Origin: Flavobacterium psychroterrae
GTDB taxonomy: Bacteria > Bacteroidota > Bacteroidia > Flavobacteriales > Flavobacteriaceae
DNA: 64,000 nt
NCBI RefSeq assembly: GCF_018380615.1
Contig: NZ_JAGYVZ010000011.1
Location: 1-64,000, forward strand
Reading direction: 5' to 3'
The notes below the pieces were generated by a model, which saw only the letters and a program-made list of their open reading frames with translations, made no database searches and was not told the DNA's origin. Shown piece after piece: positions 1 through 64,000 of the stretch (its first letter is position 1; the number at the start of each line of letters is the position of its first letter). A program made the translations under genes and the position numbers.

Positions 1-59
1 TCAAAATGTTCTACTAAAAAATCAGGAAGCATAAATTTTAAAAGATCTATAGGAGTCAT
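1..59 (-). CDS. Transposase N-terminal fragment, ISAon1-like (cut by window start)
   Basis: An open frame starts with ATG at 57-59 and runs off the left edge of the window. The 19 complete codons give MTPIDLLKFMLPDFLVEHF. From memory this resembles the start of the ISAon1-family transposase N-terminal protein found in many Flavobacteriia. The fragment is too short for domain analysis, so the call rests on N-terminal similarity alone. The upstream GGGGAGGAATG stretch (minus strand, about 100-113) may be part of the element's end, but no inverted repeat can be shown because the rest of the element lies outside the window. Confidence 0.42.
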   Translation of the reverse strand, partial: MTPIDLLKFMLPDFLVEHF

Positions 60-199
60 ATCAAATTCTTAGATTGCAAATTTCTGATTTTATTTTGACA
101 TTCCTCCCCAGGTTTTGTTCTTGATCCAACAAAATCTCCTTTGCGTCAAGATTGGAATTTGGAATTTAAAAAGTTGGAATTTATTTTTGACTTTATTCC

Positions 200-230
200 A
201 AAAAAAAAAACCATCACTAAAAAGTGATGG
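200..230 (-). terminator. Rho-independent terminator of tRNA-Thr copy 1
   Basis: On the minus strand there is an 8-bp perfect stem (CCATCACT/AGTGATGG, 211-230) with a TTTT loop. A run of about ten T (200-210) follows, starting 10 nt after the tRNA 3' end. This is a textbook intrinsic terminator. Confidence 0.85.
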
Positions 231-240
231 TTTTACGTTG

Positions 241-314
241 AGCCGGCGGAGGGACTCGAACCCACGACCTGCTGATTACAAATCAGCTGCTCTAGCCAAC
301 TGAGCTACGCTGGC
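241..314 (-). tRNA. tRNA-Thr(TGT), copy 1
   Basis: A 74-nt cloverleaf reads on the minus strand. The D-arm region is AGCTCAGTTGGCTAGAGC, the anticodon stem CTGAT/ATCAG encloses loop TTTGTAA (anticodon TGT), and the T-arm has GGTTCGAGTCC. The discriminator base is T and CCA is not encoded. The acceptor stem is GCCAGCG/CGCCGGC, which leaves an A4-C69 mismatch. The copy at 420-493 has the same sequence. Confidence 0.95.
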
Positions 315-329
315 GACTCATTACGGGTG

Positions 330-361
330 CAAATATAAAGTGGTTTTTTGAATTTCCAAAA
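330..361 (-). promoter_or_regulatory. Promoter of tRNA-Thr copy 1
   Basis: On the minus strand TTTG (357-360) is followed after 19 nt by TATATTTG (330-337). This fits the Bacteroidota consensus TTG-N17-23-TAnnTTTG. The -7 element lies 15 nt upstream of the mature tRNA 5' end. Confidence 0.7.
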
Positions 362-380
362 TAAATTTGCGTTTAATTTT

Positions 381-409
381 ATTAAAAAACCACCACTAAA
401 AAGTGATGG
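381..409 (-). terminator. Rho-independent terminator of tRNA-Thr copy 2
   Basis: On the minus strand the stem is CCATCACT/AGTGGTGG (390-409) with one T-G wobble and a TTTT loop, followed by TTTTTTAAT. It is homologous to the terminator at 200-230 and sits between the two tRNA copies, so each copy appears to be a separate transcription unit. Confidence 0.8.
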
Positions 410-419
410 TTTTATGTTG

Positions 420-493
420 AGCCGGCGGAGGGACTCGAACCCACGACCTGCTGATTACAAATCAGCTGCTCTAGCCAACTGAGCTACGCTGGC
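420..493 (-). tRNA. tRNA-Thr(TGT), copy 2
   Basis: This is identical over 74 nt to the copy at 241-314, with the same TGT anticodon, A4-C69 acceptor mismatch and T discriminator. It has its own promoter (509-540) and terminator (381-409). Confidence 0.95.
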
Positions 494-508
494 GACTCAT
501 TACGGGTG

Positions 509-540
509 CAAATATAAAGCGGTTTTTCGTTTTACCAAAA
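509..540 (-). promoter_or_regulatory. Promoter of tRNA-Thr copy 2
   Basis: On the minus strand TTTG (536-539) is followed after 19 nt by TATATTTG (509-516). The spacing and distance to the tRNA match copy 1. Confidence 0.7.
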
Positions 541-571
541 TATATTTGCACTTTTTTATACTTTTTTTTGC

Positions 572-838
572 TTACAATTCGTTGATTTTAGCAATCAATT
601 GATTAGCAGTTTCTTCCAATTCAACATTGATTTGTTTGAAGTGTGCTTTTTTGTTTTCAACGTTTTTAGCATTCACTTTTGTGATCAAAGTATCAAAAGC
701 AGCGATAGCTTCATCGATCAAAGTGTTCGTTTCCGGAGTAGGATTTCCTGTTGTAGACATTTCAAATAAGTAAATTGCCTCTATAATATCTCCTAATACG
801 AAGTTGATGTCTTTCTTTAAATTCTTAACGTTTGCCAT
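572..838 (-). CDS. Conserved small hypothetical protein, 88 aa
   Basis: This is a soluble, mostly helical protein beginning MANVKNLKKDINFVLGDIIE. It has no signal peptide, membrane segment or Cys. I recognise it only as a family conserved in Flavobacteriia, of unknown function. An upstream TTG would add ten residues, but it overlaps the -7 motif (866-873), so I chose the ATG at 838, which gives a leader of about 22 nt. Its own promoter makes it monocistronic, independent of the upstream manA. Alternating acidic and basic helices could suit a nucleic-acid or protein-binding role, but nothing in the sequence proves that. Confidence 0.8.
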   Translation of the reverse strand: MANVKNLKKDINFVLGDIIEAIYLFEMSTTGNPTPETNTLIDEAIAAFDTLITKVNAKNVENKKAHFKQINVELEETANQLIAKINEL

Positions 839-865
839 TTTCTTTTTAATTTTAATTTGCGACTG

Positions 866-873
866 CAAAAGTA
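866..873 (-). promoter_or_regulatory. -7 element of the 88-aa protein gene
   Basis: TACTTTTG on the minus strand matches TAnnTTTG exactly, 28 nt before the chosen ATG. No clear -33 TTG is seen. Confidence 0.5.
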
Positions 874-895
874 CATATAATCTTTTTATTAAGCG

Positions 896-1864
896 CTATG
901 AAATGTAAATTTCTAAAATAGAAGCTTTTCCGCTCAAAATAAATGCATTTATCTCAGCCGGAACTAAAACCGTATCTCCTTTTATATAGGATTGTTTGAA
1001 ACCGTCATATTCAATTTCAAAACTTCCGTCGATACACATATAAACCGTAAAAGTTTCTCCTGATTTTTCAACTTCAACTTTATCCTGCAACGGAATAAAA
1101 TTCGTTGTAAAATAAGGACAATCCACAACTTCGTTTGAAGTATTCGGTTTTGTCTCATATTTTTTCTGAGTTTCTACCTTATTATAATTAATGGCATCAA
1201 GCGCTAAATCAACATGCAATTCTCTGGTATTTCCCTGAGCATCTTTTCTGTCAAAGTCATACAAACGATATGTAATGTCTGATGTTTGCTGAATTTCGGC
1301 AACAACTAATCCTGCGCCAATAGCGTGAACAGTTCCGGTTTCCAGAAAGAAAACATCACCGGCTTTTGCTTTTACATCATCTAAAATCGAAACTAATGTT
1401 TTATCATTTAAATGTTTCAGATATTCTTCTTTACTTGAATTTTCCTTAAAACCTACAATAATTCTGGAATCGGGATCCGCCTGCATTACATACCACATTT
1501 CGGTTTTACCAAAAGAATTATGGCGCTCTTTTGCTAATTTATCATTTGGATGTACTTGTATCGAAAGATCTTCTCGTGCATCCAGATATTTAAAAAGCAA
1601 CGGAAATTGTTTTCCAAAACGACTATAAACTTTAGTTCCCAGAATTTCGTTTGGTGTTTCATCAATAAGTTCCATCAATGATTTCCCTTTCAAAACTCCG
1701 TTTGCTACAACACTTACATCGCCATCAACGGTAGATAATTCCCAGCTTTCACCGGTTATCTTAGATGAAATTGGTTTGTTAAGCAACGTTTTTAATTTTT
1801 CGCCGCCCCAGATTCTATCTTTTAAGATAGGTTCAAATTGTAAAGGATATGATTTTGGATTCAT
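896..1864 (-). CDS. manA: Mannose-6-phosphate isomerase, class I (cupin type)
   Basis: This enzyme interconverts fructose-6-P and mannose-6-P in the cytoplasm, feeding GDP-mannose and therefore the gmd branch of the polysaccharide locus further along. The 322-aa length suits the short Firmicutes/Bacteroidota form. The metal site is visible as SIQVHPND (His105) and KTEMWYV (Glu122), with a further His in ETGTVHAIG. A second cupin half follows, ending near DTVLVPAEINAF. ATG at 1864. It is the last gene of a likely idi-queD-bcp-manA unit, 58 nt after bcp. No manB or manC lies in the window. Confidence 0.93.
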   Translation of the reverse strand: MNPKSYPLQFEPILKDRIWGGEKLKTLLNKPISSKITGESWELSTVDGDVSVVANGVLKGKSLMELIDETPNEILGTKVYSRFGKQFPLLFKYLDAREDLSIQVHPNDKLAKERHNSFGKTEMWYVMQADPDSRIIVGFKENSSKEEYLKHLNDKTLVSILDDVKAKAGDVFFLETGTVHAIGAGLVVAEIQQTSDITYRLYDFDRKDAQGNTRELHVDLALDAINYNKVETQKKYETKPNTSNEVVDCPYFTTNFIPLQDKVEVEKSGETFTVYMCIDGSFEIEYDGFKQSYIKGDTVLVPAEINAFILSGKASILEIYIS

Positions 1865-1922
1865 GTTTTTTCGTGCTAATATCTTTAATAATCTAATATC
1901 AATCTGATACTATTTTTTACTT

Positions 1923-2381
1923 CTACAATACTAATTCTTTCACTGTGGCAAGCGCCTTCGGAATGTGTTTTCCGGCATTCATGCTGTCAAAAATTAAAAT
2001 AACAACACCATTTCTGTCAATTACGTAGGTTACTCTTCCCGGTAAAAGACCAAATAAACTATCGCGAACCCCAAAAAGGTGTCGTAATTTTTTATCCTGA
2101 TCAGATAAAAGGATAAAAGGCAATTGATGCTTATTAGCAAATTTATGATGCGATTTCACACTATCGCTGCTAATACCAATAACCTCCGCACCTAAATCTT
2201 TAAAATCTTCGTATTGATCTCTAAAACTACAAGCTTCGGTTGTACACCCTGGTGTATTATCTTTTGGATAAAAATAAATCACTAGCGGTTTTCGCCCCAA
2301 AAAATTTTGGCTTTCAAAAACCTCTCCATGACTATCTTTCGCAGTAAAATTCGGAACTATATCTCCTATTTTTAATGACAT
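1923..2381 (-). CDS. bcp: Thioredoxin-dependent thiol peroxidase (Bcp/PrxQ)
   Basis: This peroxiredoxin reduces H2O2 and organic peroxides using thioredoxin. The 152-aa protein has the PrxQ pattern DNTPGCTTEAC, with peroxidatic Cys46 and resolving Cys51 five residues apart, the alpha-type atypical 2-Cys arrangement. There is no signal peptide, so it is cytoplasmic. Only 3 nt separate it from queD upstream, indicating co-transcription. The C-terminal AGKHIPKALATVKEL helix is complete. Confidence 0.94.
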   Translation of the reverse strand: MSLKIGDIVPNFTAKDSHGEVFESQNFLGRKPLVIYFYPKDNTPGCTTEACSFRDQYEDFKDLGAEVIGISSDSVKSHHKFANKHQLPFILLSDQDKKLRHLFGVRDSLFGLLPGRVTYVIDRNGVVILIFDSMNAGKHIPKALATVKELVL

Positions 2382-2384
2382 TTA

Positions 2385-2795
2385 TTATTCTCCTTTATAA
2401 GTTACAAAATTGCGGTCCGTTTCATTCAAAACGATTTCCAGATCAAAATCGGGTTGAATTCTTTTTCTAATTTTATTCCATATCACAACGGCTATATTTT
2501 CAGCAGTTGGATTCAAATCCTGAAATTCCGGAACATCCAGATTCAGGTTTTTGTGATCAAACGGAATCTCTACTTCTTCTAGTATAATATCCGCTAATAC
2601 TTTCACATCGAGAACAAAACCAGTTTCAGGGTCAACTTTTCCTGTAACACTTACTGTTAAACCATAATTATGACCATGAAAATTGGGATTATTGCATTTT
2701 CCAAAAACAGCATTGTTCTTTTCAGATGTCCAATCTTTTCTGTGCAATCGATGTGCAGCATTAAAATGCGCTTTTCTTGATATGGTTACTTTCAT
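2385..2795 (-). CDS. queD: 6-carboxy-tetrahydropterin synthase (QueD/PTPS family)
   Basis: This is a zinc enzyme of the PTPS fold that converts dihydroneopterin triphosphate to 6-carboxytetrahydropterin for queuosine. Zinc ligands are visible as His15 (AAHRLH) and the HGHNY pair His40/His42. The catalytic Cys34 lies in FGKCNNPNFHGH. PFDHKNLN and the acidic tail motif NETDRNFV are present. At 136 aa the length is typical. Other queuosine genes are not adjacent, so the alternative 6-pyruvoyl-THP synthase assignment cannot be fully excluded. Confidence 0.88.
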   Translation of the reverse strand: MKVTISRKAHFNAAHRLHRKDWTSEKNNAVFGKCNNPNFHGHNYGLTVSVTGKVDPETGFVLDVKVLADIILEEVEIPFDHKNLNLDVPEFQDLNPTAENIAVVIWNKIRKRIQPDFDLEIVLNETDRNFVTYKGE

Positions 2796-2818
2796 TTTGG
2801 CTGTTGGTTAGTCTGGGT

Positions 2819-3346
2819 TTAAATTTTATGGTCTTCTAAATAATGATCAAATTCATCAAAAATTATTTTAAACCAAACGGTATAAATTTCGGGTTGTTTT
2901 TCAATATCTGCTTTTACATCTTCAATTGTCATCCATTTCCAATCCTCAACTTCTTCAGGATTTATGGCAGGATTATCATTGTAATATCCTATCATAACGT
3001 GGTCTAATTCATGCTCAGTTAAACCGTTATCAAATGGCGCTTTATAAATAAAATGAAAAAGTTCCTTCAATTCAGCTTTAAAACCCATTTCCTCAAACAA
3101 TCTTCTGCTTCCGGCATCAACATTTGTTTCTCCTTCTCGCTGATGGCTGCAACATGTATTAGTCCATAATAAAGGCGAATGATATTTGTGGTGAGCACGC
3201 TGCTGTAGCATGATTTCGTTTTTATCATTTAAAATGAAAACCGAAAAAGCGCGATGTAAAACTGCTTTTTCATGTGCTTCTAATTTTGGCATTAAGCCAA
3301 TTTGCTCGTCGTTTTGGTTTACTAATATTACGTTTTCTTCTATCAT
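2819..3346 (-). CDS. idi: Isopentenyl-diphosphate Delta-isomerase, type I
   Basis: This Nudix-fold enzyme interconverts IPP and DMAPP for isoprenoids (quinones, undecaprenyl carriers, carotenoids). The active-site segment WTNTCCSHQREGE carries the catalytic Cys (Cys66 by alignment to the E. coli pattern). The Nudix-like segment RRLFEEMGF follows, and a metal/substrate segment ELDHVMIGY lies near residue 120. Full length at 175 aa. It is first in the operon idi-queD-bcp-manA, with a TATTTTTG -7 element 18 nt upstream of its ATG. Confidence 0.95.
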   Translation of the reverse strand: MIEENVILVNQNDEQIGLMPKLEAHEKAVLHRAFSVFILNDKNEIMLQQRAHHKYHSPLLWTNTCCSHQREGETNVDAGSRRLFEEMGFKAELKELFHFIYKAPFDNGLTEHELDHVMIGYYNDNPAINPEEVEDWKWMTIEDVKADIEKQPEIYTVWFKIIFDEFDHYLEDHKI

Positions 3347-3363
3347 AGGTATTATTGATCAAA

Positions 3364-3371
3364 CAAAAATA
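3364..3371 (-). promoter_or_regulatory. -7 element of the idi operon
   Basis: TATTTTTG on the minus strand matches TAnnTTTG, with TTTTC about 18 nt further upstream as a weak -33. The spacing gives a short leader before the idi ATG at 3346. Confidence 0.5.
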
Positions 3372-3605
3372 CGAAAAAAGAAATGGCTTGAAAATCCTAA
3401 GCGAGATTGTGAAAAGTTTAACGAGCGTTGCATTTTACAAAATTTTGATTAGCAGCAAAATACAAAATAAAGAGATTCAAAAAACCTTAAAAATTAAGCC
3501 TTAAAAACTATAACCTTTTGTTTTACGTAAATAAAGAAAAGTTAAAACATACTTAAAAAAATCTCAATTGTAAAGTACACGACATTTCAAGGCGAATTCT
3601 AGTCG

Positions 3606-3613
3606 TATCTTTG
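3606..3613 (+). promoter_or_regulatory. -7 element of msrB-msrA
   Basis: TATCTTTG matches TAnnTTTG and lies 29 nt before the msrB ATG. The -33 region (TTTC at about 3585) is weak. The rest of the gap 3347-3642 between divergent idi and msrB shows nothing else. Confidence 0.55.
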
Positions 3614-3642
3614 AATCACAGAATTAAAGCACTCAAAAACAA

Positions 3643-4197
3643 ATGAAAACAAAAACCCAAATCTTCAGCCTTTGCTTTTTAATTCCGCTTTTTATATTGC
3701 AGGCATGCGGACAAAATGCAAAAAAACAAAATACCAAAACAGTTGTCATGGAAAACAAAATCACGAAACCAGGGAATCCTTATTATTCAAATACTGATAC
3801 AACAAAATTAAACGTTACTGATGCCGAATGGAAAAAAGTATTACCGGAAGATGTTTATGACGTAATGCGTAACGCAGATACCGAAAGACCTTTTACAGGA
3901 AAATACTGGAATACAGACGAAAAAGGAACTTACTATTGCGCTTCATGCGGCAATAAACTTTTTAGATCCGGCGCTAAATTTGCAAGCAGCTGCGGATGGC
4001 CAAGCTTTTTTGAACAAGACAACAAAAAAAGCGTAGTATATAAAAATGACAATACTCTTGGAATGGAAAGAATCGAAGCTTTATGCGGCCGTTGCGGCGG
4101 ACATTTAGGACATTTATTTGATGATGGCCCTGAACCAACCGGAAAACGTTATTGCATGAATTCGATTGCACTTGACTTTGTTCCTGACACTAAATAA
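3643..4197 (+). CDS. msrB: Peptide-methionine (R)-S-oxide reductase, lipoprotein form
   Basis: It reduces methionine-R-sulfoxide in proteins. The N-terminus is a lipoprotein signal with lipobox ILQAC (Cys22), so it acts in the cell envelope. The MsrB domain (about 60-180) has the two structural zinc CxxC pairs Cys99/Cys102 and Cys148/Cys151, and the catalytic Cys171 in RYCMNS. Cys117 in SSCGWPSF may be the recycling Cys. msrA follows 16 nt downstream, also exported, so the two stereospecific enzymes form an envelope repair operon. Confidence 0.95.
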   Translation: MKTKTQIFSLCFLIPLFILQACGQNAKKQNTKTVVMENKITKPGNPYYSNTDTTKLNVTDAEWKKVLPEDVYDVMRNADTERPFTGKYWNTDEKGTYYCASCGNKLFRSGAKFASSCGWPSFFEQDNKKSVVYKNDNTLGMERIEALCGRCGGHLGHLFDDGPEPTGKRYCMNSIALDFVPDTK

Positions 4198-4213
4198 TTA
4201 AGACAATAAGAAA

Positions 4214-4831
4214 ATGAAAAATATATTTCTGATTTGCATTTTAGCATTCTCCCTAAACGGATTTGCACAAAGTGCTACAGCAAAAAACACTTCAAACTTT
4301 GAAACTATTACGCTTGGCGGAGGTTGTTATTGGTGTGTTGAAGCTGTTTATGAAAATCTAGACGGAGTAAAATCTGTAGTTTCCGGTTTTGCCGGAGGAA
4401 AAGTTGCCAACCCAACTTATGAAGAAGTGTGCACAGGAACAACCGGTCACGCCGAAGTAGTTCAGATTACTTACGACAAAACAAAAACCGATCTTAATGA
4501 AATATTCAAGGTTTTCTTTACCGTTCACGATCCTACAACTTTAAACCGACAAGGTGCTGATGTGGGAACGCAATATCGTTCTGTGATTTTCTACAAAAAT
4601 GCCGAACAGAAAAATGCTGCTACAAGTATTATTGCCGAATTAAACAAAGCAAAAGTCTACAGCAGTCCTATTGTGACAAAAGTAGAACCTTTTAAAACTT
4701 TTTATAAAGCCGAAGATTATCATCAGAATTATTATGCAAACAATAAAAATCAGCCGTATTGCAAAATGGTAATTCAGCCAAAAATTGAAAAATTCGAAAA
4801 AGTCTTTAAAGACAAACTAAAAAAGAAATAA
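4214..4831 (+). CDS. msrA: Peptide-methionine (S)-S-oxide reductase, exported
   Basis: It reduces methionine-S-sulfoxide, complementing MsrB upstream. A Sec signal peptide (MKNIFLICILAFSLNGFAQS) ends at about residue 19. The active site GGGCYWC holds catalytic Cys38 with an extra Cys41; the usual GCFWG is altered to GCYWC. Typical motifs GYAGG-like (SGFAGGKVANPTYEEVC), GHAEVVQ, HDPTTLNRQGADVGTQYRS and EDYHQNY are all present. Full length. An intrinsic terminator lies 30 nt downstream. Confidence 0.95.
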   Translation: MKNIFLICILAFSLNGFAQSATAKNTSNFETITLGGGCYWCVEAVYENLDGVKSVVSGFAGGKVANPTYEEVCTGTTGHAEVVQITYDKTKTDLNEIFKVFFTVHDPTTLNRQGADVGTQYRSVIFYKNAEQKNAATSIIAELNKAKVYSSPIVTKVEPFKTFYKAEDYHQNYYANNKNQPYCKMVIQPKIEKFEKVFKDKLKKK

Positions 4832-4860
4832 CAGACTTTTATATTGGTTAATAATAGTTG

Positions 4861-4887
4861 CCGTTCATGAAAATGAACGGTTTTTTT
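4861..4887 (+). terminator. Rho-independent terminator after msrA
   Basis: A perfect 8-bp stem CCGTTCAT/ATGAACGG with a GAAA tetraloop (4861-4880) is followed by seven T, 30 nt after the msrA stop. Confidence 0.9.
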
Positions 4888-4897
4888 GTGTTTTTTT

Positions 4898-4970
4898 GCC
4901 ACGAATTACACTAATTTCTTTTTGCAAAAAGTTTAAAAAATGATTCGTGATAATTCGCGTAATTCGTGGC
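4898..4970. repeat. Palindromic extragenic repeat (GCCACGAATTAC type)
   Basis: GCCACGAATTACACTAATT (4898-4916) is mirrored by AATTCGCGTAATTCGTGGC (4952-4970). The arms pair over 19 positions with three mismatches, around an AT-rich centre. I recognise this sequence type from intergenic regions of Flavobacterium genomes. It lies just after the msrA terminator, and no ORF is inside. Confidence 0.6.
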
Positions 4971-5051
4971 AAACTCTTTCCTAAATTCAATTCATATTTT
5001 TTGTAATTTGCATCGACTAAAAAATAAAAATCAATCATCAAAAACCAACAA

Positions 5052-6455
5052 ATGAAGCAATTATTATTATTCTTTGCCTTATTAATTTCAAATTCACAAA
5101 TTCATTCTCAGGAAAATTTACCCACAGATTATCTCTCTAAAGAATTTCATAAAGGTCGCAGAGAAGCTTTTAGAAGTTTAATGCCCACAAATTCAGTTGC
5201 CGTAATTTTTTCTTATCCCGAAAGAGTTTTTTCAAAAGACATCAACTATAATTTCCACCAAAATCCTGATATGTATTATTTATCAGGATACAAAGAACCG
5301 GATGCGGTTTTATTTGTTTTTAAAGAAGCACAAGGAACCGAAAAATACAACGAAATTCTTTTTGTCCGAGAAAAAAATGCTTCTCGCGAAATGTGGACAG
5401 GAAGACGTTTAGGAGTTGATGGCGGAAAATCTAAACTAGGAATTACTACTGTTTATAACGGAAAAGACTTTAAAGATTTTGCAATTGATTTAAAAAAATT
5501 CGACAAAATAATTTATGATAAAATCCCAACCGATATCGGCAACGATAAAAGCGGATTTGATCTTTATGGATTATTAGAAACCTTTAAAACCAAAGCCGGA
5601 ATTACAAATGAAGATAAAACTTCAATAGATTTATTTACAAATATTACAAACTCACTTCGAGAAATAAAAACTCCCGAAGAAATGGATTTAATGCGTAAAA
5701 CAGTCAAACTTTCCTGCATTGCTCACAACGAAGTCATGAAAGCAGTTGGACCAGATATGAGCGAAAACGAAGCTGATGGAATTCACGCCTACATTCACAG
5801 ACATTATGGTGCCGAAGGTGAAGGTTATCCGCCAATTGTAGGTGCCGGAGCAAATGGATGCATTTTACATTATGGAGAAAACAACTCCACAAAAATCGAC
5901 AATCAGTTATTATTGATGGATGTAGGATCAGAATATCACGGTTATTCCGCTGATGTTACGAGAACAATTCCAGCAAACGGAAAATTTACCGAAGAGCAAA
6001 AAGCCATTTATCAACTAGTTTATGAAGCGCAGGAAGAAGTTTTTAAAATTTGCAAACCCGGAACTCCAATCCAGAATTTGACCCAAAAATCAAAAGAAGT
6101 TGTCGCTGAAGGTCTAATCAAACTCGGTATTATTACAGATCCCAAAGATGTTAGAATTTATTATCCACATGGATGTTCGCATTTTCTTGGTTTAGATGTT
6201 CATGACAAAGGAAATTATATGGGCAATCTAAAAGAAAACATGATCCTGACTGTTGAACCTGGAATCTACATTCCGGCAAATAGCAAATGCGATAAAAAAT
6301 GGTGGAATATTGGCGTTCGTATCGAAGATGATATCGCGATCACAAAAGATTCATATGAAAATTTATCTGTAGAGTCTCCAAGAAAATGGCAGGATGTTGA
6401 AAAATTGGCAACGCAAAAAAGTACTTTTAATGAAATGAAATTTCCTAAAATATAA
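5052..6455 (+). CDS. Exported Xaa-Pro aminopeptidase-like M24 peptidase
   Basis: This metallopeptidase removes N-terminal residues preceding proline. A signal peptide (about residues 1-19) sends it to the periplasm. Residues 25-180 form the PepP-type N-terminal domain, and 210-440 the pita-bread catalytic domain. The dinuclear metal ligands are visible: Asp290 (LMDVG), Asp301 (SADVTRT), His377 (CSHFLGLDVHD), Glu402 (TVEPGIYI) and Glu425 (RIEDD). At 467 aa the length is normal for the Bacteroidota family. It stands alone between the palindromic repeat and a lipoprotein gene. Confidence 0.92.
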   Translation: MKQLLLFFALLISNSQIHSQENLPTDYLSKEFHKGRREAFRSLMPTNSVAVIFSYPERVFSKDINYNFHQNPDMYYLSGYKEPDAVLFVFKEAQGTEKYNEILFVREKNASREMWTGRRLGVDGGKSKLGITTVYNGKDFKDFAIDLKKFDKIIYDKIPTDIGNDKSGFDLYGLLETFKTKAGITNEDKTSIDLFTNITNSLREIKTPEEMDLMRKTVKLSCIAHNEVMKAVGPDMSENEADGIHAYIHRHYGAEGEGYPPIVGAGANGCILHYGENNSTKIDNQLLLMDVGSEYHGYSADVTRTIPANGKFTEEQKAIYQLVYEAQEEVFKICKPGTPIQNLTQKSKEVVAEGLIKLGIITDPKDVRIYYPHGCSHFLGLDVHDKGNYMGNLKENMILTVEPGIYIPANSKCDKKWWNIGVRIEDDIAITKDSYENLSVESPRKWQDVEKLATQKSTFNEMKFPKI

Positions 6456-6493
6456 TGTAGATATTGTCCGGCGAACCTCTATGTTCAAAAACC

Positions 6494-6513
6494 AAAAAAA
6501 AAAAAAAAAAAAA
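6494..6513. repeat. 20-nt poly(A) tract upstream of a lipoprotein gene
   Basis: Twenty consecutive A residues end 11 nt before the ATG at 6525. A tract of this length is prone to slippage. Here it occupies the region where the translation initiation site of the downstream gene would lie. Confidence 0.8.
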
Positions 6514-6524
6514 TCATTAAACAA

Positions 6525-7034
6525 ATGAAAAAATATTTATTTTTATTCCTTTTCACAATATTAACAGCTTGTAATAACCATAATAAAGAAGAAAAAGAGT
6601 TTAAAAAATCAATTAATAAAGAGAGCGTCAGCCCATCAATAGCAAAAACAAAATTTGGCAATAAGTCTATTTATGATTTAAAATTTATTACGATCAAAAA
6701 CGTCTTAATCAATGATCATAGAGTAATATTGTCTAAAGTAGAATTTGAATCGATTTATACTCACATTGATTCTACAAAAACACGGATTTGGGAATGTGGA
6801 AGTCCGTTTGATTGGATAGACAGAGAATGGATGACTAAAACTTACGGAGAGAAAGATCGAGAAACAGGGGTATTTGATAAATTTAATGGAGAAATAACAA
6901 CAATATATAGTAAAAATATTGAGTTTGCCACCAATAACCATATCGTATTATTTGATACCGGTTTTGCTGATAATAATTCTTTTAAAATTATTTCACACAA
7001 TATAATACTGAACAAAAATACCACATTAAATTAA
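6525..7034 (+). CDS. Hypothetical lipoprotein, 169 aa
   Basis: The N-terminus MKKYLFLFLFTILTAC is a lipoprotein signal with lipobox LTAC (Cys16). A short charged linker follows, then a compact domain of about 120 residues with CGSPFDWIDREW near the middle. There are no recognised catalytic motifs and I do not recognise the family. No promoter motif is evident. A 20-A tract directly upstream may affect its expression. It is followed by a small ORF and no clear operon partner. Confidence 0.7.
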   Translation: MKKYLFLFLFTILTACNNHNKEEKEFKKSINKESVSPSIAKTKFGNKSIYDLKFITIKNVLINDHRVILSKVEFESIYTHIDSTKTRIWECGSPFDWIDREWMTKTYGEKDRETGVFDKFNGEITTIYSKNIEFATNNHIVLFDTGFADNNSFKIISHNIILNKNTTLN

Positions 7035-7061
7035 TTTAGAAGTAAATTTCCGAATTCAAAA

Positions 7062-7193
7062 ATGGAAACTACAGAAAATCCAAACGTGGTAAGATTTAGA
7101 TTTTATTTAAAAGAATTAAATGACGATGCTTTTCTATTTTATTTTAAAGATGGAAAATTGAATTATTTTACTTTGTGGTGGCTTTTATGTTGA
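7062..7193 (+). CDS. Possible small ORF, 43 aa
   Basis: ATG at 7062 opens a 43-codon frame that ends TLWWLLC-stop at 7193. The peptide begins METTENPNVVRFRFYLKELN and has balanced composition, unlike random AT-rich sequence. It could be a genuine small gene or the remnant of a longer one. There is no recognisable family and no promoter motif. It lies in the 282-bp gap between the lipoprotein and quinone oxidoreductase genes. Confidence 0.3.
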   Translation: METTENPNVVRFRFYLKELNDDAFLFYFKDGKLNYFTLWWLLC

Positions 7194-7316
7194 AAATAAC
7201 TCTTAGCCCTAAATGAGATCAAAAATAAGATTGCATCTTAAAACCTAATCCAATACCAGCTGACAAACATAATTTTTAATTTTCCCGTACTTTGTATTCC
7301 ATAATTCAATTTAAAA

Positions 7317-8276
7317 ATGAAAGCACTTACCTTCTCTTCTTTCGGGAATTCTGATGTTTTAGAATATATAGAAATCCCTAATCCGGAATTAAAAAGCGAT
7401 GAAATTTTAGTCGAGATGAAAGCCATCGGATTAAATTTTGCTGATGTTTACAGACGAAAAGGAAATTATCACCTGAAAGGAAATCCGCCATTTATTGCCG
7501 GTTATGAAGGTGCCGGAATTGTAGTAGACGCAAATAATCACCCTGAATATAAAATTGGCGACCGTGTGGCTTTCGCCGATGTTCCTTTTGCAAACGCAGA
7601 GTTGGTTGCCGTGAATATAAATCATGTTCTTCCTTTGCCAGAAGCTATTTCTTTTGAGACCGCAGCTTCTATTTTACTACAAGGTTTAACAGCACATTAT
7701 TTAGCGACTGACAGTCATAAAACTGCCAAAGACGAAACCGTATTAATTCATGCAGTTGCTGGCGGAGTTGGACAATTTCTAACTCAAATCAGCAAACTTT
7801 TAGGCGCAAATGTTATTGGTTTAACCTCATCGCCTGACAAAGCAAAAGTTGCCATTGAACAAGGTGCAGATCACGTATTTCTATATAATGAAGATTGGAA
7901 ATCAGATATTTTCAAGGTAATTCCAAAAGGCGTTGATGTCGTTTATGACAGTATCGGAAGTACTCTAACAGATAGCTTCAAAGTCACCAAAGAATGCGGT
8001 CAAGTCGTTTTCTTCGGAATGGCGGGTGGAGATCCTGAACCTGTAGATCCGAGAATGTTAATGGATACATCCAAAACTTTAACCGGAGGAGATTTATGGA
8101 GTTATTTAAATTCTAAAGAAGAAAGAATTAAAAGATCCAGTGAGTTATTCCAGTGGACTATCGAAGGAAAAATTACACTTTCAACACCAACTTCCTTCAA
8201 ATTATCCGAAGGTAAATTAGCGCATGACTATCTGGAAAGCCGAAAAAGTACTGGGAAAATTATTTTGATTCCGTAG
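7317..8276 (+). CDS. Zinc-independent quinone oxidoreductase (MDR family)
   Basis: This NADPH-dependent reductase belongs to the medium-chain dehydrogenase superfamily, QOR/CurA-like branch. The N-terminal GroES-like domain contains GLNFADVYRRKG, with the Asp that replaces the zinc-binding Cys of alcohol dehydrogenases, and the GYEGAGIV segment. The Rossmann half has HAVAGGVGQFLTQISKLLGA, and TSSPDKAKVAIEQGADHV marks the NADPH-specific loop. No zinc ligands are seen. At 319 aa it is full length. It appears monocistronic; downstream is a convergent gene. The substrate is probably quinones or enones but cannot be fixed from sequence. Confidence 0.9.
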   Translation: MKALTFSSFGNSDVLEYIEIPNPELKSDEILVEMKAIGLNFADVYRRKGNYHLKGNPPFIAGYEGAGIVVDANNHPEYKIGDRVAFADVPFANAELVAVNINHVLPLPEAISFETAASILLQGLTAHYLATDSHKTAKDETVLIHAVAGGVGQFLTQISKLLGANVIGLTSSPDKAKVAIEQGADHVFLYNEDWKSDIFKVIPKGVDVVYDSIGSTLTDSFKVTKECGQVVFFGMAGGDPEPVDPRMLMDTSKTLTGGDLWSYLNSKEERIKRSSELFQWTIEGKITLSTPTSFKLSEGKLAHDYLESRKSTGKIILIP

Positions 8277-8298
8277 AGAATAAATCTGGTTGTAAAAT

Positions 8299-8530
8299 TT
8301 CAGTCGCAGTTGTCAGTCTCAGTTTTCCCGCGATCTTGTCATTCTGTTTTCCATGATAAAACAAATATTTTTGATAGGGTATTTTTTTTTATCTCTCGCA
8401 GATTTTGCAGATTGAGCAGATTGAGCAGATTGAGCAGATTTTTATTTTGACAAACAATAAGCATAAAAATCTGTTTTTATCCGCGTTTTCGCTTTAGCGA
8501 ATCAGTTTCATCCGCGTACTTATCCACAAT
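8299..8530. repeat. Intergenic repeat block with 9-bp tandem repeat
   Basis: The convergent gap 8277-8558 holds a CAGTCGCAGT...CAGTCTCAGTTTT stretch (8302-8327) that recurs near 11766 and 17246. It is followed by three perfect copies of ATTGAGCAG (8411-8437) and then a TTCGC/GCGAA mini-hairpin near 8487-8500. No ORF is present. I read these as Flavobacterium-type interspersed intergenic repeats. Confidence 0.6.
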
Positions 8531-8558
8531 CTCGCTTCGTTAAAAATTCAATCCAACC

Positions 8559-9650
8559 CTACAACTGATTCACTTCAATTTTTGTCAATTCAGATAATTG
8601 TAAAATCCTGCCAACATCTTCTTTATTTGCTACAAAAAACAAATAATTATCTCCTTGCGTATCATAAGTCATTAATTCAAGATTCCTTTTTTCTAAAGCC
8701 GTTTGTATGTAAGGAAACAAATCATGACTATAGGTTTCTTCCGGATAGTTGAAATTAAGATCTTCGCCAATCATTTCTGAGATGAAATATTCTGCATCTT
8801 CGGGATCAAATTTCCAATCGCTGTTCCAGCAATCGATACTTTCAAAAAAATCCCATTGACCCTGAATTATTTCGTGATATTCTTTATTCTCTTTTTTAAA
8901 ATTCTTTAAAAGCTTTTTTGATTGTTTTTTAATCAGTTTTTCTTCTACATTTCCTCTTGAAACTAATTGAATAAACTCCTCAAAAGTTTCCTGAGTAACT
9001 TCAACTTCTTCCGGAATTAATTTTCCCTGCGACGGAAGTTGAATACTTTCAGGTAATTCAATATTTAAGTATTCACAAATTCCCTGTAAGACTTTCTCGA
9101 ACTCTTTAAAACCTATTTTCTGAATATCAGTTTTTGGATCTTTTATATCAATTGATTGCGTTTCTAATATTCCTTTGGTGTAATTTATAAAATGACCGCC
9201 GCTATATAATATTTTGAAATCATTTGTTTCTAAACTATTCGTGCAACAAAAAAAGATAACGAAATTATGCAAAACATGTTTCAGGTATTTTTTTACTTCG
9301 GGAGTCGGCTCTGTGTAAAACTGAATATGAATATAATCGAATTCTAATTCCTGAAGCATTTGCTCTTCAGTAACTGGTCCAATATCTATTTTTTTATACA
9401 ATTCATTTAAAACTCCATAAGCATTTTTTAAACCTGAATTCTTAATTTCATCTTGCGCTTCTTTATAATCAAATGAACCTGGAAATGAATACAAATTAAC
9501 CAAAACCGTATCATGAATTCCCTGAATTTTAAATTCAAAATTATTTATCTCATTATACAGTTTTGTGTATATAGCATCCATAACATCAAAAGAAACTATA
9601 GATTTTGGATCATTATTTCTGCCAAATAAATTAGAAAAGAAATCTTTCAT
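8559..9650 (-). CDS. Hypothetical protein, 363 aa (possible DUF6630-like C-terminus)
   Basis: A soluble protein with no signal peptide or TM segment. The N-terminal half (about 1-185) has alternating strands and helices. Residues 215-363 form a second domain with WNSDWKFDPEDAEYFISEM and a C-terminal strand NYLFFVANKEDV. From memory this half is reminiscent of the DUF6630 family, but I am not certain. Its start is only 7 nt after the stop of the upstream FAD-dependent dehydrogenase, so both are probably expressed from the promoter at 11265. No function can be assigned. Confidence 0.75.
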   Translation of the reverse strand: MKDFFSNLFGRNNDPKSIVSFDVMDAIYTKLYNEINNFEFKIQGIHDTVLVNLYSFPGSFDYKEAQDEIKNSGLKNAYGVLNELYKKIDIGPVTEEQMLQELEFDYIHIQFYTEPTPEVKKYLKHVLHNFVIFFCCTNSLETNDFKILYSGGHFINYTKGILETQSIDIKDPKTDIQKIGFKEFEKVLQGICEYLNIELPESIQLPSQGKLIPEEVEVTQETFEEFIQLVSRGNVEEKLIKKQSKKLLKNFKKENKEYHEIIQGQWDFFESIDCWNSDWKFDPEDAEYFISEMIGEDLNFNYPEETYSHDLFPYIQTALEKRNLELMTYDTQGDNYLFFVANKEDVGRILQLSELTKIEVNQL

Positions 9651-9657
9651 GAATATC

Positions 9658-11217
9658 TTATTTTAAAGTTTCTGCGATCATTAAGGCACATTTTTCACCA
9701 TCAATCGCTGCTGATATAATTCCGCCGGCATAACCTGCTCCTTCCCCACAAGGATATAAACCTTTTATTTGCAAGTGTTCGTAACTTATTGGATCTCTCG
9801 GAATTCTAACCGGAGACGAAGTTCTGCTTTCCGGCGCATGTAAAATTGCTTCATTTGTCAAATAACCACGCATTGATTTTCCGAATTCCATAAAACCCTC
9901 GCGTAAAATCTGCGATAGAAAACCGGGAAAAACTTGTCCCATTTCTACCGAAGTTGTTCCGGGAACATAGGATGTTTTCGGAATATCTGCAGAAACTTTA
10001 TTTTGGGTAAAATCGACCATTCTTTGTGCCGGAACTTTTTGAGTTTCTCCCGCCAAATGCCATGCTTTTTGTTCGATACTTTTTTGGAATTCCATTCCTG
10101 CTAAAGCTCCAAATTTTGCAAAAGGTTTAAAATCTTCTAATTTTAATTCGATTACAATTCCTGAATTTGCCGTAACCTGATCACGTTTTGATGGTGACCA
10201 ACCGTTTGTAACCACTTCGCCTGGACTTGTCGCACAAGGTGCAATTACCCCTCCCGGACACATACAGAATGAATACATTCCGCGACCGTTAACTTGTTTT
10301 ACAATAGAATATGGTGCCGGTGGCAAATGTTCGCCGCGATAATCACAGCTGTATTGAATACTATCTATTAATTCTTGTGAATGTTCTGCTCGAACGCCTA
10401 AAGCAAAAGGTTTGGCTTCGATAAAAATTTTCTTTTTATCCAGTAATTCAAAAATATCCCGCGCTGAATGTCCGGTTGCCAAAATCAATTTACTAGAAAG
10501 AATCTTGTCTCCGTTTTGGGTTACAATTCCCTCAACTTCATTATTTTTTACCAAAATGTCGGTTACTCGTGTATCAAATAAAACCTGACCACCAAATTCG
10601 ATGATTTTATTTCTAATATCTTCTATGATTTTAGGTAGTTTATTAGTTCCAATATGTGGATGAGCTTCCACCAAAATATCTTCGGAAGCACCAAAAGCTA
10701 CCAGAAGTTCTAAGATTCTGGTTACATCACCACGTTTTTTAGAACGCGTATATAATTTTCCATCAGAATATGTTCCTGCTCCGCCTTCGCCAAAACAATA
10801 ATTAGAATCTTCGTTTACTAAATGATCTACGTTTATTGCTTTTAAATCACGACGGCGACCACGAACATCTTTTCCGCGTTCAACTACAATTGGCTTTAAG
10901 CCCAATTCAATTAATTGCAAAGCAGCAAAAAGTCCGGCTGGACCTGCTCCAACAACAATCACTTCCTGAGCCGAAGAAACGTCTTTATATATAGGTAGCT
11001 CGATTTTATTTTCCTGAAAAGGCTCGCCTTGTAAATAGATGATTACTTTCAAATTGATTTTTATCGCTTTTTGGCGTGCATCAATTGATCGTTTTAAAAT
11101 AGTAATATGTTGAATTTCCTTAGGAGAAACCTTTATTTGTTTAGACAAATAGTCTTTTAGCAACAATTCGTCTGCTGCTATTTCTGGAGTTACCTGAAGT
11201 AAAAGTTCTCTTGGCAT
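9658..11217 (-). CDS. FAD-dependent dehydrogenase, COG2509 family
   Basis: This predicted flavoprotein has an N-terminal alpha-beta domain (1-80) followed by a Rossmann fold with GAGPAGLFAAL (90-99) and VVERGKDVRGR. CFGEGGAGTYSDGKLYTR, TGHSARDIFELL and the CPGGVIAPCATSPGE loop are diagnostic of COG2509 proteins. The C-terminal GEGAGYAGGIISAAIDGEKCA completes the FAD site. At 519 aa it is full length and cytoplasmic. The substrate is unknown for the family. It is first of a two-gene unit with the downstream 363-aa protein. Confidence 0.88.
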   Translation of the reverse strand: MPRELLLQVTPEIAADELLLKDYLSKQIKVSPKEIQHITILKRSIDARQKAIKINLKVIIYLQGEPFQENKIELPIYKDVSSAQEVIVVGAGPAGLFAALQLIELGLKPIVVERGKDVRGRRRDLKAINVDHLVNEDSNYCFGEGGAGTYSDGKLYTRSKKRGDVTRILELLVAFGASEDILVEAHPHIGTNKLPKIIEDIRNKIIEFGGQVLFDTRVTDILVKNNEVEGIVTQNGDKILSSKLILATGHSARDIFELLDKKKIFIEAKPFALGVRAEHSQELIDSIQYSCDYRGEHLPPAPYSIVKQVNGRGMYSFCMCPGGVIAPCATSPGEVVTNGWSPSKRDQVTANSGIVIELKLEDFKPFAKFGALAGMEFQKSIEQKAWHLAGETQKVPAQRMVDFTQNKVSADIPKTSYVPGTTSVEMGQVFPGFLSQILREGFMEFGKSMRGYLTNEAILHAPESRTSSPVRIPRDPISYEHLQIKGLYPCGEGAGYAGGIISAAIDGEKCALMIAETLK

Positions 11218-11264
11218 TGTGTTTTATTTATTCTATTAGCTTTTCTATTTGTGAAAAGAAGATG

Positions 11265-11272
11265 CAAAAATA
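11265..11272 (-). promoter_or_regulatory. -7 element upstream of the COG2509 gene
   Basis: TATTTTTG on the minus strand fits TAnnTTTG, 48 nt before the ATG at 11217. The -33 is unclear. Confidence 0.45.
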
Positions 11273-11333
11273 CTATTTTGAAATGAGATTTTATGTTTAC
11301 TGTAAAATTTGCACACAGATTTATAAAGATATA

Positions 11334-11412
11334 AGCAAAGTTCGCAAAGCTTTATTTTTTTAATCGGGCAACGTCGCTAAGGCGCAAAGAAAATAAAAAC
11401 TTTGTGTGTATA
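11334..11412. repeat. Interspersed intergenic repeat (GCAAAG...GCTAAGGCGCAAAG type)
   Basis: In the 306-bp divergent gap 11218-11523 there is a stretch with GCAAAGTTCGCAAAGC and CGTCGCTAAGGCGCAAAGA, which I recognise as a common Flavobacterium intergenic sequence. Apart from the two promoter motifs, nothing else is seen in this gap. Confidence 0.45.
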
Positions 11413-11486
11413 TTAAACACCAACTTTTAAAAAAAAATTGTGCTTAATTCTACAGTAAGTTATTAATCTTGCTAAGAAAGACTTTG

Positions 11487-11494
11487 TACCTTTG
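11487..11494 (+). promoter_or_regulatory. -7 element of the 78-aa protein gene
   Basis: TACCTTTG matches TAnnTTTG, 29 nt before the ATG at 11524. It lies within a small direct repeat (CTTTGTACC present three times in 11482-11514). Confidence 0.45.
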
Positions 11495-11523
11495 TACCTC
11501 TCAACCTTTGTACCTCAAAAAAA

Positions 11524-11760
11524 ATGTCTAGAAAAATAAAATTGATTTGGGATTTTCGTGGTCCGGCTTCTGAAAAAACGGCTGAACATCATGAAATCCA
11601 TCTGAAAGAATATATCGCTATTGAAAAGCTTCCGCTAAATATTACTGGTTTTAAAATCATAAACGAAATGCATGCAACCGCTTTTATGGTTGTCACTGAT
11701 GAAAATATGATTCAGGTAAGAGATGTTTTAAAACCGCATCGTGGGGAAGTTTTTGAGTAG
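11524..11760 (+). CDS. Conserved small hypothetical protein, 78 aa
   Basis: A small alpha/beta protein starting MSRKIKLIWDFRGPASEKTA, with HHEIHLKEYI and a C-terminal MVVTDENMIQVRDVLKPHRG. The strand-helix pattern suggests a ferredoxin-like fold. I recognise it only as a conserved Bacteroidota hypothetical. There are no catalytic motifs, signal peptide or Cys. It has its own promoter motif and ends at an inverted-repeat region shared with convergent recQ. Confidence 0.75.
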   Translation: MSRKIKLIWDFRGPASEKTAEHHEIHLKEYIAIEKLPLNITGFKIINEMHATAFMVVTDENMIQVRDVLKPHRGEVFE

Positions 11761-11763
11761 TTT

Positions 11764-11855
11764 TCAGTCGCAGTTTACAGTTTACAGTGACCATTAATTA
11801 TCTTATAAGTCTCAGTTTTCAGTCTCAGTAAAAACTGTAAACCGAGACTGTAAAC
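11764..11855. repeat. Inverted repeat between convergent genes
   Basis: CAGTCGCAGTTTACAGTTTACAGT at the left is matched by ACTGTAAACCGAGACTGTAAAC followed by T6 at the right. The sequence type also occurs at 17248-17296 and in part at 8302-8327. Its position between the 3' ends of the 78-aa gene and recQ suits a bidirectional terminator. Confidence 0.6.
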
Positions 11856-11859
11856 TTTT

Positions 11860-14055
11860 TTAATTCGCAACTTCACTAATAAACTTGATTCGCATTAAGC
11901 GCAATTCGTCGATATCATAATCGCCATCGAATTCTTTAAGAGCGTCTTCGATTTTATCAGATTCTGATTCCATGAAGTAATCGTGAATTTCTTCCTGCTG
12001 ATCTTCATCTAGCATATCATCGACCCAATATTTGATATTTAGCTTTGTACCGGCATAAACAATCATTTCCATTTCTTTGATCAAAGCATCCATCGAAAGA
12101 CCTTTTGCAGAAGCAATATCTTTGAGTGATAATTTTCGATCTATATTTTGAATGATATATAGTTTATTGGCAGAATTTACTCCTGTAGATTTTACCACTA
12201 AATCGTCTGGTCGAACGATATCATTATCTTCAACATAACGATTAATTAAGGTCACAAAATCTGCTCCGTATTTTTTAGCTTTTCCTTCACCAACTCCATG
12301 AATATTGAATAATTCAGTTAAAGTGATTGGATATTTCAAAGCCATATCTTCAAGAGAAGGATCCTGAAAAACAACAAACGGAGGAACTCCAAGTTTTTTG
12401 GCTACTTTTTTACGTAGTTCACGCAACATTCCCATTAAAACTTCATCGGCAGTTCCTGATGATTTTGCGGCGGTTACGATTGCTTCGTCTTCAGATTCAT
12501 TGTATTCATGATCTTCAGACATCATAAACGAAACTGGATTTTCAATAAAGTCCAAACCTTCTTTGGTAATTTTTACCACGCCATAGGTTTCAATATCTTT
12601 TGATAAATAACCTGCAACTAAAACTTGTCGCAATAATGCCATCCAATATTTTTCGTCATGACTGGAGCCTGATCCAAAAAACGATTGTATATCAGTTTTA
12701 TGTGCTTTAATTACTGCATTTATTCTACCTATTAAAGTAAATACAATTTCTTTTGACTTATAAATATGTTTTGTATCGCGAACAATTTCCAGTAATTTAA
12801 CCGCCTGATCTTTCGCTTCAACTTTACTTTTAGGATTACGAACGTTGTCGTCCATATCTGCACCTTCTCCGGTTTCACCGTCAAATTCTTCACCAAAATA
12901 ATGCAATAAAAATTTTCTGCGTGACATTGAGGTTTCGGCGTAAGCTACAACTTCCTGCAAAAGGGCAAAACCAATTTCTTGTTCTGCAACTGGTTTTCCT
13001 GACATGAATTTTTCCAGCTTTTCTACATCTTTATAGGAGTAATAAGCCAAACAATGTCCTTCGCCTCCATCACGTCCGGCGCGACCAGTTTCCTGATAAT
13101 AACTTTCTAATGATTTTGGAATATCATGATGAATTACAAAACGAACATCTGGTTTATCGATTCCCATCCCGAAGGCAATTGTTGCAACAACTACATCTAC
13201 ATCTTCCATCAGAAACATATCCTGATGTTTGGCGCGTGTTTTTGCATCTAAACCTGCATGATAAGGAACGGCGCTGATTCCGTTTACTTGTAAAACTTCG
13301 GCAATCGATTCTACTTTTTTACGGCTTAAGCAGTAAATAATTCCGGATTTGCCTTTATGTTGTTTGATAAATCGAATAATATCCGATTCTATGTTTTTAG
13401 TTTTTGTACGAACTTCGTAGTATAGATTCGGTCTGTTGAATGATGCTTTGAAAGTATTTGCATCAGACATGTCCAGGTTTTTAAGAATATCTTCCTGAAC
13501 TTTTGGAGTTGCAGTTGCGGTAAGTCCAATAATTGGCACCTGACCTAATTGTTTTATAATATTTTTCAGATTTCTATATTCCGGCCTAAAATCATGACCC
13601 CATTCTGAAATACAATGCGCTTCATCAATTGCAACAAACGAAATAGGCACACTTTGTAAAAAAGCTACATATTCTTCTTTTGTTAAAGATTCTGGAGCAA
13701 CATATAAAAGTTTGGTTAATCCGGAAGTAATATCTTTTTTAACTTGTGCAATTTCCGTTTTGGTAAGAGAGGAATTTAAGACATGTGCAATTCCGTTTTC
13801 CGAAGAAAGGCTTCTGATCGCATCTACCTGATTTTTCATTAGAGCAATCAAAGGAGAAACAACGATAGCTGTTCCCTCCTGAATTAAAGCGGGTAATTGA
13901 TAACAAAGGGACTTTCCACCGCCAGTAGGCATGATTACGAATGTATTTGTCTGACCTAAAATACTCGTAATGACTTGCTCCTGCAAACCCTTAAATTGGC
14001 TAAAGCCGAAATACTTCTTTAATTCCTTGTGTATTTCAATTTCGTTTGAATTCAT
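11860..14055 (-). CDS. recQ: ATP-dependent DNA helicase RecQ, lacking zinc-site cysteines
   Basis: A 3'-5' helicase for recombination and fork repair. Helicase lobe 1 has Walker A TGGGKS (44-49), DEAH (144-147) and TATATPK; lobe 2 has HAGLDAKTRA and QETGRAGRDG (321-330). An RQC region follows, then an HRDC-like domain (about 565-640, VPPFVVFQDPSLEDMA) and an acidic tail. In classical RecQ the zinc site uses Cys-RR plus CGNCxxC; here the same segment reads SMSRR...GETGEGADMDDN, and no Cys occurs after residue 335. The helicase motifs are otherwise intact, so the protein should be active. It is divergent from kdsD. Confidence 0.93.
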   Translation of the reverse strand: MNSNEIEIHKELKKYFGFSQFKGLQEQVITSILGQTNTFVIMPTGGGKSLCYQLPALIQEGTAIVVSPLIALMKNQVDAIRSLSSENGIAHVLNSSLTKTEIAQVKKDITSGLTKLLYVAPESLTKEEYVAFLQSVPISFVAIDEAHCISEWGHDFRPEYRNLKNIIKQLGQVPIIGLTATATPKVQEDILKNLDMSDANTFKASFNRPNLYYEVRTKTKNIESDIIRFIKQHKGKSGIIYCLSRKKVESIAEVLQVNGISAVPYHAGLDAKTRAKHQDMFLMEDVDVVVATIAFGMGIDKPDVRFVIHHDIPKSLESYYQETGRAGRDGGEGHCLAYYSYKDVEKLEKFMSGKPVAEQEIGFALLQEVVAYAETSMSRRKFLLHYFGEEFDGETGEGADMDDNVRNPKSKVEAKDQAVKLLEIVRDTKHIYKSKEIVFTLIGRINAVIKAHKTDIQSFFGSGSSHDEKYWMALLRQVLVAGYLSKDIETYGVVKITKEGLDFIENPVSFMMSEDHEYNESEDEAIVTAAKSSGTADEVLMGMLRELRKKVAKKLGVPPFVVFQDPSLEDMALKYPITLTELFNIHGVGEGKAKKYGADFVTLINRYVEDNDIVRPDDLVVKSTGVNSANKLYIIQNIDRKLSLKDIASAKGLSMDALIKEMEMIVYAGTKLNIKYWVDDMLDEDQQEEIHDYFMESESDKIEDALKEFDGDYDIDELRLMRIKFISEVAN

Positions 14056-14080
14056 TCTTTATATTAATGGATATTTTGTA

Positions 14081-14088
14081 TAAATTTG
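14081..14088 (+). promoter_or_regulatory. -7 element of kdsD-tatC
   Basis: TAAATTTG matches TAnnTTTG. Its final TTG is the first possible start codon of the long open frame. Because it works as promoter, translation must begin further downstream. Confidence 0.55.
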
Positions 14089-14142
14089 CAACACATAAAG
14101 ATACAACTTTCTTTTATACATACAAATTTTAAATATTCTGTT

Positions 14143-15108
14143 TTGATCACAAAAGAAAATATATTGGCGATCGCCAAAAAAACCATACTCTCTGAAAGTG
14201 AAGCAATTACAAAGCTAATTGATTTTTTAGACGAAAATTTTTACGAAGCAACGCAACGCATTTACGAAACCAAAGGTCGTTTGATCGTTACAGGCATCGG
14301 AAAAAGCGCTATTATCGCTCAAAAAATGGTCGCCACTTTTAACTCTACAGGAACGCCTTCTATGTTTCTTCATGCTTCAGAAGCCATTCATGGCGACTTG
14401 GGAATGATCCAAAAAGAGGATATCATTATTTGCATTTCGAAAAGCGGAAACAGTCCTGAAATAAAAGTTTTGGTACCATTATTAAAACGCTTCGGAAACA
14501 TTTTAATTGCCATTACCGGAAATATAACTTCGTCTTTAGCGAAAGGTTCTGACTATGTCCTGAACACAACGGTTGAAATGGAAGCCTGCCCGATAAATTT
14601 AGCACCAACAAATAGCACAACGGCACAACTTGTTATGGGTGACGCTCTTGCGGTTTGTCTAATGGAAATGCGTGATTTTAAACCCGAAGATTTTGCCGTA
14701 TATCATCCAGGCGGAGCTCTTGGAAAAAAATTATTACTTCGCGTAAAAGATATGATTGAACATTCGTTAAAACCAATGGTGGCTCCGGATACTTCGGTTA
14801 AAAAAGTTATTTTTGAAATCTCAGAAAAACGTTTGGGCGTTACAGCTGTAATTGAAGATGATAAAATAATTGGAATTATTACCGATGGAGACATCCGAAG
14901 AATGCTAAATGACGTAGATACTATTGCTGACTTAACTGCGAAGGATATTATGTCAAGAAATCCTAAATTAGTGTCTTCGGAAACTATGGCGGTTGACGCC
15001 TTAAATATTTTAGAAGATTTTTCGATTACGCAACTGATTGTTGCAGACAACGGCGAGTACAAAGGAGTACTACATTTACATGACATTTTAAAAGAAGGAA
15101 TCGTATAA
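14143..15108 (+). CDS. kdsD: Arabinose-5-phosphate isomerase (KpsF/GutQ family)
   Basis: It converts ribulose-5-P to arabinose-5-P, the first step to Kdo for LPS. An SIS domain (GRLIVTGIGKSAIIAQKM, CISKSGNSPEIK, PTNSTTAQLVMGDALA) is followed by two CBS domains (about 200-320). The frame stays open up to a TTG at 14086, but that TTG is part of the promoter -7 element. There is no in-frame ATG, so I chose TTG at 14143, giving (M)ITKENILAIAKK. The stop overlaps the tatC start by one base, so the two are translationally linked. lptB lies nearby. Confidence 0.9.
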   Translation: MITKENILAIAKKTILSESEAITKLIDFLDENFYEATQRIYETKGRLIVTGIGKSAIIAQKMVATFNSTGTPSMFLHASEAIHGDLGMIQKEDIIICISKSGNSPEIKVLVPLLKRFGNILIAITGNITSSLAKGSDYVLNTTVEMEACPINLAPTNSTTAQLVMGDALAVCLMEMRDFKPEDFAVYHPGGALGKKLLLRVKDMIEHSLKPMVAPDTSVKKVIFEISEKRLGVTAVIEDDKIIGIITDGDIRRMLNDVDTIADLTAKDIMSRNPKLVSSETMAVDALNILEDFSITQLIVADNGEYKGVLHLHDILKEGIV

Positions 15109-15923
15109 TGGCAAAGAAAAACCTTGGCGAGATGTCATTTTTAGACCATCTTGAAGAATTAAGATGGTTATTAGTTAGAAGTACAATTGCAATATGTATT
15201 ATGGCATTTGTTACTTATTTTATAAGTGATTATTTATTTGATGAAATTATTTTGGGCCCAACAAGACCCTCTTTTTTTACCTATGTATGGTTTTGCGACT
15301 TATCACATCAGCTAGGTTTTGCTGATAGTATTTGTATCACTAAATTGAATTTCATTATTCAGAATACCGAAATGGAAGGTCAGGTAAACATCTTTGTATG
15401 GATGTGTATTCTGGCTGGTTTTATCCTGAGTTTTCCTTATATTTTATATGAACTTTGGAAATTTATCAGTCCGGCTTTATATGAAAAAGAAAGAAAAAAT
15501 GCTAAGCTATTCATCTTCACTTCTTCTCTACTTTTCTTCTGTGGCGTTGTATTTGGATATTATATTGTAATTCCAATGTCGGTAAATTTCGTGGCTACCT
15601 TCTCGATTAGTGAAATGGTGGTAAATCAATTTACAATAGAATCTTATATGGGCATGGTAAAAACAAGTATTCTCGCTAGTGGATTATTTTTTGAATTGCC
15701 TATTATTATTTATTTCTTAACTAAATTAGGACTTGTAACTCCTGGTTTTTTAAGAAAATACTGGAAATATGCTGTCGTAATTATTTTAATTATCGCAGCC
15801 ATTGTAACACCTCCAGACGTTGTGAGCCAAACTATTGTTGCAATACCAATGTTGATTATCTACGAAATAAGTATCCTGATTTCAAGGATTGTTTATAAAA
15901 ATAAATTAAAAGAAAATGTCTGA
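15108..15923 (+). CDS. tatC: Twin-arginine translocase subunit TatC
   Basis: This is the integral-membrane receptor of the Tat pathway that exports folded proteins. The 271-aa protein starts with the diagnostic cytosolic stretch MSFLDHLEELRW. It has six hydrophobic segments and the FELPIIIYFLTKLG and VTPPDVVSQ motifs of TatC. There is an extra periplasmic insertion near residues 45-85, as in other Bacteroidota TatC proteins. The start overlaps the kdsD stop by one base and the end overlaps the next ORF by 8 nt, so the three genes form an operon. TatA is not in the window. Confidence 0.94.
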   Translation: MAKKNLGEMSFLDHLEELRWLLVRSTIAICIMAFVTYFISDYLFDEIILGPTRPSFFTYVWFCDLSHQLGFADSICITKLNFIIQNTEMEGQVNIFVWMCILAGFILSFPYILYELWKFISPALYEKERKNAKLFIFTSSLLFFCGVVFGYYIVIPMSVNFVATFSISEMVVNQFTIESYMGMVKTSILASGLFFELPIIIYFLTKLGLVTPGFLRKYWKYAVVIILIIAAIVTPPDVVSQTIVAIPMLIIYEISILISRIVYKNKLKENV

Positions 15924-16269
15924 TATCATACAAGAATTTAATGACTATCGTTCTAAAATGAACGAAAAATTACTCGCTGATAATAACAAAATTGTAAAGC
16001 GAATTTTTAATCTTGACACGAATGCTTATGCAGCGGGAGCTCTTGATGTAAAAACCAAAGAACTTTTAGGATTAGTTGCTTCGGCAGTTTTACGTTGTGA
16101 TGACTGCGTAAAATACCACTTAGAAACAAGCCATAAAGAAGGTGTTACTAAAGAAGAAATGATGGAAGCAATGGGAATCGCAACTCTTGTTGGAGGAACA
16201 ATTGTAGTACCGCATTTACGCAGAGCTTATGAATTCTGGGAAGCTCTTGAAGAAGAAGCTGCAAATTAG
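15916..16269 (+). CDS. Carboxymuconolactone decarboxylase / AhpD-like protein
   Basis: A 117-aa helical protein with the CxxC motif RCDDCVKYHLE, the AhpD-type redox active site with following His. ATLVGGTIVVPHLRRAYEFWE completes the fold. It probably acts as a disulfide reductase or peroxidase-type enzyme. ATG at 15916 lies inside the tatC 3' end (8-nt overlap), showing co-expression, but no functional link with Tat is established. Confidence 0.88.
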   Translation: MSDIIQEFNDYRSKMNEKLLADNNKIVKRIFNLDTNAYAAGALDVKTKELLGLVASAVLRCDDCVKYHLETSHKEGVTKEEMMEAMGIATLVGGTIVVPHLRRAYEFWEALEEEAAN

Positions 16270-16488
16270 AAAATGTGCCAATTTGATAATCAGATAATTT
16301 CTTGAAATGCTCTAATTATTATTTTACGCATATTCAATTAGATGATTTTGAAAATGCAATAATATGTTAATTCATTTATCTGATTGATTATTTTACTTTT
16401 AATTTGTCCCTTCTAATCCATTATAAATTGAAGTGAGGAATTTTTTAATTATCTCATTATCTAATTTTCACATTATCTAATTGAACAA

Positions 16489-17229
16489 ATGAAGCTAAGA
16501 GCCGATAATTTAATCAAAACCTATAAAGGTCGCAGCGTTGTAAAAGGAATTTCTGTTGAAGTAAATCAAGGGGAAATTGTTGGGCTTTTGGGACCAAATG
16601 GTGCCGGAAAAACGACTTCATTCTATATGATTGTAGGATTGGTAAAACCAAATCAAGGTAATATCTATTTGGATGATTTGAATATTACAGATTATCCAAT
16701 GTATAAACGTGCTCAACAAGGAATTGGTTATTTAGCACAAGAAGCTTCTGTTTTTAGAAAATTAAGTATTGAAGATAATATCTTAAGCGTTTTGCAATTG
16801 ACTAAACTTTCAAAAGAAGAACAGATTGCAAAAATGGAAAGTTTAATTGAAGAATTCAGCTTAGAACATATTCGCACAAACCGAGGAGATTTACTTTCCG
16901 GAGGAGAACGCCGTCGTACCGAAATTGCGCGTGCATTAGCAACAGATCCAAAATTTATTTTATTAGATGAGCCTTTTGCGGGAGTTGACCCTGTTGCGGT
17001 TGAGGATATTCAGAGAATTGTTGCTCAGTTAAAAAATAAAAATATCGGGATTTTGATTACGGACCACAACGTTCAGGAAACTTTAGCAATTACCGATAAA
17101 ACATACTTGATGTTTGAAGGAGGAATTCTGAAAGCCGGAGTTCCTGAAGAATTAGTAGAGGATGAAATGGTGCGTAGAGTTTATTTAGGTCAAAACTTTG
17201 AACTTCGTAAAAAGAAACTTGAATTTTAA
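16489..17229 (+). CDS. lptB: LPS export ABC transporter ATP-binding protein
   Basis: The ATPase powers LPS extraction by LptFG at the inner membrane. Walker A GPNGAGKT (35-42), Q-loop YLAQEASVFRKL, signature LSGGERRRTEIARAL, Walker B FILLDEPFAGVDP and switch TDHNVQETL are all present. The LSGGERRR and FAGVDP forms are characteristic of LptB. At 246 aa it is complete. The 219-bp gap before it contains only AT-rich sequence with repeated ATTATCTAAT words. No lptF/G or lptC is adjacent. Confidence 0.93.
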   Translation: MKLRADNLIKTYKGRSVVKGISVEVNQGEIVGLLGPNGAGKTTSFYMIVGLVKPNQGNIYLDDLNITDYPMYKRAQQGIGYLAQEASVFRKLSIEDNILSVLQLTKLSKEEQIAKMESLIEEFSLEHIRTNRGDLLSGGERRRTEIARALATDPKFILLDEPFAGVDPVAVEDIQRIVAQLKNKNIGILITDHNVQETLAITDKTYLMFEGGILKAGVPEELVEDEMVRRVYLGQNFELRKKKLEF

Positions 17230-17247
17230 GAAAGTATACAGTTTACA

Positions 17248-17296
17248 GTCGCAGTTTACAGTTTTCAGTTTTCAAACTGAGACTGTAAACCGCGAC
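17248..17296. repeat. Inverted repeat between lptB and the GH25 gene
   Basis: The arm at 17248-17271 (GTCGCAGTTTACAG...) pairs with 17274-17296 (...CTGTAAACCGCGAC), with few mismatches and a 2-nt loop. It lies between convergent stops, so it is a likely bidirectional terminator. It is the same repeat family as 11764-11855. Confidence 0.6.
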
Positions 17297-17302
17297 TAAA
17301 GA

Positions 17303-18160
17303 CTAGTCGACGGTTATAAATTGCAATTGCTCTATATCTCCGTTATAAATATTGACATCAACTCTATGTTTGATTCCCGGCAAAGACGCTTTTTCTGTAA
17401 ATTGCCAAAAAAGCCAATCATCTTCAATTTTTTCTCTATAGAAGTTGTAGTTGGCTATCCAAAATAAATATTCTCCAAATTCTTCTTTCAAGAAATCAGC
17501 ATAATAACGTTCGCCGGTATAAATTATTGGACGAACCTGATAATGTGCTTCAACTTTAGTAAGCCAGCGTTTTAATCCTTTTTTTAAACTATCCAAAGGT
17601 TGGTTTTTAGGCAATCTTTCGATATCTAAAACGGGTGGCAAATCGCCTTTTTGCAATTTAACCGTTTTAATAAAAAGATTTGCCTGCTCAATAGAATTCT
17701 CATTCGGACGATAATAATGATAAGCTCCGCGTATTATTTTATGTTCTTTTGCGCCTTCCCAATTTTTTTTAAATTGTTTGTCAACACGATCATTTCCCGC
17801 TGTGGCGCGAACAAAAACAAATTGAACCGGATATTTTTCTTCTAAAATTTCAACTTCGTCCCATTCTACTTTTCCCTGAAATTCAGATACATCAATTCCA
17901 ATTACTTTTCCTTTATGATTTTCAAGAACCTGAATATTTCGAACATCCGAAAGGTGTTTATCAACCGCATCTTCATCTAATACTTTACTTGATTTAAAGC
18001 CAAGATAATATGCCAGTCCATTACGATAATGATAAACTGCTGCGAATAAAATCAATAACAAAAAAGAGAATACAATAAAGCGAATCATCTTACTGAAAAC
18101 AGATCGGATTGGTTGAGATTTGCGGGAATAAGAAGTTCGCCGCGTCGTTTTTTTTGCCAT
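17303..18160 (-). CDS. Membrane-anchored GH25 lysozyme
   Basis: A muramidase predicted to cleave peptidoglycan between MurNAc and GlcNAc. A basic N-terminus and one TM segment (about 26-46) place the domain in the periplasm. The GH25 domain (about 86-280) shows GIDVSEFQG (Asp90), FVRATAG, RGAYHYYRPN, and the catalytic DIE (Asp179, Glu181). ATG at 18160. It sits 10 nt after pssA, so it is probably co-transcribed with it. No cell-wall binding repeats are seen. Confidence 0.9.
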   Translation of the reverse strand: MAKKTTRRTSYSRKSQPIRSVFSKMIRFIVFSFLLLILFAAVYHYRNGLAYYLGFKSSKVLDEDAVDKHLSDVRNIQVLENHKGKVIGIDVSEFQGKVEWDEVEILEEKYPVQFVFVRATAGNDRVDKQFKKNWEGAKEHKIIRGAYHYYRPNENSIEQANLFIKTVKLQKGDLPPVLDIERLPKNQPLDSLKKGLKRWLTKVEAHYQVRPIIYTGERYYADFLKEEFGEYLFWIANYNFYREKIEDDWLFWQFTEKASLPGIKHRVDVNIYNGDIEQLQFITVD

Positions 18161-18170
18161 TCGGATAAAA

Positions 18171-18902
18171 CTACTTTTTCAAAAACATATTATTCACAAC
18201 CGATAATAGTACATAAAAAATTATGATTAATGGGATCGCTAAGTATTGAAGAGTGATTACCAAAAGTAACGAAATCAATAAAAATACTATTTGAAGTACG
18301 TTATCCTTTACCGTGAATTTCTTGACTTTTAATGCAAATAATGGAATTTCGGCATTTAGAATGTAAGCACTACATAAAGTAATTAGTAGTAAAACCCATT
18401 GATTCGTTAAAATTTCGAGCATCAATAAAGAATCTGAAAATTTCAACACCAGAGGTAAACTTAAAATAAAAAGTGCATTTGCAGGAGTTGGTAATCCAAT
18501 AAATGAGTCGGTTTGACGTGTATCAATATTAAAATTTGCCAATCGATAACAAGAACCCAAAGTCACTATAAATCCTAAAAACGGAATAGCAGGATTTGTT
18601 CCTAATTCATGTGCACTGTTTAGAAACAAACTATACATAACAAAACCTGGCGCGACACCGCTGGTTACCATATCTGCCAAAGAATCTAACTGCAAACCAA
18701 GCGGACTTGATACTTTAAATAATCGGGCAAAAAAACCATCAAAAAAATCAAAAAAGATTCCTAAACAAACAAAGTAAAAAGCGAATTCGTAATTAGAAGA
18801 ATCACCAGTTTCTAAAGCTTTAGAAATAAAAACAACTGCGATACAACCACAAAATAAATTGATTAATGTGATTAAATTAGGGATGTGCTTTTTAATATTC
18901 AT
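18171..18902 (-). CDS. pssA: CDP-diacylglycerol-serine O-phosphatidyltransferase
   Basis: It makes phosphatidylserine, the precursor of phosphatidylethanolamine, in the inner membrane. The CDP-alcohol phosphotransferase motif DGx2ARx8Gx3Dx3D is intact (from DGFFAR to DSLAD). The protein is 243 aa with about eight hydrophobic segments, and begins with KKHIPNLITLINLFCGC as in the PssA type II family. ATG at 18902. The GH25 gene follows closely. No promoter match was found in the divergent gap of 256 bp. Confidence 0.92.
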   Translation of the reverse strand: MNIKKHIPNLITLINLFCGCIAVVFISKALETGDSSNYEFAFYFVCLGIFFDFFDGFFARLFKVSSPLGLQLDSLADMVTSGVAPGFVMYSLFLNSAHELGTNPAIPFLGFIVTLGSCYRLANFNIDTRQTDSFIGLPTPANALFILSLPLVLKFSDSLLMLEILTNQWVLLLITLCSAYILNAEIPLFALKVKKFTVKDNVLQIVFLLISLLLVITLQYLAIPLIIIFYVLLSVVNNMFLKK

Positions 18903-19109
18903 GTTTTATAGTTTTATTTTTGCAACGACAAATTTCGCATAATAACTGACAATTATTACTATTAGTAATAAAAATTATTACCAAAACGTAAAAAATGATT
19001 ACCATACTAAAACGGAAATTACTAAAACGTCTTTAAAAGAGTTTTTTATCTGAAATTCTGACTTTTGCATTATTTATCAAAAGGAATAAATTTGCTGAGT
19101 AAAATATTA

Positions 19110-19117
19110 TATTTTTG
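19110..19117 (+). promoter_or_regulatory. -7 element of the PorV-like gene
   Basis: TATTTTTG fits TAnnTTTG, with TTTG at 19091-19094 (15-nt spacing) as a possible -33. It lies 41 nt before the TTG start at 19159. Confidence 0.45.
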
Positions 19118-19158
19118 GTAAAAATTAAAACAGACTTCGGTTTGCTAAAAAATATCCG

Positions 19159-20226
19159 TTGAAGAAAATCTTTGTGCTTTTATTATTATGGAGTTGTACG
19201 TTACAGTATGCGCAAACCGTTCGGAAATATTCGAATGAATTTATGAATATTGGCGTCGACGCTGCCGCATTAGGAATGTCGAGTGCCGTTGTTGCTTCTA
19301 CAAATGATGTCAATTCTGTTTACTGGAATCCGGCTGGTTTGACCAATCTCGAAGATCATCAGATATCATTGATGCACGCGAATTATTTTGCGAATATTGC
19401 ACAATATGATTATATAGGATATGCAAGCCCGATCGATGACAGAAGTGCGTGGGGAATTTCGATGATCCGTTTTGGTGTTGATGACATTCTTGATACGACA
19501 CAATTAATCGATAATCAGGGAAATATTGATTACAACAGAATCAGTTTATTCTCGACCGCTGATTATGGTTTTACTTTTTCATACGCCAGAAAATTACCTG
19601 TTGAAGGACTTCAATATGGCGTAAACGCAAAAATAATCAGAAGAATTATTGGGAAATTTGCAAATTCATGGGGATTTGGTTTTGATGTTGGACTTCAGTT
19701 TGAAAGGAACAATTGGAAATTCGGATTAATGCTTCGCGATATTACGACCACTTATAATGTCTGGAATATCGATGAAGAAGAATATGCGAAAATTGCGAAT
19801 GCCATTCCTGGAGAAAATAATGAATTGCCTGAAAGTACCGAAATAACGTTACCAAAAGCACAATTAGGAGTATCAAGAAAATTTGAATTTCATAATGATT
19901 ACAGTCTTTTAGTGGCTACTAACCTGAATATGCGTTTTGAACAAACTAACGATATTATTTCTACAAAAGCGGTTAGTATTGATCCTGCTGTAGGATTTGA
20001 ATTTGGATATACTGATCTTGTATTTTTAAGAGCAGGAGCGGGAAATTTCCAAAATGTTACGCAATTAGATAACACTGAAAAAGTTAATTTCCAACCTAAT
20101 ATTGGTCTTGGTTTTAAATACAAAGGTGTTCAGGTTGACTACGCTTTAACAGATTTAGGAAATCAAAGTACTGCTTTATATTCCAATATATTCTCTTTGA
20201 AAGTGGATTTAGGTATCTTTAGATAA
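19159..20226 (+). CDS. PorV/PorQ-family outer-membrane protein
   Basis: A signal peptide (KKIFVLLLLWSCTLQYAQ) precedes a FadL/PorV-type beta-barrel with the typical GMSSAVVASTNDVNSVYWNP start. Further segments carry barrel strands such as WKFGLMLRDITTTYN and, at the C-terminus, NIFSLKVDLG. PorV and PorQ act in the type IX secretion system, but many PorV-like paralogs have no tested role and no other T9SS gene is present here. The start is TTG at 19159; no ATG is available before the signal peptide. Length 355 aa. Confidence 0.85.
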   Translation: MKKIFVLLLLWSCTLQYAQTVRKYSNEFMNIGVDAAALGMSSAVVASTNDVNSVYWNPAGLTNLEDHQISLMHANYFANIAQYDYIGYASPIDDRSAWGISMIRFGVDDILDTTQLIDNQGNIDYNRISLFSTADYGFTFSYARKLPVEGLQYGVNAKIIRRIIGKFANSWGFGFDVGLQFERNNWKFGLMLRDITTTYNVWNIDEEEYAKIANAIPGENNELPESTEITLPKAQLGVSRKFEFHNDYSLLVATNLNMRFEQTNDIISTKAVSIDPAVGFEFGYTDLVFLRAGAGNFQNVTQLDNTEKVNFQPNIGLGFKYKGVQVDYALTDLGNQSTALYSNIFSLKVDLGIFR

Positions 20227-20262
20227 AATTATAACATCATAAACTTTTTAAAATTTTAAATT

Positions 20263-21399
20263 ATGAAAAATGTCATTTTCAAAAAAACACTTTTTAGTTT
20301 ACTATTCTTACTAAGTTTTATGGGCTTTAGCCAAAGTTTGCCTTTATCTAAAGAAGCAAAAATAAGCGTTATTACTTGCGGATTAGGTAATGAAACCTAT
20401 TCTTATTTTGGTCACACTGCAATTAGGGTTGCTGATCCTGCAAATAATATTGATGTCGTATATAATTATGGAAATTTTGATTTTAGGACTCCAAACTTTG
20501 TTGCCAAATTTGCTAAAGGAGATTTAGATTATTTTGCAGTTGTAAGCTCTTTTTCTGATTTTATAAACGATTATAACTACGACAAAAGAAGTGTTTTTGA
20601 ACAGGAATTAATTATTTCTCAAGATTCGAAACAAAAGCTTTTTGATAATTTAAATACTTCTCTACTTCCGGAAAACCGATCTTACACTTATAAATTTATT
20701 GATAAAAACTGTACTTCGATGGTAGTAAATGTCATTAATTTTAGTTTAGAAGAAAACGTAATTGTAAAAAAAGGAGAAACAGATAAAACTTACCGCTCTA
20801 TTTTATTCCCTTATTTTGATGGACATTTTTATGATCAACTGGGAACAAGTATTATTTTTGGAACAAAAGTAGATCAATTAGGAACCAAAATTTTCCTGCC
20901 GTTTGAATTAAAGAACAGCTTAGAAAAAATCACTTATCAAAATCATCCTTTAGTTGACAAAACTAAAACATTACTCAGCTTTGAAAAAGAAACACCAGGT
21001 TCATGGTGGAATAACATTTATACTTATTTATTTATTCTTGGATTTGTTGTTTTGGCACACAACAAAATAGTGGACAAAATCTATCTTTTGATTTTGTCTT
21101 TAATAGGTTTATTTTTTGTTTTGATGGGATTTTATTCGTTTCACCAAGAACTGGCAATGAATTATAATGTATTATTATTTAGTCCTTTATTATTGATTTT
21201 GATTTTTCTATCTATAATAAAAAACAAAAGATGGACATATCGTTTTGCCGTTTTACATTTGCTTTTCCTGATAGTTTACGGAATTTTTATGATTAATAAA
21301 GTGCACTTTTTTATTGTGCTGCCCATGATCATAACAAGCGGATTTGTTTTAGTAAGAGTAGCAATTCGAAATAAAAAACGTATTCCAATTATTATCTAA
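20263..21399 (+). CDS. Lnb-like DUF4105 membrane protein
   Basis: The signal peptide or first TM (1-24) is followed by a periplasmic DUF4105/Lnb N-terminal domain (about 28-230). It has the conserved His51 (FGHTAIRV) and Cys150 (KNCTSMV), matching the papain-like catalytic pair of this family. Four or five TM segments follow from about 245. In Bacteroides this family supplies lipoprotein N-acyltransferase activity, so here it may complete lipoprotein acylation; that is inferred from family. It follows the PorV-like gene by 36 nt and ends 1 nt before the convergent locus. Confidence 0.87.
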   Translation: MKNVIFKKTLFSLLFLLSFMGFSQSLPLSKEAKISVITCGLGNETYSYFGHTAIRVADPANNIDVVYNYGNFDFRTPNFVAKFAKGDLDYFAVVSSFSDFINDYNYDKRSVFEQELIISQDSKQKLFDNLNTSLLPENRSYTYKFIDKNCTSMVVNVINFSLEENVIVKKGETDKTYRSILFPYFDGHFYDQLGTSIIFGTKVDQLGTKIFLPFELKNSLEKITYQNHPLVDKTKTLLSFEKETPGSWWNNIYTYLFILGFVVLAHNKIVDKIYLLILSLIGLFFVLMGFYSFHQELAMNYNVLLFSPLLLILIFLSIIKNKRWTYRFAVLHLLFLIVYGIFMINKVHFFIVLPMIITSGFVLVRVAIRNKKRIPIII

Positions 21400-21400
21400 A

Positions 21401-22795
21401 TTATTGTCCGCGGTAAAATAAAACGGTAGTAATGGTTTTAAAAGTAATACTCAAATCCAGAAATATGCTTCGGTGTTTGATGTAATATAAATCGTATTGC
21501 AATTTTATCAAACTCTCTTCAATAGATTCTCCATACGAATAATTAACCTGCGCCCAACCAGTAAGTCCTGGTCTAATAACATGCCTTGTTTCATAAAAAG
21601 GCATTACACGGGCTATTTCTTCAACAAAAAATGGTCTTTCTGGTCTTGGTCCAATGACTGCCATATCTCCTATTAAAACATTGAAAAACTGCGGTAATTC
21701 ATCGATTCTGGATTTACGCATCATTTTTCCAAAAGGAGTTATTCGCCTGTCATTTGAAGTTGCAAAAACAGCGCCGTTAACTTCTGAGTTTTCAATCATT
21801 GTTCTAAACTTATATATTTTGAAAATGATTCCGTTTTTGCCAACACGTTCCTGAGTGTAAAACAATGTTCCTTTATTGGCAAAAATGTTTGCAATAAAAA
21901 TTAAAGGAATAAAAACTGCGCAAATTAATAAACCTGTAACCGAAAAGAAAAACTCCATAGACCGCACTAAAAAGAGGTAAAGTCTATTGCTATTACTTCT
22001 GCTAAAGGGAAAAAATCGATAAAAATCTCTCGCAATATATTGTACCGGAATCCGCTGGGTTTTACTTTCATAAACCTGGGTATATTCACGAATGACATTT
22101 CCGGATTCTAATAAGTGAAGTAATTGCTGGTATAAATCGGCTGTAATTCCATCTGTTTTTTGAGAAGCAATCACAATTTCAGAAACCTGATTTTTGATTA
22201 CAAAATCTTCAAAATCATTCTTTTTAATTTCTTTTACATAATGAAAATCCAGATCTTCTTCAGAAACTGAATCTGAATTTACAAAACCAATTATTTTATA
22301 ATGCGGATCAACACTTTCTAATCCTAAAACTAATTCTTCAACTTGATTTTGGTCGCATATCAAAACAACATTTTGAGAAAAACGATGTGACGCCAGAAAG
22401 TAAACATAAAACAAACGCCAAATCAATAATGTACCAAGAATAGTAAAGTAGAATATAAAGATAATTAGTCTTTGTTTGGGCAACTCAGGAGATAAAATGG
22501 GAGTAAACAAATACGCTAAACTTGTAGCTGTAGTTGTAAACATTACACTTTGAAGTATTTGAAGCTGATTACTTGCAACCTGTAAATTATACATTTCAAA
22601 TATAACGCCAAAAATATATACATAACTGAGAAGCAAAACGATACTTAAAAAATTACCTGAATCAAAAACAAAGTAATTATAATCGAATATTAAACTTAAT
22701 ATATATAAAGCTGATAAAATAAAAACAGCATCAAAAACAAGAAGCAATATTCTTCTTTCCGAAATTTCGAAGTGCATTTTGTTGTTAGAAAACAT
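21401..22795 (-). CDS. Polyprenyl glycosylphosphotransferase (initiating enzyme)
   Basis: It transfers a hexose-1-phosphate to undecaprenyl phosphate, beginning repeat-unit synthesis. Four N-terminal TM segments and a CoA-binding-like domain precede a fifth TM (about 280-305). The catalytic domain follows, with KIYKFRTM, SRIDELPQFFNVLIGDMAVIGPRPERP and RPGLTGWAQVNYSYG. The family is WbaP/WcaJ-like; the sugar is unknown. A TTG at 22804 could add three residues, but ATG at 22795 is preferred. A -7 element lies 36 nt upstream, so this last gene has its own promoter. Confidence 0.92.
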   Translation of the reverse strand: MFSNNKMHFEISERRILLLVFDAVFILSALYILSLIFDYNYFVFDSGNFLSIVLLLSYVYIFGVIFEMYNLQVASNQLQILQSVMFTTTATSLAYLFTPILSPELPKQRLIIFIFYFTILGTLLIWRLFYVYFLASHRFSQNVVLICDQNQVEELVLGLESVDPHYKIIGFVNSDSVSEEDLDFHYVKEIKKNDFEDFVIKNQVSEIVIASQKTDGITADLYQQLLHLLESGNVIREYTQVYESKTQRIPVQYIARDFYRFFPFSRSNSNRLYLFLVRSMEFFFSVTGLLICAVFIPLIFIANIFANKGTLFYTQERVGKNGIIFKIYKFRTMIENSEVNGAVFATSNDRRITPFGKMMRKSRIDELPQFFNVLIGDMAVIGPRPERPFFVEEIARVMPFYETRHVIRPGLTGWAQVNYSYGESIEESLIKLQYDLYYIKHRSIFLDLSITFKTITTVLFYRGQ

Positions 22796-22830
22796 TTTAT
22801 TCAATTGGTTTAGGGGGCTTAAACTTGAGG

Positions 22831-22838
22831 CAAATGTA
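22831..22838 (-). promoter_or_regulatory. -7 element of the initiating transferase gene
   Basis: TACATTTG on the minus strand fits TAnnTTTG in the 59-nt gap after the O-antigen ligase-like gene. No strong -33 is seen. Confidence 0.45.
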
Positions 22839-22854
22839 TTATAAAAAATAAGAC

Positions 22855-24204
22855 TTAGTCTACAGAATTTTTTTCTTTTTCAGGAATTTTAACTTGTACT
22901 AAAAGAAGAGATAATGCATAGACGAAAGCTGGGGCGGCAGTTCGCATTGCAGCGTGATTTATAGTCAACATCCAAAAGACAAAAAAGGACAGAAAATATA
23001 AATGTTGTTTATTATTGATGTAGACAACAAAAGGAGTTATAAAAAGTATTATAAGACCAAAAATCCCAAATAAACCATGTTCACTTAACATACGTGTAAC
23101 TTCATTATGTGAAGCAGCCTCTTCACCAAATGTTTCTTTTCGGATTTGTTTTCCCATTCCGGCTCCAATTCCTAAAATTGGATTATCCAAAAAAATAGTA
23201 AGCTCTTCTCCCATTATTTCTTCTCTACCACCTAAACGATCTTTCTTCGTTCTTCCGGCAGCATCCTGATTTGCATATCGTTTTTCTATAAGTCCGTTAG
23301 TTTGTAAAGAAGAATACGTCCAAACACCAATTCCCATTAAGGCTGTTAGAATAAAAACCCATACAAACTTACTTTTGCCTTTGGCATTTGAAAAAAGATA
23401 CAATAACGATAATAAACAAACAATCATCACTACAGCGGTTATAACCCCTCCTCTTGAAAAAGTTACAATTCCTCTATAGGTGATAAAAATTAATAGAGCT
23501 CCATTTATTAAGATTACTTTTTTTGTTTTTGAGAATAATATTAGTTGCGTAAAAAAAACAAACATTCCTAAACCAAGAGCCGTAGAAACCTGATTAGGAC
23601 CAAATCCTCCCGAAGTTTCAAAATTAGATTGTGTTCCGGTTACGACATCTTTTACACTGGGATTAAATAAAAACAAATAAATAGTTGTACTAACAATTGG
23701 CAATCCCATTGCGACTACTATATTTTGCAAATCAGAAAATAAAATTCTTCTTTTGAACATGTAAATTGATGAGATCGCCAAACATACTGGTCCTGATAAA
23801 TTAAAAACTAATGATTTTTTTATATCTACATCATAATTAATTACCGTAGAAGTTATTAAAATTCCCGGTATTAATAAAATTAAAAAGAACCAATATATAA
23901 ATGCATTTGTCGAGAAATTACTATAGATCATGCCTAATAACATAAAAAAAATAACACTTGTTTTGACAAACTCATTATTAAAATTACCTCCAGTCATTCG
24001 CAAAAAAACCTCAACACCAACTAAATAAGCCGAAATCAATATAACCTCATTATTTTTATTTTTAGATTTATAGACGATAAAAAAACCAATAATTATAATT
24101 GCCAAAGCATATATCCGAGACAAAAAAGGTGCAGCAAATATTACTATTGCAATAATTGCATGAATTAAAAGCAGAAGATTATATGATAAAGAAAGTTTTT
24201 TCAT
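22855..24204 (-). CDS. O-antigen ligase / Wzy-like polymerase membrane protein
   Basis: A 449-aa protein with about 12 TM segments and a large periplasmic loop between the later ones (about 300-370). The loop contains RLGGREEI and DNPILGIGAGMG, and SHNEVTRMLSEHGLFG follows, the Wzy_C/O-antigen ligase (PF04932) signature with its His. Family members polymerise repeat units or ligate polysaccharide to lipid A-core; sequence does not decide which. Its stop lies 59 nt before the initiating transferase, and 3 nt separate it from the GT4 gene upstream. Confidence 0.87.
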   Translation of the reverse strand: MKKLSLSYNLLLLIHAIIAIVIFAAPFLSRIYALAIIIIGFFIVYKSKNKNNEVILISAYLVGVEVFLRMTGGNFNNEFVKTSVIFFMLLGMIYSNFSTNAFIYWFFLILLIPGILITSTVINYDVDIKKSLVFNLSGPVCLAISSIYMFKRRILFSDLQNIVVAMGLPIVSTTIYLFLFNPSVKDVVTGTQSNFETSGGFGPNQVSTALGLGMFVFFTQLILFSKTKKVILINGALLIFITYRGIVTFSRGGVITAVVMIVCLLSLLYLFSNAKGKSKFVWVFILTALMGIGVWTYSSLQTNGLIEKRYANQDAAGRTKKDRLGGREEIMGEELTIFLDNPILGIGAGMGKQIRKETFGEEAASHNEVTRMLSEHGLFGIFGLIILFITPFVVYINNKQHLYFLSFFVFWMLTINHAAMRTAAPAFVYALSLLLVQVKIPEKEKNSVD

Positions 24205-24207
24205 TAA

Positions 24208-25278
24208 TTACTTTTTATAAGCCGAAATTAATTTTTCGATTACAATTTCTTCTGAATAGTTCTCCAGAACTGATTGATTAAAATTATCTCCTATTTTTTT
24301 TCTCAACGATTCGTCTTCAATTAATTTTAATAATTGCTTTTTTACTTGAGAAATAGAAGACGGATCAAACAACAAACCATTATTGTTATCTTGAATAATA
24401 ACGGAACAGTAACCTACATTTGTTGAAATAACTGCCAAATTCTCTAAAGCATATTCAATAAGTGTTACCGGAAATCCTTCATCAGTTGATGCCAAAACTC
24501 CAATAGAAGCTTGTGCTAAAATATATCTGATATCGCTTTTTTCTCCATACAAATGTACAGAATTCTGTAGCGAATGTAATTTTACAAATTCTTTTAAAAC
24601 GGCTGAATATGAATCTAAATAGTCTTTTCCTATTAAGTGAAGACTCCAGTCGGATTCATTTAATTTTAACTCCTGAAACGCTTTCAAAACTAAAATATGA
24701 TTCTTAGGATTTTTTAAATTTGCTAAAAAAACAATCCTTTTACCTATTTTCCCTTTTAATGAGGTTATCTTCTCATCATTAGTTTGAGAAGTTGTAAAAT
24801 TAGGAATAAAAATTACGTTGGGGCATTTCATGTTTTTCTTACTCCAATCTTCTAATTGACGGTTCACAACAAAAATCGAAGAAAAAAAAAGAGATAAAAA
24901 AACCAAAACTCTATTCTCTTTTTTGGTTTCTTTTACTCGGCTTCCATAATGATCGTGCCAAATAATTCTGATTCCGGGCAAAGTCAATTTAACCAATACT
25001 GCAATAAAAAAAGAGGAACTATGTGCATGAATTATCTCAATTTTATTCTGAATTATATATTTTCGTAACCGAAAAATTGACTGAAAATCGACGCGCTTTT
25101 TCTTTTCTAAAAATAAATAAGATACTGCTGCATTGATTTGTTTCTTCAAACTTCCTTCTGCTCTGGTTGCAATTAAACCTGAAAATTCAATTTTCTTAGA
25201 TAAAGCATTGGCATAATTAACAGCCATTCGTTCTGCACCGCCGGCATTTAGTGAGTCTATTATTTGTACAACTCTCAT
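24208..25278 (-). CDS. Glycosyltransferase family 4
   Basis: A GT-B-fold transferase with N-terminal LNAGGAERMAVNYANAL, the middle HAHSSSFF and HDHYGSR segments, and the donor-site motif STDEGFPVTLIEYALE (EX7E type). There are no TM segments. The donor and acceptor cannot be read from sequence. The first codon overlaps the preceding GT4 stop by 4 nt, indicating translational coupling. It carries out one of the assembly steps of the surface polysaccharide. Confidence 0.9.
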   Translation of the reverse strand: MRVVQIIDSLNAGGAERMAVNYANALSKKIEFSGLIATRAEGSLKKQINAAVSYLFLEKKKRVDFQSIFRLRKYIIQNKIEIIHAHSSSFFIAVLVKLTLPGIRIIWHDHYGSRVKETKKENRVLVFLSLFFSSIFVVNRQLEDWSKKNMKCPNVIFIPNFTTSQTNDEKITSLKGKIGKRIVFLANLKNPKNHILVLKAFQELKLNESDWSLHLIGKDYLDSYSAVLKEFVKLHSLQNSVHLYGEKSDIRYILAQASIGVLASTDEGFPVTLIEYALENLAVISTNVGYCSVIIQDNNNGLLFDPSSISQVKKQLLKLIEDESLRKKIGDNFNQSVLENYSEEIVIEKLISAYKK

Positions 25279-26393
25279 TTAGTTAATAGCTTTTTAATTT
25301 GGGCTTCAAATATCTCAGTGGTATAATTTTGCGACCATTCAATCGCTAATTTGCTTTTGCTAAGAAAACTGGTTTCATCATTAAGAATTTCAATTATTTG
25401 ATTTACATCTTTATCTAAATTCATTTCTAGTAAAATACCTCTATTTTCATAATCTAACATAAAAGGAATGCATGAAACTTTACTGGCAATTGGAACACAA
25501 CCCCAAAACATTCCTTCTGCAATTGCTTTTGGCCAGCCTTCACTTTTTGAAGGTAAGATAACGAAATGACTTTTTTGATAGGCTTTTTTTAATGTTTCAT
25601 TATTTTGATTTCCGTGTAAAACAATATAATTTTCAAGATCATTAGTTTTAATATAATCTTCTAATTGACTTCTTTCAAAACCTTCGCCGTATACGCTTAA
25701 TGACGCTTTACATTTTTTACTTCTTAACTCATGTACTAATTTTACAGCATACATAGGATTTTTACCTGAAACTAAACTTCCAACAAATATGAATTCTATT
25801 GAATGAGAGAAATCAGGCTTTTGGATAATTTCTTTTTCAGATTCTGCATAAGTAGCGGTAAAAAATGGCTTGATGTTTTTTGTCTGATTTTCCCAATCAC
25901 CATAAACCAAAACTTTCATATTACGGGTTAAAAAAGTATTACTTAAAATCCATTTTTGGATTTTATATGTATATGGCTGATTACTTTTTGGATCCCAATT
26001 ACCTGCATATTTTGCTGTTTTAGTTTTATGCGGAAATAAAATCTGAGCAAAACATCCTATTAACCCCACATTTCCCGGACAACGTAAATGTATATGGTCA
26101 GCATTTTTCATGGTCAAAAACATTTTCCAGAAAATAATTGGTAATTTAAAACCTGAAATGATAGTATTTCTAAAACTGATAAAATTAAAATCCGGGACTT
26201 TTCTAAAATCAATTTTACTGTGTTGATAAGAAATATCTATTGCCGTTGATTCGCCATTTTTTAATGGAGCAACAACAATTACCTCATCAACATATTTAAA
26301 CCAAATATTCATTTCCCGAACATAAGGTGCATAAGCAAAATACTGATTAGTCTCGTCAATATGTGAAACGTGGGTTATTATGGCGAATTTCAT
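25275..26393 (-). CDS. Glycosyltransferase, GT4-like
   Basis: A 372-aa GT-B protein. The C-terminal half has FVGSLVSGKNPMYAVKLV, VLHGNQNNETLKKAYQKSHF and the donor motif PSKSEGWPKAIAEGMFWG typical of GT4. The N-terminal half is more divergent. It overlaps the downstream GT4 by 4 nt and the upstream GT2 by one base, so three transferases are made together. Confidence 0.88.
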   Translation of the reverse strand: MKFAIITHVSHIDETNQYFAYAPYVREMNIWFKYVDEVIVVAPLKNGESTAIDISYQHSKIDFRKVPDFNFISFRNTIISGFKLPIIFWKMFLTMKNADHIHLRCPGNVGLIGCFAQILFPHKTKTAKYAGNWDPKSNQPYTYKIQKWILSNTFLTRNMKVLVYGDWENQTKNIKPFFTATYAESEKEIIQKPDFSHSIEFIFVGSLVSGKNPMYAVKLVHELRSKKCKASLSVYGEGFERSQLEDYIKTNDLENYIVLHGNQNNETLKKAYQKSHFVILPSKSEGWPKAIAEGMFWGCVPIASKVSCIPFMLDYENRGILLEMNLDKDVNQIIEILNDETSFLSKSKLAIEWSQNYTTEIFEAQIKKLLTK

Positions 26394-27391
26394 TATTTTA
26401 TTTTTGGTTTATTAACCAATAAACTTAAAAAGCCTACACTTCTTCCTAATGTTTCTGTAAAGGCTGTTTTTTTATTTTTTTCTGATAAAATATTTGTAAA
26501 CCTAATTAAAAGCAATAAAAGGGTTATCAAGTTCCATTTTATTCTATCTTTTAAAACGGGATTAGGATTTTTAATTCTCCACACATACCAACCATTTCTT
26601 ACCACCATTTTACCATAATAGCATTGATTAGGTCTTCCTGATTCATCATGAAAATGGCCTAATTTTGCGGCTGTATTTATATATAAACTTCCCGTTTTTG
26701 AAACTCTTAAAGTAAAATCAGCATCTTCGTACAAGCCATAACCTTCAAAATAAGTTGAAAATGAAAGTTTTTCAAAAACTGATTTTCTAAACGAAGAAAC
26801 TCCTCCCATTAATTGTTCTACTTCATATATTTTATTTGTTGGTGGTAAAAAACTAACACTTCTGCCATGCGAAAATAAGGGTAAAAAACCAGGGGGACAA
26901 TCACTATCTAAATGGAGTTTTTTTCGTAAAATAAATCTACTTCCTTCTTTGCGTTTCCATCCGTCAAAATAAAACTCATTTATTGAAGCCTTATAATCAT
27001 TCCCTACTTTTTCCCATTTTGTTTCGTTGGTGATATAACCTCCAACTCCTAATGCCTGTGGGTAAATAATATATGTTTTAATTAATTCTTCAAAATAATT
27101 TTCTTCGAGAATGGTATCGTCATCAAGAAAACAAACGATATTAATATCCGAATTTACTTTTGCAATCCCAAAATTTCGCTGTTTGGTCAATCCTCTTTCT
27201 TCATTTGAAACGAGAAAATATTTTAATTTCTCAAACTTATTATCATTTAGAATTGTTTCTGTCTCTTTATTTGTAGAACCGTCAATTATTAAAATTTCAT
27301 CCGGATATAAGGTTTGCTTCTGAACTGATTGCAATAGTTTTAGCAAAGGTTCTGAGCGCATATAAGTACAAATAACTAGGGATAATTGCAT
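26393..27391 (-). CDS. Glycosyltransferase family 2
   Basis: A GT-A transferase: LSLVICTYMRSEPLLKLLQS starts the nucleotide-binding fold, and FLDDDTILEENYF holds the metal-binding DXD-like acids. MGGVSSFRKSVFE and GYGLYEDADFTLRV (ED motif) complete the acceptor side. A C-terminal hydrophobic stretch (IKWNLITLLLLLIRF) may tether it to the membrane. Full length, 332 aa; the stop overlaps the next gene by one base. Confidence 0.9.
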   Translation of the reverse strand: MQLSLVICTYMRSEPLLKLLQSVQKQTLYPDEILIIDGSTNKETETILNDNKFEKLKYFLVSNEERGLTKQRNFGIAKVNSDINIVCFLDDDTILEENYFEELIKTYIIYPQALGVGGYITNETKWEKVGNDYKASINEFYFDGWKRKEGSRFILRKKLHLDSDCPPGFLPLFSHGRSVSFLPPTNKIYEVEQLMGGVSSFRKSVFEKLSFSTYFEGYGLYEDADFTLRVSKTGSLYINTAAKLGHFHDESGRPNQCYYGKMVVRNGWYVWRIKNPNPVLKDRIKWNLITLLLLLIRFTNILSEKNKKTAFTETLGRSVGFLSLLVNKPKIK

Positions 27392-27394
27392 AAA

Positions 27395-28135
27395 TTATTT
27401 AGAGGCTATAAAAAACAAATTATTATATCCTTTTTTTCTATCATATTTTCTACCATCAAGCGCGTAATAGTCTTCTATAGAATAAACTTCTATATCATTA
27501 AATCCAGCTACTTTTAAATCTTTTATTAATCCTTTTTTATTATAGTAATAACCCGGAACTTCAAATCCTTTAAATCCGGTATATCTATTTCCTACTTTTT
27601 CTCCTAAAAAAACAGAAAATAAGCTTCTTAATTTAAAATAAAGTGTTTTATTGAATGTTCCTACCTGATTATGAACCGTTCCTATTAATATACCTTTAGG
27701 AACAAGAATTTGATGAGCATTCTTAAAAATCGTTAAGCGATCTTGTCTAAGAGGGACATAAGTCAGCATACTATTTAGGATTGTAACTAATTCGAAATCC
27801 TCTGTAACTTTATTAAAGTCTTTTGCATCGCCAACAACGGTTGATGTTATTGTATCAATATTCCAAACTTTTAAGTTTACCTGACATTTTTCAATCATGT
27901 TCTCAGAAATATCTGAAGCAACAATTTTAGTTGGCTGAAAATATTTTGCAATTCCTTCTAATTCCCTTCCTGTACCACAACCAAAAACCTTGATGCTTTC
28001 TATTTTCCCAGTTTTTTCATAACGCTTTAAACTTGTTTCGAACATAAATTGTTCAAAATTCGAAACTGATTTTAAAACCTCTTGTGTCTCTATTATTTCT
28101 TTTCTCTCCCAAAAATTCTTATTGTCAATTTTCAT
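27395..28135 (-). CDS. Class I SAM-dependent methyltransferase
   Basis: The SAM-binding motif I is VFGCGTGRELEGIA, followed by IVASDISENMIEKC (motif II acidic residue) and VVGDAKDFN. The overall order suits small-molecule methyltransferases. Within this locus, O-methylation of a sugar is the likely job. It lies 3 nt from the GT2 gene and 7 nt from the FemAB-like gene. The C-terminal part is less conserved, so the substrate is open. Confidence 0.85.
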   Translation of the reverse strand: MKIDNKNFWERKEIIETQEVLKSVSNFEQFMFETSLKRYEKTGKIESIKVFGCGTGRELEGIAKYFQPTKIVASDISENMIEKCQVNLKVWNIDTITSTVVGDAKDFNKVTEDFELVTILNSMLTYVPLRQDRLTIFKNAHQILVPKGILIGTVHNQVGTFNKTLYFKLRSLFSVFLGEKVGNRYTGFKGFEVPGYYYNKKGLIKDLKVAGFNDIEVYSIEDYYALDGRKYDRKKGYNNLFFIASK

Positions 28136-28142
28136 TTAAATA

Positions 28143-29213
28143 TTATTTGATTTTTTTTAAAATAACAGATATTCTTTCTTTATTTTTCTTGAAATACGTA
28201 TTCAAAAATAAGTAGATCTTAAAAATATTTGGTTTTAAAACCATATGATAATGTGGCGTGTCAAACAAAATTGATTGAGCCATAAATTTTGATTTAAAAT
28301 CCTGAACTCCTTTTGAACCTCCCATAGATATATTATATCCTTTATATCCAAGTCCGTAGGCCTTTTTAATTATTTCCCAATGTATAACGTAGCCAATATT
28401 TAAATCCGGTTTTTCTTTTTTTGTACCTCCCGAAATATAGGTTAAATAATTGCCACAATCTACAACAAACGCAGCACCTTTAATTTCGCCTGCAAAATTG
28501 ACAGTCAATAAAAAAGCTCTTTTTTTAGCTATTAAATTTAGCATCGTATTTTTAAAATCTTCAAAAGCACGAACGGAATAATTACCAAACTTTGCGTTAT
28601 CTTCTATAATACTATAGGCTAATTTACAATCTTCTTCAATTTCCGGATAAGTAATTTCAATATGATTTCTATATGCTAAATTAATATTACGCCTGGGCTG
28701 TAAGGCAAATTGCTGTAGCAATTCTTCCGGATTTGACGCGGTATTAAAACCCAGCCAATTTATTCCGTAGGAACTATAAATATGCTTGAACAAACTTCCT
28801 TCTGTTCCTAAATTTTTTATCTTACTTCTTATATTCGTATTATACGAATTAGCTTTTATAAGCTTATTGATAGAAAAAGGAATACTATATTGAGCATAAC
28901 AGCATTTAAGTTTCTTAGCTCTTAAATATAATTCGCTGATGCCAAAAGAAATATTTTCCTCAAAATTATCTCGAAATATTGGACCATGAGGAACAATATA
29001 AAATTTAAAGAAAGCCATTTTTGCAATTACCGCGCCATATCCTCCAACTATTTTTTCGTTTTCCAGGAATAAGCCTATTTCAAAATCAAACCCGTATGAT
29101 TGATACGACTGTAACCAATCTGAAAGTATTAAATGACTTCCTCTGTCGTTTTCACTAACAAAATCGTCCCATTTCTCCAGCCATTGCTTTTCTTTTGTAA
29201 AAAATACTTTCAT
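28143..29213 (-). CDS. FemAB/GNAT-like acyltransferase
   Basis: A 356-aa protein with two GNAT-like halves, as in FemABX and related peptidyl/acyl transferases. An N-terminal lobe has SDWLQSYQSYGFDF and IVGGYGAVIAK; a C-terminal lobe has GAAFVVDCGNYLTYISGGTK and GYKGYNISMGGSKGVQDFKSKF. Such proteins in polysaccharide loci are thought to attach amino-acid or acyl groups to amino sugars. The stop/start overlap with the NodB-like gene (1 nt) suggests joint action. FemX-type peptidoglycan bridging is a less likely alternative in this genomic context. Confidence 0.8.
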   Translation of the reverse strand: MKVFFTKEKQWLEKWDDFVSENDRGSHLILSDWLQSYQSYGFDFEIGLFLENEKIVGGYGAVIAKMAFFKFYIVPHGPIFRDNFEENISFGISELYLRAKKLKCCYAQYSIPFSINKLIKANSYNTNIRSKIKNLGTEGSLFKHIYSSYGINWLGFNTASNPEELLQQFALQPRRNINLAYRNHIEITYPEIEEDCKLAYSIIEDNAKFGNYSVRAFEDFKNTMLNLIAKKRAFLLTVNFAGEIKGAAFVVDCGNYLTYISGGTKKEKPDLNIGYVIHWEIIKKAYGLGYKGYNISMGGSKGVQDFKSKFMAQSILFDTPHYHMVLKPNIFKIYLFLNTYFKKNKERISVILKKIK

Positions 29214-30832
29214 TAAGAAAATTTTCTAAAAATTAATCCTGAATTATTTCTTTCAAATATATTCCCTTCGAAATCAATATCAAAAAATACTTTTTCAAAA
29301 CGTGCCCAATATTCAATTAATTCAATAAGAGTTGGATTCCAAATTTCGTTATTTACAATTTTGTTTCCTAAATATTTAAAATTCTCAGCCACTTTTTTGT
29401 CTATTGTTGTTGGAGTTGAAAATAATTTCCCTGTATGATATTTCATTGGCACAGAAAAATAAGTGTGTGCGATAAAAACACCTTTTTCATTTGTTAAAGC
29501 ATTTATATTTTCGTGAGATAATGATTTCTTAAAATCAAGCATTTCTAAGGTCTGAAAAATATAAAACTCTTTATCTGTGATTGTATGTTTAAACACAATT
29601 GGAGAATATTTTGCTAATTTATAAGGGATGTTTTTTTTCTTATTCCAAAATAGTAAAACCGAAAAAATAGAACTTCCAAGTTTTGATACGTCTTTTATAA
29701 ACGGAAAAAACGATTTTAAATCTCTTTGAAAAAACACTTTTTTAAAACGCGAAGCACTGTATTTATATTTTAAAATTAAATCCTCTTCATTATAATAATG
29801 AAAAATAATGTTTTTGATTATTAGTTGCATTTTCTTTATAAAACCTAAATTTTTATTTCCTTTTAAAAAATTAGACAATGTAAAATGCTGTGTATTAAAC
29901 TGATTTATGACTCCATTAGTTGCGGTTCCGGAATCAATATAATTCCAGAGTGTATGGATATTTTTATCTTGTAAAATTCCTTCAAACTTTTTCTCGCTGA
30001 TATCACTATTTTTTAAAAGAGAAAAATTATAAGGTTGAAATCCATGATCGATCCAAACTTTAATATCATTTAATGGAGGAACAAATTGCTCAAAATCTGC
30101 AAAACTATCTTCATTCGATTTTATAGATTGTGAAAGTGAATGATAACATAACTCATGCCCATCATTATTCCATTGTAACAGTTCTTCTTGCTGGTTTTGA
30201 AATGATGCGTTATCTTCTCGCTTTGAAAAATGATTCAGAAAAAAACCCTTAGTTATTTTTATCTGATGTTCCTTAAAAAAAATTCTTTGCAAAACAAGAT
30301 TTTCGGCAGTATCAAAATCACAATGATCCGTAAAACAAGCGATTGCAACAAACGGTTTCTTTGATCTGCTTATTTCAATTGCTTCATTCTTAGGAAATAA
30401 CAGTGTTGGATTTGCAATGAAATTTAGTTTTTGTTCTGCTAAAACAATTGATTTTCTATTTTCGTTTCCTAAATAACTGGTAAGTGGAGAAGAAAATTCA
30501 GGATTAAAGCGCCATAGTAAAACTGTTGGATTTTTATAATCAATTTCCCAAATTCCGCTAGTTATATTAGACTGTACAATCTGCGCGTTTTGCAGTTTAA
30601 CAATTTTTGGGCTAAATGGGTTTGCAATATAATTTTTTTTACATTTTTGCCAAGTGTAATCATGATCACGAAATTTAGCAATTGGCTCAGAAAAGGTAAT
30701 TTTTATATCGAAAGATTTATAATCTGAAAGATTTAACAAATTTAAATCTATAGCACATTTTGAATGATGATTTGTATCAAACTCAACTTTTTGACTTCCT
30801 GAAGATGTTATAATTACTATTGATTCTATCAA
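29213..30832 (-). CDS. NodB-like polysaccharide deacetylase-related protein
   Basis: A 539-aa protein with a beta-rich N-terminal domain (about 1-160), then a NodB-like barrel. The first metal motif reads ACFTDHCDFDTAENL, which fills the place of the usual TFDDGP, and HELCYHSLSQS gives the HxxxH ligands. A central insertion and a C-terminal FIAHTYFSVPMKYHTGKLF follow. The start is TTG at 30832; no ATG is available and it lies 3 nt after the upstream gene. A deacetylase role on an N-acetyl sugar is possible, but the altered motif leaves activity uncertain. Confidence 0.72.
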   Translation of the reverse strand: MIESIVIITSSGSQKVEFDTNHHSKCAIDLNLLNLSDYKSFDIKITFSEPIAKFRDHDYTWQKCKKNYIANPFSPKIVKLQNAQIVQSNITSGIWEIDYKNPTVLLWRFNPEFSSPLTSYLGNENRKSIVLAEQKLNFIANPTLLFPKNEAIEISRSKKPFVAIACFTDHCDFDTAENLVLQRIFFKEHQIKITKGFFLNHFSKREDNASFQNQQEELLQWNNDGHELCYHSLSQSIKSNEDSFADFEQFVPPLNDIKVWIDHGFQPYNFSLLKNSDISEKKFEGILQDKNIHTLWNYIDSGTATNGVINQFNTQHFTLSNFLKGNKNLGFIKKMQLIIKNIIFHYYNEEDLILKYKYSASRFKKVFFQRDLKSFFPFIKDVSKLGSSIFSVLLFWNKKKNIPYKLAKYSPIVFKHTITDKEFYIFQTLEMLDFKKSLSHENINALTNEKGVFIAHTYFSVPMKYHTGKLFSTPTTIDKKVAENFKYLGNKIVNNEIWNPTLIELIEYWARFEKVFFDIDFEGNIFERNNSGLIFRKFS

Positions 30833-30835
30833 AAT

Positions 30836-32377
30836 TTATGCTTTGGTTTTTAATTCATTTGCCCAATATTGACTTTGTTTCCATTGCTTTTTAAAACTCG
30901 AAAAGTAACGAATTGGATTTTTTATTGTCTGTGCTTTATAAAATTTAAAAAATAAAATCGTTTTGTATCCGTTTATTTGCTCTTTTCTTACATGCAAAAT
31001 TTTATACAGCATAATAGTTGGCGATGGTTTAGGCGGGATCAAATCTTTATGCCATTCTAAAACCGGTTTTGTTCTAAAACCTCCCATTGGTGCTTTTAAA
31101 TGTAAAATTTCAAGTTTTGGAAAATAAATAATATCCACACCTTCATTACGAAGCTGCATTCCAAAATCTGAATCTTCACCATAACCAAATTCAAACATTT
31201 TATTGAATTTAACTTTCTGTAATAAACCCGAATGTATAAAACTATTTCCGGAACCAAATATTGAGGATTGATTAATAAAAATATCAGTTTTTATTTCATT
31301 GAGTTGCAAATAAGATGTTGAAATGGCTTTTACTCCATACTTTTTGATATTAGTAAATACATCTTTCAGTAAATTTTCATCAAATCTATTATCATCGTCA
31401 TTTAGAAAAACCCATTCACTTTTAACTTCTGCCAAAGCTAAATTCCTTGCATTACACGCTCCGGTTTGATGCGTGAAAATATGCTTTATTACAAAGGGCC
31501 AGTTTTCCCCTAAAATATAATCAAGTTCTGAAATACTGTACGGCAATGGATTTTGTTCTACAATAACGACATTTATTGGCAAATAAGTTTGTTTTGACAA
31601 ATCCTTTAAAACATCATACAAATATTGTTTTCTGCCAATTGTTGGGATTATGATGTCGATTGTTCCGTTGCTAATTACTTCCTTTTTTGATTCAACTTGA
31701 ATTGCTTCAATTATAGAATCATTTTTCAATTTTCTTTTTGAATAAAACATGCTGAAAAACAGTGGCAAAAATGCTATTCTTCTTTCGTATAAAAACAGAT
31801 TTAAAAATAATAAAAATGTCCAACGTGTTTTATAATGCTGCTTTACAAATCGAAATAAAACAAAATCACTACTTCTTTGCTTTTTTTCTGTGTCTAAAAA
31901 ATCTTTTAAAAGTGTAGGTTCAGAGTAACATAAAACTCCATTTGGCATTGCAAGTTTTGCTAAAGAATTTAAAAAATAATCAAAATTATTAATTGCATTT
32001 ATTTGATGTTTTAAAGCTGCCAAAACCGAAGCTTGAATTCCTCCAACATTGCTGCTCATTTGCCAGGTTGGATAACTTACTTTTTTATTTATTTTAATAA
32101 ATGGAGATTCTTCGACATAACCAATGGCATTTGATAAATATTCTTTTTCAAACGGATTATACGAAGCCATGATTTTATTATGATGAAATATAAAAGAAAA
32201 TTCAGCTATATTTAGATTTGATTTTAAATCATAATGACACCAAGCTATTAACTTATCCGGAAATGTTAATGCTAATTCAAATAGAGTTTTTGCAATATTA
32301 TGTCCTGAAAAAACAACATTTTCTTCACCATTTTTAACCTCAACAACTTTATTTTTTTTATGATAAATAACAATCAT
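30836..32377 (-). CDS. GT2 glycosyltransferase with unknown N-terminal domain
   Basis: Residues 1-235 form a module I do not recognise, with aromatic segments such as LIAWCHYDLKSN and a hydrophobic stretch near 190-215. From about 240 a GT2 domain follows: IDIIIPTIGRKQYLYDVLKD, TGACNARNLALAEV, and the metal-binding FLNDDDNRFD. FGYGEDSDFGMQLRNEG is the acceptor-side acidic motif. Overlaps the next GT4 by one base. The fusion suggests a transferase combined with a substrate-recognition or second catalytic unit. Confidence 0.85.
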   Translation of the reverse strand: MIVIYHKKNKVVEVKNGEENVVFSGHNIAKTLFELALTFPDKLIAWCHYDLKSNLNIAEFSFIFHHNKIMASYNPFEKEYLSNAIGYVEESPFIKINKKVSYPTWQMSSNVGGIQASVLAALKHQINAINNFDYFLNSLAKLAMPNGVLCYSEPTLLKDFLDTEKKQRSSDFVLFRFVKQHYKTRWTFLLFLNLFLYERRIAFLPLFFSMFYSKRKLKNDSIIEAIQVESKKEVISNGTIDIIIPTIGRKQYLYDVLKDLSKQTYLPINVVIVEQNPLPYSISELDYILGENWPFVIKHIFTHQTGACNARNLALAEVKSEWVFLNDDDNRFDENLLKDVFTNIKKYGVKAISTSYLQLNEIKTDIFINQSSIFGSGNSFIHSGLLQKVKFNKMFEFGYGEDSDFGMQLRNEGVDIIYFPKLEILHLKAPMGGFRTKPVLEWHKDLIPPKPSPTIMLYKILHVRKEQINGYKTILFFKFYKAQTIKNPIRYFSSFKKQWKQSQYWANELKTKA

Positions 32378-33537
32378 TATTTCTTTTTATATTGTTTGAT
32401 TATTTCCTGATAAAACTCAATATTATCTTTAGATAATTTCTTGATATCAAACTTCTCTTCTACTTTTTGTCGTGCTTGTTTACCTATTTTAAGACTAAGC
32501 AATTCATTATTTAAAATCTCATTAATTCTTTGAGCATACAATTCATGATTTTCAGGATGTACTAAAAAACCACTTTCCTGATCGGTAATAAGTTCTTGCG
32601 ACCAGCCAATATTACTATTTACTACTGCTTTTTGCATCGCCATCGACTCGATTGTTACCATTCCCTGCGTTTCTGCAAAAGTTGGAAACACGCACACATT
32701 TGCCTTTTTTATATAAGCTTGTACTTCGCTGTAAGGTATTTTTCCTAAATAAATAACGTTTTTCAAATCGTCATTCCTGAATTGTTCTTTCATCAGTTCC
32801 CATGTTGACGCTGACTTTGTTTTAATGTCATAAGAATCGCTGCCTATTAAAACCAATTTTGCATCAGGATTATCTTTGCGAACTTTGTTGAAAATTTCGG
32901 GTAATTCTAAAACTCCTTTTTTTCTAATCAAAGTACCAATGTAAAGAATCAATCCTTTTTGATATTCAGTCGGAAAAAAATTTTGAAACGTCTCAAGATT
33001 TAACCCATTATGAATTACTTTGGTTTTTTTATTTTTAATCTTAAAAAGGGAATTTGTCAATTTTCCGGCAAAATCAGTTGGAGCTATAAATGCATTCGCG
33101 TTTTGTAAAGCTAATTTTTCAAACCAGAAGTTTTTCTTTTTCTGCTTTCGATTTTCTAAATGACAAAAATAAGTATCACTTCCGTGAAAGCGAATTACTA
33201 ACGGAATTTGAAATTTCATGAACGCAGTAATTCCAGTCCAATCCGGAGCTTCTAGAATAGAAATTCGCTCGTTTTTAATTACTGAATTGCAATAGTTTTG
33301 AATGTACTTTCTATGAAAAAACCATCCGAAAAATTGATATGATTTATTTTTAATAAGATGAATTCTGATACCATTTTCAACAATAATTTCCTGATCTTTT
33401 TGCCCAAAAACAAAAACTGTAATTTCCTCTCCATCATTTATTAATGCAGTAGCCAGATTTTTTATGCTCGTACCAATTCCTGCTGCCTGAGCAACTTTCT
33501 CATGTGGATATTCTGATGTTAGAAAAGCTATATGCAT
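32377..33537 (-). CDS. Glycosyltransferase family 4
   Basis: A retaining GT-B transferase with glycine-rich start FLTSEYPHEKVAQAAGIGTS, acceptor-side FHGSDTYFCHLENRK, and a C-terminal donor site with LYIGTLIRKKGVLELPEI and PTFAETQGMVTIESMAMQ (EX7E). Full length at 386 aa. It begins one base away from an SGNH pseudogene stop and overlaps the GT2 fusion by one base. Confidence 0.92.
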   Translation of the reverse strand: MHIAFLTSEYPHEKVAQAAGIGTSIKNLATALINDGEEITVFVFGQKDQEIIVENGIRIHLIKNKSYQFFGWFFHRKYIQNYCNSVIKNERISILEAPDWTGITAFMKFQIPLVIRFHGSDTYFCHLENRKQKKKNFWFEKLALQNANAFIAPTDFAGKLTNSLFKIKNKKTKVIHNGLNLETFQNFFPTEYQKGLILYIGTLIRKKGVLELPEIFNKVRKDNPDAKLVLIGSDSYDIKTKSASTWELMKEQFRNDDLKNVIYLGKIPYSEVQAYIKKANVCVFPTFAETQGMVTIESMAMQKAVVNSNIGWSQELITDQESGFLVHPENHELYAQRINEILNNELLSLKIGKQARQKVEEKFDIKKLSKDNIEFYQEIIKQYKKK

Positions 33538-33538
33538 T

Positions 33539-34412
33539 TTATTTCTTAAAAAAATCTTTTATAATTCGTGCGGTAAAAATTCTCGCGCCTTCATCATTCA
33601 TATGTCCGCAAGATGAAAAATATTGATCTTCAATAACTGCATTTTCATAGTTATGAATTTCAGGATATAATTTATTAACTTTTTGAAAGTAATCTTTTCC
33701 TATAACATTTTCGCACATTGGCGTCATTATAGCAATAAGATTAATATGGTTTATTTTGCAAATCTTTTTTATCTCTTCATAATAACGATTTGTTTTTGGC
33801 TCGAAATTTAAATTTTCTTCATTTAGCTTCCCTACATTAGATTTTAAACCATCAAATCCTCCGTTATCAAGTTCTTTACTTTTTTTATTTAAGCCATAAA
33901 AAAACATTTCTCTAAAACCAATTTTAGCATCATATTTTAAATATCTGTAAAACGGGATATAATAAAAACTTTTAAAATCATCTAAACCTTCAAATTGGCT
34001 TTTCACAACATCTGAACCATGTAAATATGGTAAAAAATGAATAAACGCACCTTCTGATTTTTGTTCTGATTTTAATGTTACATCGACATCGATTATAACG
34101 TTTTTAATTGTATTTTTTTTTAAAGCAACAATTTTAAAACCAAATCAGATTCAAATAATTTAGCACCCTGCATTCCAAAGTTAAAAGCTTTTAAACCTTT
34201 ATCCGTAAACATTTGGGTTACAAAATGATTATTTGCTCTTGATAATCCTAATATAACGACATGATAATTTTTGGGTCCGTATTGTAAATATATCCTATTT
34301 TATCTCTTTGATTTGATTGAAGGAAAATATATGAATATTCCTTATCCATTATTATTGAAAGCATAAGAATTAAAACAAATATCTTTAATGAGTAGAACAA
34401 AAACTTTCTCAT
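33539..34412 (-). pseudogene. Frameshifted SGNH-like paralog (two frameshifts)
   Basis: The C-terminal 155 codons (33539-34006) read as an open frame that closely matches the intact neighbour at 34469-35350 (for example PIMTPMCENV versus AIMTPMCENV, and SSCGHM near the end). Homology continues upstream in other frames: HVVILGLSRANNHFV lies in a second frame, and MRKFLFYSLKIFVLI from ATG 34412 in a third. The breaks fall near a nine-T run at 34113-34121 and near 34268-34285. This is a decayed duplicate of the acyl-transfer partner gene; the nine-T run could alternatively be slippage-prone, but the second break makes expression unlikely. Confidence 0.85.
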
Positions 34413-34468
34413 TTAAATAAAGTGATTTGCTCTTTAAAAAAGATTTTATACTGGATTCTTAACTTCAT

Positions 34469-35350
34469 CTATTTCTTAAAAAAATCTTTAATTATTCTGG
34501 CTGTAAATATTTTAGCTCCCTGATCTGTCATATGTCCGCAAGACGAAAAATACTTATTTTCGACAACTACGTTTTCATAATTATGAATTTCAGGATATGT
34601 CTTTTTTACTTTATCAAAATAATTCATCCCCACAACATTCTCACACATGGGCGTCATGATGGGAATAAAATTGATATGATTTGCTTTACAGATGTTTTTA
34701 ATTTCTTCGTAATATTTGTTGTGTTTCAAAGGATTTAAATTAGTAATATTGTTTTTCATATTACCATTTTTATGTTTCTCTAACGGATAATATCCTAAAT
34801 TATCTAACGCTGTCGTTTTTTTATGAATTGTTGTAAAAAAAGTTTCTCTTATTCCAATTTTAGCATCATATTTTATATATCGATAGAATGGAATATAATA
34901 CAATTCATTGAAATTTTCCTGATTAGAAAAGTGCTTTTTAATCACTCCGGAATTATGAATATACGGCAAGAACAAAGCTGCAATTCCTTCGGCTTCATGA
35001 TCGCTTGAAAGATTCAAATCAGACTCAAGAATTACATTTTTGATATCGTATTTTCTTTCAATCATTAATTTCAACATCAATGATGCTTCGAATAAATGAC
35101 CGCCACTCATACCATAATTAAATGTTTTTAATCCTTTGTCTTCAAACATTTGCGAAACAAAATGATTATTTGCTCTTGATGAACCTAAAATGACAACATC
35201 ATAGTTTTTGGCTTTAGAGTTAAAAACAGTTTCAATTTTCCCTCTGTTTTTAGACTGCATAAAAATGGCCGTATATATGCCATCCAAAGCAACGGCAATG
35301 AAAATGGCTACAACAATAATTTTGATTGTATAAATTAAAAAACGCTTCAT
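34469..35350 (-). CDS. SGNH/GDSL-like partner of MBOAT acyltransferase
   Basis: A 293-aa protein with one N-terminal TM (about 5-24) and a periplasmic domain. The block I serine motif is VILGSSRANNHF (GSS at 56-58), and the C-terminal SSCGHMTDQGAK holds His273 and Asp276 in the place of the SGNH catalytic pair. Such proteins transfer acetyl groups to sugars after the MBOAT enzyme moves acetate across the membrane, as in AlgJ/AlgX or DltD-type pairs. Its ATG is adjacent to the MBOAT stop (1-nt overlap), so the two are coupled. Confidence 0.83.
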   Translation of the reverse strand: MKRFLIYTIKIIVVAIFIAVALDGIYTAIFMQSKNRGKIETVFNSKAKNYDVVILGSSRANNHFVSQMFEDKGLKTFNYGMSGGHLFEASLMLKLMIERKYDIKNVILESDLNLSSDHEAEGIAALFLPYIHNSGVIKKHFSNQENFNELYYIPFYRYIKYDAKIGIRETFFTTIHKKTTALDNLGYYPLEKHKNGNMKNNITNLNPLKHNKYYEEIKNICKANHINFIPIMTPMCENVVGMNYFDKVKKTYPEIHNYENVVVENKYFSSCGHMTDQGAKIFTARIIKDFFKK

Positions 35351-36783
35351 TAAAATTGAAAATATATAAATTCTTTATAATCGGAGAAAGTTCCAAATGC
35401 TATTATTGCTGTTATTGCCAAAGCAAGTTTGAGCATATTTCTTTTTCCTGACAAAGGTTCTACTTTGTTACGATTATTCCATTCGACTAAAACAAAAACC
35501 CCTATCATAAGGAGTAATTCATAATTATAACGTTCGTTTTGCAGATATTGAAAATTGAATTCTCTGTTCGTGAAAATTCTTTTTAAATATAAAACTGCAT
35601 CTGTTATGGTTCGGGCTCTAAAAAATACCCAAGCCACACAAGTCAATAAAAACGTATATAAAATGCTCAACAGTACTTTTGCAGAGTCAAAATTCCATTT
35701 TAATACAATGGCGTCCATATTTTTTCTGTTACTATCGGACAGTAATAATGGCAGAAAGTAAACTGCATTTATGAATCCCCAAACAATATAAGTCCAGTTT
35801 GCACCATGCCAAAATCCGCTTACTACAAAAATGATGAATGTATTTCTGATTTTCATCCAGATTCCGCCTTTGCTTCCGCCTAACGGAATGTACAGATAAT
35901 CGCGAAACCATGATGAAAGCGAAATATGCCAACGACGCCAAAACTCGGCTATATCTCTTGAAAAATAAGGATAATTGAAGTTTCGTAATAAGTCCAATCC
36001 AAATAATTTTGACACTCCCAATGCAATATCCGAATAGCCTGAGAAGTCTCCATAAATTTGAAATGCGAAATAAATTGCTCCCAGAATTAATGAAAAGGAA
36101 TTCATTCCGGTATAGTTGTCAAAAATAGCATTTGCATAAGTCGCACAAGTATCTGCGATCACTACTTTTTTGACTAAACCCCAAACTATCTGGCAAATAC
36201 CTTCTTTGGCTTTTTCAAAATCAAACTCACGCTTTACTTTTACCTGGGGTAATAAATGTGTTGCTCTTTCTATTGGCCCTGCGACTAAAAGCGGAAAATA
36301 GCTAACAAATAAGGAATAATCTACAAAGTTATATTCGGCTTTGATTCGTTTGTAATAAATATCAATTACATAAGAAAGTCCGTGAAAAGTGTAAAATGAA
36401 ATTCCTACGGGAAGAATTACGTTTAGTAAAATTGGACTTGCTTTTAATCCTGTGGAATTTAATAAATCTGCAAATGAAGAGGCAAAAAAGTTGTAATATT
36501 TGAATATCCCTAAAAATCCTAAATTGACTAAAATACTAAGCCAAAACCAAAATTTTCGACTTCGTTCTGATTTTCCTTTTTCAATTTGAATTCCGGTGTA
36601 ATAATCCAGAAATGTCGAGAAAACCAATAAAAACAAGAATCTCCAATCCCAGCAGGAATAGAAATAATAACTAGCTATAATTAATAAAGCATTTTGTGTG
36701 CTTTTTGTTTTATTAAAAACAAACCAATACAGAAAAAAAACTATTGGTAAAAAGATCGCAAATGCTAAAGAGTTAAAAAACAT
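35350..36783 (-). CDS. MBOAT-family O-acyltransferase (AlgI/DltB-like)
   Basis: A 477-aa membrane enzyme with about 11 TM segments. FNSLAFAIFLPIVFFLYW, ASYYFYSCWDWRFLFLL and FYTFHGLSYVIDIYYKR are the standard AlgI-like blocks, and VSGFWHGANWTYIVWG carries the invariant catalytic His. Family members move acetyl (or alanyl) groups across the inner membrane for O-acylation of polysaccharide. Downstream comes its SGNH partner. The signature and gene pair support O-acetylation of the locus product. Confidence 0.93.
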   Translation of the reverse strand: MFFNSLAFAIFLPIVFFLYWFVFNKTKSTQNALLIIASYYFYSCWDWRFLFLLVFSTFLDYYTGIQIEKGKSERSRKFWFWLSILVNLGFLGIFKYYNFFASSFADLLNSTGLKASPILLNVILPVGISFYTFHGLSYVIDIYYKRIKAEYNFVDYSLFVSYFPLLVAGPIERATHLLPQVKVKREFDFEKAKEGICQIVWGLVKKVVIADTCATYANAIFDNYTGMNSFSLILGAIYFAFQIYGDFSGYSDIALGVSKLFGLDLLRNFNYPYFSRDIAEFWRRWHISLSSWFRDYLYIPLGGSKGGIWMKIRNTFIIFVVSGFWHGANWTYIVWGFINAVYFLPLLLSDSNRKNMDAIVLKWNFDSAKVLLSILYTFLLTCVAWVFFRARTITDAVLYLKRIFTNREFNFQYLQNERYNYELLLMIGVFVLVEWNNRNKVEPLSGKRNMLKLALAITAIIAFGTFSDYKEFIYFQF

Positions 36784-36832
36784 ATTATTTTGAAAATTTG
36801 GTAAAAAATTTATTTAAAAATAAAATTCGAAA

Positions 36833-38227
36833 TTAGTTAAGTATGGTTTCTATAGCTTTCCAAATTCTTTCTGAAACATTCTGCGGCGGATGCTGATTAA
36901 TTATCTCAAACCATTTTTGGGCATTTGCAATAGTTTCAGATTGCTGAACTAAACCAAGTTTGATTTTATCCTTTATATCCTGAGGTGAATTCAACCACAA
37001 AACAGCATTTTTATTGGGCATGGAACGAAAATGAACATATTTGTAAATTTTTGAAACTGACCAGTTTTTATCTATTTTATTTTGAACATCATAATTTATA
37101 AATGCACAAGCTTTTTGATGCGCAACATAATCAAATACCATTGATGATCCTAAATTTAGTACCATTTCAGTATGTTTAATTGTATTCATTTGTAATTCAA
37201 GATCTTCTTTTGTTGGCAAAATAGTATCCCAGTCTTCTCCAACTTTTTGCCATAAAGGTGCAATTGGTTTGATTATATCTTTATTTTTTTCAAGAACTTG
37301 ATCATATCTATTAGAGAAATCTACGGGACAGCGTCTAAAAATAATTCCTAACGAATTTCCTTCATTATTCAATTCCCTAACCGCATCTGCAACATCAGAT
37401 AAATATTGTGGATCATCTGGACAAGTTGTAAAATCATCGCCGGAATAACAAACATATTTTTTGTTTGAATCAAGCTGATGTTTTTCGAAAAATTCATCCT
37501 TTGAAACTATTTTGGTCGTATCAAAATGACTTTCGAATTGTGGTGTTCCGGTAATAAAAATCTGAGTTCCTTTTATATTTGGATAATAATGTAGTAATTC
37601 ATTTTTCATGTGTTCGCTCCAGACAAAATAAAAATCAGTCTCAACGACCATTGTTGCTTTTGGCAAATTATCCCATGAAAAAATAAAAGTCGCTGTTGGG
37701 ATTCCAAGTTTTTGTGCTGCTAATAAAGGCGCAATTGCCAAAACCGGACGCTGATTTGTACAAAAAACCATATCAGGTTTTTCTGTTTTCAAGGTTGCTA
37801 AACAATGTTTGTAATAGTCGCCTTTTTGTTCTAAACTTTTAATTTTTTGAGAAATCTTCTCCAAACCTTTATTTGAAGAATGTGTCGCGATTAAAAACTG
37901 AGAGATTAAATTTTTTACGGCTGGTTTTAATTTTTTATATAAAAAAGGAAAACGATATGTATCATAAACCAAATCTTTCTCAGCCTGAATACTTAAATTA
38001 AGTTCAATGTGTTTTCGAGCGTTTTTGTAACTATCCGTTAAAAGATTTGTTTTTGCATTCCTGATATTTATAGCATCAAAACCTAAAGTCGTTAAATCAA
38101 AAGGAGTATTATTCCAATATATGATTTGAAAATTTTGCTTTAATCCGAATTGGAAAAAATTAGAAAAAGCAAAATTCCTAAGTCCTACTCCATCTGGCAA
38201 TAAAATGAATATTTTTTTATTTTGCAT
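36833..38227 (-). CDS. GT-B-like glycosyltransferase (UDP-glycosyltransferase type)
   Basis: A 464-aa soluble protein. The N-terminal half begins IFILLPDGVGLRNFAFSNFF and contains DMVFCTNQRPVLAIAPLL; the C-terminal half has QIFITGTPQFESHFD, YVCYSGDDFTTCPDDP and LNLGSSMVFDYVA, which resembles the donor lobe of GT-B enzymes of the glycosyltransferase/2-epimerase superfamily. It directly overlaps neuC by one base, so it may add the nonulosonate or its neighbour. The exact family is not recognised, and donor specificity is open. Confidence 0.72.
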   Translation of the reverse strand: MQNKKIFILLPDGVGLRNFAFSNFFQFGLKQNFQIIYWNNTPFDLTTLGFDAINIRNAKTNLLTDSYKNARKHIELNLSIQAEKDLVYDTYRFPFLYKKLKPAVKNLISQFLIATHSSNKGLEKISQKIKSLEQKGDYYKHCLATLKTEKPDMVFCTNQRPVLAIAPLLAAQKLGIPTATFIFSWDNLPKATMVVETDFYFVWSEHMKNELLHYYPNIKGTQIFITGTPQFESHFDTTKIVSKDEFFEKHQLDSNKKYVCYSGDDFTTCPDDPQYLSDVADAVRELNNEGNSLGIIFRRCPVDFSNRYDQVLEKNKDIIKPIAPLWQKVGEDWDTILPTKEDLELQMNTIKHTEMVLNLGSSMVFDYVAHQKACAFINYDVQNKIDKNWSVSKIYKYVHFRSMPNKNAVLWLNSPQDIKDKIKLGLVQQSETIANAQKWFEIINQHPPQNVSERIWKAIETILN

Positions 38228-39348
38228 TAACTGTCTCTAAATTGTTTTTGATGATTGAGGTGCCAAATATCCGATTTTTGAAGAGACTGAAGAAATAATT
38301 CATTACTATTTCCTTCACCAAAATCGGCGATTGATCCCTGAACCTGATGCGTATCAATTATCGATAATGCTTCTTTTATACCATTCGATGAATAATCTGT
38401 GTTGATGATATCTGCATGAACTGCTCTGTTTTGCTGTCTTGTTCCAATGTTTATAATTGGAATTCCATAATAGGGAGCTTCTCTTATTCCTGCACTGCTA
38501 TTGCCTATTATAAATTGACTATTTTTTAATAAAGTCAGAAAATATTCAAATCTAAGCGATGGAAAAATTCTGAATCTTGAATTTTCTTTTAGCTTTTTGT
38601 ATGCATCAAGTATAAATTGACTTCCTAAATCATTATTCGGAAAAATTACAATGTAATTATGAGAGTCGTTTAATAATGACTCAACAAATGTTTCTGCATA
38701 TTCTTTCATCTTTGAAAATTCGGTTGTAACCGGATGAAACATTACGATTGCAAAATCATCAAATGGAATTTTATAATATTCTTTGGCAGTTTGTAAATCC
38801 GGTAATTGATCTGAAAACATGATGTCAATATCCGGTGAACCTATTGTAAAAACAGATTCTTCGATTTCGCCCATTTGAATCAATCGTTTTGCTGCCTGCT
38901 TATTTGAAACAAAATGAATATGGCTTAATTTACTCACGCTATGGCGAATTAATTCATCAACAGTTCCGGAGATTTCTCCTCCTTCTATATGTGATACCAA
39001 AATATTATTTAGTGAACCTACAATAGCTCCTGCAAGTGTTTCTACACGATCCCCATGCACAACTATCATATCCGGATTGATCGTTTTACAATAATTTGAT
39101 AATCCTTCGATGGTTTTTGCCAGGGTTAAATCCATTGTGGTTTCGTGCGTGTGATTTTCGAATGTAAAAACATTTTTAAAATTACATCGCTCAATTTCTA
39201 TCAACGTATAACCATAAACTTCTTGTAAATGCATGCCGGTTACAAAAACAAAGACTTCAAAATCATCTTGTTTTTCCAGCGTTTGTATTAATGATTTTAT
39301 TTTGCCAAAATCAGCGCGTGTACCGGTAAGAAATAGAATTTTTTTCAT
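38227..39348 (-). CDS. neuC: UDP-GlcNAc 2-epimerase, hydrolysing (NeuC/LegG type)
   Basis: The enzyme hydrolyses and epimerises a UDP-HexNAc to a free ManNAc-type sugar for nonulosonate synthesis. LTGTRADFGKIKSLI, VVHGDRVETLAGAI, SHIEGGEISGTVDE, IRHSVSKLSHIHFVS and IIGNSSAGIREAPYYGIP are the diagnostic NeuC segments. At 373 aa it is full length. neuB follows in the same direction 10 nt upstream. Whether it uses UDP-GlcNAc (sialic acid) or a 2,4-diacetamido sugar (legionaminic acid) cannot be told from these motifs. Confidence 0.9.
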   Translation of the reverse strand: MKKILFLTGTRADFGKIKSLIQTLEKQDDFEVFVFVTGMHLQEVYGYTLIEIERCNFKNVFTFENHTHETTMDLTLAKTIEGLSNYCKTINPDMIVVHGDRVETLAGAIVGSLNNILVSHIEGGEISGTVDELIRHSVSKLSHIHFVSNKQAAKRLIQMGEIEESVFTIGSPDIDIMFSDQLPDLQTAKEYYKIPFDDFAIVMFHPVTTEFSKMKEYAETFVESLLNDSHNYIVIFPNNDLGSQFILDAYKKLKENSRFRIFPSLRFEYFLTLLKNSQFIIGNSSAGIREAPYYGIPIINIGTRQQNRAVHADIINTDYSSNGIKEALSIIDTHQVQGSIADFGEGNSNELFLQSLQKSDIWHLNHQKQFRDS

Positions 39349-39358
39349 TTAAATTGAT

Positions 39359-40399
39359 TTATTCAAAATCAGAAAAATCTAATTGTTCATCGTTTCCAAT
39401 GTTTCTTGTTGCCGTTTTTCCAATTAAATCATTAAAATGTTCTGCTAAAATTTTTCCTGTTCCAGGACGTTTCACCCAGATATTTTCTTTAGATAAAACC
39501 TCTCCTTTTTTTATTGGAGCGATAGCGCAAACTGTAGCAAATGCAAAATCAATTGTTACTTGTTCTTCTAAAGCCGGTTTTTTAGTTCCACCTCTCATTA
39601 AAGCTATTTCTGCAGATGAAACGATTAATTTCTGACATGCTTTTTCATCCATACTGCAAATAATGTCAGGGCCAGTTCGCTGCATATGATCTGTAAAATG
39701 TCTTTCTAAAATACTTGCGCCTAATGCAACGGCTCCTAAACAAGCATTATTATTTAAAGTATGATCGCTTAAACCAAAAACTTTATCGAGAAAAGCTTCG
39801 TGCAATTCTACCATTGCACCAAAGCGCACTAAATGAATGGGCGTAGGATATAAATTCGTAGTATGCAAAAGTGCCACCGGAATATTATGTTTGTCAAAAA
39901 TAGCAACTGCTTTTTGAACGCTTTCGATTGTATTCATACCTGTGCTTAAAATAACCGGTTTGCCAAAAGAAGCAATATGTTCTAATAACGGGTAATTATT
40001 GCATTCGCCGGAACCAATTTTATAGGCGGGAATATCAAATTTCTTTAAACGTTCTGCCGCAGCTCTTGAAAACGGAGTAGAAATAAAGATCATGCCTTTA
40101 CTTTCAACATAGTTTTTAAGTTCTAATTCATCGGCTTCATTCAATGAACAGCGTTCCATGATTTCATAAATAGAAACATCGGCATTGCCGGGAATTACTT
40201 TTTTAGCAGCGCCACTCATTTCATCTTCTACAATATGGGTTTGATGTTTTACAACCTCAACACCTGCGCGATACGCTGCATCAACCATTTCTTTTGCAAC
40301 TTCTAAAGAGCCTTCGTGATTAATTCCTATTTCGGCTATTACTAAAGGTGGAAAATCCTGCCCGATTTTTCTTCCTGCTATTTCTATAAATGGATTCAT
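39359..40399 (-). CDS. neuB: N-acetylneuraminate / legionaminate synthase
   Basis: It condenses the ManNAc-type sugar with PEP. The TIM-barrel starts [20 protein letters not shown], with [41 protein letters not shown] and GLSDHT typical of NeuB. The C-terminal SAF antifreeze-like domain (about 285-346) carries [18 protein letters not shown]. The 346-aa length and order beside neuC and neuA define the pathway. Confidence 0.93.
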
Positions 40400-40414
40400 A
40401 AAGTAGGTTCTGAA

Positions 40415-41086
40415 TTAAGGTTTTATGTGTTTATTGTATAAATATTGGGCGTAATCAAAGTCTTCTTGTGTATCAATATCAATATTGGCAAAAATATGAT
40501 CTGTTTCAAAAGGAAATGCATCTTCAGCAATAATTATATCGTTCATAATTAATGCTGCTTTTGTGATGTATAGTAATCCGTTTTCATAAAAAAGGGGTTC
40601 TAAATCCTGACTTCTCTGACCAATTTTGTAATTGTATGGAATAAATTTTTTGTCTGTTATCTTTCCGAATTTTTTGTGATTTCCTGAAACAGTAAACAAA
40701 CTATTAAAATTTTGTTTTTGATAGATGCCCAATGTTTCTTTTAATAAATTTTCAGGACGAAACGGGTTGGTTGCCTGCAGCAAAATAACATTTGCAACAT
40801 TTGCATGATCAATATTTTGCAAAACATGTTTTAAGGCGGAAACTGTTGGTTCAAAATCACCCGAAAGATTTTCAGGTCTGTCAATAACTTTTGCACCATA
40901 TTGCAATGCTATTTTTTTTATTTCCTGATCGTCTGTTGAAACATAAACTTCATCTATAATTTCGCTATTTGCCTGTGCATACAATATACTAAATGCCAGT
41001 AATGGAAAACCATCTATTAATTTTATGTTTTTTTCCGGCAGTCTTTTAGATCCGCCACGAGCTGGAATTATAGCAATATTTTTCAT
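40415..41086 (-). CDS. neuA: CMP-nonulosonate cytidylyltransferase
   Basis: It activates the nonulosonate to its CMP form. The nucleotide loop IIPARGGSKRLPEKNIK, VYVSTDDQEI, LLQATNPFRP and the terminal EDAFPFETDHIFANIDIDTQEDF all match the acylneuraminate cytidylyltransferase family. At 223 aa it is the short, monofunctional form. It lies 15 nt upstream of neuB. Confidence 0.93.
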   Translation of the reverse strand: MKNIAIIPARGGSKRLPEKNIKLIDGFPLLAFSILYAQANSEIIDEVYVSTDDQEIKKIALQYGAKVIDRPENLSGDFEPTVSALKHVLQNIDHANVANVILLQATNPFRPENLLKETLGIYQKQNFNSLFTVSGNHKKFGKITDKKFIPYNYKIGQRSQDLEPLFYENGLLYITKAALIMNDIIIAEDAFPFETDHIFANIDIDTQEDFDYAQYLYNKHIKP

Positions 41087-41096
41087 TCAAATAAAA

Positions 41097-42023
41097 TTAA
41101 GAAATGATGGTTTCTTCTGGCTGCCAATAAATTTTAGTATTTTCAAGTTCTTGAAATTCCGAAAATTCCTGATCTGAAAATCTGTTTTTATTTTTAATGA
41201 TTTTAGGCATGGAAACAATTAAATTAAACCCTGCAAAAACCAGTGCTTTAAGCGCTTTAAAATCACCTTTAAAAACTTTTAGTTTTAGCTGCATCCAAAC
41301 AGAATAGAGCATTTTTTTTGGAATTAATTTTACTGGTAAAAATAAAAAATACAAATACCATCCAGCTCTTAATGATCTTTGTAATCTAATACTATAATCG
41401 GTATTTTTTTTCCTTGCTTTAATATTCACTCTGTGATTTACTAAAACTTTGGGAAAATAATGAACTTCCAGATTTTTTTTAAATAATTGCATTGAAGCAA
41501 AATCTTCTTCTCCATAAAACTCAAACCATTCCGGATAATTAGGAATATCTTTCCATGCGCTCATTCTCCAGACATGTCCGCAACCTACAAATCCTTTTAC
41601 TCTTTGTGTTTTTTCTGTAGATGTAAATTCAGCTGGTCCTTCTAATCCCCAAAAAATGCGAAGCGCTATTAAACCGCAATTTTTATTTGTATCAAAATGA
41701 TTCTGAATAAGCTGTAATGGATTTCGAGTAATAAAATGTGCATCATCATCTAATGAAATGGCAAAGTTTGCCTTTGTTTCATTAAGCATTTTATTCCGAC
41801 AGTAAAGATATCCTTTTGATACTTCATTACGATAAATTTTAACTCGGGGAAAATCTTTTTTTATTCTTTCAAAAGTTCCATCAGTAGATCCGTCATCAAT
41901 AATAACGCATTCAACATCTTTGGCTTCTAATAAATAATTTATTTTAGACAATGTAACAGCCAAATCTTCTTTACGATTTTTTGTGGCTATTAAAATTGAA
42001 AAAGTCATTTGATTTAAGCTCAT
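41097..42023 (-). CDS. Glycosyltransferase family 2
   Basis: GT-A enzyme: FSILIATKNRKEDLAVTLSK, VIIDDGSTDGTFERIKK and the SLDDDAHF metal motif. WFEFYGEEDFASMQL provides the ED motif, and MSAWKDIPNYPEW precedes it. A C-terminal amphipathic segment could contact the membrane. It ends 10 nt before neuA and starts at the previous GT2 stop. Donor unknown. Confidence 0.9.
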   Translation of the reverse strand: MSLNQMTFSILIATKNRKEDLAVTLSKINYLLEAKDVECVIIDDGSTDGTFERIKKDFPRVKIYRNEVSKGYLYCRNKMLNETKANFAISLDDDAHFITRNPLQLIQNHFDTNKNCGLIALRIFWGLEGPAEFTSTEKTQRVKGFVGCGHVWRMSAWKDIPNYPEWFEFYGEEDFASMQLFKKNLEVHYFPKVLVNHRVNIKARKKNTDYSIRLQRSLRAGWYLYFLFLPVKLIPKKMLYSVWMQLKLKVFKGDFKALKALVFAGFNLIVSMPKIIKNKNRFSDQEFSEFQELENTKIYWQPEETIIS

Positions 42024-43034
42024 TTAATATTTTTTTACCATTTGTTTTGGTAATTTTTTCCACTTCATAAAACTTCTTGAAACCCAATTTACAGCGATTA
42101 ATTTGGTAAAAAGTTTATTCCTAACAAAATAACTGATACCACTTACATTTTTACGTTTTATAAAATTCAGGTTTGAATAATTAACGGCTGGTATTTTATT
42201 TGGTATCTTTTGCATCCAGTCTTCATAAATATTACCCATATGAAATGCGTAATTATCATAAGTTGTCAGCCTCCAATATCCTTTTTTTAAAGGTTTATTA
42301 TCAATATAATCTTCGCCAATTCCAGCTGCTTTTTTACCTCCTATGAAAGAGAGTAATTCTTCAAAAACATCTTTTTTATAAGTGGCAACAAAATGTCCTG
42401 AACCTACAAAACATTTCACATCTCCATAATTTAAACCTAATGCAAATTTTAAATAGTCCTGATTATAATTTCGGTCCCATCCTATACTATCATAAAAATG
42501 AATCATGGCTTGCTGATTTTTTACAGGAAGAAATTTTAAATCTTTATTGAAAAAATTATCAAAAATAACATTTCCACAATATCTTTTAAACATATTAAAT
42601 TGCGGAACAATCCCGACAACTCCGGCTTTTGGAATTGTAGAAAAAACTTTTATTGTCTCGGTTTGCCAATCCGAAAGAAACATAACATCTGCATCTGTAA
42701 CAGTTACAAGTTCTATATTGTTTCCTGAAAGCCCTTTAAAAACAGCATTAATTTTCCCGATGTTATCCGTATGAATTAATTCTTTTATTTTTTTTTGTTC
42801 AAAAAGATCATTAAGGTATTCTACCACATTGCTACAACTGCCATTATTGACAATCGTAATAAAAGTTCTGTCATGAATTGTATTGAATAAAGAATCCAGA
42901 CATATTTTTAATATTTTCAGTCCATCTAAAAAATATCCTTCTTCATTAGGTATGTAAACAGGAACTATTATTTGATGTATAAAGAAGGATTGTTCTTGAC
43001 TAATTTCTTTATTAGGATTGTTACCTATTCTCAT
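42024..43034 (-). CDS. Glycosyltransferase family 2-like (GT-A)
   Basis: Residues 20-110 form a GT-A fold with HQIIVPVYIPNEEGYFLDGL, VNNGSC and the metal motif VTDADVMFLSDW. GSGHFVATYKKDVFEELLSF and GIGEDYIDNKPL follow as acceptor-side elements. It is 336 aa and adjacent to the next GT2 (zero spacing). The family is less canonical than its neighbours, so I give GT-A/GT2-like only. Confidence 0.83.
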   Translation of the reverse strand: MRIGNNPNKEISQEQSFFIHQIIVPVYIPNEEGYFLDGLKILKICLDSLFNTIHDRTFITIVNNGSCSNVVEYLNDLFEQKKIKELIHTDNIGKINAVFKGLSGNNIELVTVTDADVMFLSDWQTETIKVFSTIPKAGVVGIVPQFNMFKRYCGNVIFDNFFNKDLKFLPVKNQQAMIHFYDSIGWDRNYNQDYLKFALGLNYGDVKCFVGSGHFVATYKKDVFEELLSFIGGKKAAGIGEDYIDNKPLKKGYWRLTTYDNYAFHMGNIYEDWMQKIPNKIPAVNYSNLNFIKRKNVSGISYFVRNKLFTKLIAVNWVSRSFMKWKKLPKQMVKKY

Positions 43035-43069
43035 AAAATGCTTATTTTAAAACTGGGAGCGATGAATAT

Positions 43070-43996
43070 TTAAATGCTGAAAAAATTATTTTCCTTCAGC
43101 TTTTTATATAATTCCTCTTTTGATACGGATACATTATGGCTTGAAAATTCATCAAAACTCACATTTGAATTTTCATAAATGTTTTTATAATGCATCATAT
43201 ATAAATTTAGTTTTTCATCCAGGTAAGTTCTTGGAGTTTCTTCTTTAGCGATCATAATTTCATGTATTTTTTCTGAAATTCTTGGTACTCCTAATGAAAA
43301 TTTCAGTCCAAATTCTTCTTTATAAATTTCAAAAAGATCTAAAACCCGAAAGCTTGGAATATTTGGGATAATATTAAATCCTGTAAATTGAAATGAATTG
43401 TGTATTAATCCAACTGCTTCTTCAACATCGATCATGAAACGGGTCATTTCCGGCGAATATAATTTTAGCTCGTATTTATTTTTAATAGAATCTAATATTA
43501 ACGGTATAATACTTCCGGTTGAATTTAATACGTTACCGTAAATTGCTGTAGTAAGATTAACATTTGATTTTTCGGCATCTACTATAAAAGATTCTCCGCC
43601 AATAAACTTCATTGCTCCGTATAATGTTGTTGCTGCCCTGCTTTTATCCGAAGAGATAAAACATGCGGCTTTAAAATCATTTTCTTCGGCAACATTGCGA
43701 GAATTAATTGCTCCGTTAACAATGGTTCTAAGTGCTACTTCAACATTTTGATCAACGGCTTCAATTTGTTTTAAGGATGCTGCAAAAATACCGTGATCAT
43801 GATTTTTAGCAGCTTTATTCATTAACTTAAAATCTGAGACATCGCCAATTACACAGTTAATTTTTGGGAATTGTTTCTTTAAATAATAATGTTTAGCCTC
43901 GTCTCTGCTATAAATTGTTATTTCGGCTTTGTCATAAAAACTTTTTACTATTTCTCTTCCAAGATAACCAGCTCCACCCGTGATAAATAATCTCAT
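43070..43996 (-). CDS. CapE/PseB-like UDP-HexNAc 4,6-dehydratase
   Basis: An extended SDR with FITGGAGYLGREIV, TIYSRDEAKHYY, GDVSDF, AASLKQIEAVDQN, the SSDK and YGAMKF catalytic segments, and MTRFMIDVEEAVGLI. This order of motifs matches CapE/PseB/FlaA1-type inverting UDP-GlcNAc dehydratases, though it is divergent (for example SRAATTLYGAMK replaces the usual PINxxGxSK). It overlaps the upstream CapF-like gene by 4 nt, matching the CapE-CapF partnership in UDP-L-FucNAc synthesis, but CapG is not seen. Confidence 0.75.
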   Translation of the reverse strand: MRLFITGGAGYLGREIVKSFYDKAEITIYSRDEAKHYYLKKQFPKINCVIGDVSDFKLMNKAAKNHDHGIFAASLKQIEAVDQNVEVALRTIVNGAINSRNVAEENDFKAACFISSDKSRAATTLYGAMKFIGGESFIVDAEKSNVNLTTAIYGNVLNSTGSIIPLILDSIKNKYELKLYSPEMTRFMIDVEEAVGLIHNSFQFTGFNIIPNIPSFRVLDLFEIYKEEFGLKFSLGVPRISEKIHEIMIAKEETPRTYLDEKLNLYMMHYKNIYENSNVSFDEFSSHNVSVSKEELYKKLKENNFFSI

Positions 43997-44694
43997 ATTT
44001 TATAATTAATATAGCTCAAATAAGTTTGATACAAATCTAATTCAAATTTTGTCTTCAATTCCGGAAATTTATGACTTTGGTTAATTTCATGAAAATGTTG
44101 TAAAAGTCTGTAAATTTCATCAACTGAAGTTTCCTGATACAAAATTTCGCTTTGTTTTAGATTTCCAATGATTGGCAATACATCATTAATACTAACTAGG
44201 TTTACTTTGTTTTTATTAAATTCTATTGGCAAATCATTATGCAGATTATAGCAAAATGTTGCTACAAAAGATGTTTTGTTGGGAACTGCATAAATTCCAA
44301 AAGAATTAGGAAGTTTAAAGGATATAAACGCTGTACCAACGGAGATACAATACTCATTTAATGCAATTTTTGCTTCTTTTTTAGATTGTCCGTATGGATT
44401 ATCTAAATCCTCTTGTAAGGATGACAAAAAAGCAATATTACATTTAAGATCATTATCTGTTAAACATTTTATTGTGTCGCTGGTAAGTTTTCTATTTAAT
44501 GCGGTTAAAGTATCGGGATCTTTATGTCGTTGAATAAAAGCACCATGAATAAGCCAATCTAATTCTTTCACTTTTGAAAGCTGACCTAGATAATCTCTTC
44601 CAAGTTCAATCACTTCATATTTAAGAATATTTCTAAAATACTGGGTTAGATGTATCCCTATAAAACCTTTTTCTCCTGTAATTGCTATCTTCAT
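43993..44694 (-). CDS. CapF-like UDP-sugar reductase lacking cupin domain
   Basis: A 233-aa SDR whose motif order follows CapF/WbjC: ITGEKGFIGIHL, DWLIHGAFIQRHKDPDT, LSSLQEDLDNPYGQSKKEA (YxxxK), FKLPNSFGIYAVPN, SFVATFCYNLHNDLPI and LVSINDVLPII. CapF proteins (about 370 aa) continue after the LYQTYLSYI segment with a C-terminal cupin that epimerises C3; here the protein stops exactly there. It should therefore act as reductase only, if active. The stop overlaps the CapE-like start by 4 nt. Confidence 0.75.
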   Translation of the reverse strand: MKIAITGEKGFIGIHLTQYFRNILKYEVIELGRDYLGQLSKVKELDWLIHGAFIQRHKDPDTLTALNRKLTSDTIKCLTDNDLKCNIAFLSSLQEDLDNPYGQSKKEAKIALNEYCISVGTAFISFKLPNSFGIYAVPNKTSFVATFCYNLHNDLPIEFNKNKVNLVSINDVLPIIGNLKQSEILYQETSVDEIYRLLQHFHEINQSHKFPELKTKFELDLYQTYLSYINYKI

Positions 44695-44716
44695 TTATTA
44701 GAATTAACAGATATTA

Positions 44717-45562
44717 TTATTTGATTAATTTCATTAATCGATATCCTTTGATACAATTTCTTAATTTTGAAATCTTGCCTGTTTGTAGCACTATTTTAAT
44801 TCCTTCGATTACACCCAGATAAAATTGTTGTTTTAAAACAGTTTTAGAAAAATGTTTTTTGTAAAAGTAGAAATATAGCTTTTGCTTTTCTAATTCAACA
44901 TTAATTGATTTTCCTTTATCTCTTTGCCCGCCAACGGGTACTTGTAAATGTTCGACTAGAATTTTAGGCTGAAAATAAATATTTGCTCCAGCCTGAAGCA
45001 AACGCATTCCGTAGTCCCAGTCATCTCCCCATATTGAAAAATTTTCATCAAACAGAAATCCTGCATCTTTAAAAATCTCTTTTTTTACAATATTTAAACC
45101 GGAGCATACTTGCAGTCTAAATCTTGGTTTTGAAAAATTATGTGGTTTTGCAATAGTATCTAAAATGGTTTGATATTTAAATTCTGCTGTTTCCATTCCT
45201 TCAAACTGAATTCCGGGAATTAAAACATCGATAATATTGGGTTTTAAAATTTCTATTATGTGTTCAAATGCTATATTTGGAATTCTTAAATCATCATCTA
45301 AAAAAAACAGCCATTCTTCATTTTTATAATGTTTTAAAGCTTGGTTTCTGGAATGATTTACCGATTTATCTCTTCCGTTTTTCACGAAAATAAAACTGAA
45401 GTTCAGTGCTAATTTGTTAAGATCTGATTCTATATCAACCTGACTTTGATCGACAATAATAACTTGCGAAATGTATTGTTCGAAAGCGTTTAAATCTAAT
45501 AACAAATTAGATAAACATTCTAATCGATCTCGTGTTGGAATAACTAAAAAAAAGTTTTTCAT
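44717..45562 (-). CDS. Glycosyltransferase family 2
   Basis: A 281-aa GT-A enzyme: FFLVIPTRDRLECLSNLLLD, VIIVDQSQVD, SVNHSRNQALKHY and FFLDDDLRIPNIAF. FSIWGDDWDYGMRLLQAG is the acidic motif, and EHLQVPVGGQRDKG follows. It starts with an ATGA overlap with the preceding GT2. Donor not determinable. Confidence 0.9.
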   Translation of the reverse strand: MKNFFLVIPTRDRLECLSNLLLDLNAFEQYISQVIIVDQSQVDIESDLNKLALNFSFIFVKNGRDKSVNHSRNQALKHYKNEEWLFFLDDDLRIPNIAFEHIIEILKPNIIDVLIPGIQFEGMETAEFKYQTILDTIAKPHNFSKPRFRLQVCSGLNIVKKEIFKDAGFLFDENFSIWGDDWDYGMRLLQAGANIYFQPKILVEHLQVPVGGQRDKGKSINVELEKQKLYFYFYKKHFSKTVLKQQFYLGVIEGIKIVLQTGKISKLRNCIKGYRLMKLIK

Positions 45563-46521
45563 TTATTGAATATTTTAGCGTACACTGTATAAACAGTTGG
45601 GAAAATATTAAGTTTTTTCAGAATCAAAATTATACGATATTTTATTAATCGCAACTGAAAATTTATTGCCGACCCAAAACCTATTTGCTTAAAATGATAA
45701 TTAAGTATTGTTTTATAATTATAAAATGATGGGATATTAAAAAAAGCAACCTCTAGCTTATTTAAAATGGCTTTGCTTTGAAATTTATTTAAGACGGTAC
45801 TATATTCTGTGAAAAGTATTTTAACAAAATCAAATGTAGCCTGATTTTTAAGTCCATTGCTGCTTGAATCTCCTGTTATACTTAAATTTGAAACCCGAAT
45901 TAAAAGTTGGGCATCATTTATTGAATAAATAAAATTGGGCATAGAAAATTCTAATACAGCCAAATCATCAGAATGCCAGGCAAGAGGTAAATGTCTAAAG
46001 TTTTTTTGTTTTACTATTTCTTTTTTAAATAAATATTCACTCAAGGAACTTCTGGTTTTTTTAGAAAATTTTCTGGCCAGAAAATCTTGTCCTGTTTCTA
46101 AAACAGGATGTTCAAATTTATCCGAAAAGACTTCGCCTTTTTCATTTATTACCTTGGTAGAAAAACGAACTACATTTATATTTTGGTTTGTTATTTCTTC
46201 TTGATTATTATAAAATTGTTCGATTACATTATTACTTAATACATCATCATCACCAAGAATCATAATCCATTCCTCATTGTCTGTAAGCTCAATACATCGC
46301 TCCCATTGTTTAACTAGTGATATTCCTCCAAGATTTGAATCAAAATAATGATAACTATATTCAAAAGCATCTTTAAATTTATCCAGCAATGATATTGGAT
46401 TTTCCGGACTTGCATCGTTTCCTATGTAAACTTTAAATCTTTTATCTGTTTGAGTTTTTAAGGATTGTAGAGTTGCTTCAAAAAACTCCAGTTTGTAATA
46501 AGGTATTACTATAGCTATCAT
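45559..46521 (-). CDS. Glycosyltransferase family 2
   Basis: A GT-A enzyme with IAIVIPYYKLEFFEATLQSL, VYIGNDASPENP and ILGDDDVLSNNVIEQF. The acceptor side has LPLAWHSDDLAVLEFSM. An upstream ATG at 46545 would add eight residues, but ATG at 46521 forms an ATGA overlap with the previous gene's stop, so I chose it. The C-terminus carries a hydrophobic, basic segment. Confidence 0.87.
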   Translation of the reverse strand: MIAIVIPYYKLEFFEATLQSLKTQTDKRFKVYIGNDASPENPISLLDKFKDAFEYSYHYFDSNLGGISLVKQWERCIELTDNEEWIMILGDDDVLSNNVIEQFYNNQEEITNQNINVVRFSTKVINEKGEVFSDKFEHPVLETGQDFLARKFSKKTRSSLSEYLFKKEIVKQKNFRHLPLAWHSDDLAVLEFSMPNFIYSINDAQLLIRVSNLSITGDSSSNGLKNQATFDFVKILFTEYSTVLNKFQSKAILNKLEVAFFNIPSFYNYKTILNYHFKQIGFGSAINFQLRLIKYRIILILKKLNIFPTVYTVYAKIFNK

Positions 46522-47444
46522 TTTTTCACTTTTTTTAGTATCCATTTTCCTAATCCCAGTAAATGTAGTTTTGAAAGGATCTGCTTGATTTTATTTCCTG
46601 TTTTATAGGATGTTGAATGCTTATATTTTTTTAATTGAAGTGCATTTTCTCTTGATTGCTGATAATACTTTTCGATTAAAAAAATTAAAAATGCTTCGAA
46701 TTCATTTTGCGATAACATTGTTTTTAAAATAGGAAATGAATAAAAGAAGTTGCTTTTCATGTGGTCAAAATCTTTAGTCATATTTTTTTCATGGTATCTA
46801 TAATATGCCAATGGTAAATCAACAAAAATAACTTCCGGATTGTTTTTAAAAATCTTCAGCCACATGATCCAATCTTCTTTTGCGCCTAATTCAGACTGAA
46901 ACCGAAAATTTTCAAAATTGCTTTTATGGAAAAAACCACAATGAATTGGAATATTAAATTGAAAATCCCAATCGTATAATACTTTTTCGAAGGTAAATTG
47001 TTCCGGAGAAAGTTTACAAAAAGGTTGTTCGAGATTGACTAAATCATCTCTAAACATCATGAAATTTGAAATGACGATTTTATGCTTTAAATGGTGTATT
47101 GACGCTAAAACCGACAGTGACTCTTTTATTTTATTTTCATGCAATAAATCATCTGAATCCAGAAACTGAACAAACTCTCCCTTTATTTTACTTAATGCAT
47201 GATTACGTGCATAACTAACACCTTTATGTTCTAAATTATAAAACGAGAAACGGCTATCATTTTTAATAAATTCTCTAACAACCTCAACTGTGTTATCAGT
47301 AGATCCATCATCTACAATAATGCATTCCCAATTAGTATAGCTTTGAAACAAAATTGATTCTAAAGTTTCTTTTATTAGATTTTCTCTATTAAAAGTGGGG
47401 ATTATTATTGAAACTAAGGAAGCTATTTGCACAGTTTTATTCAT
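46518..47444 (-). CDS. Glycosyltransferase family 2
   Basis: Canonical GT2: SLVSIIIPTFNRENLIKETL, CIIVDDGSTDNTVEVV, GVSYARNHALSKIKGEFVQF and the DXD-like FLDSDDLLHENKI. LGAKEDWIMWLKIFKN follows. TTG at 47462 could add six codons, but ATG at 47444 is 4 nt after the previous stop and is preferred. Length 308 aa. Confidence 0.9.
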   Translation of the reverse strand: MNKTVQIASLVSIIIPTFNRENLIKETLESILFQSYTNWECIIVDDGSTDNTVEVVREFIKNDSRFSFYNLEHKGVSYARNHALSKIKGEFVQFLDSDDLLHENKIKESLSVLASIHHLKHKIVISNFMMFRDDLVNLEQPFCKLSPEQFTFEKVLYDWDFQFNIPIHCGFFHKSNFENFRFQSELGAKEDWIMWLKIFKNNPEVIFVDLPLAYYRYHEKNMTKDFDHMKSNFFYSFPILKTMLSQNEFEAFLIFLIEKYYQQSRENALQLKKYKHSTSYKTGNKIKQILSKLHLLGLGKWILKKVKK

Positions 47445-47448
47445 ATTA

Positions 47449-48315
47449 TTATATTCTACCAATCATTTTTTTGATTATTCCTTTTATAATTTGAATTAAT
47501 GGCAAATCAATAAGACTTTGATTGTTGTTATTCGAAAATTTACAAATAAAATCATCTATTGATTTAGATGGTAAAAAATAAAGTTCATTCCAAACTTTTG
47601 GTATTAATGGATGAATGTTTTTATATTCCTGATAGTTCGAACTGGTTAATGACTTCCAAAACAGAAAATAAGTTTGGGTATCAAAATCATCTCTATGTCC
47701 CCAATTATTAATTTTCAACATTATTTCTTCTTCCTTTCTTGCCCATGACTGATGTATTACTTTTATATTCGAAAAATAATTCTTTATGTTATCATTTCTT
47801 CTAGTATGCGTATTAAATGTTTGATTAGTTATAAAAGGAAATTGCTCATTATTATCTATAAAAAGATATCCGTCATGAAGCTCTCTATATAATGTAATTA
47901 ACTTACCTTTTATACAAACCGGAGTTTTATTTGGTAAAATATTTAAATACCAATACTTATTTAAATATTTGGCTACTTCTTTAAAGTCATAAATATATTC
48001 ATCCACATCCAATTGAATTTTCCATCCTCTTCCTAATTTCTTAAGAACCAAATTTCTTTCTCTTGATTCACATTCCATCGGACTTAAAGTAGGAATGTAA
48101 AAACTGTCAAAATAAAATTCTATAATATTTCTTCTATCAAAAATTTTAACTTCATCAAAAAAAGAATCCGGGATTTCAAAAGAATTCCCACTCCATGTTT
48201 TAAAATCAACATCAATCCCAACTACGATTTTATCAACATACTCATATAACTGTTTTACTGATGTCAAAAACATACTGTAATCGTAAGATAGAATGTACCC
48301 AACTTCTATTTTCAT
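47449..48315 (-). CDS. GT-A-like protein, glycosyltransferase family 2 relative
   Basis: A 288-aa soluble protein. It starts VGYILSYDYSMFLTSVKQLY, has a VVGIDVDFKTWSG segment, MECESRERNLVLKKLGRGWK, and then IQLDVDEYIYDF, where DVD could bind metal-nucleotide. It resembles the family of GT2-like proteins that process glycan tails but lacks the standard GT2 N-terminal block. Its start overlaps the next ORF stop by 4 nt (ATGA). AT content is visibly higher than in the neuABC region. Confidence 0.65.
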   Translation of the reverse strand: MKIEVGYILSYDYSMFLTSVKQLYEYVDKIVVGIDVDFKTWSGNSFEIPDSFFDEVKIFDRRNIIEFYFDSFYIPTLSPMECESRERNLVLKKLGRGWKIQLDVDEYIYDFKEVAKYLNKYWYLNILPNKTPVCIKGKLITLYRELHDGYLFIDNNEQFPFITNQTFNTHTRRNDNIKNYFSNIKVIHQSWARKEEEIMLKINNWGHRDDFDTQTYFLFWKSLTSSNYQEYKNIHPLIPKVWNELYFLPSKSIDDFICKFSNNNNQSLIDLPLIQIIKGIIKKMIGRI

Positions 48316-49079
48316 TTTAATCTTTTTTTTGCAACATAATAATTATAAAGCTTAAAATTGTTCCAAAATGATTTCTTTGGAAAATTGACATGAAAATAAG
48401 TTATATTTTTAAAGGTAATTCTTAAATGACCTGAATTTCTCATAAAAGCGTCTACTCTTTTTTCAAATAACTCTCCTCCATATTTTGGATAACGGTCGGA
48501 TTTAACATTTGTTTCACTGTAAATATCCGACTTAAAGCATTTTGTTTTTATTAAATAACATTGGTCTGAAAATCCAAAGCCTACAAAAAAATCATCTATA
48601 TCATAATTAGATTCACCCTTAGCCTCTTCTATTCTATTATTCCATATAGGGTTTGCAACAATAAATTTACTATCTTTTTCTAAGGCTTCAATAGCTTTTT
48701 TTATCCAATCAAAACCAATCTTTTTTACAAAGGAATCACTTGAAAAATGTAATAAATATTCAGTTTGGCAAAAGTATATTCCCGTCAATTCAGCAATCGA
48801 ATAATTAAAGCCTCCTTTAAATGAATCTTTATTTAAATTAAAATAATCGAGAACAATCGATTCGTGCTCATTTACGATAATTATTTTATCAATAACTCCC
48901 TCTTTTATTTTATTTTTTGCATATTTAACGACTTTTGCTATATCTTTAACATTATTAATTATCAATTGCTTACAAAAAAAATCATGATTACAATTATTAA
49001 TTAATTTAGTCAAATAATCACCGTACAATATATATTCCCAATCATTCTCATATACTTTTATCTCAAATGTAACTTTCAT
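48312..49079 (-). CDS. GT-A-like hypothetical protein, 255 aa
   Basis: A protein starting MKVTFEIKVYENDWEYILYG. IIIVNEHESIVLDYF suggests a Rossmann-like nucleotide fold, FCQTEYLLHFSSDSFV includes a possible metal-binding SSDS element, and SDQCYLIKTKCFKSDIY and FMRNSGHLRITF follow. I do not recognise a specific family; a GT-A transferase is a guess from structure and location. A GTG at 49109 would extend it by ten residues, but ATG at 49079 is preferred. Confidence 0.6.
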   Translation of the reverse strand: MKVTFEIKVYENDWEYILYGDYLTKLINNCNHDFFCKQLIINNVKDIAKVVKYAKNKIKEGVIDKIIIVNEHESIVLDYFNLNKDSFKGGFNYSIAELTGIYFCQTEYLLHFSSDSFVKKIGFDWIKKAIEALEKDSKFIVANPIWNNRIEEAKGESNYDIDDFFVGFGFSDQCYLIKTKCFKSDIYSETNVKSDRYPKYGGELFEKRVDAFMRNSGHLRITFKNITYFHVNFPKKSFWNNFKLYNYYVAKKRLK

Positions 49080-49171
49080 AATGTTTTTAATTTCTATACC
49101 GAAGTACACTTAAAATATCTAAATCTTACAAAATAATTCTGAGCAATTTATAAACACTCTTTTATTATTAT

Positions 49172-50011
49172 TTAAATATTATAATCTTGATTAATTAAAT
49201 CGCCATTTTTATCCACTCTCCAAGAACTTGAATCATTACAACTCTTAAAATAAAATATCTGCTCGTCTGTTAATTCATTATTATTAATGTACCAACCTCC
49301 ATGCCTTGCACTGTAAGGAAAATTTGTTCTACAACCCCTTAAAAACGAACCCTCATCATGAATGTATTTTGGTCTATACAAAGCAAAAGTGGTATCAATA
49401 CCTGCCTTAAAATCTCCTTCGTTAGTTTTTGATCTCCAAAACTGACTTTCCCATTTTACTATCTTTTCTTTATTAAAATTAGTGTCTGGAATGTCATCGA
49501 TTTTCAAACTATACCCTACTTTGGTTATATTCATGTTTTTATTTAGGACTTTTTTAAAATACAATAAAAAATCTTCAGGACATTCTTCTATTGGATTAAT
49601 ATCAGCATCTGTTATAGCATAATAGCCATTTGAATACTGTTCAAACAATTCTTTAACTTTCCAAAAAACTAAATGACCATAATTTTGCTTCAAGCGATGA
49701 ATCGTTACGGTGGATTCAATTTCATTGAAATACTTAATTAAAGGTTGATAGCTTGAGTTATTATCAATTATAACAATATTTTTATAATTGTGTACCTTTA
49801 AAAAATTTATCAACTTTTTTAGATAAAAAAGCTGATTAAAACTTATAATTATTATAGGAATCAACTTATAATCAAAATTTTGCTTAATTACATTTACATT
49901 GAAAGTATTATTTAAAAATTGGACGAACCTAAACTTAGTCCATTTATAATATTTTTTTAAGGTTGATTCTATCCTAAGAAAATCAAAAAGCTTTACCAAA
50001 TATTTTTTCAT
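49172..50011 (-). CDS. Glycosyltransferase family 2-like protein
   Basis: A 279-aa protein whose GT-A domain begins around residue 50 (LIPIIIISFNQLFYLKKLIN), with VIIDNNSSYQPLIKYF and the metal-site segment YYAITDADINPIE. WESQFWRSKTNEG and the GIDTTFALYRPKYI acceptor-side block follow. N-terminal 45 residues are basic and aromatic, perhaps a membrane tether. It is separated by one base from the upstream GT2. Confidence 0.8.
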   Translation of the reverse strand: MKKYLVKLFDFLRIESTLKKYYKWTKFRFVQFLNNTFNVNVIKQNFDYKLIPIIIISFNQLFYLKKLINFLKVHNYKNIVIIDNNSSYQPLIKYFNEIESTVTIHRLKQNYGHLVFWKVKELFEQYSNGYYAITDADINPIEECPEDFLLYFKKVLNKNMNITKVGYSLKIDDIPDTNFNKEKIVKWESQFWRSKTNEGDFKAGIDTTFALYRPKYIHDEGSFLRGCRTNFPYSARHGGWYINNNELTDEQIFYFKSCNDSSSWRVDKNGDLINQDYNI

Positions 50012-50012
50012 T

Positions 50013-51044
50013 CTACTTTTTATTTTTTTTATAAAAGATAGATTTTATTACAAATTTACCTGTCTTTTTTAAGCCTACTTTTTTAAAAAAAAGAGGAAAT
50101 ATAATCAAAATCTGACAAACATTTGTAAAAGAGTATACGTCATCCCTTTCTTGATAAAGTTTGTACAACCTTTTCTTTTCATTATTTATAAATTGCAAAA
50201 ACATTCTATGTTCGTAAATACCCTTTTTACCATTTATTAAAATTAGAGAATCCAATAAATTTACTTTTCTCTTTAGTTTTTTCAGAATAAACTCCAAATT
50301 TAATCCCTGTTTTTGTATATCAAAAAAATAAAGTTCTTTATCTAATTGTGGAATTACTTTTTGTAGCATTGTAATTCTAACTTGATGTGCAACTTTAATT
50401 TGCTTTTCATTTCTAATCCTTGAAACTTGTTGATTATGAACTCTATAATAAAGCAAAACTTGCCCTATATTTGCAGTTTTTTCCAAAAAAACCAAACGTG
50501 ACCATAATTCATAATCTTCTGCAGGCTCCATCTCAGAATCATATGCAAGCTTATGCTCATCAAATTTAGCCTTTACAAACATAATTGTAGGATGTGCAAT
50601 ATAACATCCTGAAATTAGCTTTACTTTAATTTCATCATGTATTAACGGATGATCGCAAACTTTTTTTTCTCCAATTACCTGATATAATGTCCCACATAAA
50701 ACTACATCAAGATTTGTATCTAAAAAATCTACTTGTTTTGCAAAACGTTCCGGTAAACTTATATCATCACCATCCATCCTAGCAATATATTCTCCTTTAG
50801 CAATAGTCAATCCATGATTTAAACTATTAGTGTAACCTGAATTTTGAGGTTTTTGTATTAATTGTATTCTTGGATCATCATATGCCTTTATAATTGATAC
50901 TGTTGCGTCTGATGAAGCATCGTCAATTATTATAAACTCAAAATCTGAAAAGGTTTGATTTAAAATACTGTCTACTGCTTCTTTTATATAAAGTTCGCAA
51001 TTGTAGACAGGCATTAAAACTGTTATTTTAGGAATGGAAGACAT
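50013..51044 (-). CDS. Glycosyltransferase family 2
   Basis: A canonical GT2: ITVLMPVYNCELYIKEAVDS, EFIIIDDASSDATVSIIKA, SGYTNSLNHGLTIAKGEYIA and the RMDGDDISLPERF metal motif. MEPAEDYELWSRLVFLEK provides the ED element. C-terminal region is basic and hydrophobic. It overlaps the gmd stop by one base, linking it to the GDP-sugar set. Confidence 0.91.
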   Translation of the reverse strand: MSSIPKITVLMPVYNCELYIKEAVDSILNQTFSDFEFIIIDDASSDATVSIIKAYDDPRIQLIQKPQNSGYTNSLNHGLTIAKGEYIARMDGDDISLPERFAKQVDFLDTNLDVVLCGTLYQVIGEKKVCDHPLIHDEIKVKLISGCYIAHPTIMFVKAKFDEHKLAYDSEMEPAEDYELWSRLVFLEKTANIGQVLLYYRVHNQQVSRIRNEKQIKVAHQVRITMLQKVIPQLDKELYFFDIQKQGLNLEFILKKLKRKVNLLDSLILINGKKGIYEHRMFLQFINNEKKRLYKLYQERDDVYSFTNVCQILIIFPLFFKKVGLKKTGKFVIKSIFYKKNKK

Positions 51045-52117
51045 TATTTTTTTTCGTTTTCAAATAATTCTACGTCTGCTGCAACCATTTGTTTTACTAT
51101 ATCAGCTAAATCAAATTTGGGTTTCCATCCTAAAACTGTTCTTGCTTTAGTAGAATCTCCTATTAATAAATCAACCTCTGTGGGTCTGTAATATGTTGGG
51201 TCAACTTTTACAACTTCTTTTCCTATTTCAATTTGATATTCAGGATTAGAACAACATTTAATTTTTGCAATTTCATTTTCATTTTCTCCCACAAAATCTA
51301 GTTCAATACCACACTCTAAAAATGCCATTCGAACAAATTCTCTAACATGAGTTGTTTTACCAGTAGAAATTACAAAATCTTCCGGATTATCTTGTTGCAA
51401 GATTAACCACATTGCTTCAATATAATCTTTTGCATGTCCCCAATCTCTCTGAGAATTTAAATTTCCTATGTATAAAACATCTTGTAAACCTAACGCTATT
51501 TTGGCAACAGCCATTGTGATTTTTCGGGTAACAAATGTTTCTCCTCTTAAAGGTGACTCATGATTAAATAAAATTCCGTTACAGGCAAACATATTATATG
51601 CTTCGCGGTAATTTACTGTGATCCAATAGGCATAAATTTTTGCTACGCCATATGGTGAACGGGGATAAAATGGTGTTTTTTCGTTTTGCGGTACTTCCTG
51701 CACTAAACCATAAAGCTCTGAAGTTGATGCCTGATAAATTCTTGTTTTTTCTGCAAGACCTAAAATTCTTACGGCTTCTAATAATCTCATTGCGCCCAAA
51801 CCATCAACATTTGCAACATATTCAGGGGTATCAAAACTTACTTTGACATGTGACATCGCTCCTAAATTATATATCTCGTCCGGCTGTACTTCTTGTATAA
51901 TCCTTATTAAATTTGTGGCATCTGACAAATCTCCGTAATGAAGAATGAATCTTACATTATCTTCATGAAGATCTCTAAATAAATGATCGATACGTTGTGT
52001 ATTGAATGATGATGCTCTTCTTTTTATACCGTGTACTTCGTAACCTTTCTCTAATAAGAATTCTGCTAAATAAGCACCATCTTGTCCAGTCACTCCAGTT
52101 ATTAATGCCTTTTTCAT
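51044..52117 (-). CDS. gmd: GDP-mannose 4,6-dehydratase
   Basis: It converts GDP-D-mannose to GDP-4-keto-6-deoxy-D-mannose, the branch point to GDP-fucose, GDP-colitose and related sugars. [64 protein letters not shown] (catalytic), [14 protein letters not shown] (YxxxK) and [15 protein letters not shown] are all typical. Full length at 357 aa. It lies 3 nt downstream of the GT11 gene, after ColD- and Fcl-like genes. Confidence 0.95.
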
Positions 52118-52120
52118 TTT

Positions 52121-52939
52121 TTATATTTTAACCCAATTTGTCGGGATTATATCAGTAGTATTTATCGAATCGTCGTTAAACCAAAGTTTTGGAGCAACAA
52201 CAATTTTATCGGGATTTTTATTAAGCCATGCGCCCCACCAACTAAAGCTGCTGTTTGCAATAATATTATGTTTACAGGAAGACATTAACTTTAAGTCCTC
52301 AAAATTCGTTAAAGCATCATTAAAATCAATGTAAACTGTTTCTCTATTGGTCGAAAAATTCAATTTCACCCAATCAATATCATCAGAAAAAACAAAAAAA
52401 ACGGGATCTTTGACTTTACTTTCGATAATTTCTAAGGCCTCTTTATAATATTCTTCTTTGCTTGTATTGTGTAAAGGATTGTTTAAATAATCTCCTCTTC
52501 GAATATGAATTGAAACAGAATTTACTAATTCAATTTTTCTAATGGTGTCTTCAGTTATTTTTTTTAATGGGGTAAGTAATTCAAAATCATTTCGGACTTC
52601 TTCCTGATACTTTAAAAAATATTTTTCGGATTGAAAATATCCTTCTAAAAATATATTTCCTTTTAATGTGGCTATATTTGGATTATATCCAAAATCAACT
52701 TCTTTATAGAAATTATTTTTTTTATAGAAACTCTTTATTTTTCTTAAATATTTATTTTCCTGTTTATAAACTTTAGAAATAATATTAAAATGATGCAATG
52801 CATAATTATGCAGTTGATAAGTTTTAAATTGCGACACATCAATAAATAGCTGCTGCTTTGTTTCTATAGCCAAAGATCTAGCTACAGCATATTGAAATAA
52901 CTGATTTCCTAAACCTCCAATTAACTGTACTACAATCAT
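52121..52939 (-). CDS. GT11 alpha-1,2-fucosyl/colitosyltransferase
   Basis: A 272-aa GT11 enzyme: VVQLIGGLGNQLFQYAVARS at the start and the GDP-binding SIHIRRGDYLNN (HxRRxDY). ANSSFSWWGAWLNKNPDK is the C-terminal donor motif. The family uses GDP-L-fucose, and at least one relative from E. coli O55 (WbgN) is known to transfer colitose instead. Because the neighbours look like a colitose set rather than a simple fucose set, colitose is a serious candidate donor here. The start is adjacent to the ColD-like stop (zero spacing). Confidence 0.88.
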   Translation of the reverse strand: MIVVQLIGGLGNQLFQYAVARSLAIETKQQLFIDVSQFKTYQLHNYALHHFNIISKVYKQENKYLRKIKSFYKKNNFYKEVDFGYNPNIATLKGNIFLEGYFQSEKYFLKYQEEVRNDFELLTPLKKITEDTIRKIELVNSVSIHIRRGDYLNNPLHNTSKEEYYKEALEIIESKVKDPVFFVFSDDIDWVKLNFSTNRETVYIDFNDALTNFEDLKLMSSCKHNIIANSSFSWWGAWLNKNPDKIVVAPKLWFNDDSINTTDIIPTNWVKI

Positions 52940-54115
52940 CTATTTTTTTAGTAAATTTTCGATAAGTACTAAATCTTCTTCAAGAAGTTCAGGATAATTT
53001 CCGCAATAAAAACCATTTGCATGCATCATATCTGCTCCGGGCATTTCATATAATTCTGTTACATACTTTTTATAAAAAGGCTGTTCCTGCATATTTCCGG
53101 CTATCATAGGTCTAATTTCTACTCCTGCATTAATAAACTTATCTAAGTAATGTTTTCTTAATTCCGGAGTTTGGCATACGAATGGAAAAGCAAATGTTGA
53201 CAATCTGTTAATATGATCGTGTTTAAGATGTACAAAATCCGAATTATCTTTTAGAACATTTTCTATTCTTAAATAATTTTGTTCTCGTTTACTGATATTT
53301 TCTTCTAAAAATTGCATTTGATATTGACCTAGAAAACCAGTAATTTCTGTAGGTCTAAAATTATAACCTAAATCATAAAAGGTGTATTTTGCCTGAAATT
53401 CAGATTCAATCCCAAATTTTGATCTCCATTTTTGCTGTTGTTCAGCATCCAGATTTCTATCCCAGCCGTTTGCTCTTACAATTCTAAGCATTTCGGCAAA
53501 ATCATCATCACTGGTGCAAACCATTCCTCCTTCGATTGTCGACATATGATGTGCAACAAAAAAAGAAAAACTTCCTCCTATTCCAAAATTTCCTGTAACT
53601 CCATCAGGTAATTCAGTTCCTAATGATTCACAATTATCTTCAATTAGAATAATATTTTTTTTATTACAAATTTGTTTTATAACATCAATATCTCCTGTAA
53701 AACCTAAAATATTTGTTATAAATAGCGCCTGTAAATCTGTAGTTTTTAATCTTTCAATAAGATGGTAAGACATAGTATTTAATGTGTCCGGCTCGCAATC
53801 AAGTGCTACGGGAACCATGCCTAACTGAATAATAGGCATTGTATTAGTCGACCATGTTAATGCTGAAAATGCTACTTTATCACCATCTTTTAGTTTTCCT
53901 AAATTTTTTAATGCCTGTAGCATTGCCAAATTTGCGCTCCCTCCGCTATTAAATAATACAGCATGCTTGCATTTTTGATACTGAGCAAATTTGTTTTCAA
54001 ATTTTTCACACTCAATGTCCATACTTAATCTATCTGCATTAAGAATAAAATCAGCCAAGGCTTTTTTTGTTTCTTCTTCTTTAAGAAATGCTTTTCGCAT
54101 TAAGGGTATTTTCAT
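52940..54115 (-). CDS. colD: ColD-like GDP-4-keto-6-deoxymannose 3-dehydratase
   Basis: A 391-aa member of the DegT/DnrJ/EryC1/StrS fold. SALTWSTNTMPIIQLG, NILGFTGDID and IEDNCESLGTEL form the PLP pocket, but the PLP lysine is replaced: SFFVAHHMSTIEGGMV has His189 where aminotransferases have Lys. This substitution marks the 3-dehydratases (ColD and the CDP-sugar E1). Located beside gmd and an Fcl/ColC-like gene, it should remove O3 of GDP-4-keto-6-deoxymannose. A classic aminotransferase role is excluded by the lost lysine. The exact substrate is inferred from context. Confidence 0.82.
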   Translation of the reverse strand: MKIPLMRKAFLKEEETKKALADFILNADRLSMDIECEKFENKFAQYQKCKHAVLFNSGGSANLAMLQALKNLGKLKDGDKVAFSALTWSTNTMPIIQLGMVPVALDCEPDTLNTMSYHLIERLKTTDLQALFITNILGFTGDIDVIKQICNKKNIILIEDNCESLGTELPDGVTGNFGIGGSFSFFVAHHMSTIEGGMVCTSDDDFAEMLRIVRANGWDRNLDAEQQQKWRSKFGIESEFQAKYTFYDLGYNFRPTEITGFLGQYQMQFLEENISKREQNYLRIENVLKDNSDFVHLKHDHINRLSTFAFPFVCQTPELRKHYLDKFINAGVEIRPMIAGNMQEQPFYKKYVTELYEMPGADMMHANGFYCGNYPELLEEDLVLIENLLKK

Positions 54116-55062
54116 TACTGCTTATTTTTATAACTTTTTATTACCTCTTCAATTCCTGTTTCTAATGCTTTATTTGGTTTAAATCCTTCATTTAGCATAT
54201 TTGATACGTCCATGCATTTTTTGAGCATACCATTGGGTTTAGTTTCATCCCACGAAATTTCGCCTGAATATTCTACCTTAGACAAAATCAACTCGGCTAA
54301 TTCTTTTATACTAATATCAGTTCCCGGACCAACATTAATAAAATCCGGAGAATTATAATTTTCAAAAAAATATAAAATTGCTTTAGAAAAATCTTCTACG
54401 TGCAAAAATTCTCTTCTGGCAATTCCTGTTCCCCATAAAGTCAGGGATGCTGCATTCTCATTTTTAGCATCTACAAATCTTTTAACTAATGATGACAAAA
54501 CATGCGCATGATTGAGATCAAAAGTATCATTAGGTCCATATAAATTACTAGGAATTAAACTAATTCCGTTAAAACCATATTGTTTATTATAGCTTTCTAA
54601 TAATTTAATTCCTGTAATTTTTGCAATCGCATATCCTTCGTTTGTTGGCTCCGGTTTTCCGTCTAAAAGATATTCCTCTTTCATAGGTTGTGGCGAAGCT
54701 GCGGGATATATGCAGGAACTTGCAATAAATACAAACTTTTTTACACCATGCTTATACGAAGAATTTATGATATTAGATTGCATCATCAGGTTATCATACA
54801 AAAAAATTGCAGGATTATCAATATTTGCTTTAATACCACCAACTTTTGCAGCAATATGAATTACATATTCTGGTTTTTCTCTATTAAAAAAATCATCAAC
54901 TTCTTGCTGATTGATTAAATCTAAGGTTTTATGAGTAGTAGTTAAGATATTAGAATAACCATTTTCTTTAAAAAAATTCAAAGTTATACTGCCTAACATT
55001 CCTGTATGACCTGTAATATATATTTTGGCGTTTTTATTTATATTCTTTCCCAATTCTCCCAT
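54115..55062 (-). CDS. GDP-L-fucose synthase-like / ColC-type epimerase-reductase
   Basis: An extended SDR with ITGHTGMLGSITLNFF, AAKVGGI, IASSCIYP (catalytic Ser/Cys) and YAIAKITGIKLLESY (YxxxK), plus LIPSNLYGPNDTFD, as in Fcl/WcaG. In fucose synthesis it 3,5-epimerises and reduces the Gmd product; ColC does the related step on the 3-deoxy sugar. With a ColD-like gene immediately downstream, the product is likely GDP-L-colitose, though GDP-L-fucose cannot be excluded. ATG at 55062 overlaps the FkbM gene by 25 nt; no later ATG is plausible. Confidence 0.83.
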   Translation of the reverse strand: MGELGKNINKNAKIYITGHTGMLGSITLNFFKENGYSNILTTTHKTLDLINQQEVDDFFNREKPEYVIHIAAKVGGIKANIDNPAIFLYDNLMMQSNIINSSYKHGVKKFVFIASSCIYPAASPQPMKEEYLLDGKPEPTNEGYAIAKITGIKLLESYNKQYGFNGISLIPSNLYGPNDTFDLNHAHVLSSLVKRFVDAKNENAASLTLWGTGIARREFLHVEDFSKAILYFFENYNSPDFINVGPGTDISIKELAELILSKVEYSGEISWDETKPNGMLKKCMDVSNMLNEGFKPNKALETGIEEVIKSYKNKQ

Positions 55063-55721
55063 ACAAATTCGTATTGATATGTTAACTTGTGAGTCTTCAA
55101 AAGATTATTTTGAATTTGATTCATTCTATCTTGTGCATTTTCAAATAAAAAGTCATGAAATTGAACCTGAATATTTTTAAAAACAGTAATACAATCATTA
55201 TTTATTAGAGATTCTAAAAGCTCATATTCACCACCTTCTATATTAATTTTGATTAAATCCACTTCCTTAATATTATTTTCCTTTAGAAATTGAACTATTG
55301 ATTTTAATTTGATTGTCTCAGTGGTTTCAGTCTTTAAATAAACAGATGACGAATTATCTGAAAGACTAATTTGTAAATCAGCATCGGCACCAGCCAATCC
55401 AAAATTGAAGGCATGAATCTTTTTATTCTTTATAAATTTATTTTTTATAATTCCGAAAAAATCTTTAATCGGTTCAAAAACAAAAATATTTGAATCATAT
55501 TTACATAATATATCTGTGGCAAATTCTCCTTTATAGCCTCCAACATCAAAAACTACGGAATCCGAATTTAAATCATAATCTAACCTGAGTGTTTGATCTC
55601 CTTTTATAGCAAACCAAGGCTGAACTCTATTATGTTGTAACAAATCATTAGGATGAATTACAGCCTTTTTATTATCATAATTAATGAGAACTTTTATTGC
55701 TTTTTTTATTCTTGAGATCAT
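55038..55721 (-). CDS. FkbM-family methyltransferase
   Basis: A SAM-dependent O-methyltransferase: SVVFDVGGYKGEFATDIL (motif I), IFVFEPIKDFFGIIKNK, and IKINIEGGEYELLESLI are FkbM features. I chose ATG at 55721 (227 codons), 47 nt after the ABC ATPase stop. An alternative ATG at 55790 would give 23 extra low-complexity residues and overlap the upstream gene. It may methylate the terminal sugar, which in ABC-dependent systems can end chain growth, but that is inference. Confidence 0.84.
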   Translation of the reverse strand: MISRIKKAIKVLINYDNKKAVIHPNDLLQHNRVQPWFAIKGDQTLRLDYDLNSDSVVFDVGGYKGEFATDILCKYDSNIFVFEPIKDFFGIIKNKFIKNKKIHAFNFGLAGADADLQISLSDNSSSVYLKTETTETIKLKSIVQFLKENNIKEVDLIKINIEGGEYELLESLINNDCITVFKNIQVQFHDFLFENAQDRMNQIQNNLLKTHKLTYQYEFVWENWERI

Positions 55722-55768
55722 TTTTTTATTTTTGAAAATATGTAATAAATAGTTAGTTGAAAATAATA

Positions 55769-57058
55769 TTAAGAATTTGTTTTTTGCCATTCAGGATTTA
55801 AAAACATAAGTCCTACAGATCTTGGTAAACTTCTTATCGTATATTTACCACCATCAACCACTTGAAAGGATAATGCATTTTCAATATTATCGTATATTTC
55901 ATGCCCCGTTGTATTGGCACTTATTAATGTTATGTTATAAAATCCAGGAAATAATCTTAAGTCTTTAAGGACAACATTATATTCTTCTTCATTATAAGTA
56001 TGTTTCAATTCATAATTAGAATCTCTTGCCATAATATGAAAAATAGGCATCTCATCCGAAGATTTTATCTGGATGGCTACTTCGGATCTGCTTTCGTTCG
56101 AATTATTCTTTAATTTAAATTTAATATTCAAATCATCTCCAATAGAAAATTCCTGACTTAATTTATTATTCTGATTCCTTATTTCTAGTGAAACAAACTC
56201 CAGATTTCGACTTCCTTCTCTCTTTGTATTTTCATCAAAAACAATTGAATGCTCTGTATCATTATCATTGCTTAAATAAACATCTAAAGCTTGGTCAATA
56301 TCACCATTAAACTTAATAGTACCATTTTCAAGAACAATTCCTCTAGTACATAAACTCTTTACCGCTGCCATATTATGACTTACAAATAAAACAGTCCTTC
56401 CACCTTCACGAGAAATATCCTGCATTTTTCCTATGGCTTTCTTTTGAAATTCAGCATCCCCAACAGCAAGAACCTCATCAATAACCAAAATTTCCGGTTC
56501 TAAAAAAGCTGCTACAGCGAAGGCTAAACGAACTGTCATTCCTGAACTATATCTTTTTACAGGAGTATCGATATATCTCTCGCAACCTGAAAATTCAATA
56601 ATTTCATCAAGTTTCGAAGTAATTTCTTTTTTTGTCATTCCAAGGATTGCACCATTCAGGAAGACATTTTCCCTTCCGGTCATTTCTCCATTAAATCCTG
56701 TACCCACCTCAAGAAGTGAAGCAATTCGACCACGGGATTTTATGCTTCCTGTAGTTGGAGCTGTAACTTTTGAAAGTATCTTTAATAAAGTTGATTTTCC
56801 TGCTCCATTTTTTCCTATAATTCCGAGAACCTCACCACTTTCGACCTCAAAATTTATATCCTGCAAAGCCCAAACATAATCTGAATTTCCTTTAGTAGAA
56901 CGATCGTTTGTGTCACCTATTTTTAAATATGGATTTTCTTTGCCACGTACTTGATGCCACCAACGATTTAAATCATGGATCAATGTTCCTGTACCTACTT
57001 GACCTAAACGATATTGTTTAGAGATATTTTCAGCTTTTAATATTATATCCTTTTTCAA
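55769..57058 (-). CDS. wzt: Polysaccharide ABC exporter ATPase (Wzt-like)
   Basis: The ATPase of an O-antigen/capsule ABC exporter. An N-terminal segment typical of Bacteroidota Wzt (LGQVGTGTLIHDLNRWWHQV) precedes Walker A GKNGAGKST (82-90), signature YSSGMTVRLAFAVAA, Walker B EILVIDEVLAVGD and switch FVSHNMAAV. Residues about 270-429 form a C-terminal Wzt-type domain that may recognise the modified chain end. The start is TTG at 57058; the alignment supports it and there is no ATG. The permease is 42 nt upstream. Confidence 0.92.
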   Translation of the reverse strand: MKKDIILKAENISKQYRLGQVGTGTLIHDLNRWWHQVRGKENPYLKIGDTNDRSTKGNSDYVWALQDINFEVESGEVLGIIGKNGAGKSTLLKILSKVTAPTTGSIKSRGRIASLLEVGTGFNGEMTGRENVFLNGAILGMTKKEITSKLDEIIEFSGCERYIDTPVKRYSSGMTVRLAFAVAAFLEPEILVIDEVLAVGDAEFQKKAIGKMQDISREGGRTVLFVSHNMAAVKSLCTRGIVLENGTIKFNGDIDQALDVYLSNDNDTEHSIVFDENTKREGSRNLEFVSLEIRNQNNKLSQEFSIGDDLNIKFKLKNNSNESRSEVAIQIKSSDEMPIFHIMARDSNYELKHTYNEEEYNVVLKDLRLFPGFYNITLISANTTGHEIYDNIENALSFQVVDGGKYTIRSLPRSVGLMFLNPEWQKTNS

Positions 57059-57100
57059 TTATGAATTGTAAATTATGATTATTTAAAATAATTAGCGTTT

Positions 57101-57967
57101 CTAAACAGTATCTATAAAACTCTTTTCGGTTTTATTAAATATTAGAAGACCAATAAAAAATACTGCGATTGTTATTGCCAAAGTGTAACTTAATCCTAAA
57201 ATAGAAATTTCTCCAACATTTAAAAGCATATATCTGGCAGTTTCTATAATATAAGCAAGAGGATTATATTCTACTAACCAACCAAATTCAGGCAACTTTT
57301 TTTTGATCAGTTCCATTGGGTACATAACTGCTGATAAATACATTAATAGCTGGATACCAAAACCAACTAAATAGGTAAAATCACGATATTTAGTTACTAG
57401 TGAAGAAATAAACATTCCTAATCCCAAACCTAAAATCCCCATAAAGGCAATTAAAACGGGAAAGAAAATTAGTGAAGCATTTAAAGTTAAATTACTACCT
57501 GTTAAATAATAGAAAATATAAAATGAGACAAAAATTAAAAATTGAATTCCGAATTTTATCAGATTAGAAATTACTACTGAAAGTGGTGTGATAATTCTGG
57601 GAAAGTAAACTTTTCCAAAAATAGCCGCATTGGCTTTAAAAGTATCTGATGTTCCGGTTAAACATGCTGTGAAGTAATTCCAAACTGTAATTCCTGCCAG
57701 ATTGAATAAAAATGGAGGAACTGTTCCTGTATCAATTCCTGCAACGTTATTAAATATGATAGTAAAAGTTACAGAAGTAAATAAAGGCTGAATTAGATAC
57801 CAAAGCGGACCTAAAACTGTTTGCTTGTAAACTGTAATAACATCTCGTTTTACAAAAAGAAGTAGTAAATCTCGATATTGCCAAACTTCCTTTAAATTTA
57901 ATGAGAAGAATTTATTTTTAGGTGTTATTTCAAACAACCAATCATTGGGGCTATTGTTGTCGTTCAT
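57101..57967 (-). CDS. wzm: Polysaccharide ABC exporter permease (Wzm-like)
   Basis: An ABC-2 permease with six TM segments. The cytosolic start WQYRDLLLLFVKRDV and KQTVLGPLWYLIQPLF is diagnostic for Wzm/TagG, and AVMYPMELIKKKLPEFGWLVEYNPLA lies before the last segments. It carries the complete lipid-linked polysaccharide across the inner membrane with Wzt. It is the first gene after the terminator-like hairpin at 58089, so it should start a transcription unit, though no clean promoter motif was found in the 191-bp gap. Confidence 0.92.
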   Translation of the reverse strand: MNDNNSPNDWLFEITPKNKFFSLNLKEVWQYRDLLLLFVKRDVITVYKQTVLGPLWYLIQPLFTSVTFTIIFNNVAGIDTGTVPPFLFNLAGITVWNYFTACLTGTSDTFKANAAIFGKVYFPRIITPLSVVISNLIKFGIQFLIFVSFYIFYYLTGSNLTLNASLIFFPVLIAFMGILGLGLGMFISSLVTKYRDFTYLVGFGIQLLMYLSAVMYPMELIKKKLPEFGWLVEYNPLAYIIETARYMLLNVGEISILGLSYTLAITIAVFFIGLLIFNKTEKSFIDTV

Positions 57968-58088
57968 TTTGTATTAATTACAATGTACTTGTAATGATTT
58001 ATTCTTAAAATTAGATTTTGCCATTTATTACATAGCTTCTCGTTTTTATTAACAAGATTTTTAATCGTTTAAAAAATATTTAAAAAGC

Positions 58089-58119
58089 AAAAAGGCGTTT
58101 TATAAAAAAACACCTTTTT
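58089..58119 (-). terminator. Terminator-like hairpin between the dehydratase gene and wzm
   Basis: AAAAAGGCGTTTT (58089-58101) pairs with AAAACACCTTTTT (58106-58118) around a 4-nt loop, with one wobble, and T-rich flanks on both strands. It could end transcription of the upstream 58-64 kb part of the locus. Confidence 0.5.
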
Positions 58120-58158
58120 AATATTATTTGAAATCAACGTTCAATTTATCATAAGAAA

Positions 58159-60126
58159 CTACTTATCTAAAATTTCAAAAGTAGAATTCATACTTTTAAA
58201 TTCCGGGACAATTTTTTTCATTTTAGTTACAATATCATCATTTTCATAGAAATCAGCGATACCAATAAGCTCATCAATTTCGATGTGCAAATTTTCATAT
58301 TCATCCTGGATTTCCTGAGCGATCATGATTTTATTATGATGGGTCGGCAACGTTTTAGAAGTATCATTTAATAATTCTTCGTATAATTTTTCACCTGGTC
58401 TTAATCCAACAATTTTTATTTTTATCTCCTTATCAGGAATAAACCCTGCTAACTTAATCATTTTTTTGGCAAGGTCAATTATTTTTACTGGCTTACCCAT
58501 ATCAAAAATATAAATTTCCCCTCCATTACCCATTGCACCAGCTTCAAGAACTAACTGACAAGCCTCAGGAATGGTCATAAAATAACGAATAATATCCTGA
58601 TGCGTTATAGTAACAGGTCCTCCTTCGGCAATTTGCTTAGTGAACAAAGGAACAACAGAACCGTTAGAACCTAAAACATTTCCAAAACGGGTTGTAATAA
58701 ATTTTGTAGCGCCTTCAATATTTGCTCTCTGATTTTTCAAAAATAAAGATTGTACATATTTCTCTGCAATTCGTTTGCTGGCTCCCATTACATTACTAGG
58801 ATTAACCGCTTTATCAGTAGATACCATAACAAATTTTTTGACATGATACTTACAAGATAAGTCAGCTAAATTTTTAGTGCCTTTAATATTTGTCTGAATT
58901 GCTTGCGATGGATTTTCTTCCATCAAAGGGACGTGTTTATAAGCCGCCGCATGAAAGACAACATGTGGACTGTAATTTTTAAAAACTTTCTCTAATGCTT
59001 TTTTACTTCTTACATCTGCAATAACAGCTACAATTTTTGATTCTGAATTTAAAGTTAAAGTCTCTAAACACAAATTATGAAGAGGTGTTTCGGCATGGTC
59101 TAGTATAATCACCATTTTAGGATTAAATCCTAAAACCTGCCTTACTATTTCGCTTCCTATTGATCCGGCTGCACCGGTAATAAGAATTGTTTTATCTTTT
59201 AATTGTTTTGAAATTGATTTACTGTCGAGAACAATAGGTTTTCTTTCTAATAAATCTTCAATTTGAATATTTTTTACTTTTTGAGAAATTTCTTTTTGAT
59301 TTTCCCAATCCGAGATCAAAGGAACCGTATATACTCTATAATTGAATTCTAAACATTGGTCAACAATGATCAATTGCTCTTCTTTAGATAAACTTTTATC
59401 AGCTATAATAACACCTTCTGCTGCTACAGAACGCATTAAAGCCGGCAATTTTTTTCGCAAAATCAAAATTGGCAAATCTAACATTCGTTTAGACGCATTT
59501 TGATTATTTTTATCTACAAACCCAACAATTTTAAATCGGGAAGGAGTTTCAAATTTCAATGCATTTGCCACAGAAATTGCATTAGCATCTGTTCCGTAAA
59601 TTACGGTTCTGATTAACTTAGAATTCGTTTTTTCTGAAAAATATAATTCGAAAGTTTGTTTTACTACAACGCGATACAAAAACAAACCGCAAAACGATAA
59701 AACTAAATTAATAAAAAGTGCTGTATTTAAAAATGCTTTATGCCCGGTATATAATTCAAAAACTAAATTGAAAAATAGAAAAAATACTAAAACCGACATT
59801 TGAGAAAATAACAGTTTTATAGCATCAATATAAGATGAGTGGCGAATAATTCCTGAATAAGTTCTGAAAAGCCAAAAGAAAAATACATTTATAATGATTA
59901 AACTTGAAACAAAATAAAACTGATGTGACGTAATTATATAACCTAGTGCTGTTCCTTCAAACAACATATAAGTAAATGTGAATGAAAAAATCAGAACCAT
60001 TACATCTATCGCAATAATGATCCACCTAGGCAAATAGCTAAGGTTATTAATACTGCTTCTTAGATTCCTTGGAGAGAAAAAATTATGCAACAAAGAGACT
60101 ATTTTAGTTTGTTTATCTGTATCCAA
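58159..60126 (-). CDS. Membrane UDP-HexNAc 4,6-dehydratase (PglF/WbpM-like)
   Basis: Four N-terminal TM segments (about 30-150) and a CoA-binding-like domain lead to a large SDR domain: KTILITGAAGSIGSEIVRQV, VIADVRSKKALEKV, HAAAYKHVPLMEENP, STDKAVNPSNVMGASKRIAEK, RFGNVLGSNGSVVPLF and GLRPGEKLYEELL. Such enzymes make UDP-4-keto-6-deoxy-GlcNAc. With the PglE-like aminotransferase at 62589 it fits a route to an amino-dideoxy sugar. The start is TTG at 60126, 39 nt after a TACTTTTG promoter; there is no upstream ATG. Length 655 aa. Confidence 0.9.
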   Translation of the reverse strand: MDTDKQTKIVSLLHNFFSPRNLRSSINNLSYLPRWIIIAIDVMVLIFSFTFTYMLFEGTALGYIITSHQFYFVSSLIIINVFFFWLFRTYSGIIRHSSYIDAIKLLFSQMSVLVFFLFFNLVFELYTGHKAFLNTALFINLVLSFCGLFLYRVVVKQTFELYFSEKTNSKLIRTVIYGTDANAISVANALKFETPSRFKIVGFVDKNNQNASKRMLDLPILILRKKLPALMRSVAAEGVIIADKSLSKEEQLIIVDQCLEFNYRVYTVPLISDWENQKEISQKVKNIQIEDLLERKPIVLDSKSISKQLKDKTILITGAAGSIGSEIVRQVLGFNPKMVIILDHAETPLHNLCLETLTLNSESKIVAVIADVRSKKALEKVFKNYSPHVVFHAAAYKHVPLMEENPSQAIQTNIKGTKNLADLSCKYHVKKFVMVSTDKAVNPSNVMGASKRIAEKYVQSLFLKNQRANIEGATKFITTRFGNVLGSNGSVVPLFTKQIAEGGPVTITHQDIIRYFMTIPEACQLVLEAGAMGNGGEIYIFDMGKPVKIIDLAKKMIKLAGFIPDKEIKIKIVGLRPGEKLYEELLNDTSKTLPTHHNKIMIAQEIQDEYENLHIEIDELIGIADFYENDDIVTKMKKIVPEFKSMNSTFEILDK

Positions 60127-60164
60127 TTTGGTTTAGTTTGATTTTTCAAAGCCTACATGACTTA

Positions 60165-60172
60165 CAAAAGTA
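60165..60172 (-). promoter_or_regulatory. -7 element of the PglF-like gene
   Basis: TACTTTTG on the minus strand fits TAnnTTTG and lies 38 nt before the TTG start. It suggests an internal promoter separating this gene from the rfb genes. Confidence 0.5.
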
Positions 60173-60210
60173 CAAATTAAAGGTTTTAAAAAATTATTTC
60201 TTGAAGTAAA

Positions 60211-61095
60211 TTAGATTTTAACACCTTTTTTCTTTTGATTTAGAAATTCTATCAAATAGGCTCCATAACCTGATTTCACCAAAGGCAAGGCAAGTTCTTC
60301 AAGTTGAGAGTCATTTATAAAACCTTGTCTCCAGGCAATTTCTTCAATACAGCCTACTTTTAAGCCTTGTCTTTCTTCAAGAACCTGTACAAATTGTCCA
60401 GCTTGCATTAAACTATTAAAAGTTCCTGTATCCAGCCACGCTGTTCCTCTGCTTAAAATACCCACTTTTAAGGCTTCTTTTTCAAGATAAACTTTATTGA
60501 CATCAGTTATTTCATATTCCCCACGGGCACTTGGTTTAATATTTTTGGCGATCTCAACAACAGAATTATCGTAAAAATATAAACCCGGAACAGCATAACT
60601 TGATTTAGGTTCAATTGGCTTTTCTTCAATAGAAATTGCTTTATAATTTTCATCAAATTCAACAACGCCATATCGTTCAGGATCAGAAACATGATAAGCA
60701 AAGACAACTCCGCCAACCGGTTTTGTATTTGATTTTAAAAGCTCTTGCATATTAGAACCAAAAAATATGTTATCTCCTAATATTAAAGCTACATCATCAT
60801 CACCAATAAATTTTTCTCCAATAACAAATGCCTGTGCTAGCCCATTAGGAATTGCTTGTTCAGCATAACTGAATTTACAACCCAAAGTTGAACCGTCACC
60901 TAATAATTTTTTAAAATTTGGCAAGTCATGAGGTGTCGAGATAATTAATATTTCGCTTATTCCTGACATCATCAAAGTAGATAACGGATAATAAATCATA
61001 GGTTTATCATACACTGGCATCATTTGCTTACTCATAGCAAGCGTTAAAGGATGTAAACGGGTGCCCGAACCTCCAGCTAAAATAATTCCTTTCAT
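60211..61095 (-). CDS. rfbA: Glucose-1-phosphate thymidylyltransferase
   Basis: It makes dTDP-glucose. [53 protein letters not shown] and the [20 protein letters not shown] block are diagnostic. Full length at 294 aa. It lies downstream of rfbD by 69 nt. rfbB (dehydratase) is not in the window, so it must be elsewhere or beyond the edge. Confidence 0.95.
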
Positions 61096-61164
61096 AAACT
61101 TTTATTTTAGATTTTAACTTTTAGATTTCATATTCGTGAAATACTAAAGCTAAATTATCTTTAA

Positions 61165-62010
61165 TTATATAAACATTTTTTTCAAACTCTCTTTATAATT
61201 TGGAATATCCAAATTATATATAGTCTTTATTTTTTTTTTATCTAGTAACGAAAACTCAGGTCGCTTTGCAGGAGTTGGATATGATGCTGATGGTATTCCG
61301 CCAACATTGCAATTATACCCTCCTATTTCCTTTATACTCAACGCAAATTCATACCAACTTATTTCTCCTTCATTTGAATAATTGTAAATCCCCGGAATCC
61401 AACTGGATGATTCTAAAACACTAATCATTCCATGAGCTAAATCAGCAGCATAAGTTGGTGAACCAATTTGATCATTTACTACATTTATACTATCTTTTTC
61501 CTGCATCAGACGTTGCATAGTTTTAACGAAATTATTTCCAAATTTACTATATACCCAAGAAGTTCTTATGACAATTGAATTTGGATTTTCTTTCAAACAA
61601 GCGATTTCACCAGCTCTTTTACTGGCTCCATAAATATTTATTGGATTCGTTTCTTCATCTTCATTTAAAGCGATTGAAGATGATCCGTCAAAAACGTAGT
61701 CTGTAGATATATGAATTAATTTTGCATTATTCTTAAAAGTATACTTTGCAATTAATTCTACTGCCACATGATTTACTGTAAAAGCTAATTCTCTTTCATT
61801 TTCAGCTTTATCAACTGCTGTATATGCACCACAATTAAAAATTATATTTGGCTTAATATCTTCTAATTGACTTTGAAGTGTATCTAAATCATCTAATGTA
61901 ATTTTAGTTCTATCAGCAAAAATCCATTCATATTGTGGATAATTTGATGATAAAGTGGCAAGTTCAGATCCTAATTGTCCGTTTGCTCCTGTTACAAGAA
62001 TTCTTTCCAT
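61165..62010 (-). CDS. rfbD: dTDP-4-dehydrorhamnose reductase
   Basis: Final step to dTDP-L-rhamnose. LVTGANGQLGSELATL, NCGAYTAVDKAENE, HISTDYVFDG and NIYGASKRAGE (YxxxK) are standard. RTSWVYSKFGNNFVKTM and PTPAKRPEFSLLDK follow. 281 aa, one-base overlap with rfbC. Confidence 0.95.
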   Translation of the reverse strand: MERILVTGANGQLGSELATLSSNYPQYEWIFADRTKITLDDLDTLQSQLEDIKPNIIFNCGAYTAVDKAENERELAFTVNHVAVELIAKYTFKNNAKLIHISTDYVFDGSSSIALNEDEETNPINIYGASKRAGEIACLKENPNSIVIRTSWVYSKFGNNFVKTMQRLMQEKDSINVVNDQIGSPTYAADLAHGMISVLESSSWIPGIYNYSNEGEISWYEFALSIKEIGGYNCNVGGIPSASYPTPAKRPEFSLLDKKKIKTIYNLDIPNYKESLKKMFI

Positions 62011-62558
62011 TAAAATAAACTATTACAATTATCAATAAAAGGAAGTACTTGATCTTTTTCTGAAACAATTGCTTCTTTTAAATCCATTCCCCAGTCGATA
62101 TTAAGAGATGGATCATCAAATTTAATTCCTCCTTCAGCTTCTTTGTTATAAAACTGATCACATTTATACATCACAGAAGCGGTTTCACTAATAACCGAAA
62201 ACCCATGCGCAAATCCTTGCGGCACTAATAATTGTTTTTTATTTTCTGCTGATAATAAAACACTAAAGGATTTCCCGTAAGTAGGTGAATCTTTTCTTAA
62301 ATCAACTGCAACATCAATAATCTCACCTTCTAAAACACGTACCAATTTTGTCTGAGCAAAAGGAGGGTTTTGATAATGCAAACCTCTCAAAGTTCCTTTT
62401 TTAGAAAAAGATTGATTATCCTGAACGAAATCTATATTAATTCCTAAATCTTCAAATTTAGTTTTGCTGTATGATTCAAAAAAATAACCTCTTTCATCTC
62501 CAAAAACTGTAGGCTCGATAACTACTAAATCTTTTATAAATGTTTCTTCAATTTTCAT
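62010..62558 (-). CDS. rfbC: dTDP-4-dehydrorhamnose 3,5-epimerase
   Basis: RmlC cupin: EPTVFGDERGYFFESYSK, GTLRGLHYQNPPFAQTKLVR (catalytic His), DLRKDSPTYGKSF, VPQGFAHGFSV and the YKCDQFYNKEAEGGI loop. 182 aa, full length. It lies 30 nt after the aminotransferase gene. Confidence 0.95.
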   Translation of the reverse strand: MKIEETFIKDLVVIEPTVFGDERGYFFESYSKTKFEDLGINIDFVQDNQSFSKKGTLRGLHYQNPPFAQTKLVRVLEGEIIDVAVDLRKDSPTYGKSFSVLLSAENKKQLLVPQGFAHGFSVISETASVMYKCDQFYNKEAEGGIKFDDPSLNIDWGMDLKEAIVSEKDQVLPFIDNCNSLF

Positions 62559-62588
62559 ATTAAAATATAACTCTTATTTATTTTTATC

Positions 62589-63728
62589 TTAGTTAAAGAA
62601 GGTTTTGATTACTTCCTTAATTCTATTTTTATCTTCAATTGTTAGATTGGAACCTGATGGCAAACATAATCCTTTTTCAAATATATCTTGAGCTATTTGA
62701 TTTCCATAATATGGATGTTTTTCAAAAACAGGCTGTAGATGCATGGGTTTCCAGAGTGGGCGAGTTTCGATATTTTGATTTTTAAATGCTATTCTTAGAC
62801 TTTCGCAATCAATCTCTTTTTCTCTATTTGGTTCTATCAAAATAGTATTTAACCAATAATTTGAATAATAATCTTCATTCAAAACTTCGAAAAGCTTTAC
62901 GCTTTTTATTTCCTTAAAAACTTCTTTATAAAAAGAATGATTTTCTCTACGGGCAAGTACATTTTTTTCTAAAATTTGAATCTGTCCCAGACCTACTCCT
63001 GCACAAATATTACTCATTCTATAATTGTAACCGACTTCACTATGTTGGTAATGAATCGCTTCGTCTTTTGATTGAGTAGCATAAAAAATAGCTTTTTCTT
63101 TTATTTTTTTAGAAGTCGTAATTAGTGCACCTCCACTAGATGTGGTAATTATTTTATTCCCATTAAATGAAAGAATTCCAAATGTTCCAAATGTTCCGCA
63201 TTTTTTTCCTTTATACGAACTGCCAAGAGCTTCAGCACTGTCCTCTATAATTGGAATATTATATTTATCGGCTATCGAATGTATTTCATCAATTTTGTAT
63301 GGATTTCCATATAGATGAACTGTAATTATCGCTTTGGGTTTTTTACCTTTTTCAATTCGATCTTTAATCGCGATTTCTAATTGTTGGGGACAAATATTCC
63401 AAGTATCCAGTTCACTATCTACAAAAACAGGAATTGCTCCCTGATATAAAATAGGATTTGCTGATGCTGAGAAAGTCAAACTTTGACAAATAACTTCATC
63501 TTCTGCTTCTACACCTAATAAGATTAAGGCTAAATGAATCGCTGATGTACCTGAATTTAAAGCCGTAACAAATGATTGCTCGCTAAGATAATTTTCTAAA
63601 ACATTTTCAAACTCATTTACATTTGGTCCTCCAGAAGTTATCCAATTTGTTTCTAAAGCCCGTTGAACATATTCATGTTCGAAACCGCTTTGTTGAGAAA
63701 GTGATAAATAAATAGGTTTATTAGGCAT
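62589..63728 (-). CDS. PglE-like aminotransferase (DegT family)
   Basis: A PLP aminotransferase with GTSAIHLALILLGV, IEDSAEALGSSYKGKKCG, and the PLP lysine in SFNGNKIITTSSGG. HYQHSEVGYNYRMSN and IETRPLWKPMHLQPVF are very close to PglE of Campylobacter, which makes UDP-4-amino-4,6-dideoxy-GlcNAc. Alternative upstream start at 63776 would overlap the partial cupin gene much further; ATG at 63728 (8-nt overlap) gives MPNKPIYLSLSQQSG and is preferred. The 4-amino sugar could feed a bacillosamine- or legionaminate-like branch. Confidence 0.88.
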   Translation of the reverse strand: MPNKPIYLSLSQQSGFEHEYVQRALETNWITSGGPNVNEFENVLENYLSEQSFVTALNSGTSAIHLALILLGVEAEDEVICQSLTFSASANPILYQGAIPVFVDSELDTWNICPQQLEIAIKDRIEKGKKPKAIITVHLYGNPYKIDEIHSIADKYNIPIIEDSAEALGSSYKGKKCGTFGTFGILSFNGNKIITTSSGGALITTSKKIKEKAIFYATQSKDEAIHYQHSEVGYNYRMSNICAGVGLGQIQILEKNVLARRENHSFYKEVFKEIKSVKLFEVLNEDYYSNYWLNTILIEPNREKEIDCESLRIAFKNQNIETRPLWKPMHLQPVFEKHPYYGNQIAQDIFEKGLCLPSGSNLTIEDKNRIKEVIKTFFN

Positions 63729-64000
63729 TGATTTTCCAATAATCTGATGCATAACGTACGTCATCATCTTCAACATTTGATAATGGCAAAGTAGAAAATG
63801 AAATTAGTTTTGAATTACTTTCCAAAGACTCAACTGCATTAGCATAACCAGCCGGAATATGGAGTATTTTACTATCATTCGCAGAAATAATTATAGTCTC
63901 AATAATTAAATCTTTAGAAGGATTATCCCAATTATCAATTTGAACAAAATGAATTTTGAATGATCCGTTTAAACAATAAAAATTTTTAGCATCCAGCTTA
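63721..64000 (-). CDS. WxcM-like cupin sugar isomerase/epimerase, partial (cut by window end)
   Basis: The right edge contains 92 sense codons of an open frame that ends with TAA at 63721-63723. It reads GSFKIHFVQIDNW, then ILHIPAGYANAVESLESNSK, then DDDVRYASDYW. These match the C-terminal half of RmlC-like cupin proteins of the WxcM/sugar-epimerase type found before aminotransferase genes in Bacteroidota loci. The N-terminus with the catalytic pocket lies outside the window. The stop lies inside the aminotransferase start (8-nt overlap), so the two are co-translated. Confidence 0.75.
   Translation of the reverse strand, partial: KLDAKNFYCLNGSFKIHFVQIDNWDNPSKDLIIETIIISANDSKILHIPAGYANAVESLESNSKLISFSTLPLSNVEDDDVRYASDYWKINA

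Follow-up and report, generated by a model that had tools for sequence, protein, structure and literature searches.

Flavobacterium psychroterrae encodes a conserved cupin-less CapF homologue beside a divergent CapE: a possible two-enzyme route to surface sugars with an unepimerised C3

The window, a stretch of 64,000 nucleotides from Flavobacterium psychroterrae (genome of 5.7 Mb in 113 contigs), lies inside a polysaccharide locus that is rich in glycosyltransferase genes and includes a pair of ABC transporter genes, mostly recognised by eye. The genes that matter here are the following:

38227..39348, minus strand: neuC-like hydrolysing UDP-GlcNAc 2-epimerase (TIGR03568, 411.4 bits, over the cut-off of 235.9)
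39359..40399, minus strand: neuB-like nonulosonate synthase (TIGR03569, 398.8 bits, cut-off 399.65)
40415..41086, minus strand: neuA-like CMP-nonulosonate cytidylyltransferase (PF02348; PseF model 149.7 bits, under the cut-off of 205.7)
41097..42023, minus strand: GT2 glycosyltransferase of 308 aa (Pfam PF00535), with a homologue in 4 of 7 other loci
42024..43034, minus strand: GT2 glycosyltransferase of 336 aa (Pfam PF00535)
43070..43996, minus strand: capE', 308-aa UDP-GlcNAc 4,6-dehydratase/5-epimerase-like SDR
43993..44694, minus strand: capF', 233-aa cupin-less SDR reductase domain of the CapF family

Read along the minus strand, capF' comes before capE', and its stop end overlaps capE' by 4 bases.

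The closest relative of CapF' is the N-terminal SDR reductase domain of CapF, by profile, by sequence and by predicted fold. CapF' aligns with positions 1-243 of 372 of the CapF model NF047837 (E 7e-35, 120.6 bits), thus with its SDR part only, and its best PDB sequence match is Staphylococcus aureus CapF, 2zkl (residues 1-243 of 369, E 1.2e-25). It terminates at the LYxTYLSY segment, the boundary where the C-terminal Zn cupin of CapF, its C3-epimerase, starts. The original prediction, that this protein follows CapF and stops before the cupin, is therefore borne out, as is the placement of the SDR with CapF and not in an unrelated reductase family. The profile score is under the equivalog cut-off of 500 bits, but a full-length viral CapF (232.5 bits) misses it as well, so that the miss by CapF' alone says little. 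AlphaFold2, with 21 sequences, gives a complete and confident fold (mean pLDDT 94.6, pTM 0.89) whose top structural match is CapF (2zkl, Z 23.9, 2.6 A over 225 residues, 30% identity), followed by a second CapF structure (3st7, Z 23.6). Other sugar SDRs range from Z 21.4 downward, making the lead of CapF by fold alone modest; Foldseek likewise puts CapF first. The N-terminal SDR features of CapF (GxxGxxG; Ser/Tyr-xxx-Lys) are present, as the NADP motif G7xxG10xxG13 and the catalytic S91, Y101 and K105.

CapF' was found in eight distinct Flavobacterium genomes, that of the window included. A scan of species genomes gave six Flavobacterium loci (58-82% identity). The search of 398 genomes of the genus at 1e-40 gave matches in five: the genome of the window, three that agree with loci of the species scan (equated with them by identity and contig position) and a new one (G855, 52%). 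Among 397 genomes drawn from the family (1e-36), only the genome of the window matched; in these searches each genome had no more than its few top candidates scored, and misses are possible. Where the closest relatives have a named carrier, it is a Flavobacterium, and the nearest homologues outside the eight genomes lie on uncultivated-virus contigs. In all eight genomes the protein is 233 aa long and ends in NYK[ILM], and of seven pairwise comparisons with the window copy, six had a finite dS and gave a dN/dS of 0.05-0.31, the seventh being saturated. Judged from these sequences, the low dN/dS and the fixed length are signs of purifying selection, and CapF' is not a broken gene. The equal length in eight genomes together with the low dN/dS speaks against chance, an assembly artefact or a pseudogene.

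The remaining homologues in the scans have frames of some 365-415 aa, which leaves room for a cupin. The exception is L020, a CapF frame interrupted by a stop, which was excluded from the full-length counts. The CapF cupin family, PF14667, was directly confirmed in both of the longer homologues scanned, L040 and L055. The full-length set amounts to 42 loci and 41 distinct sequences (37 bacterial, 4 viral), L055 and L092 being the same contig. CapF' matched 23 plasmid records, at best with 34% identity, and both records opened carry a full-length CapF; two Staphylococcus phage records matched at 30% among annotated phages. A viral scan with the alignment of short CapFs returned three full-length viral CapF contigs, all already in the set.

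The cupin is lacking not only from CapF' but also from its surroundings. A profile made from the cupins of full-length CapFs had no match at E<=10 among window ORFs of at least 80 aa, which rules out a split-off cupin nearby, in agreement with what had been predicted. In the genome of the window, PF14667 had no match at E<=0.1. It was over its cut-off in none of the eight CapF' genomes: seven had no match at E<=0.1 and that of locus L035 had three sub-threshold ones (best 22.8 bits, cut-off 28.7), in searches whose controls matched in 6 of 14 genomes, 3 of these above the cut-off. CapG, the C2-epimerase, is present in 31 of the 37 bacterial full-length CapF loci, the other six having only about 1-1.5 kb of flank, and it is absent from all eight CapF' loci. 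Genome-wide, a CapG query (1e-20) recovered only homologues of 31-36% identity, in four of the eight CapF' genomes. No full-length CapF was found in the loci that correspond to the one in the window.

The alignment of the 8 short CapF' with the 41 distinct full-length CapFs shows that G7, G10, G13, S91, Y101 and K105 are common to both, G13 being Ala in one bacterial row. The PN-YN-S motif carries Tyr-Asn in all 41 full-length CapFs and Lys-Thr (K140-T141) in all eight short ones; Tyr-Asn as a criterion for CapF is a feature seen in this alignment, not a published one. By pairwise alignment, this pair corresponds to positions 142-143 of S. aureus CapF. Position 90 is Leu in the eight short proteins, Ser, Thr or Ala in the 37 bacterial full-length CapFs and Thr or Ile in the 4 viral ones. 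At position 51 the short proteins have Gly (7) or Ala (1), whereas the 37 bacterial full-length CapFs have Leu and the viral ones Cys (3) or Leu (1). By analogy with the family, the changed residues (51, 90, 140-141) would be expected near the sugar. CapF' thus resembles the SDR domain of CapF/WbjC/FnlB, the bifunctional C3-epimerase/C4-reductase of UDP-L-FucNAc synthesis, to which it is homologous over its full length, with the same cofactor and S/Y/K motifs and a position beside a CapE-type gene. It differs from these enzymes by the missing cupin, by Lys-Thr in place of Tyr-Asn, by a locus without CapG and by a clade of its own.

In the CapF tree, the eight short CapFs form one clade (support 100/100), which groups with viral full-length CapFs (89/54 and 86/94, moderate support) apart from the full-length CapFs of the genus; the tree has a midpoint root and carries a warning of long branches meeting. 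A recent truncation of one of the genus's own full-length CapFs finds no support in this tree, the short clade not being placed with those proteins. As for the direction of the domain change, we infer a loss of the cupin rather than a gain; the ancestor of CapF' would then be a CapF reductase domain that lost its cupin.

The neighbouring protein is a divergent CapE-like enzyme, as had been supposed: it scores 159.8 bits on the PseB model (cut-off 407.75) and 107.5 bits on that of FnlA (cut-off 730), and it is 28-31% identical to canonical CapE and PseB-like rows. By sequence it belongs to the family of CapE/WbjB/FnlA and PseB/FlaA1/Mg534, the C5-inverting UDP-GlcNAc 4,6-dehydratases, and the alignment shows that Asp117-Lys118, Tyr126 and Lys130 are kept as in FlaA1-type enzymes, which covers the Asp-Lys pair and the Tyr/Met position of FlaA1/CapE. 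Its best PDB relatives are Mg534 (4tqg, top), FlaA1 (2gn4), 4j2o and CapE at 111-101 bits, with 6bwc (77 bits) and WlaL (49 bits) lower. WlaL (PglF) retains C5. C5 inversion is reported for CapE, FlaA1 and Mg534 in the available parts of PMC3699295 and PMC9614988. The family placement, at a score under the PseB cut-off, suggests that CapE' inverts C5 too. The Asp-Lys pair was rejected as a single-residue test of this inversion because the long CapD-like protein of the window (58159-60126) also carries it.

Unlike the CapE and PseB types, CapE' falls in a clade whose members come mainly from contigs of uncultivated viruses. It is 94-97% identical to the copies of three other Flavobacterium genomes, 82-87% to those of three more and 55-70% to the copies in 52 viral-contig loci. 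In its own phylum it was recovered from 1 of 395 genomes drawn (1e-60; five candidates per genome scored), and annotated phages and plasmids gave no CapE' at 1e-40. A tree made by a quick method places the seven Flavobacterium CapE' as a clade (SH-aLRT 100) within an otherwise viral group. The 52 viral loci include many near-duplicates and reduce to 37 distinct viral CapE' rows (L056 included) and 27 distinct partner proteins. In 42 of the 52, a cupin-less SDR-like protein of about 240 aa lies within two genes of CapE'; in 3 (L066, L078, L092) the neighbour is a full-length CapF, and in 7 neither partner was seen, some of these loci being cut by the contig end. Outside full-length CapF, no cupin was found in the viral CapE' loci with the CapF-cupin profile or the RmlC and FdtA-like queries.

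The viral partner of about 240 aa is called SDR-like here from motifs read by eye, by which it looks RmlD-like. The partner of L059 had no PDB match at 0.01 and no NCBIfam or PHROG match, and Pfam Epimerase was found only under its cut-off. A simple pattern could read 23 of the 27 distinct partners, in which the residue after Thr-Asp is Cys in 15, Ser in 6 and Gly in 2; read by eye, this is presumably where GDP-fucose synthase has its Cys. The CapE-type dehydratase with a SDR-like protein of about 240 aa recurs as a viral cassette (L059-L110). On L069, the only contig checked for phage structural genes, tail-sheath and tail-tube genes lie downstream of CapE'.

A homologue of the 336-aa GT2 lies beside capF' or capE' in all eight loci (34-86% identity in the seven others) and is a candidate transferase for the new sugar. 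CapE' adjoins CapF' in seven of the eight loci, the exception being L037, whose genome lacks capE'. About 41 kb upstream, that genome has a PseB-like gene (36% identity to capE'), after which comes a gene for a DegT-type aminotransferase. NeuB and NeuC accompany CapF' in all eight loci, as versions of 30-34% identity in L037 and L139. In these two loci CapF' and the GT2 stayed beside the distant NeuB and NeuC, which looks like a replacement of the nonulosonate genes. A NeuA-like gene is present in seven of the eight loci, with none in the available stretch of L038. The genome of L037 (G584) also has several 3-ketoacyl-ACP-synthase-like and SDR-like genes in its polysaccharide region (L129:13743-16061 and L130:9942-12355), recognised from the first residues of the ORFs and perhaps for an acyl decoration.

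A 9-deoxy-nonulosonate (fusaminic-acid-like) made from the CapE'/CapF' sugar was considered but is less likely, NeuC being over its cut-off as an ordinary hydrolysing 2-epimerase. Since, in addition, no PseG-type hydrolase was recognised in the ORF lists read, synthesis of the Neu5Ac type is simpler. Elsewhere in the window (51044-55062, minus strand) lie Gmd (583 bits, over the cut-off), a ColD-like 3-dehydratase (its best PDB match is ColD/Wbdk, 2gms, and the His-His motif aligns) and a GDP-fucose-synthase-like gene. Beside them is a protein of 272 aa that we take to be a fucosyltransferase-like enzyme. From its sequence, this region looks like a GDP-colitose pathway.

The reading that we prefer, to which we give about an even chance, is that CapE' acts as a dehydratase/5-epimerase and CapF' then reduces C4 of a keto sugar whose C3 has not been epimerised. 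CapE' would convert UDP-GlcNAc into UDP-2-acetamido-2,6-dideoxy-L-arabino-hex-4-ulose by 4,6-dehydration and C5 inversion, and CapF' would reduce C4 of this product directly with NADPH, C3 not being inverted. With no CapG step, C2 would likewise be unchanged, and the product would be a UDP-2-acetamido-2,6-dideoxy-L-hexose with C2 and C3 of GlcNAc. The neighbouring GT2 would transfer this sugar to a surface polysaccharide, of which a nonulosonic acid would be another component. Both reactions, their stereochemistry and the use of the sugar are what we infer from the gene set.

The stereochemistry was derived by hand, assuming a CapE product with C2 and C3 of GlcNAc and an inverted C5. Reduction from the CapF face leads to L-talo only after C3 inversion and otherwise to L-ido, and reduction from the RmlD face without C3 inversion leads to L-altro. 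The product would thus be L-altro if the hydride came from the RmlD-type face and L-ido if the CapF face were kept, a choice that sequence cannot decide. L-FucNAc, L-RhaNAc and L-QuiNAc, which the original prediction gave as the sugars to look for by NMR, do not fit, since by the same derivation all three require C3 inversion; this is why L-altro or L-ido is predicted instead.

The division of labour in full-length CapF on which the prediction relied agrees with the accessible parts of PMC5393024 and PMC3699295: C3 is first epimerised by the cupin, after which the SDR uses NADPH to reduce C4. In S. aureus CapF, a cupin-bound inhibitor slows NADPH use and a CapE by-product accumulates (PMC5393024, in part). 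An ordinary CapF reductase domain may hence not accept the un-epimerised sugar, so that under the preferred reading CapF' would have had to change its specificity. The change of Tyr-Asn to Lys-Thr fits such an alteration, which it does not prove.

The original prediction had left two outcomes side by side: either the pathway ends in another 6-deoxy-HexNAc epimer, or a separate enzyme carries out the epimerisation. The former is favoured by the lack of any PF14667 match over the cut-off, by the missing CapG and by the motif change. The latter, in which C3 would be epimerised in trans by RmlC, a FdtA-like cupin or CapE' itself, so that CapF' makes the usual L-talo sugar, is unlikely. It keeps some weight because all seven CapF' genomes searched (all except G855) encode RmlC, which is a cupin epimerase too, and because CapE' could epimerise in principle. 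However, the window RmlC (62010-62558) comes after genes that by eye resemble RmlA and RmlD, and the known substrate of RmlC is dTDP-4-keto-6-deoxyglucose. The search for a stand-alone cupin also yielded, just outside the window and about 19 kb from capF', a FdtA-like protein of 141 aa (C17:63724-64146); it adjoins a DegT aminotransferase gene, and only four of the eight CapF' genomes carry such a cupin (G855 had no match, in a search without control), so that it was rejected as a general partner of CapF'. CapG, needed for L-FucNAc, is missing from the CapF' loci as well. FdtA-like cupins of about 140 aa do occur in 19 of the 37 bacterial full-length CapF loci (L011-L019, L021-L026, L028-L031), between CapE and CapF where coordinates were read, despite the cupin of CapF itself, and this speaks for epimerisation in trans.

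It is rather improbable that the SDR domain of CapF' performs both C3 epimerisation and C4 reduction itself, like Mg535 and GDP-L-fucose synthase. The Megavirus pair Mg534-Mg535, which makes UDP-L-RhaNAc, is the nearest parallel: Mg535 (270 aa, cupin-less, RmlD-like) has both activities and partners the CapE-like Mg534, and its reported epimerase residue is a cysteine, according to the available part of a review (PMC9614988). Mg534 (4tqg) is also the best PDB match of CapE'. CapF', by contrast, is CapF-like, and CapF is closer to it than any other SDR among the structural matches listed. The epimerase Cys, we assume, follows the catalytic Ser pair, as in SSC of the fucose-synthase homologue of the window (54115-55062); at this position, mapped by eye, all eight CapF' have Leu, Phe, Tyr or Ile. 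Use of another keto-sugar, such as one that belongs with the nonulosonate genes, with capE' adjacent only incidentally, is also quite unlikely. L037 could point to it, CapF', the GT2 and the nonulosonate genes remaining there without CapE', and so could NeuB and NeuC in all eight loci; yet CapE' is adjacent in the seven others, the L037 genome has its PseB-like dehydratase, and viral full-length CapF also adjoins CapE' (L066, L078, L092). As for a decaying or inactive remnant, the loss of a whole catalytic domain and the score under the CapF equivalog cut-off could suggest it, but the low dN/dS, the constant length and NYK[ILM] end in eight genomes, the intact S/Y/K and the confident complete fold make it highly improbable.

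Sugars of the predicted kind are rare. According to the available part of PMC9912281, the first isolation of 6-deoxy-L-AltNAc dates from 2017, its source being a Fusobacterium O-antigen, whereas no natural occurrence of 6-deoxy-idosamine had been reported by 2023. The O-antigen of F. nucleatum 25586, known as a structure, combines 6-deoxy-L-AltNAc, one of the two predicted sugars, with a nonulosonic acid, fusaminic acid (PMC13014188, in part). The literature searched, as far as its text was available, gave no description of the biosynthesis of L-altro or L-ido amino sugars, and for a cupin-less CapF a single paper, which describes the ordinary three-enzyme pathway.

In place of the usual surface sugar, the product of the capE'-capF' pair is probably one that is rare or has yet to be seen. 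More tentatively, at somewhat less than an even chance, it could be a minimal two-enzyme route to C3-unepimerised UDP-2-acetamido-2,6-dideoxy-L-hexoses, and the first genetic route to 6-deoxy-L-AltNAc or 6-deoxy-L-IdoNAc; under this reading the CapF cupin was lost once, in a lineage that viruses share. CapF is a clear case of two fused catalytic domains, and a natural, conserved reductase-only form tests the need for prior C3 inversion. The pair connects bacterial genes for a surface sugar with a clade of dehydratases mostly found on uncultivated-virus contigs, and it could explain the bacterial origin of L-altro or L-ido amino sugars.
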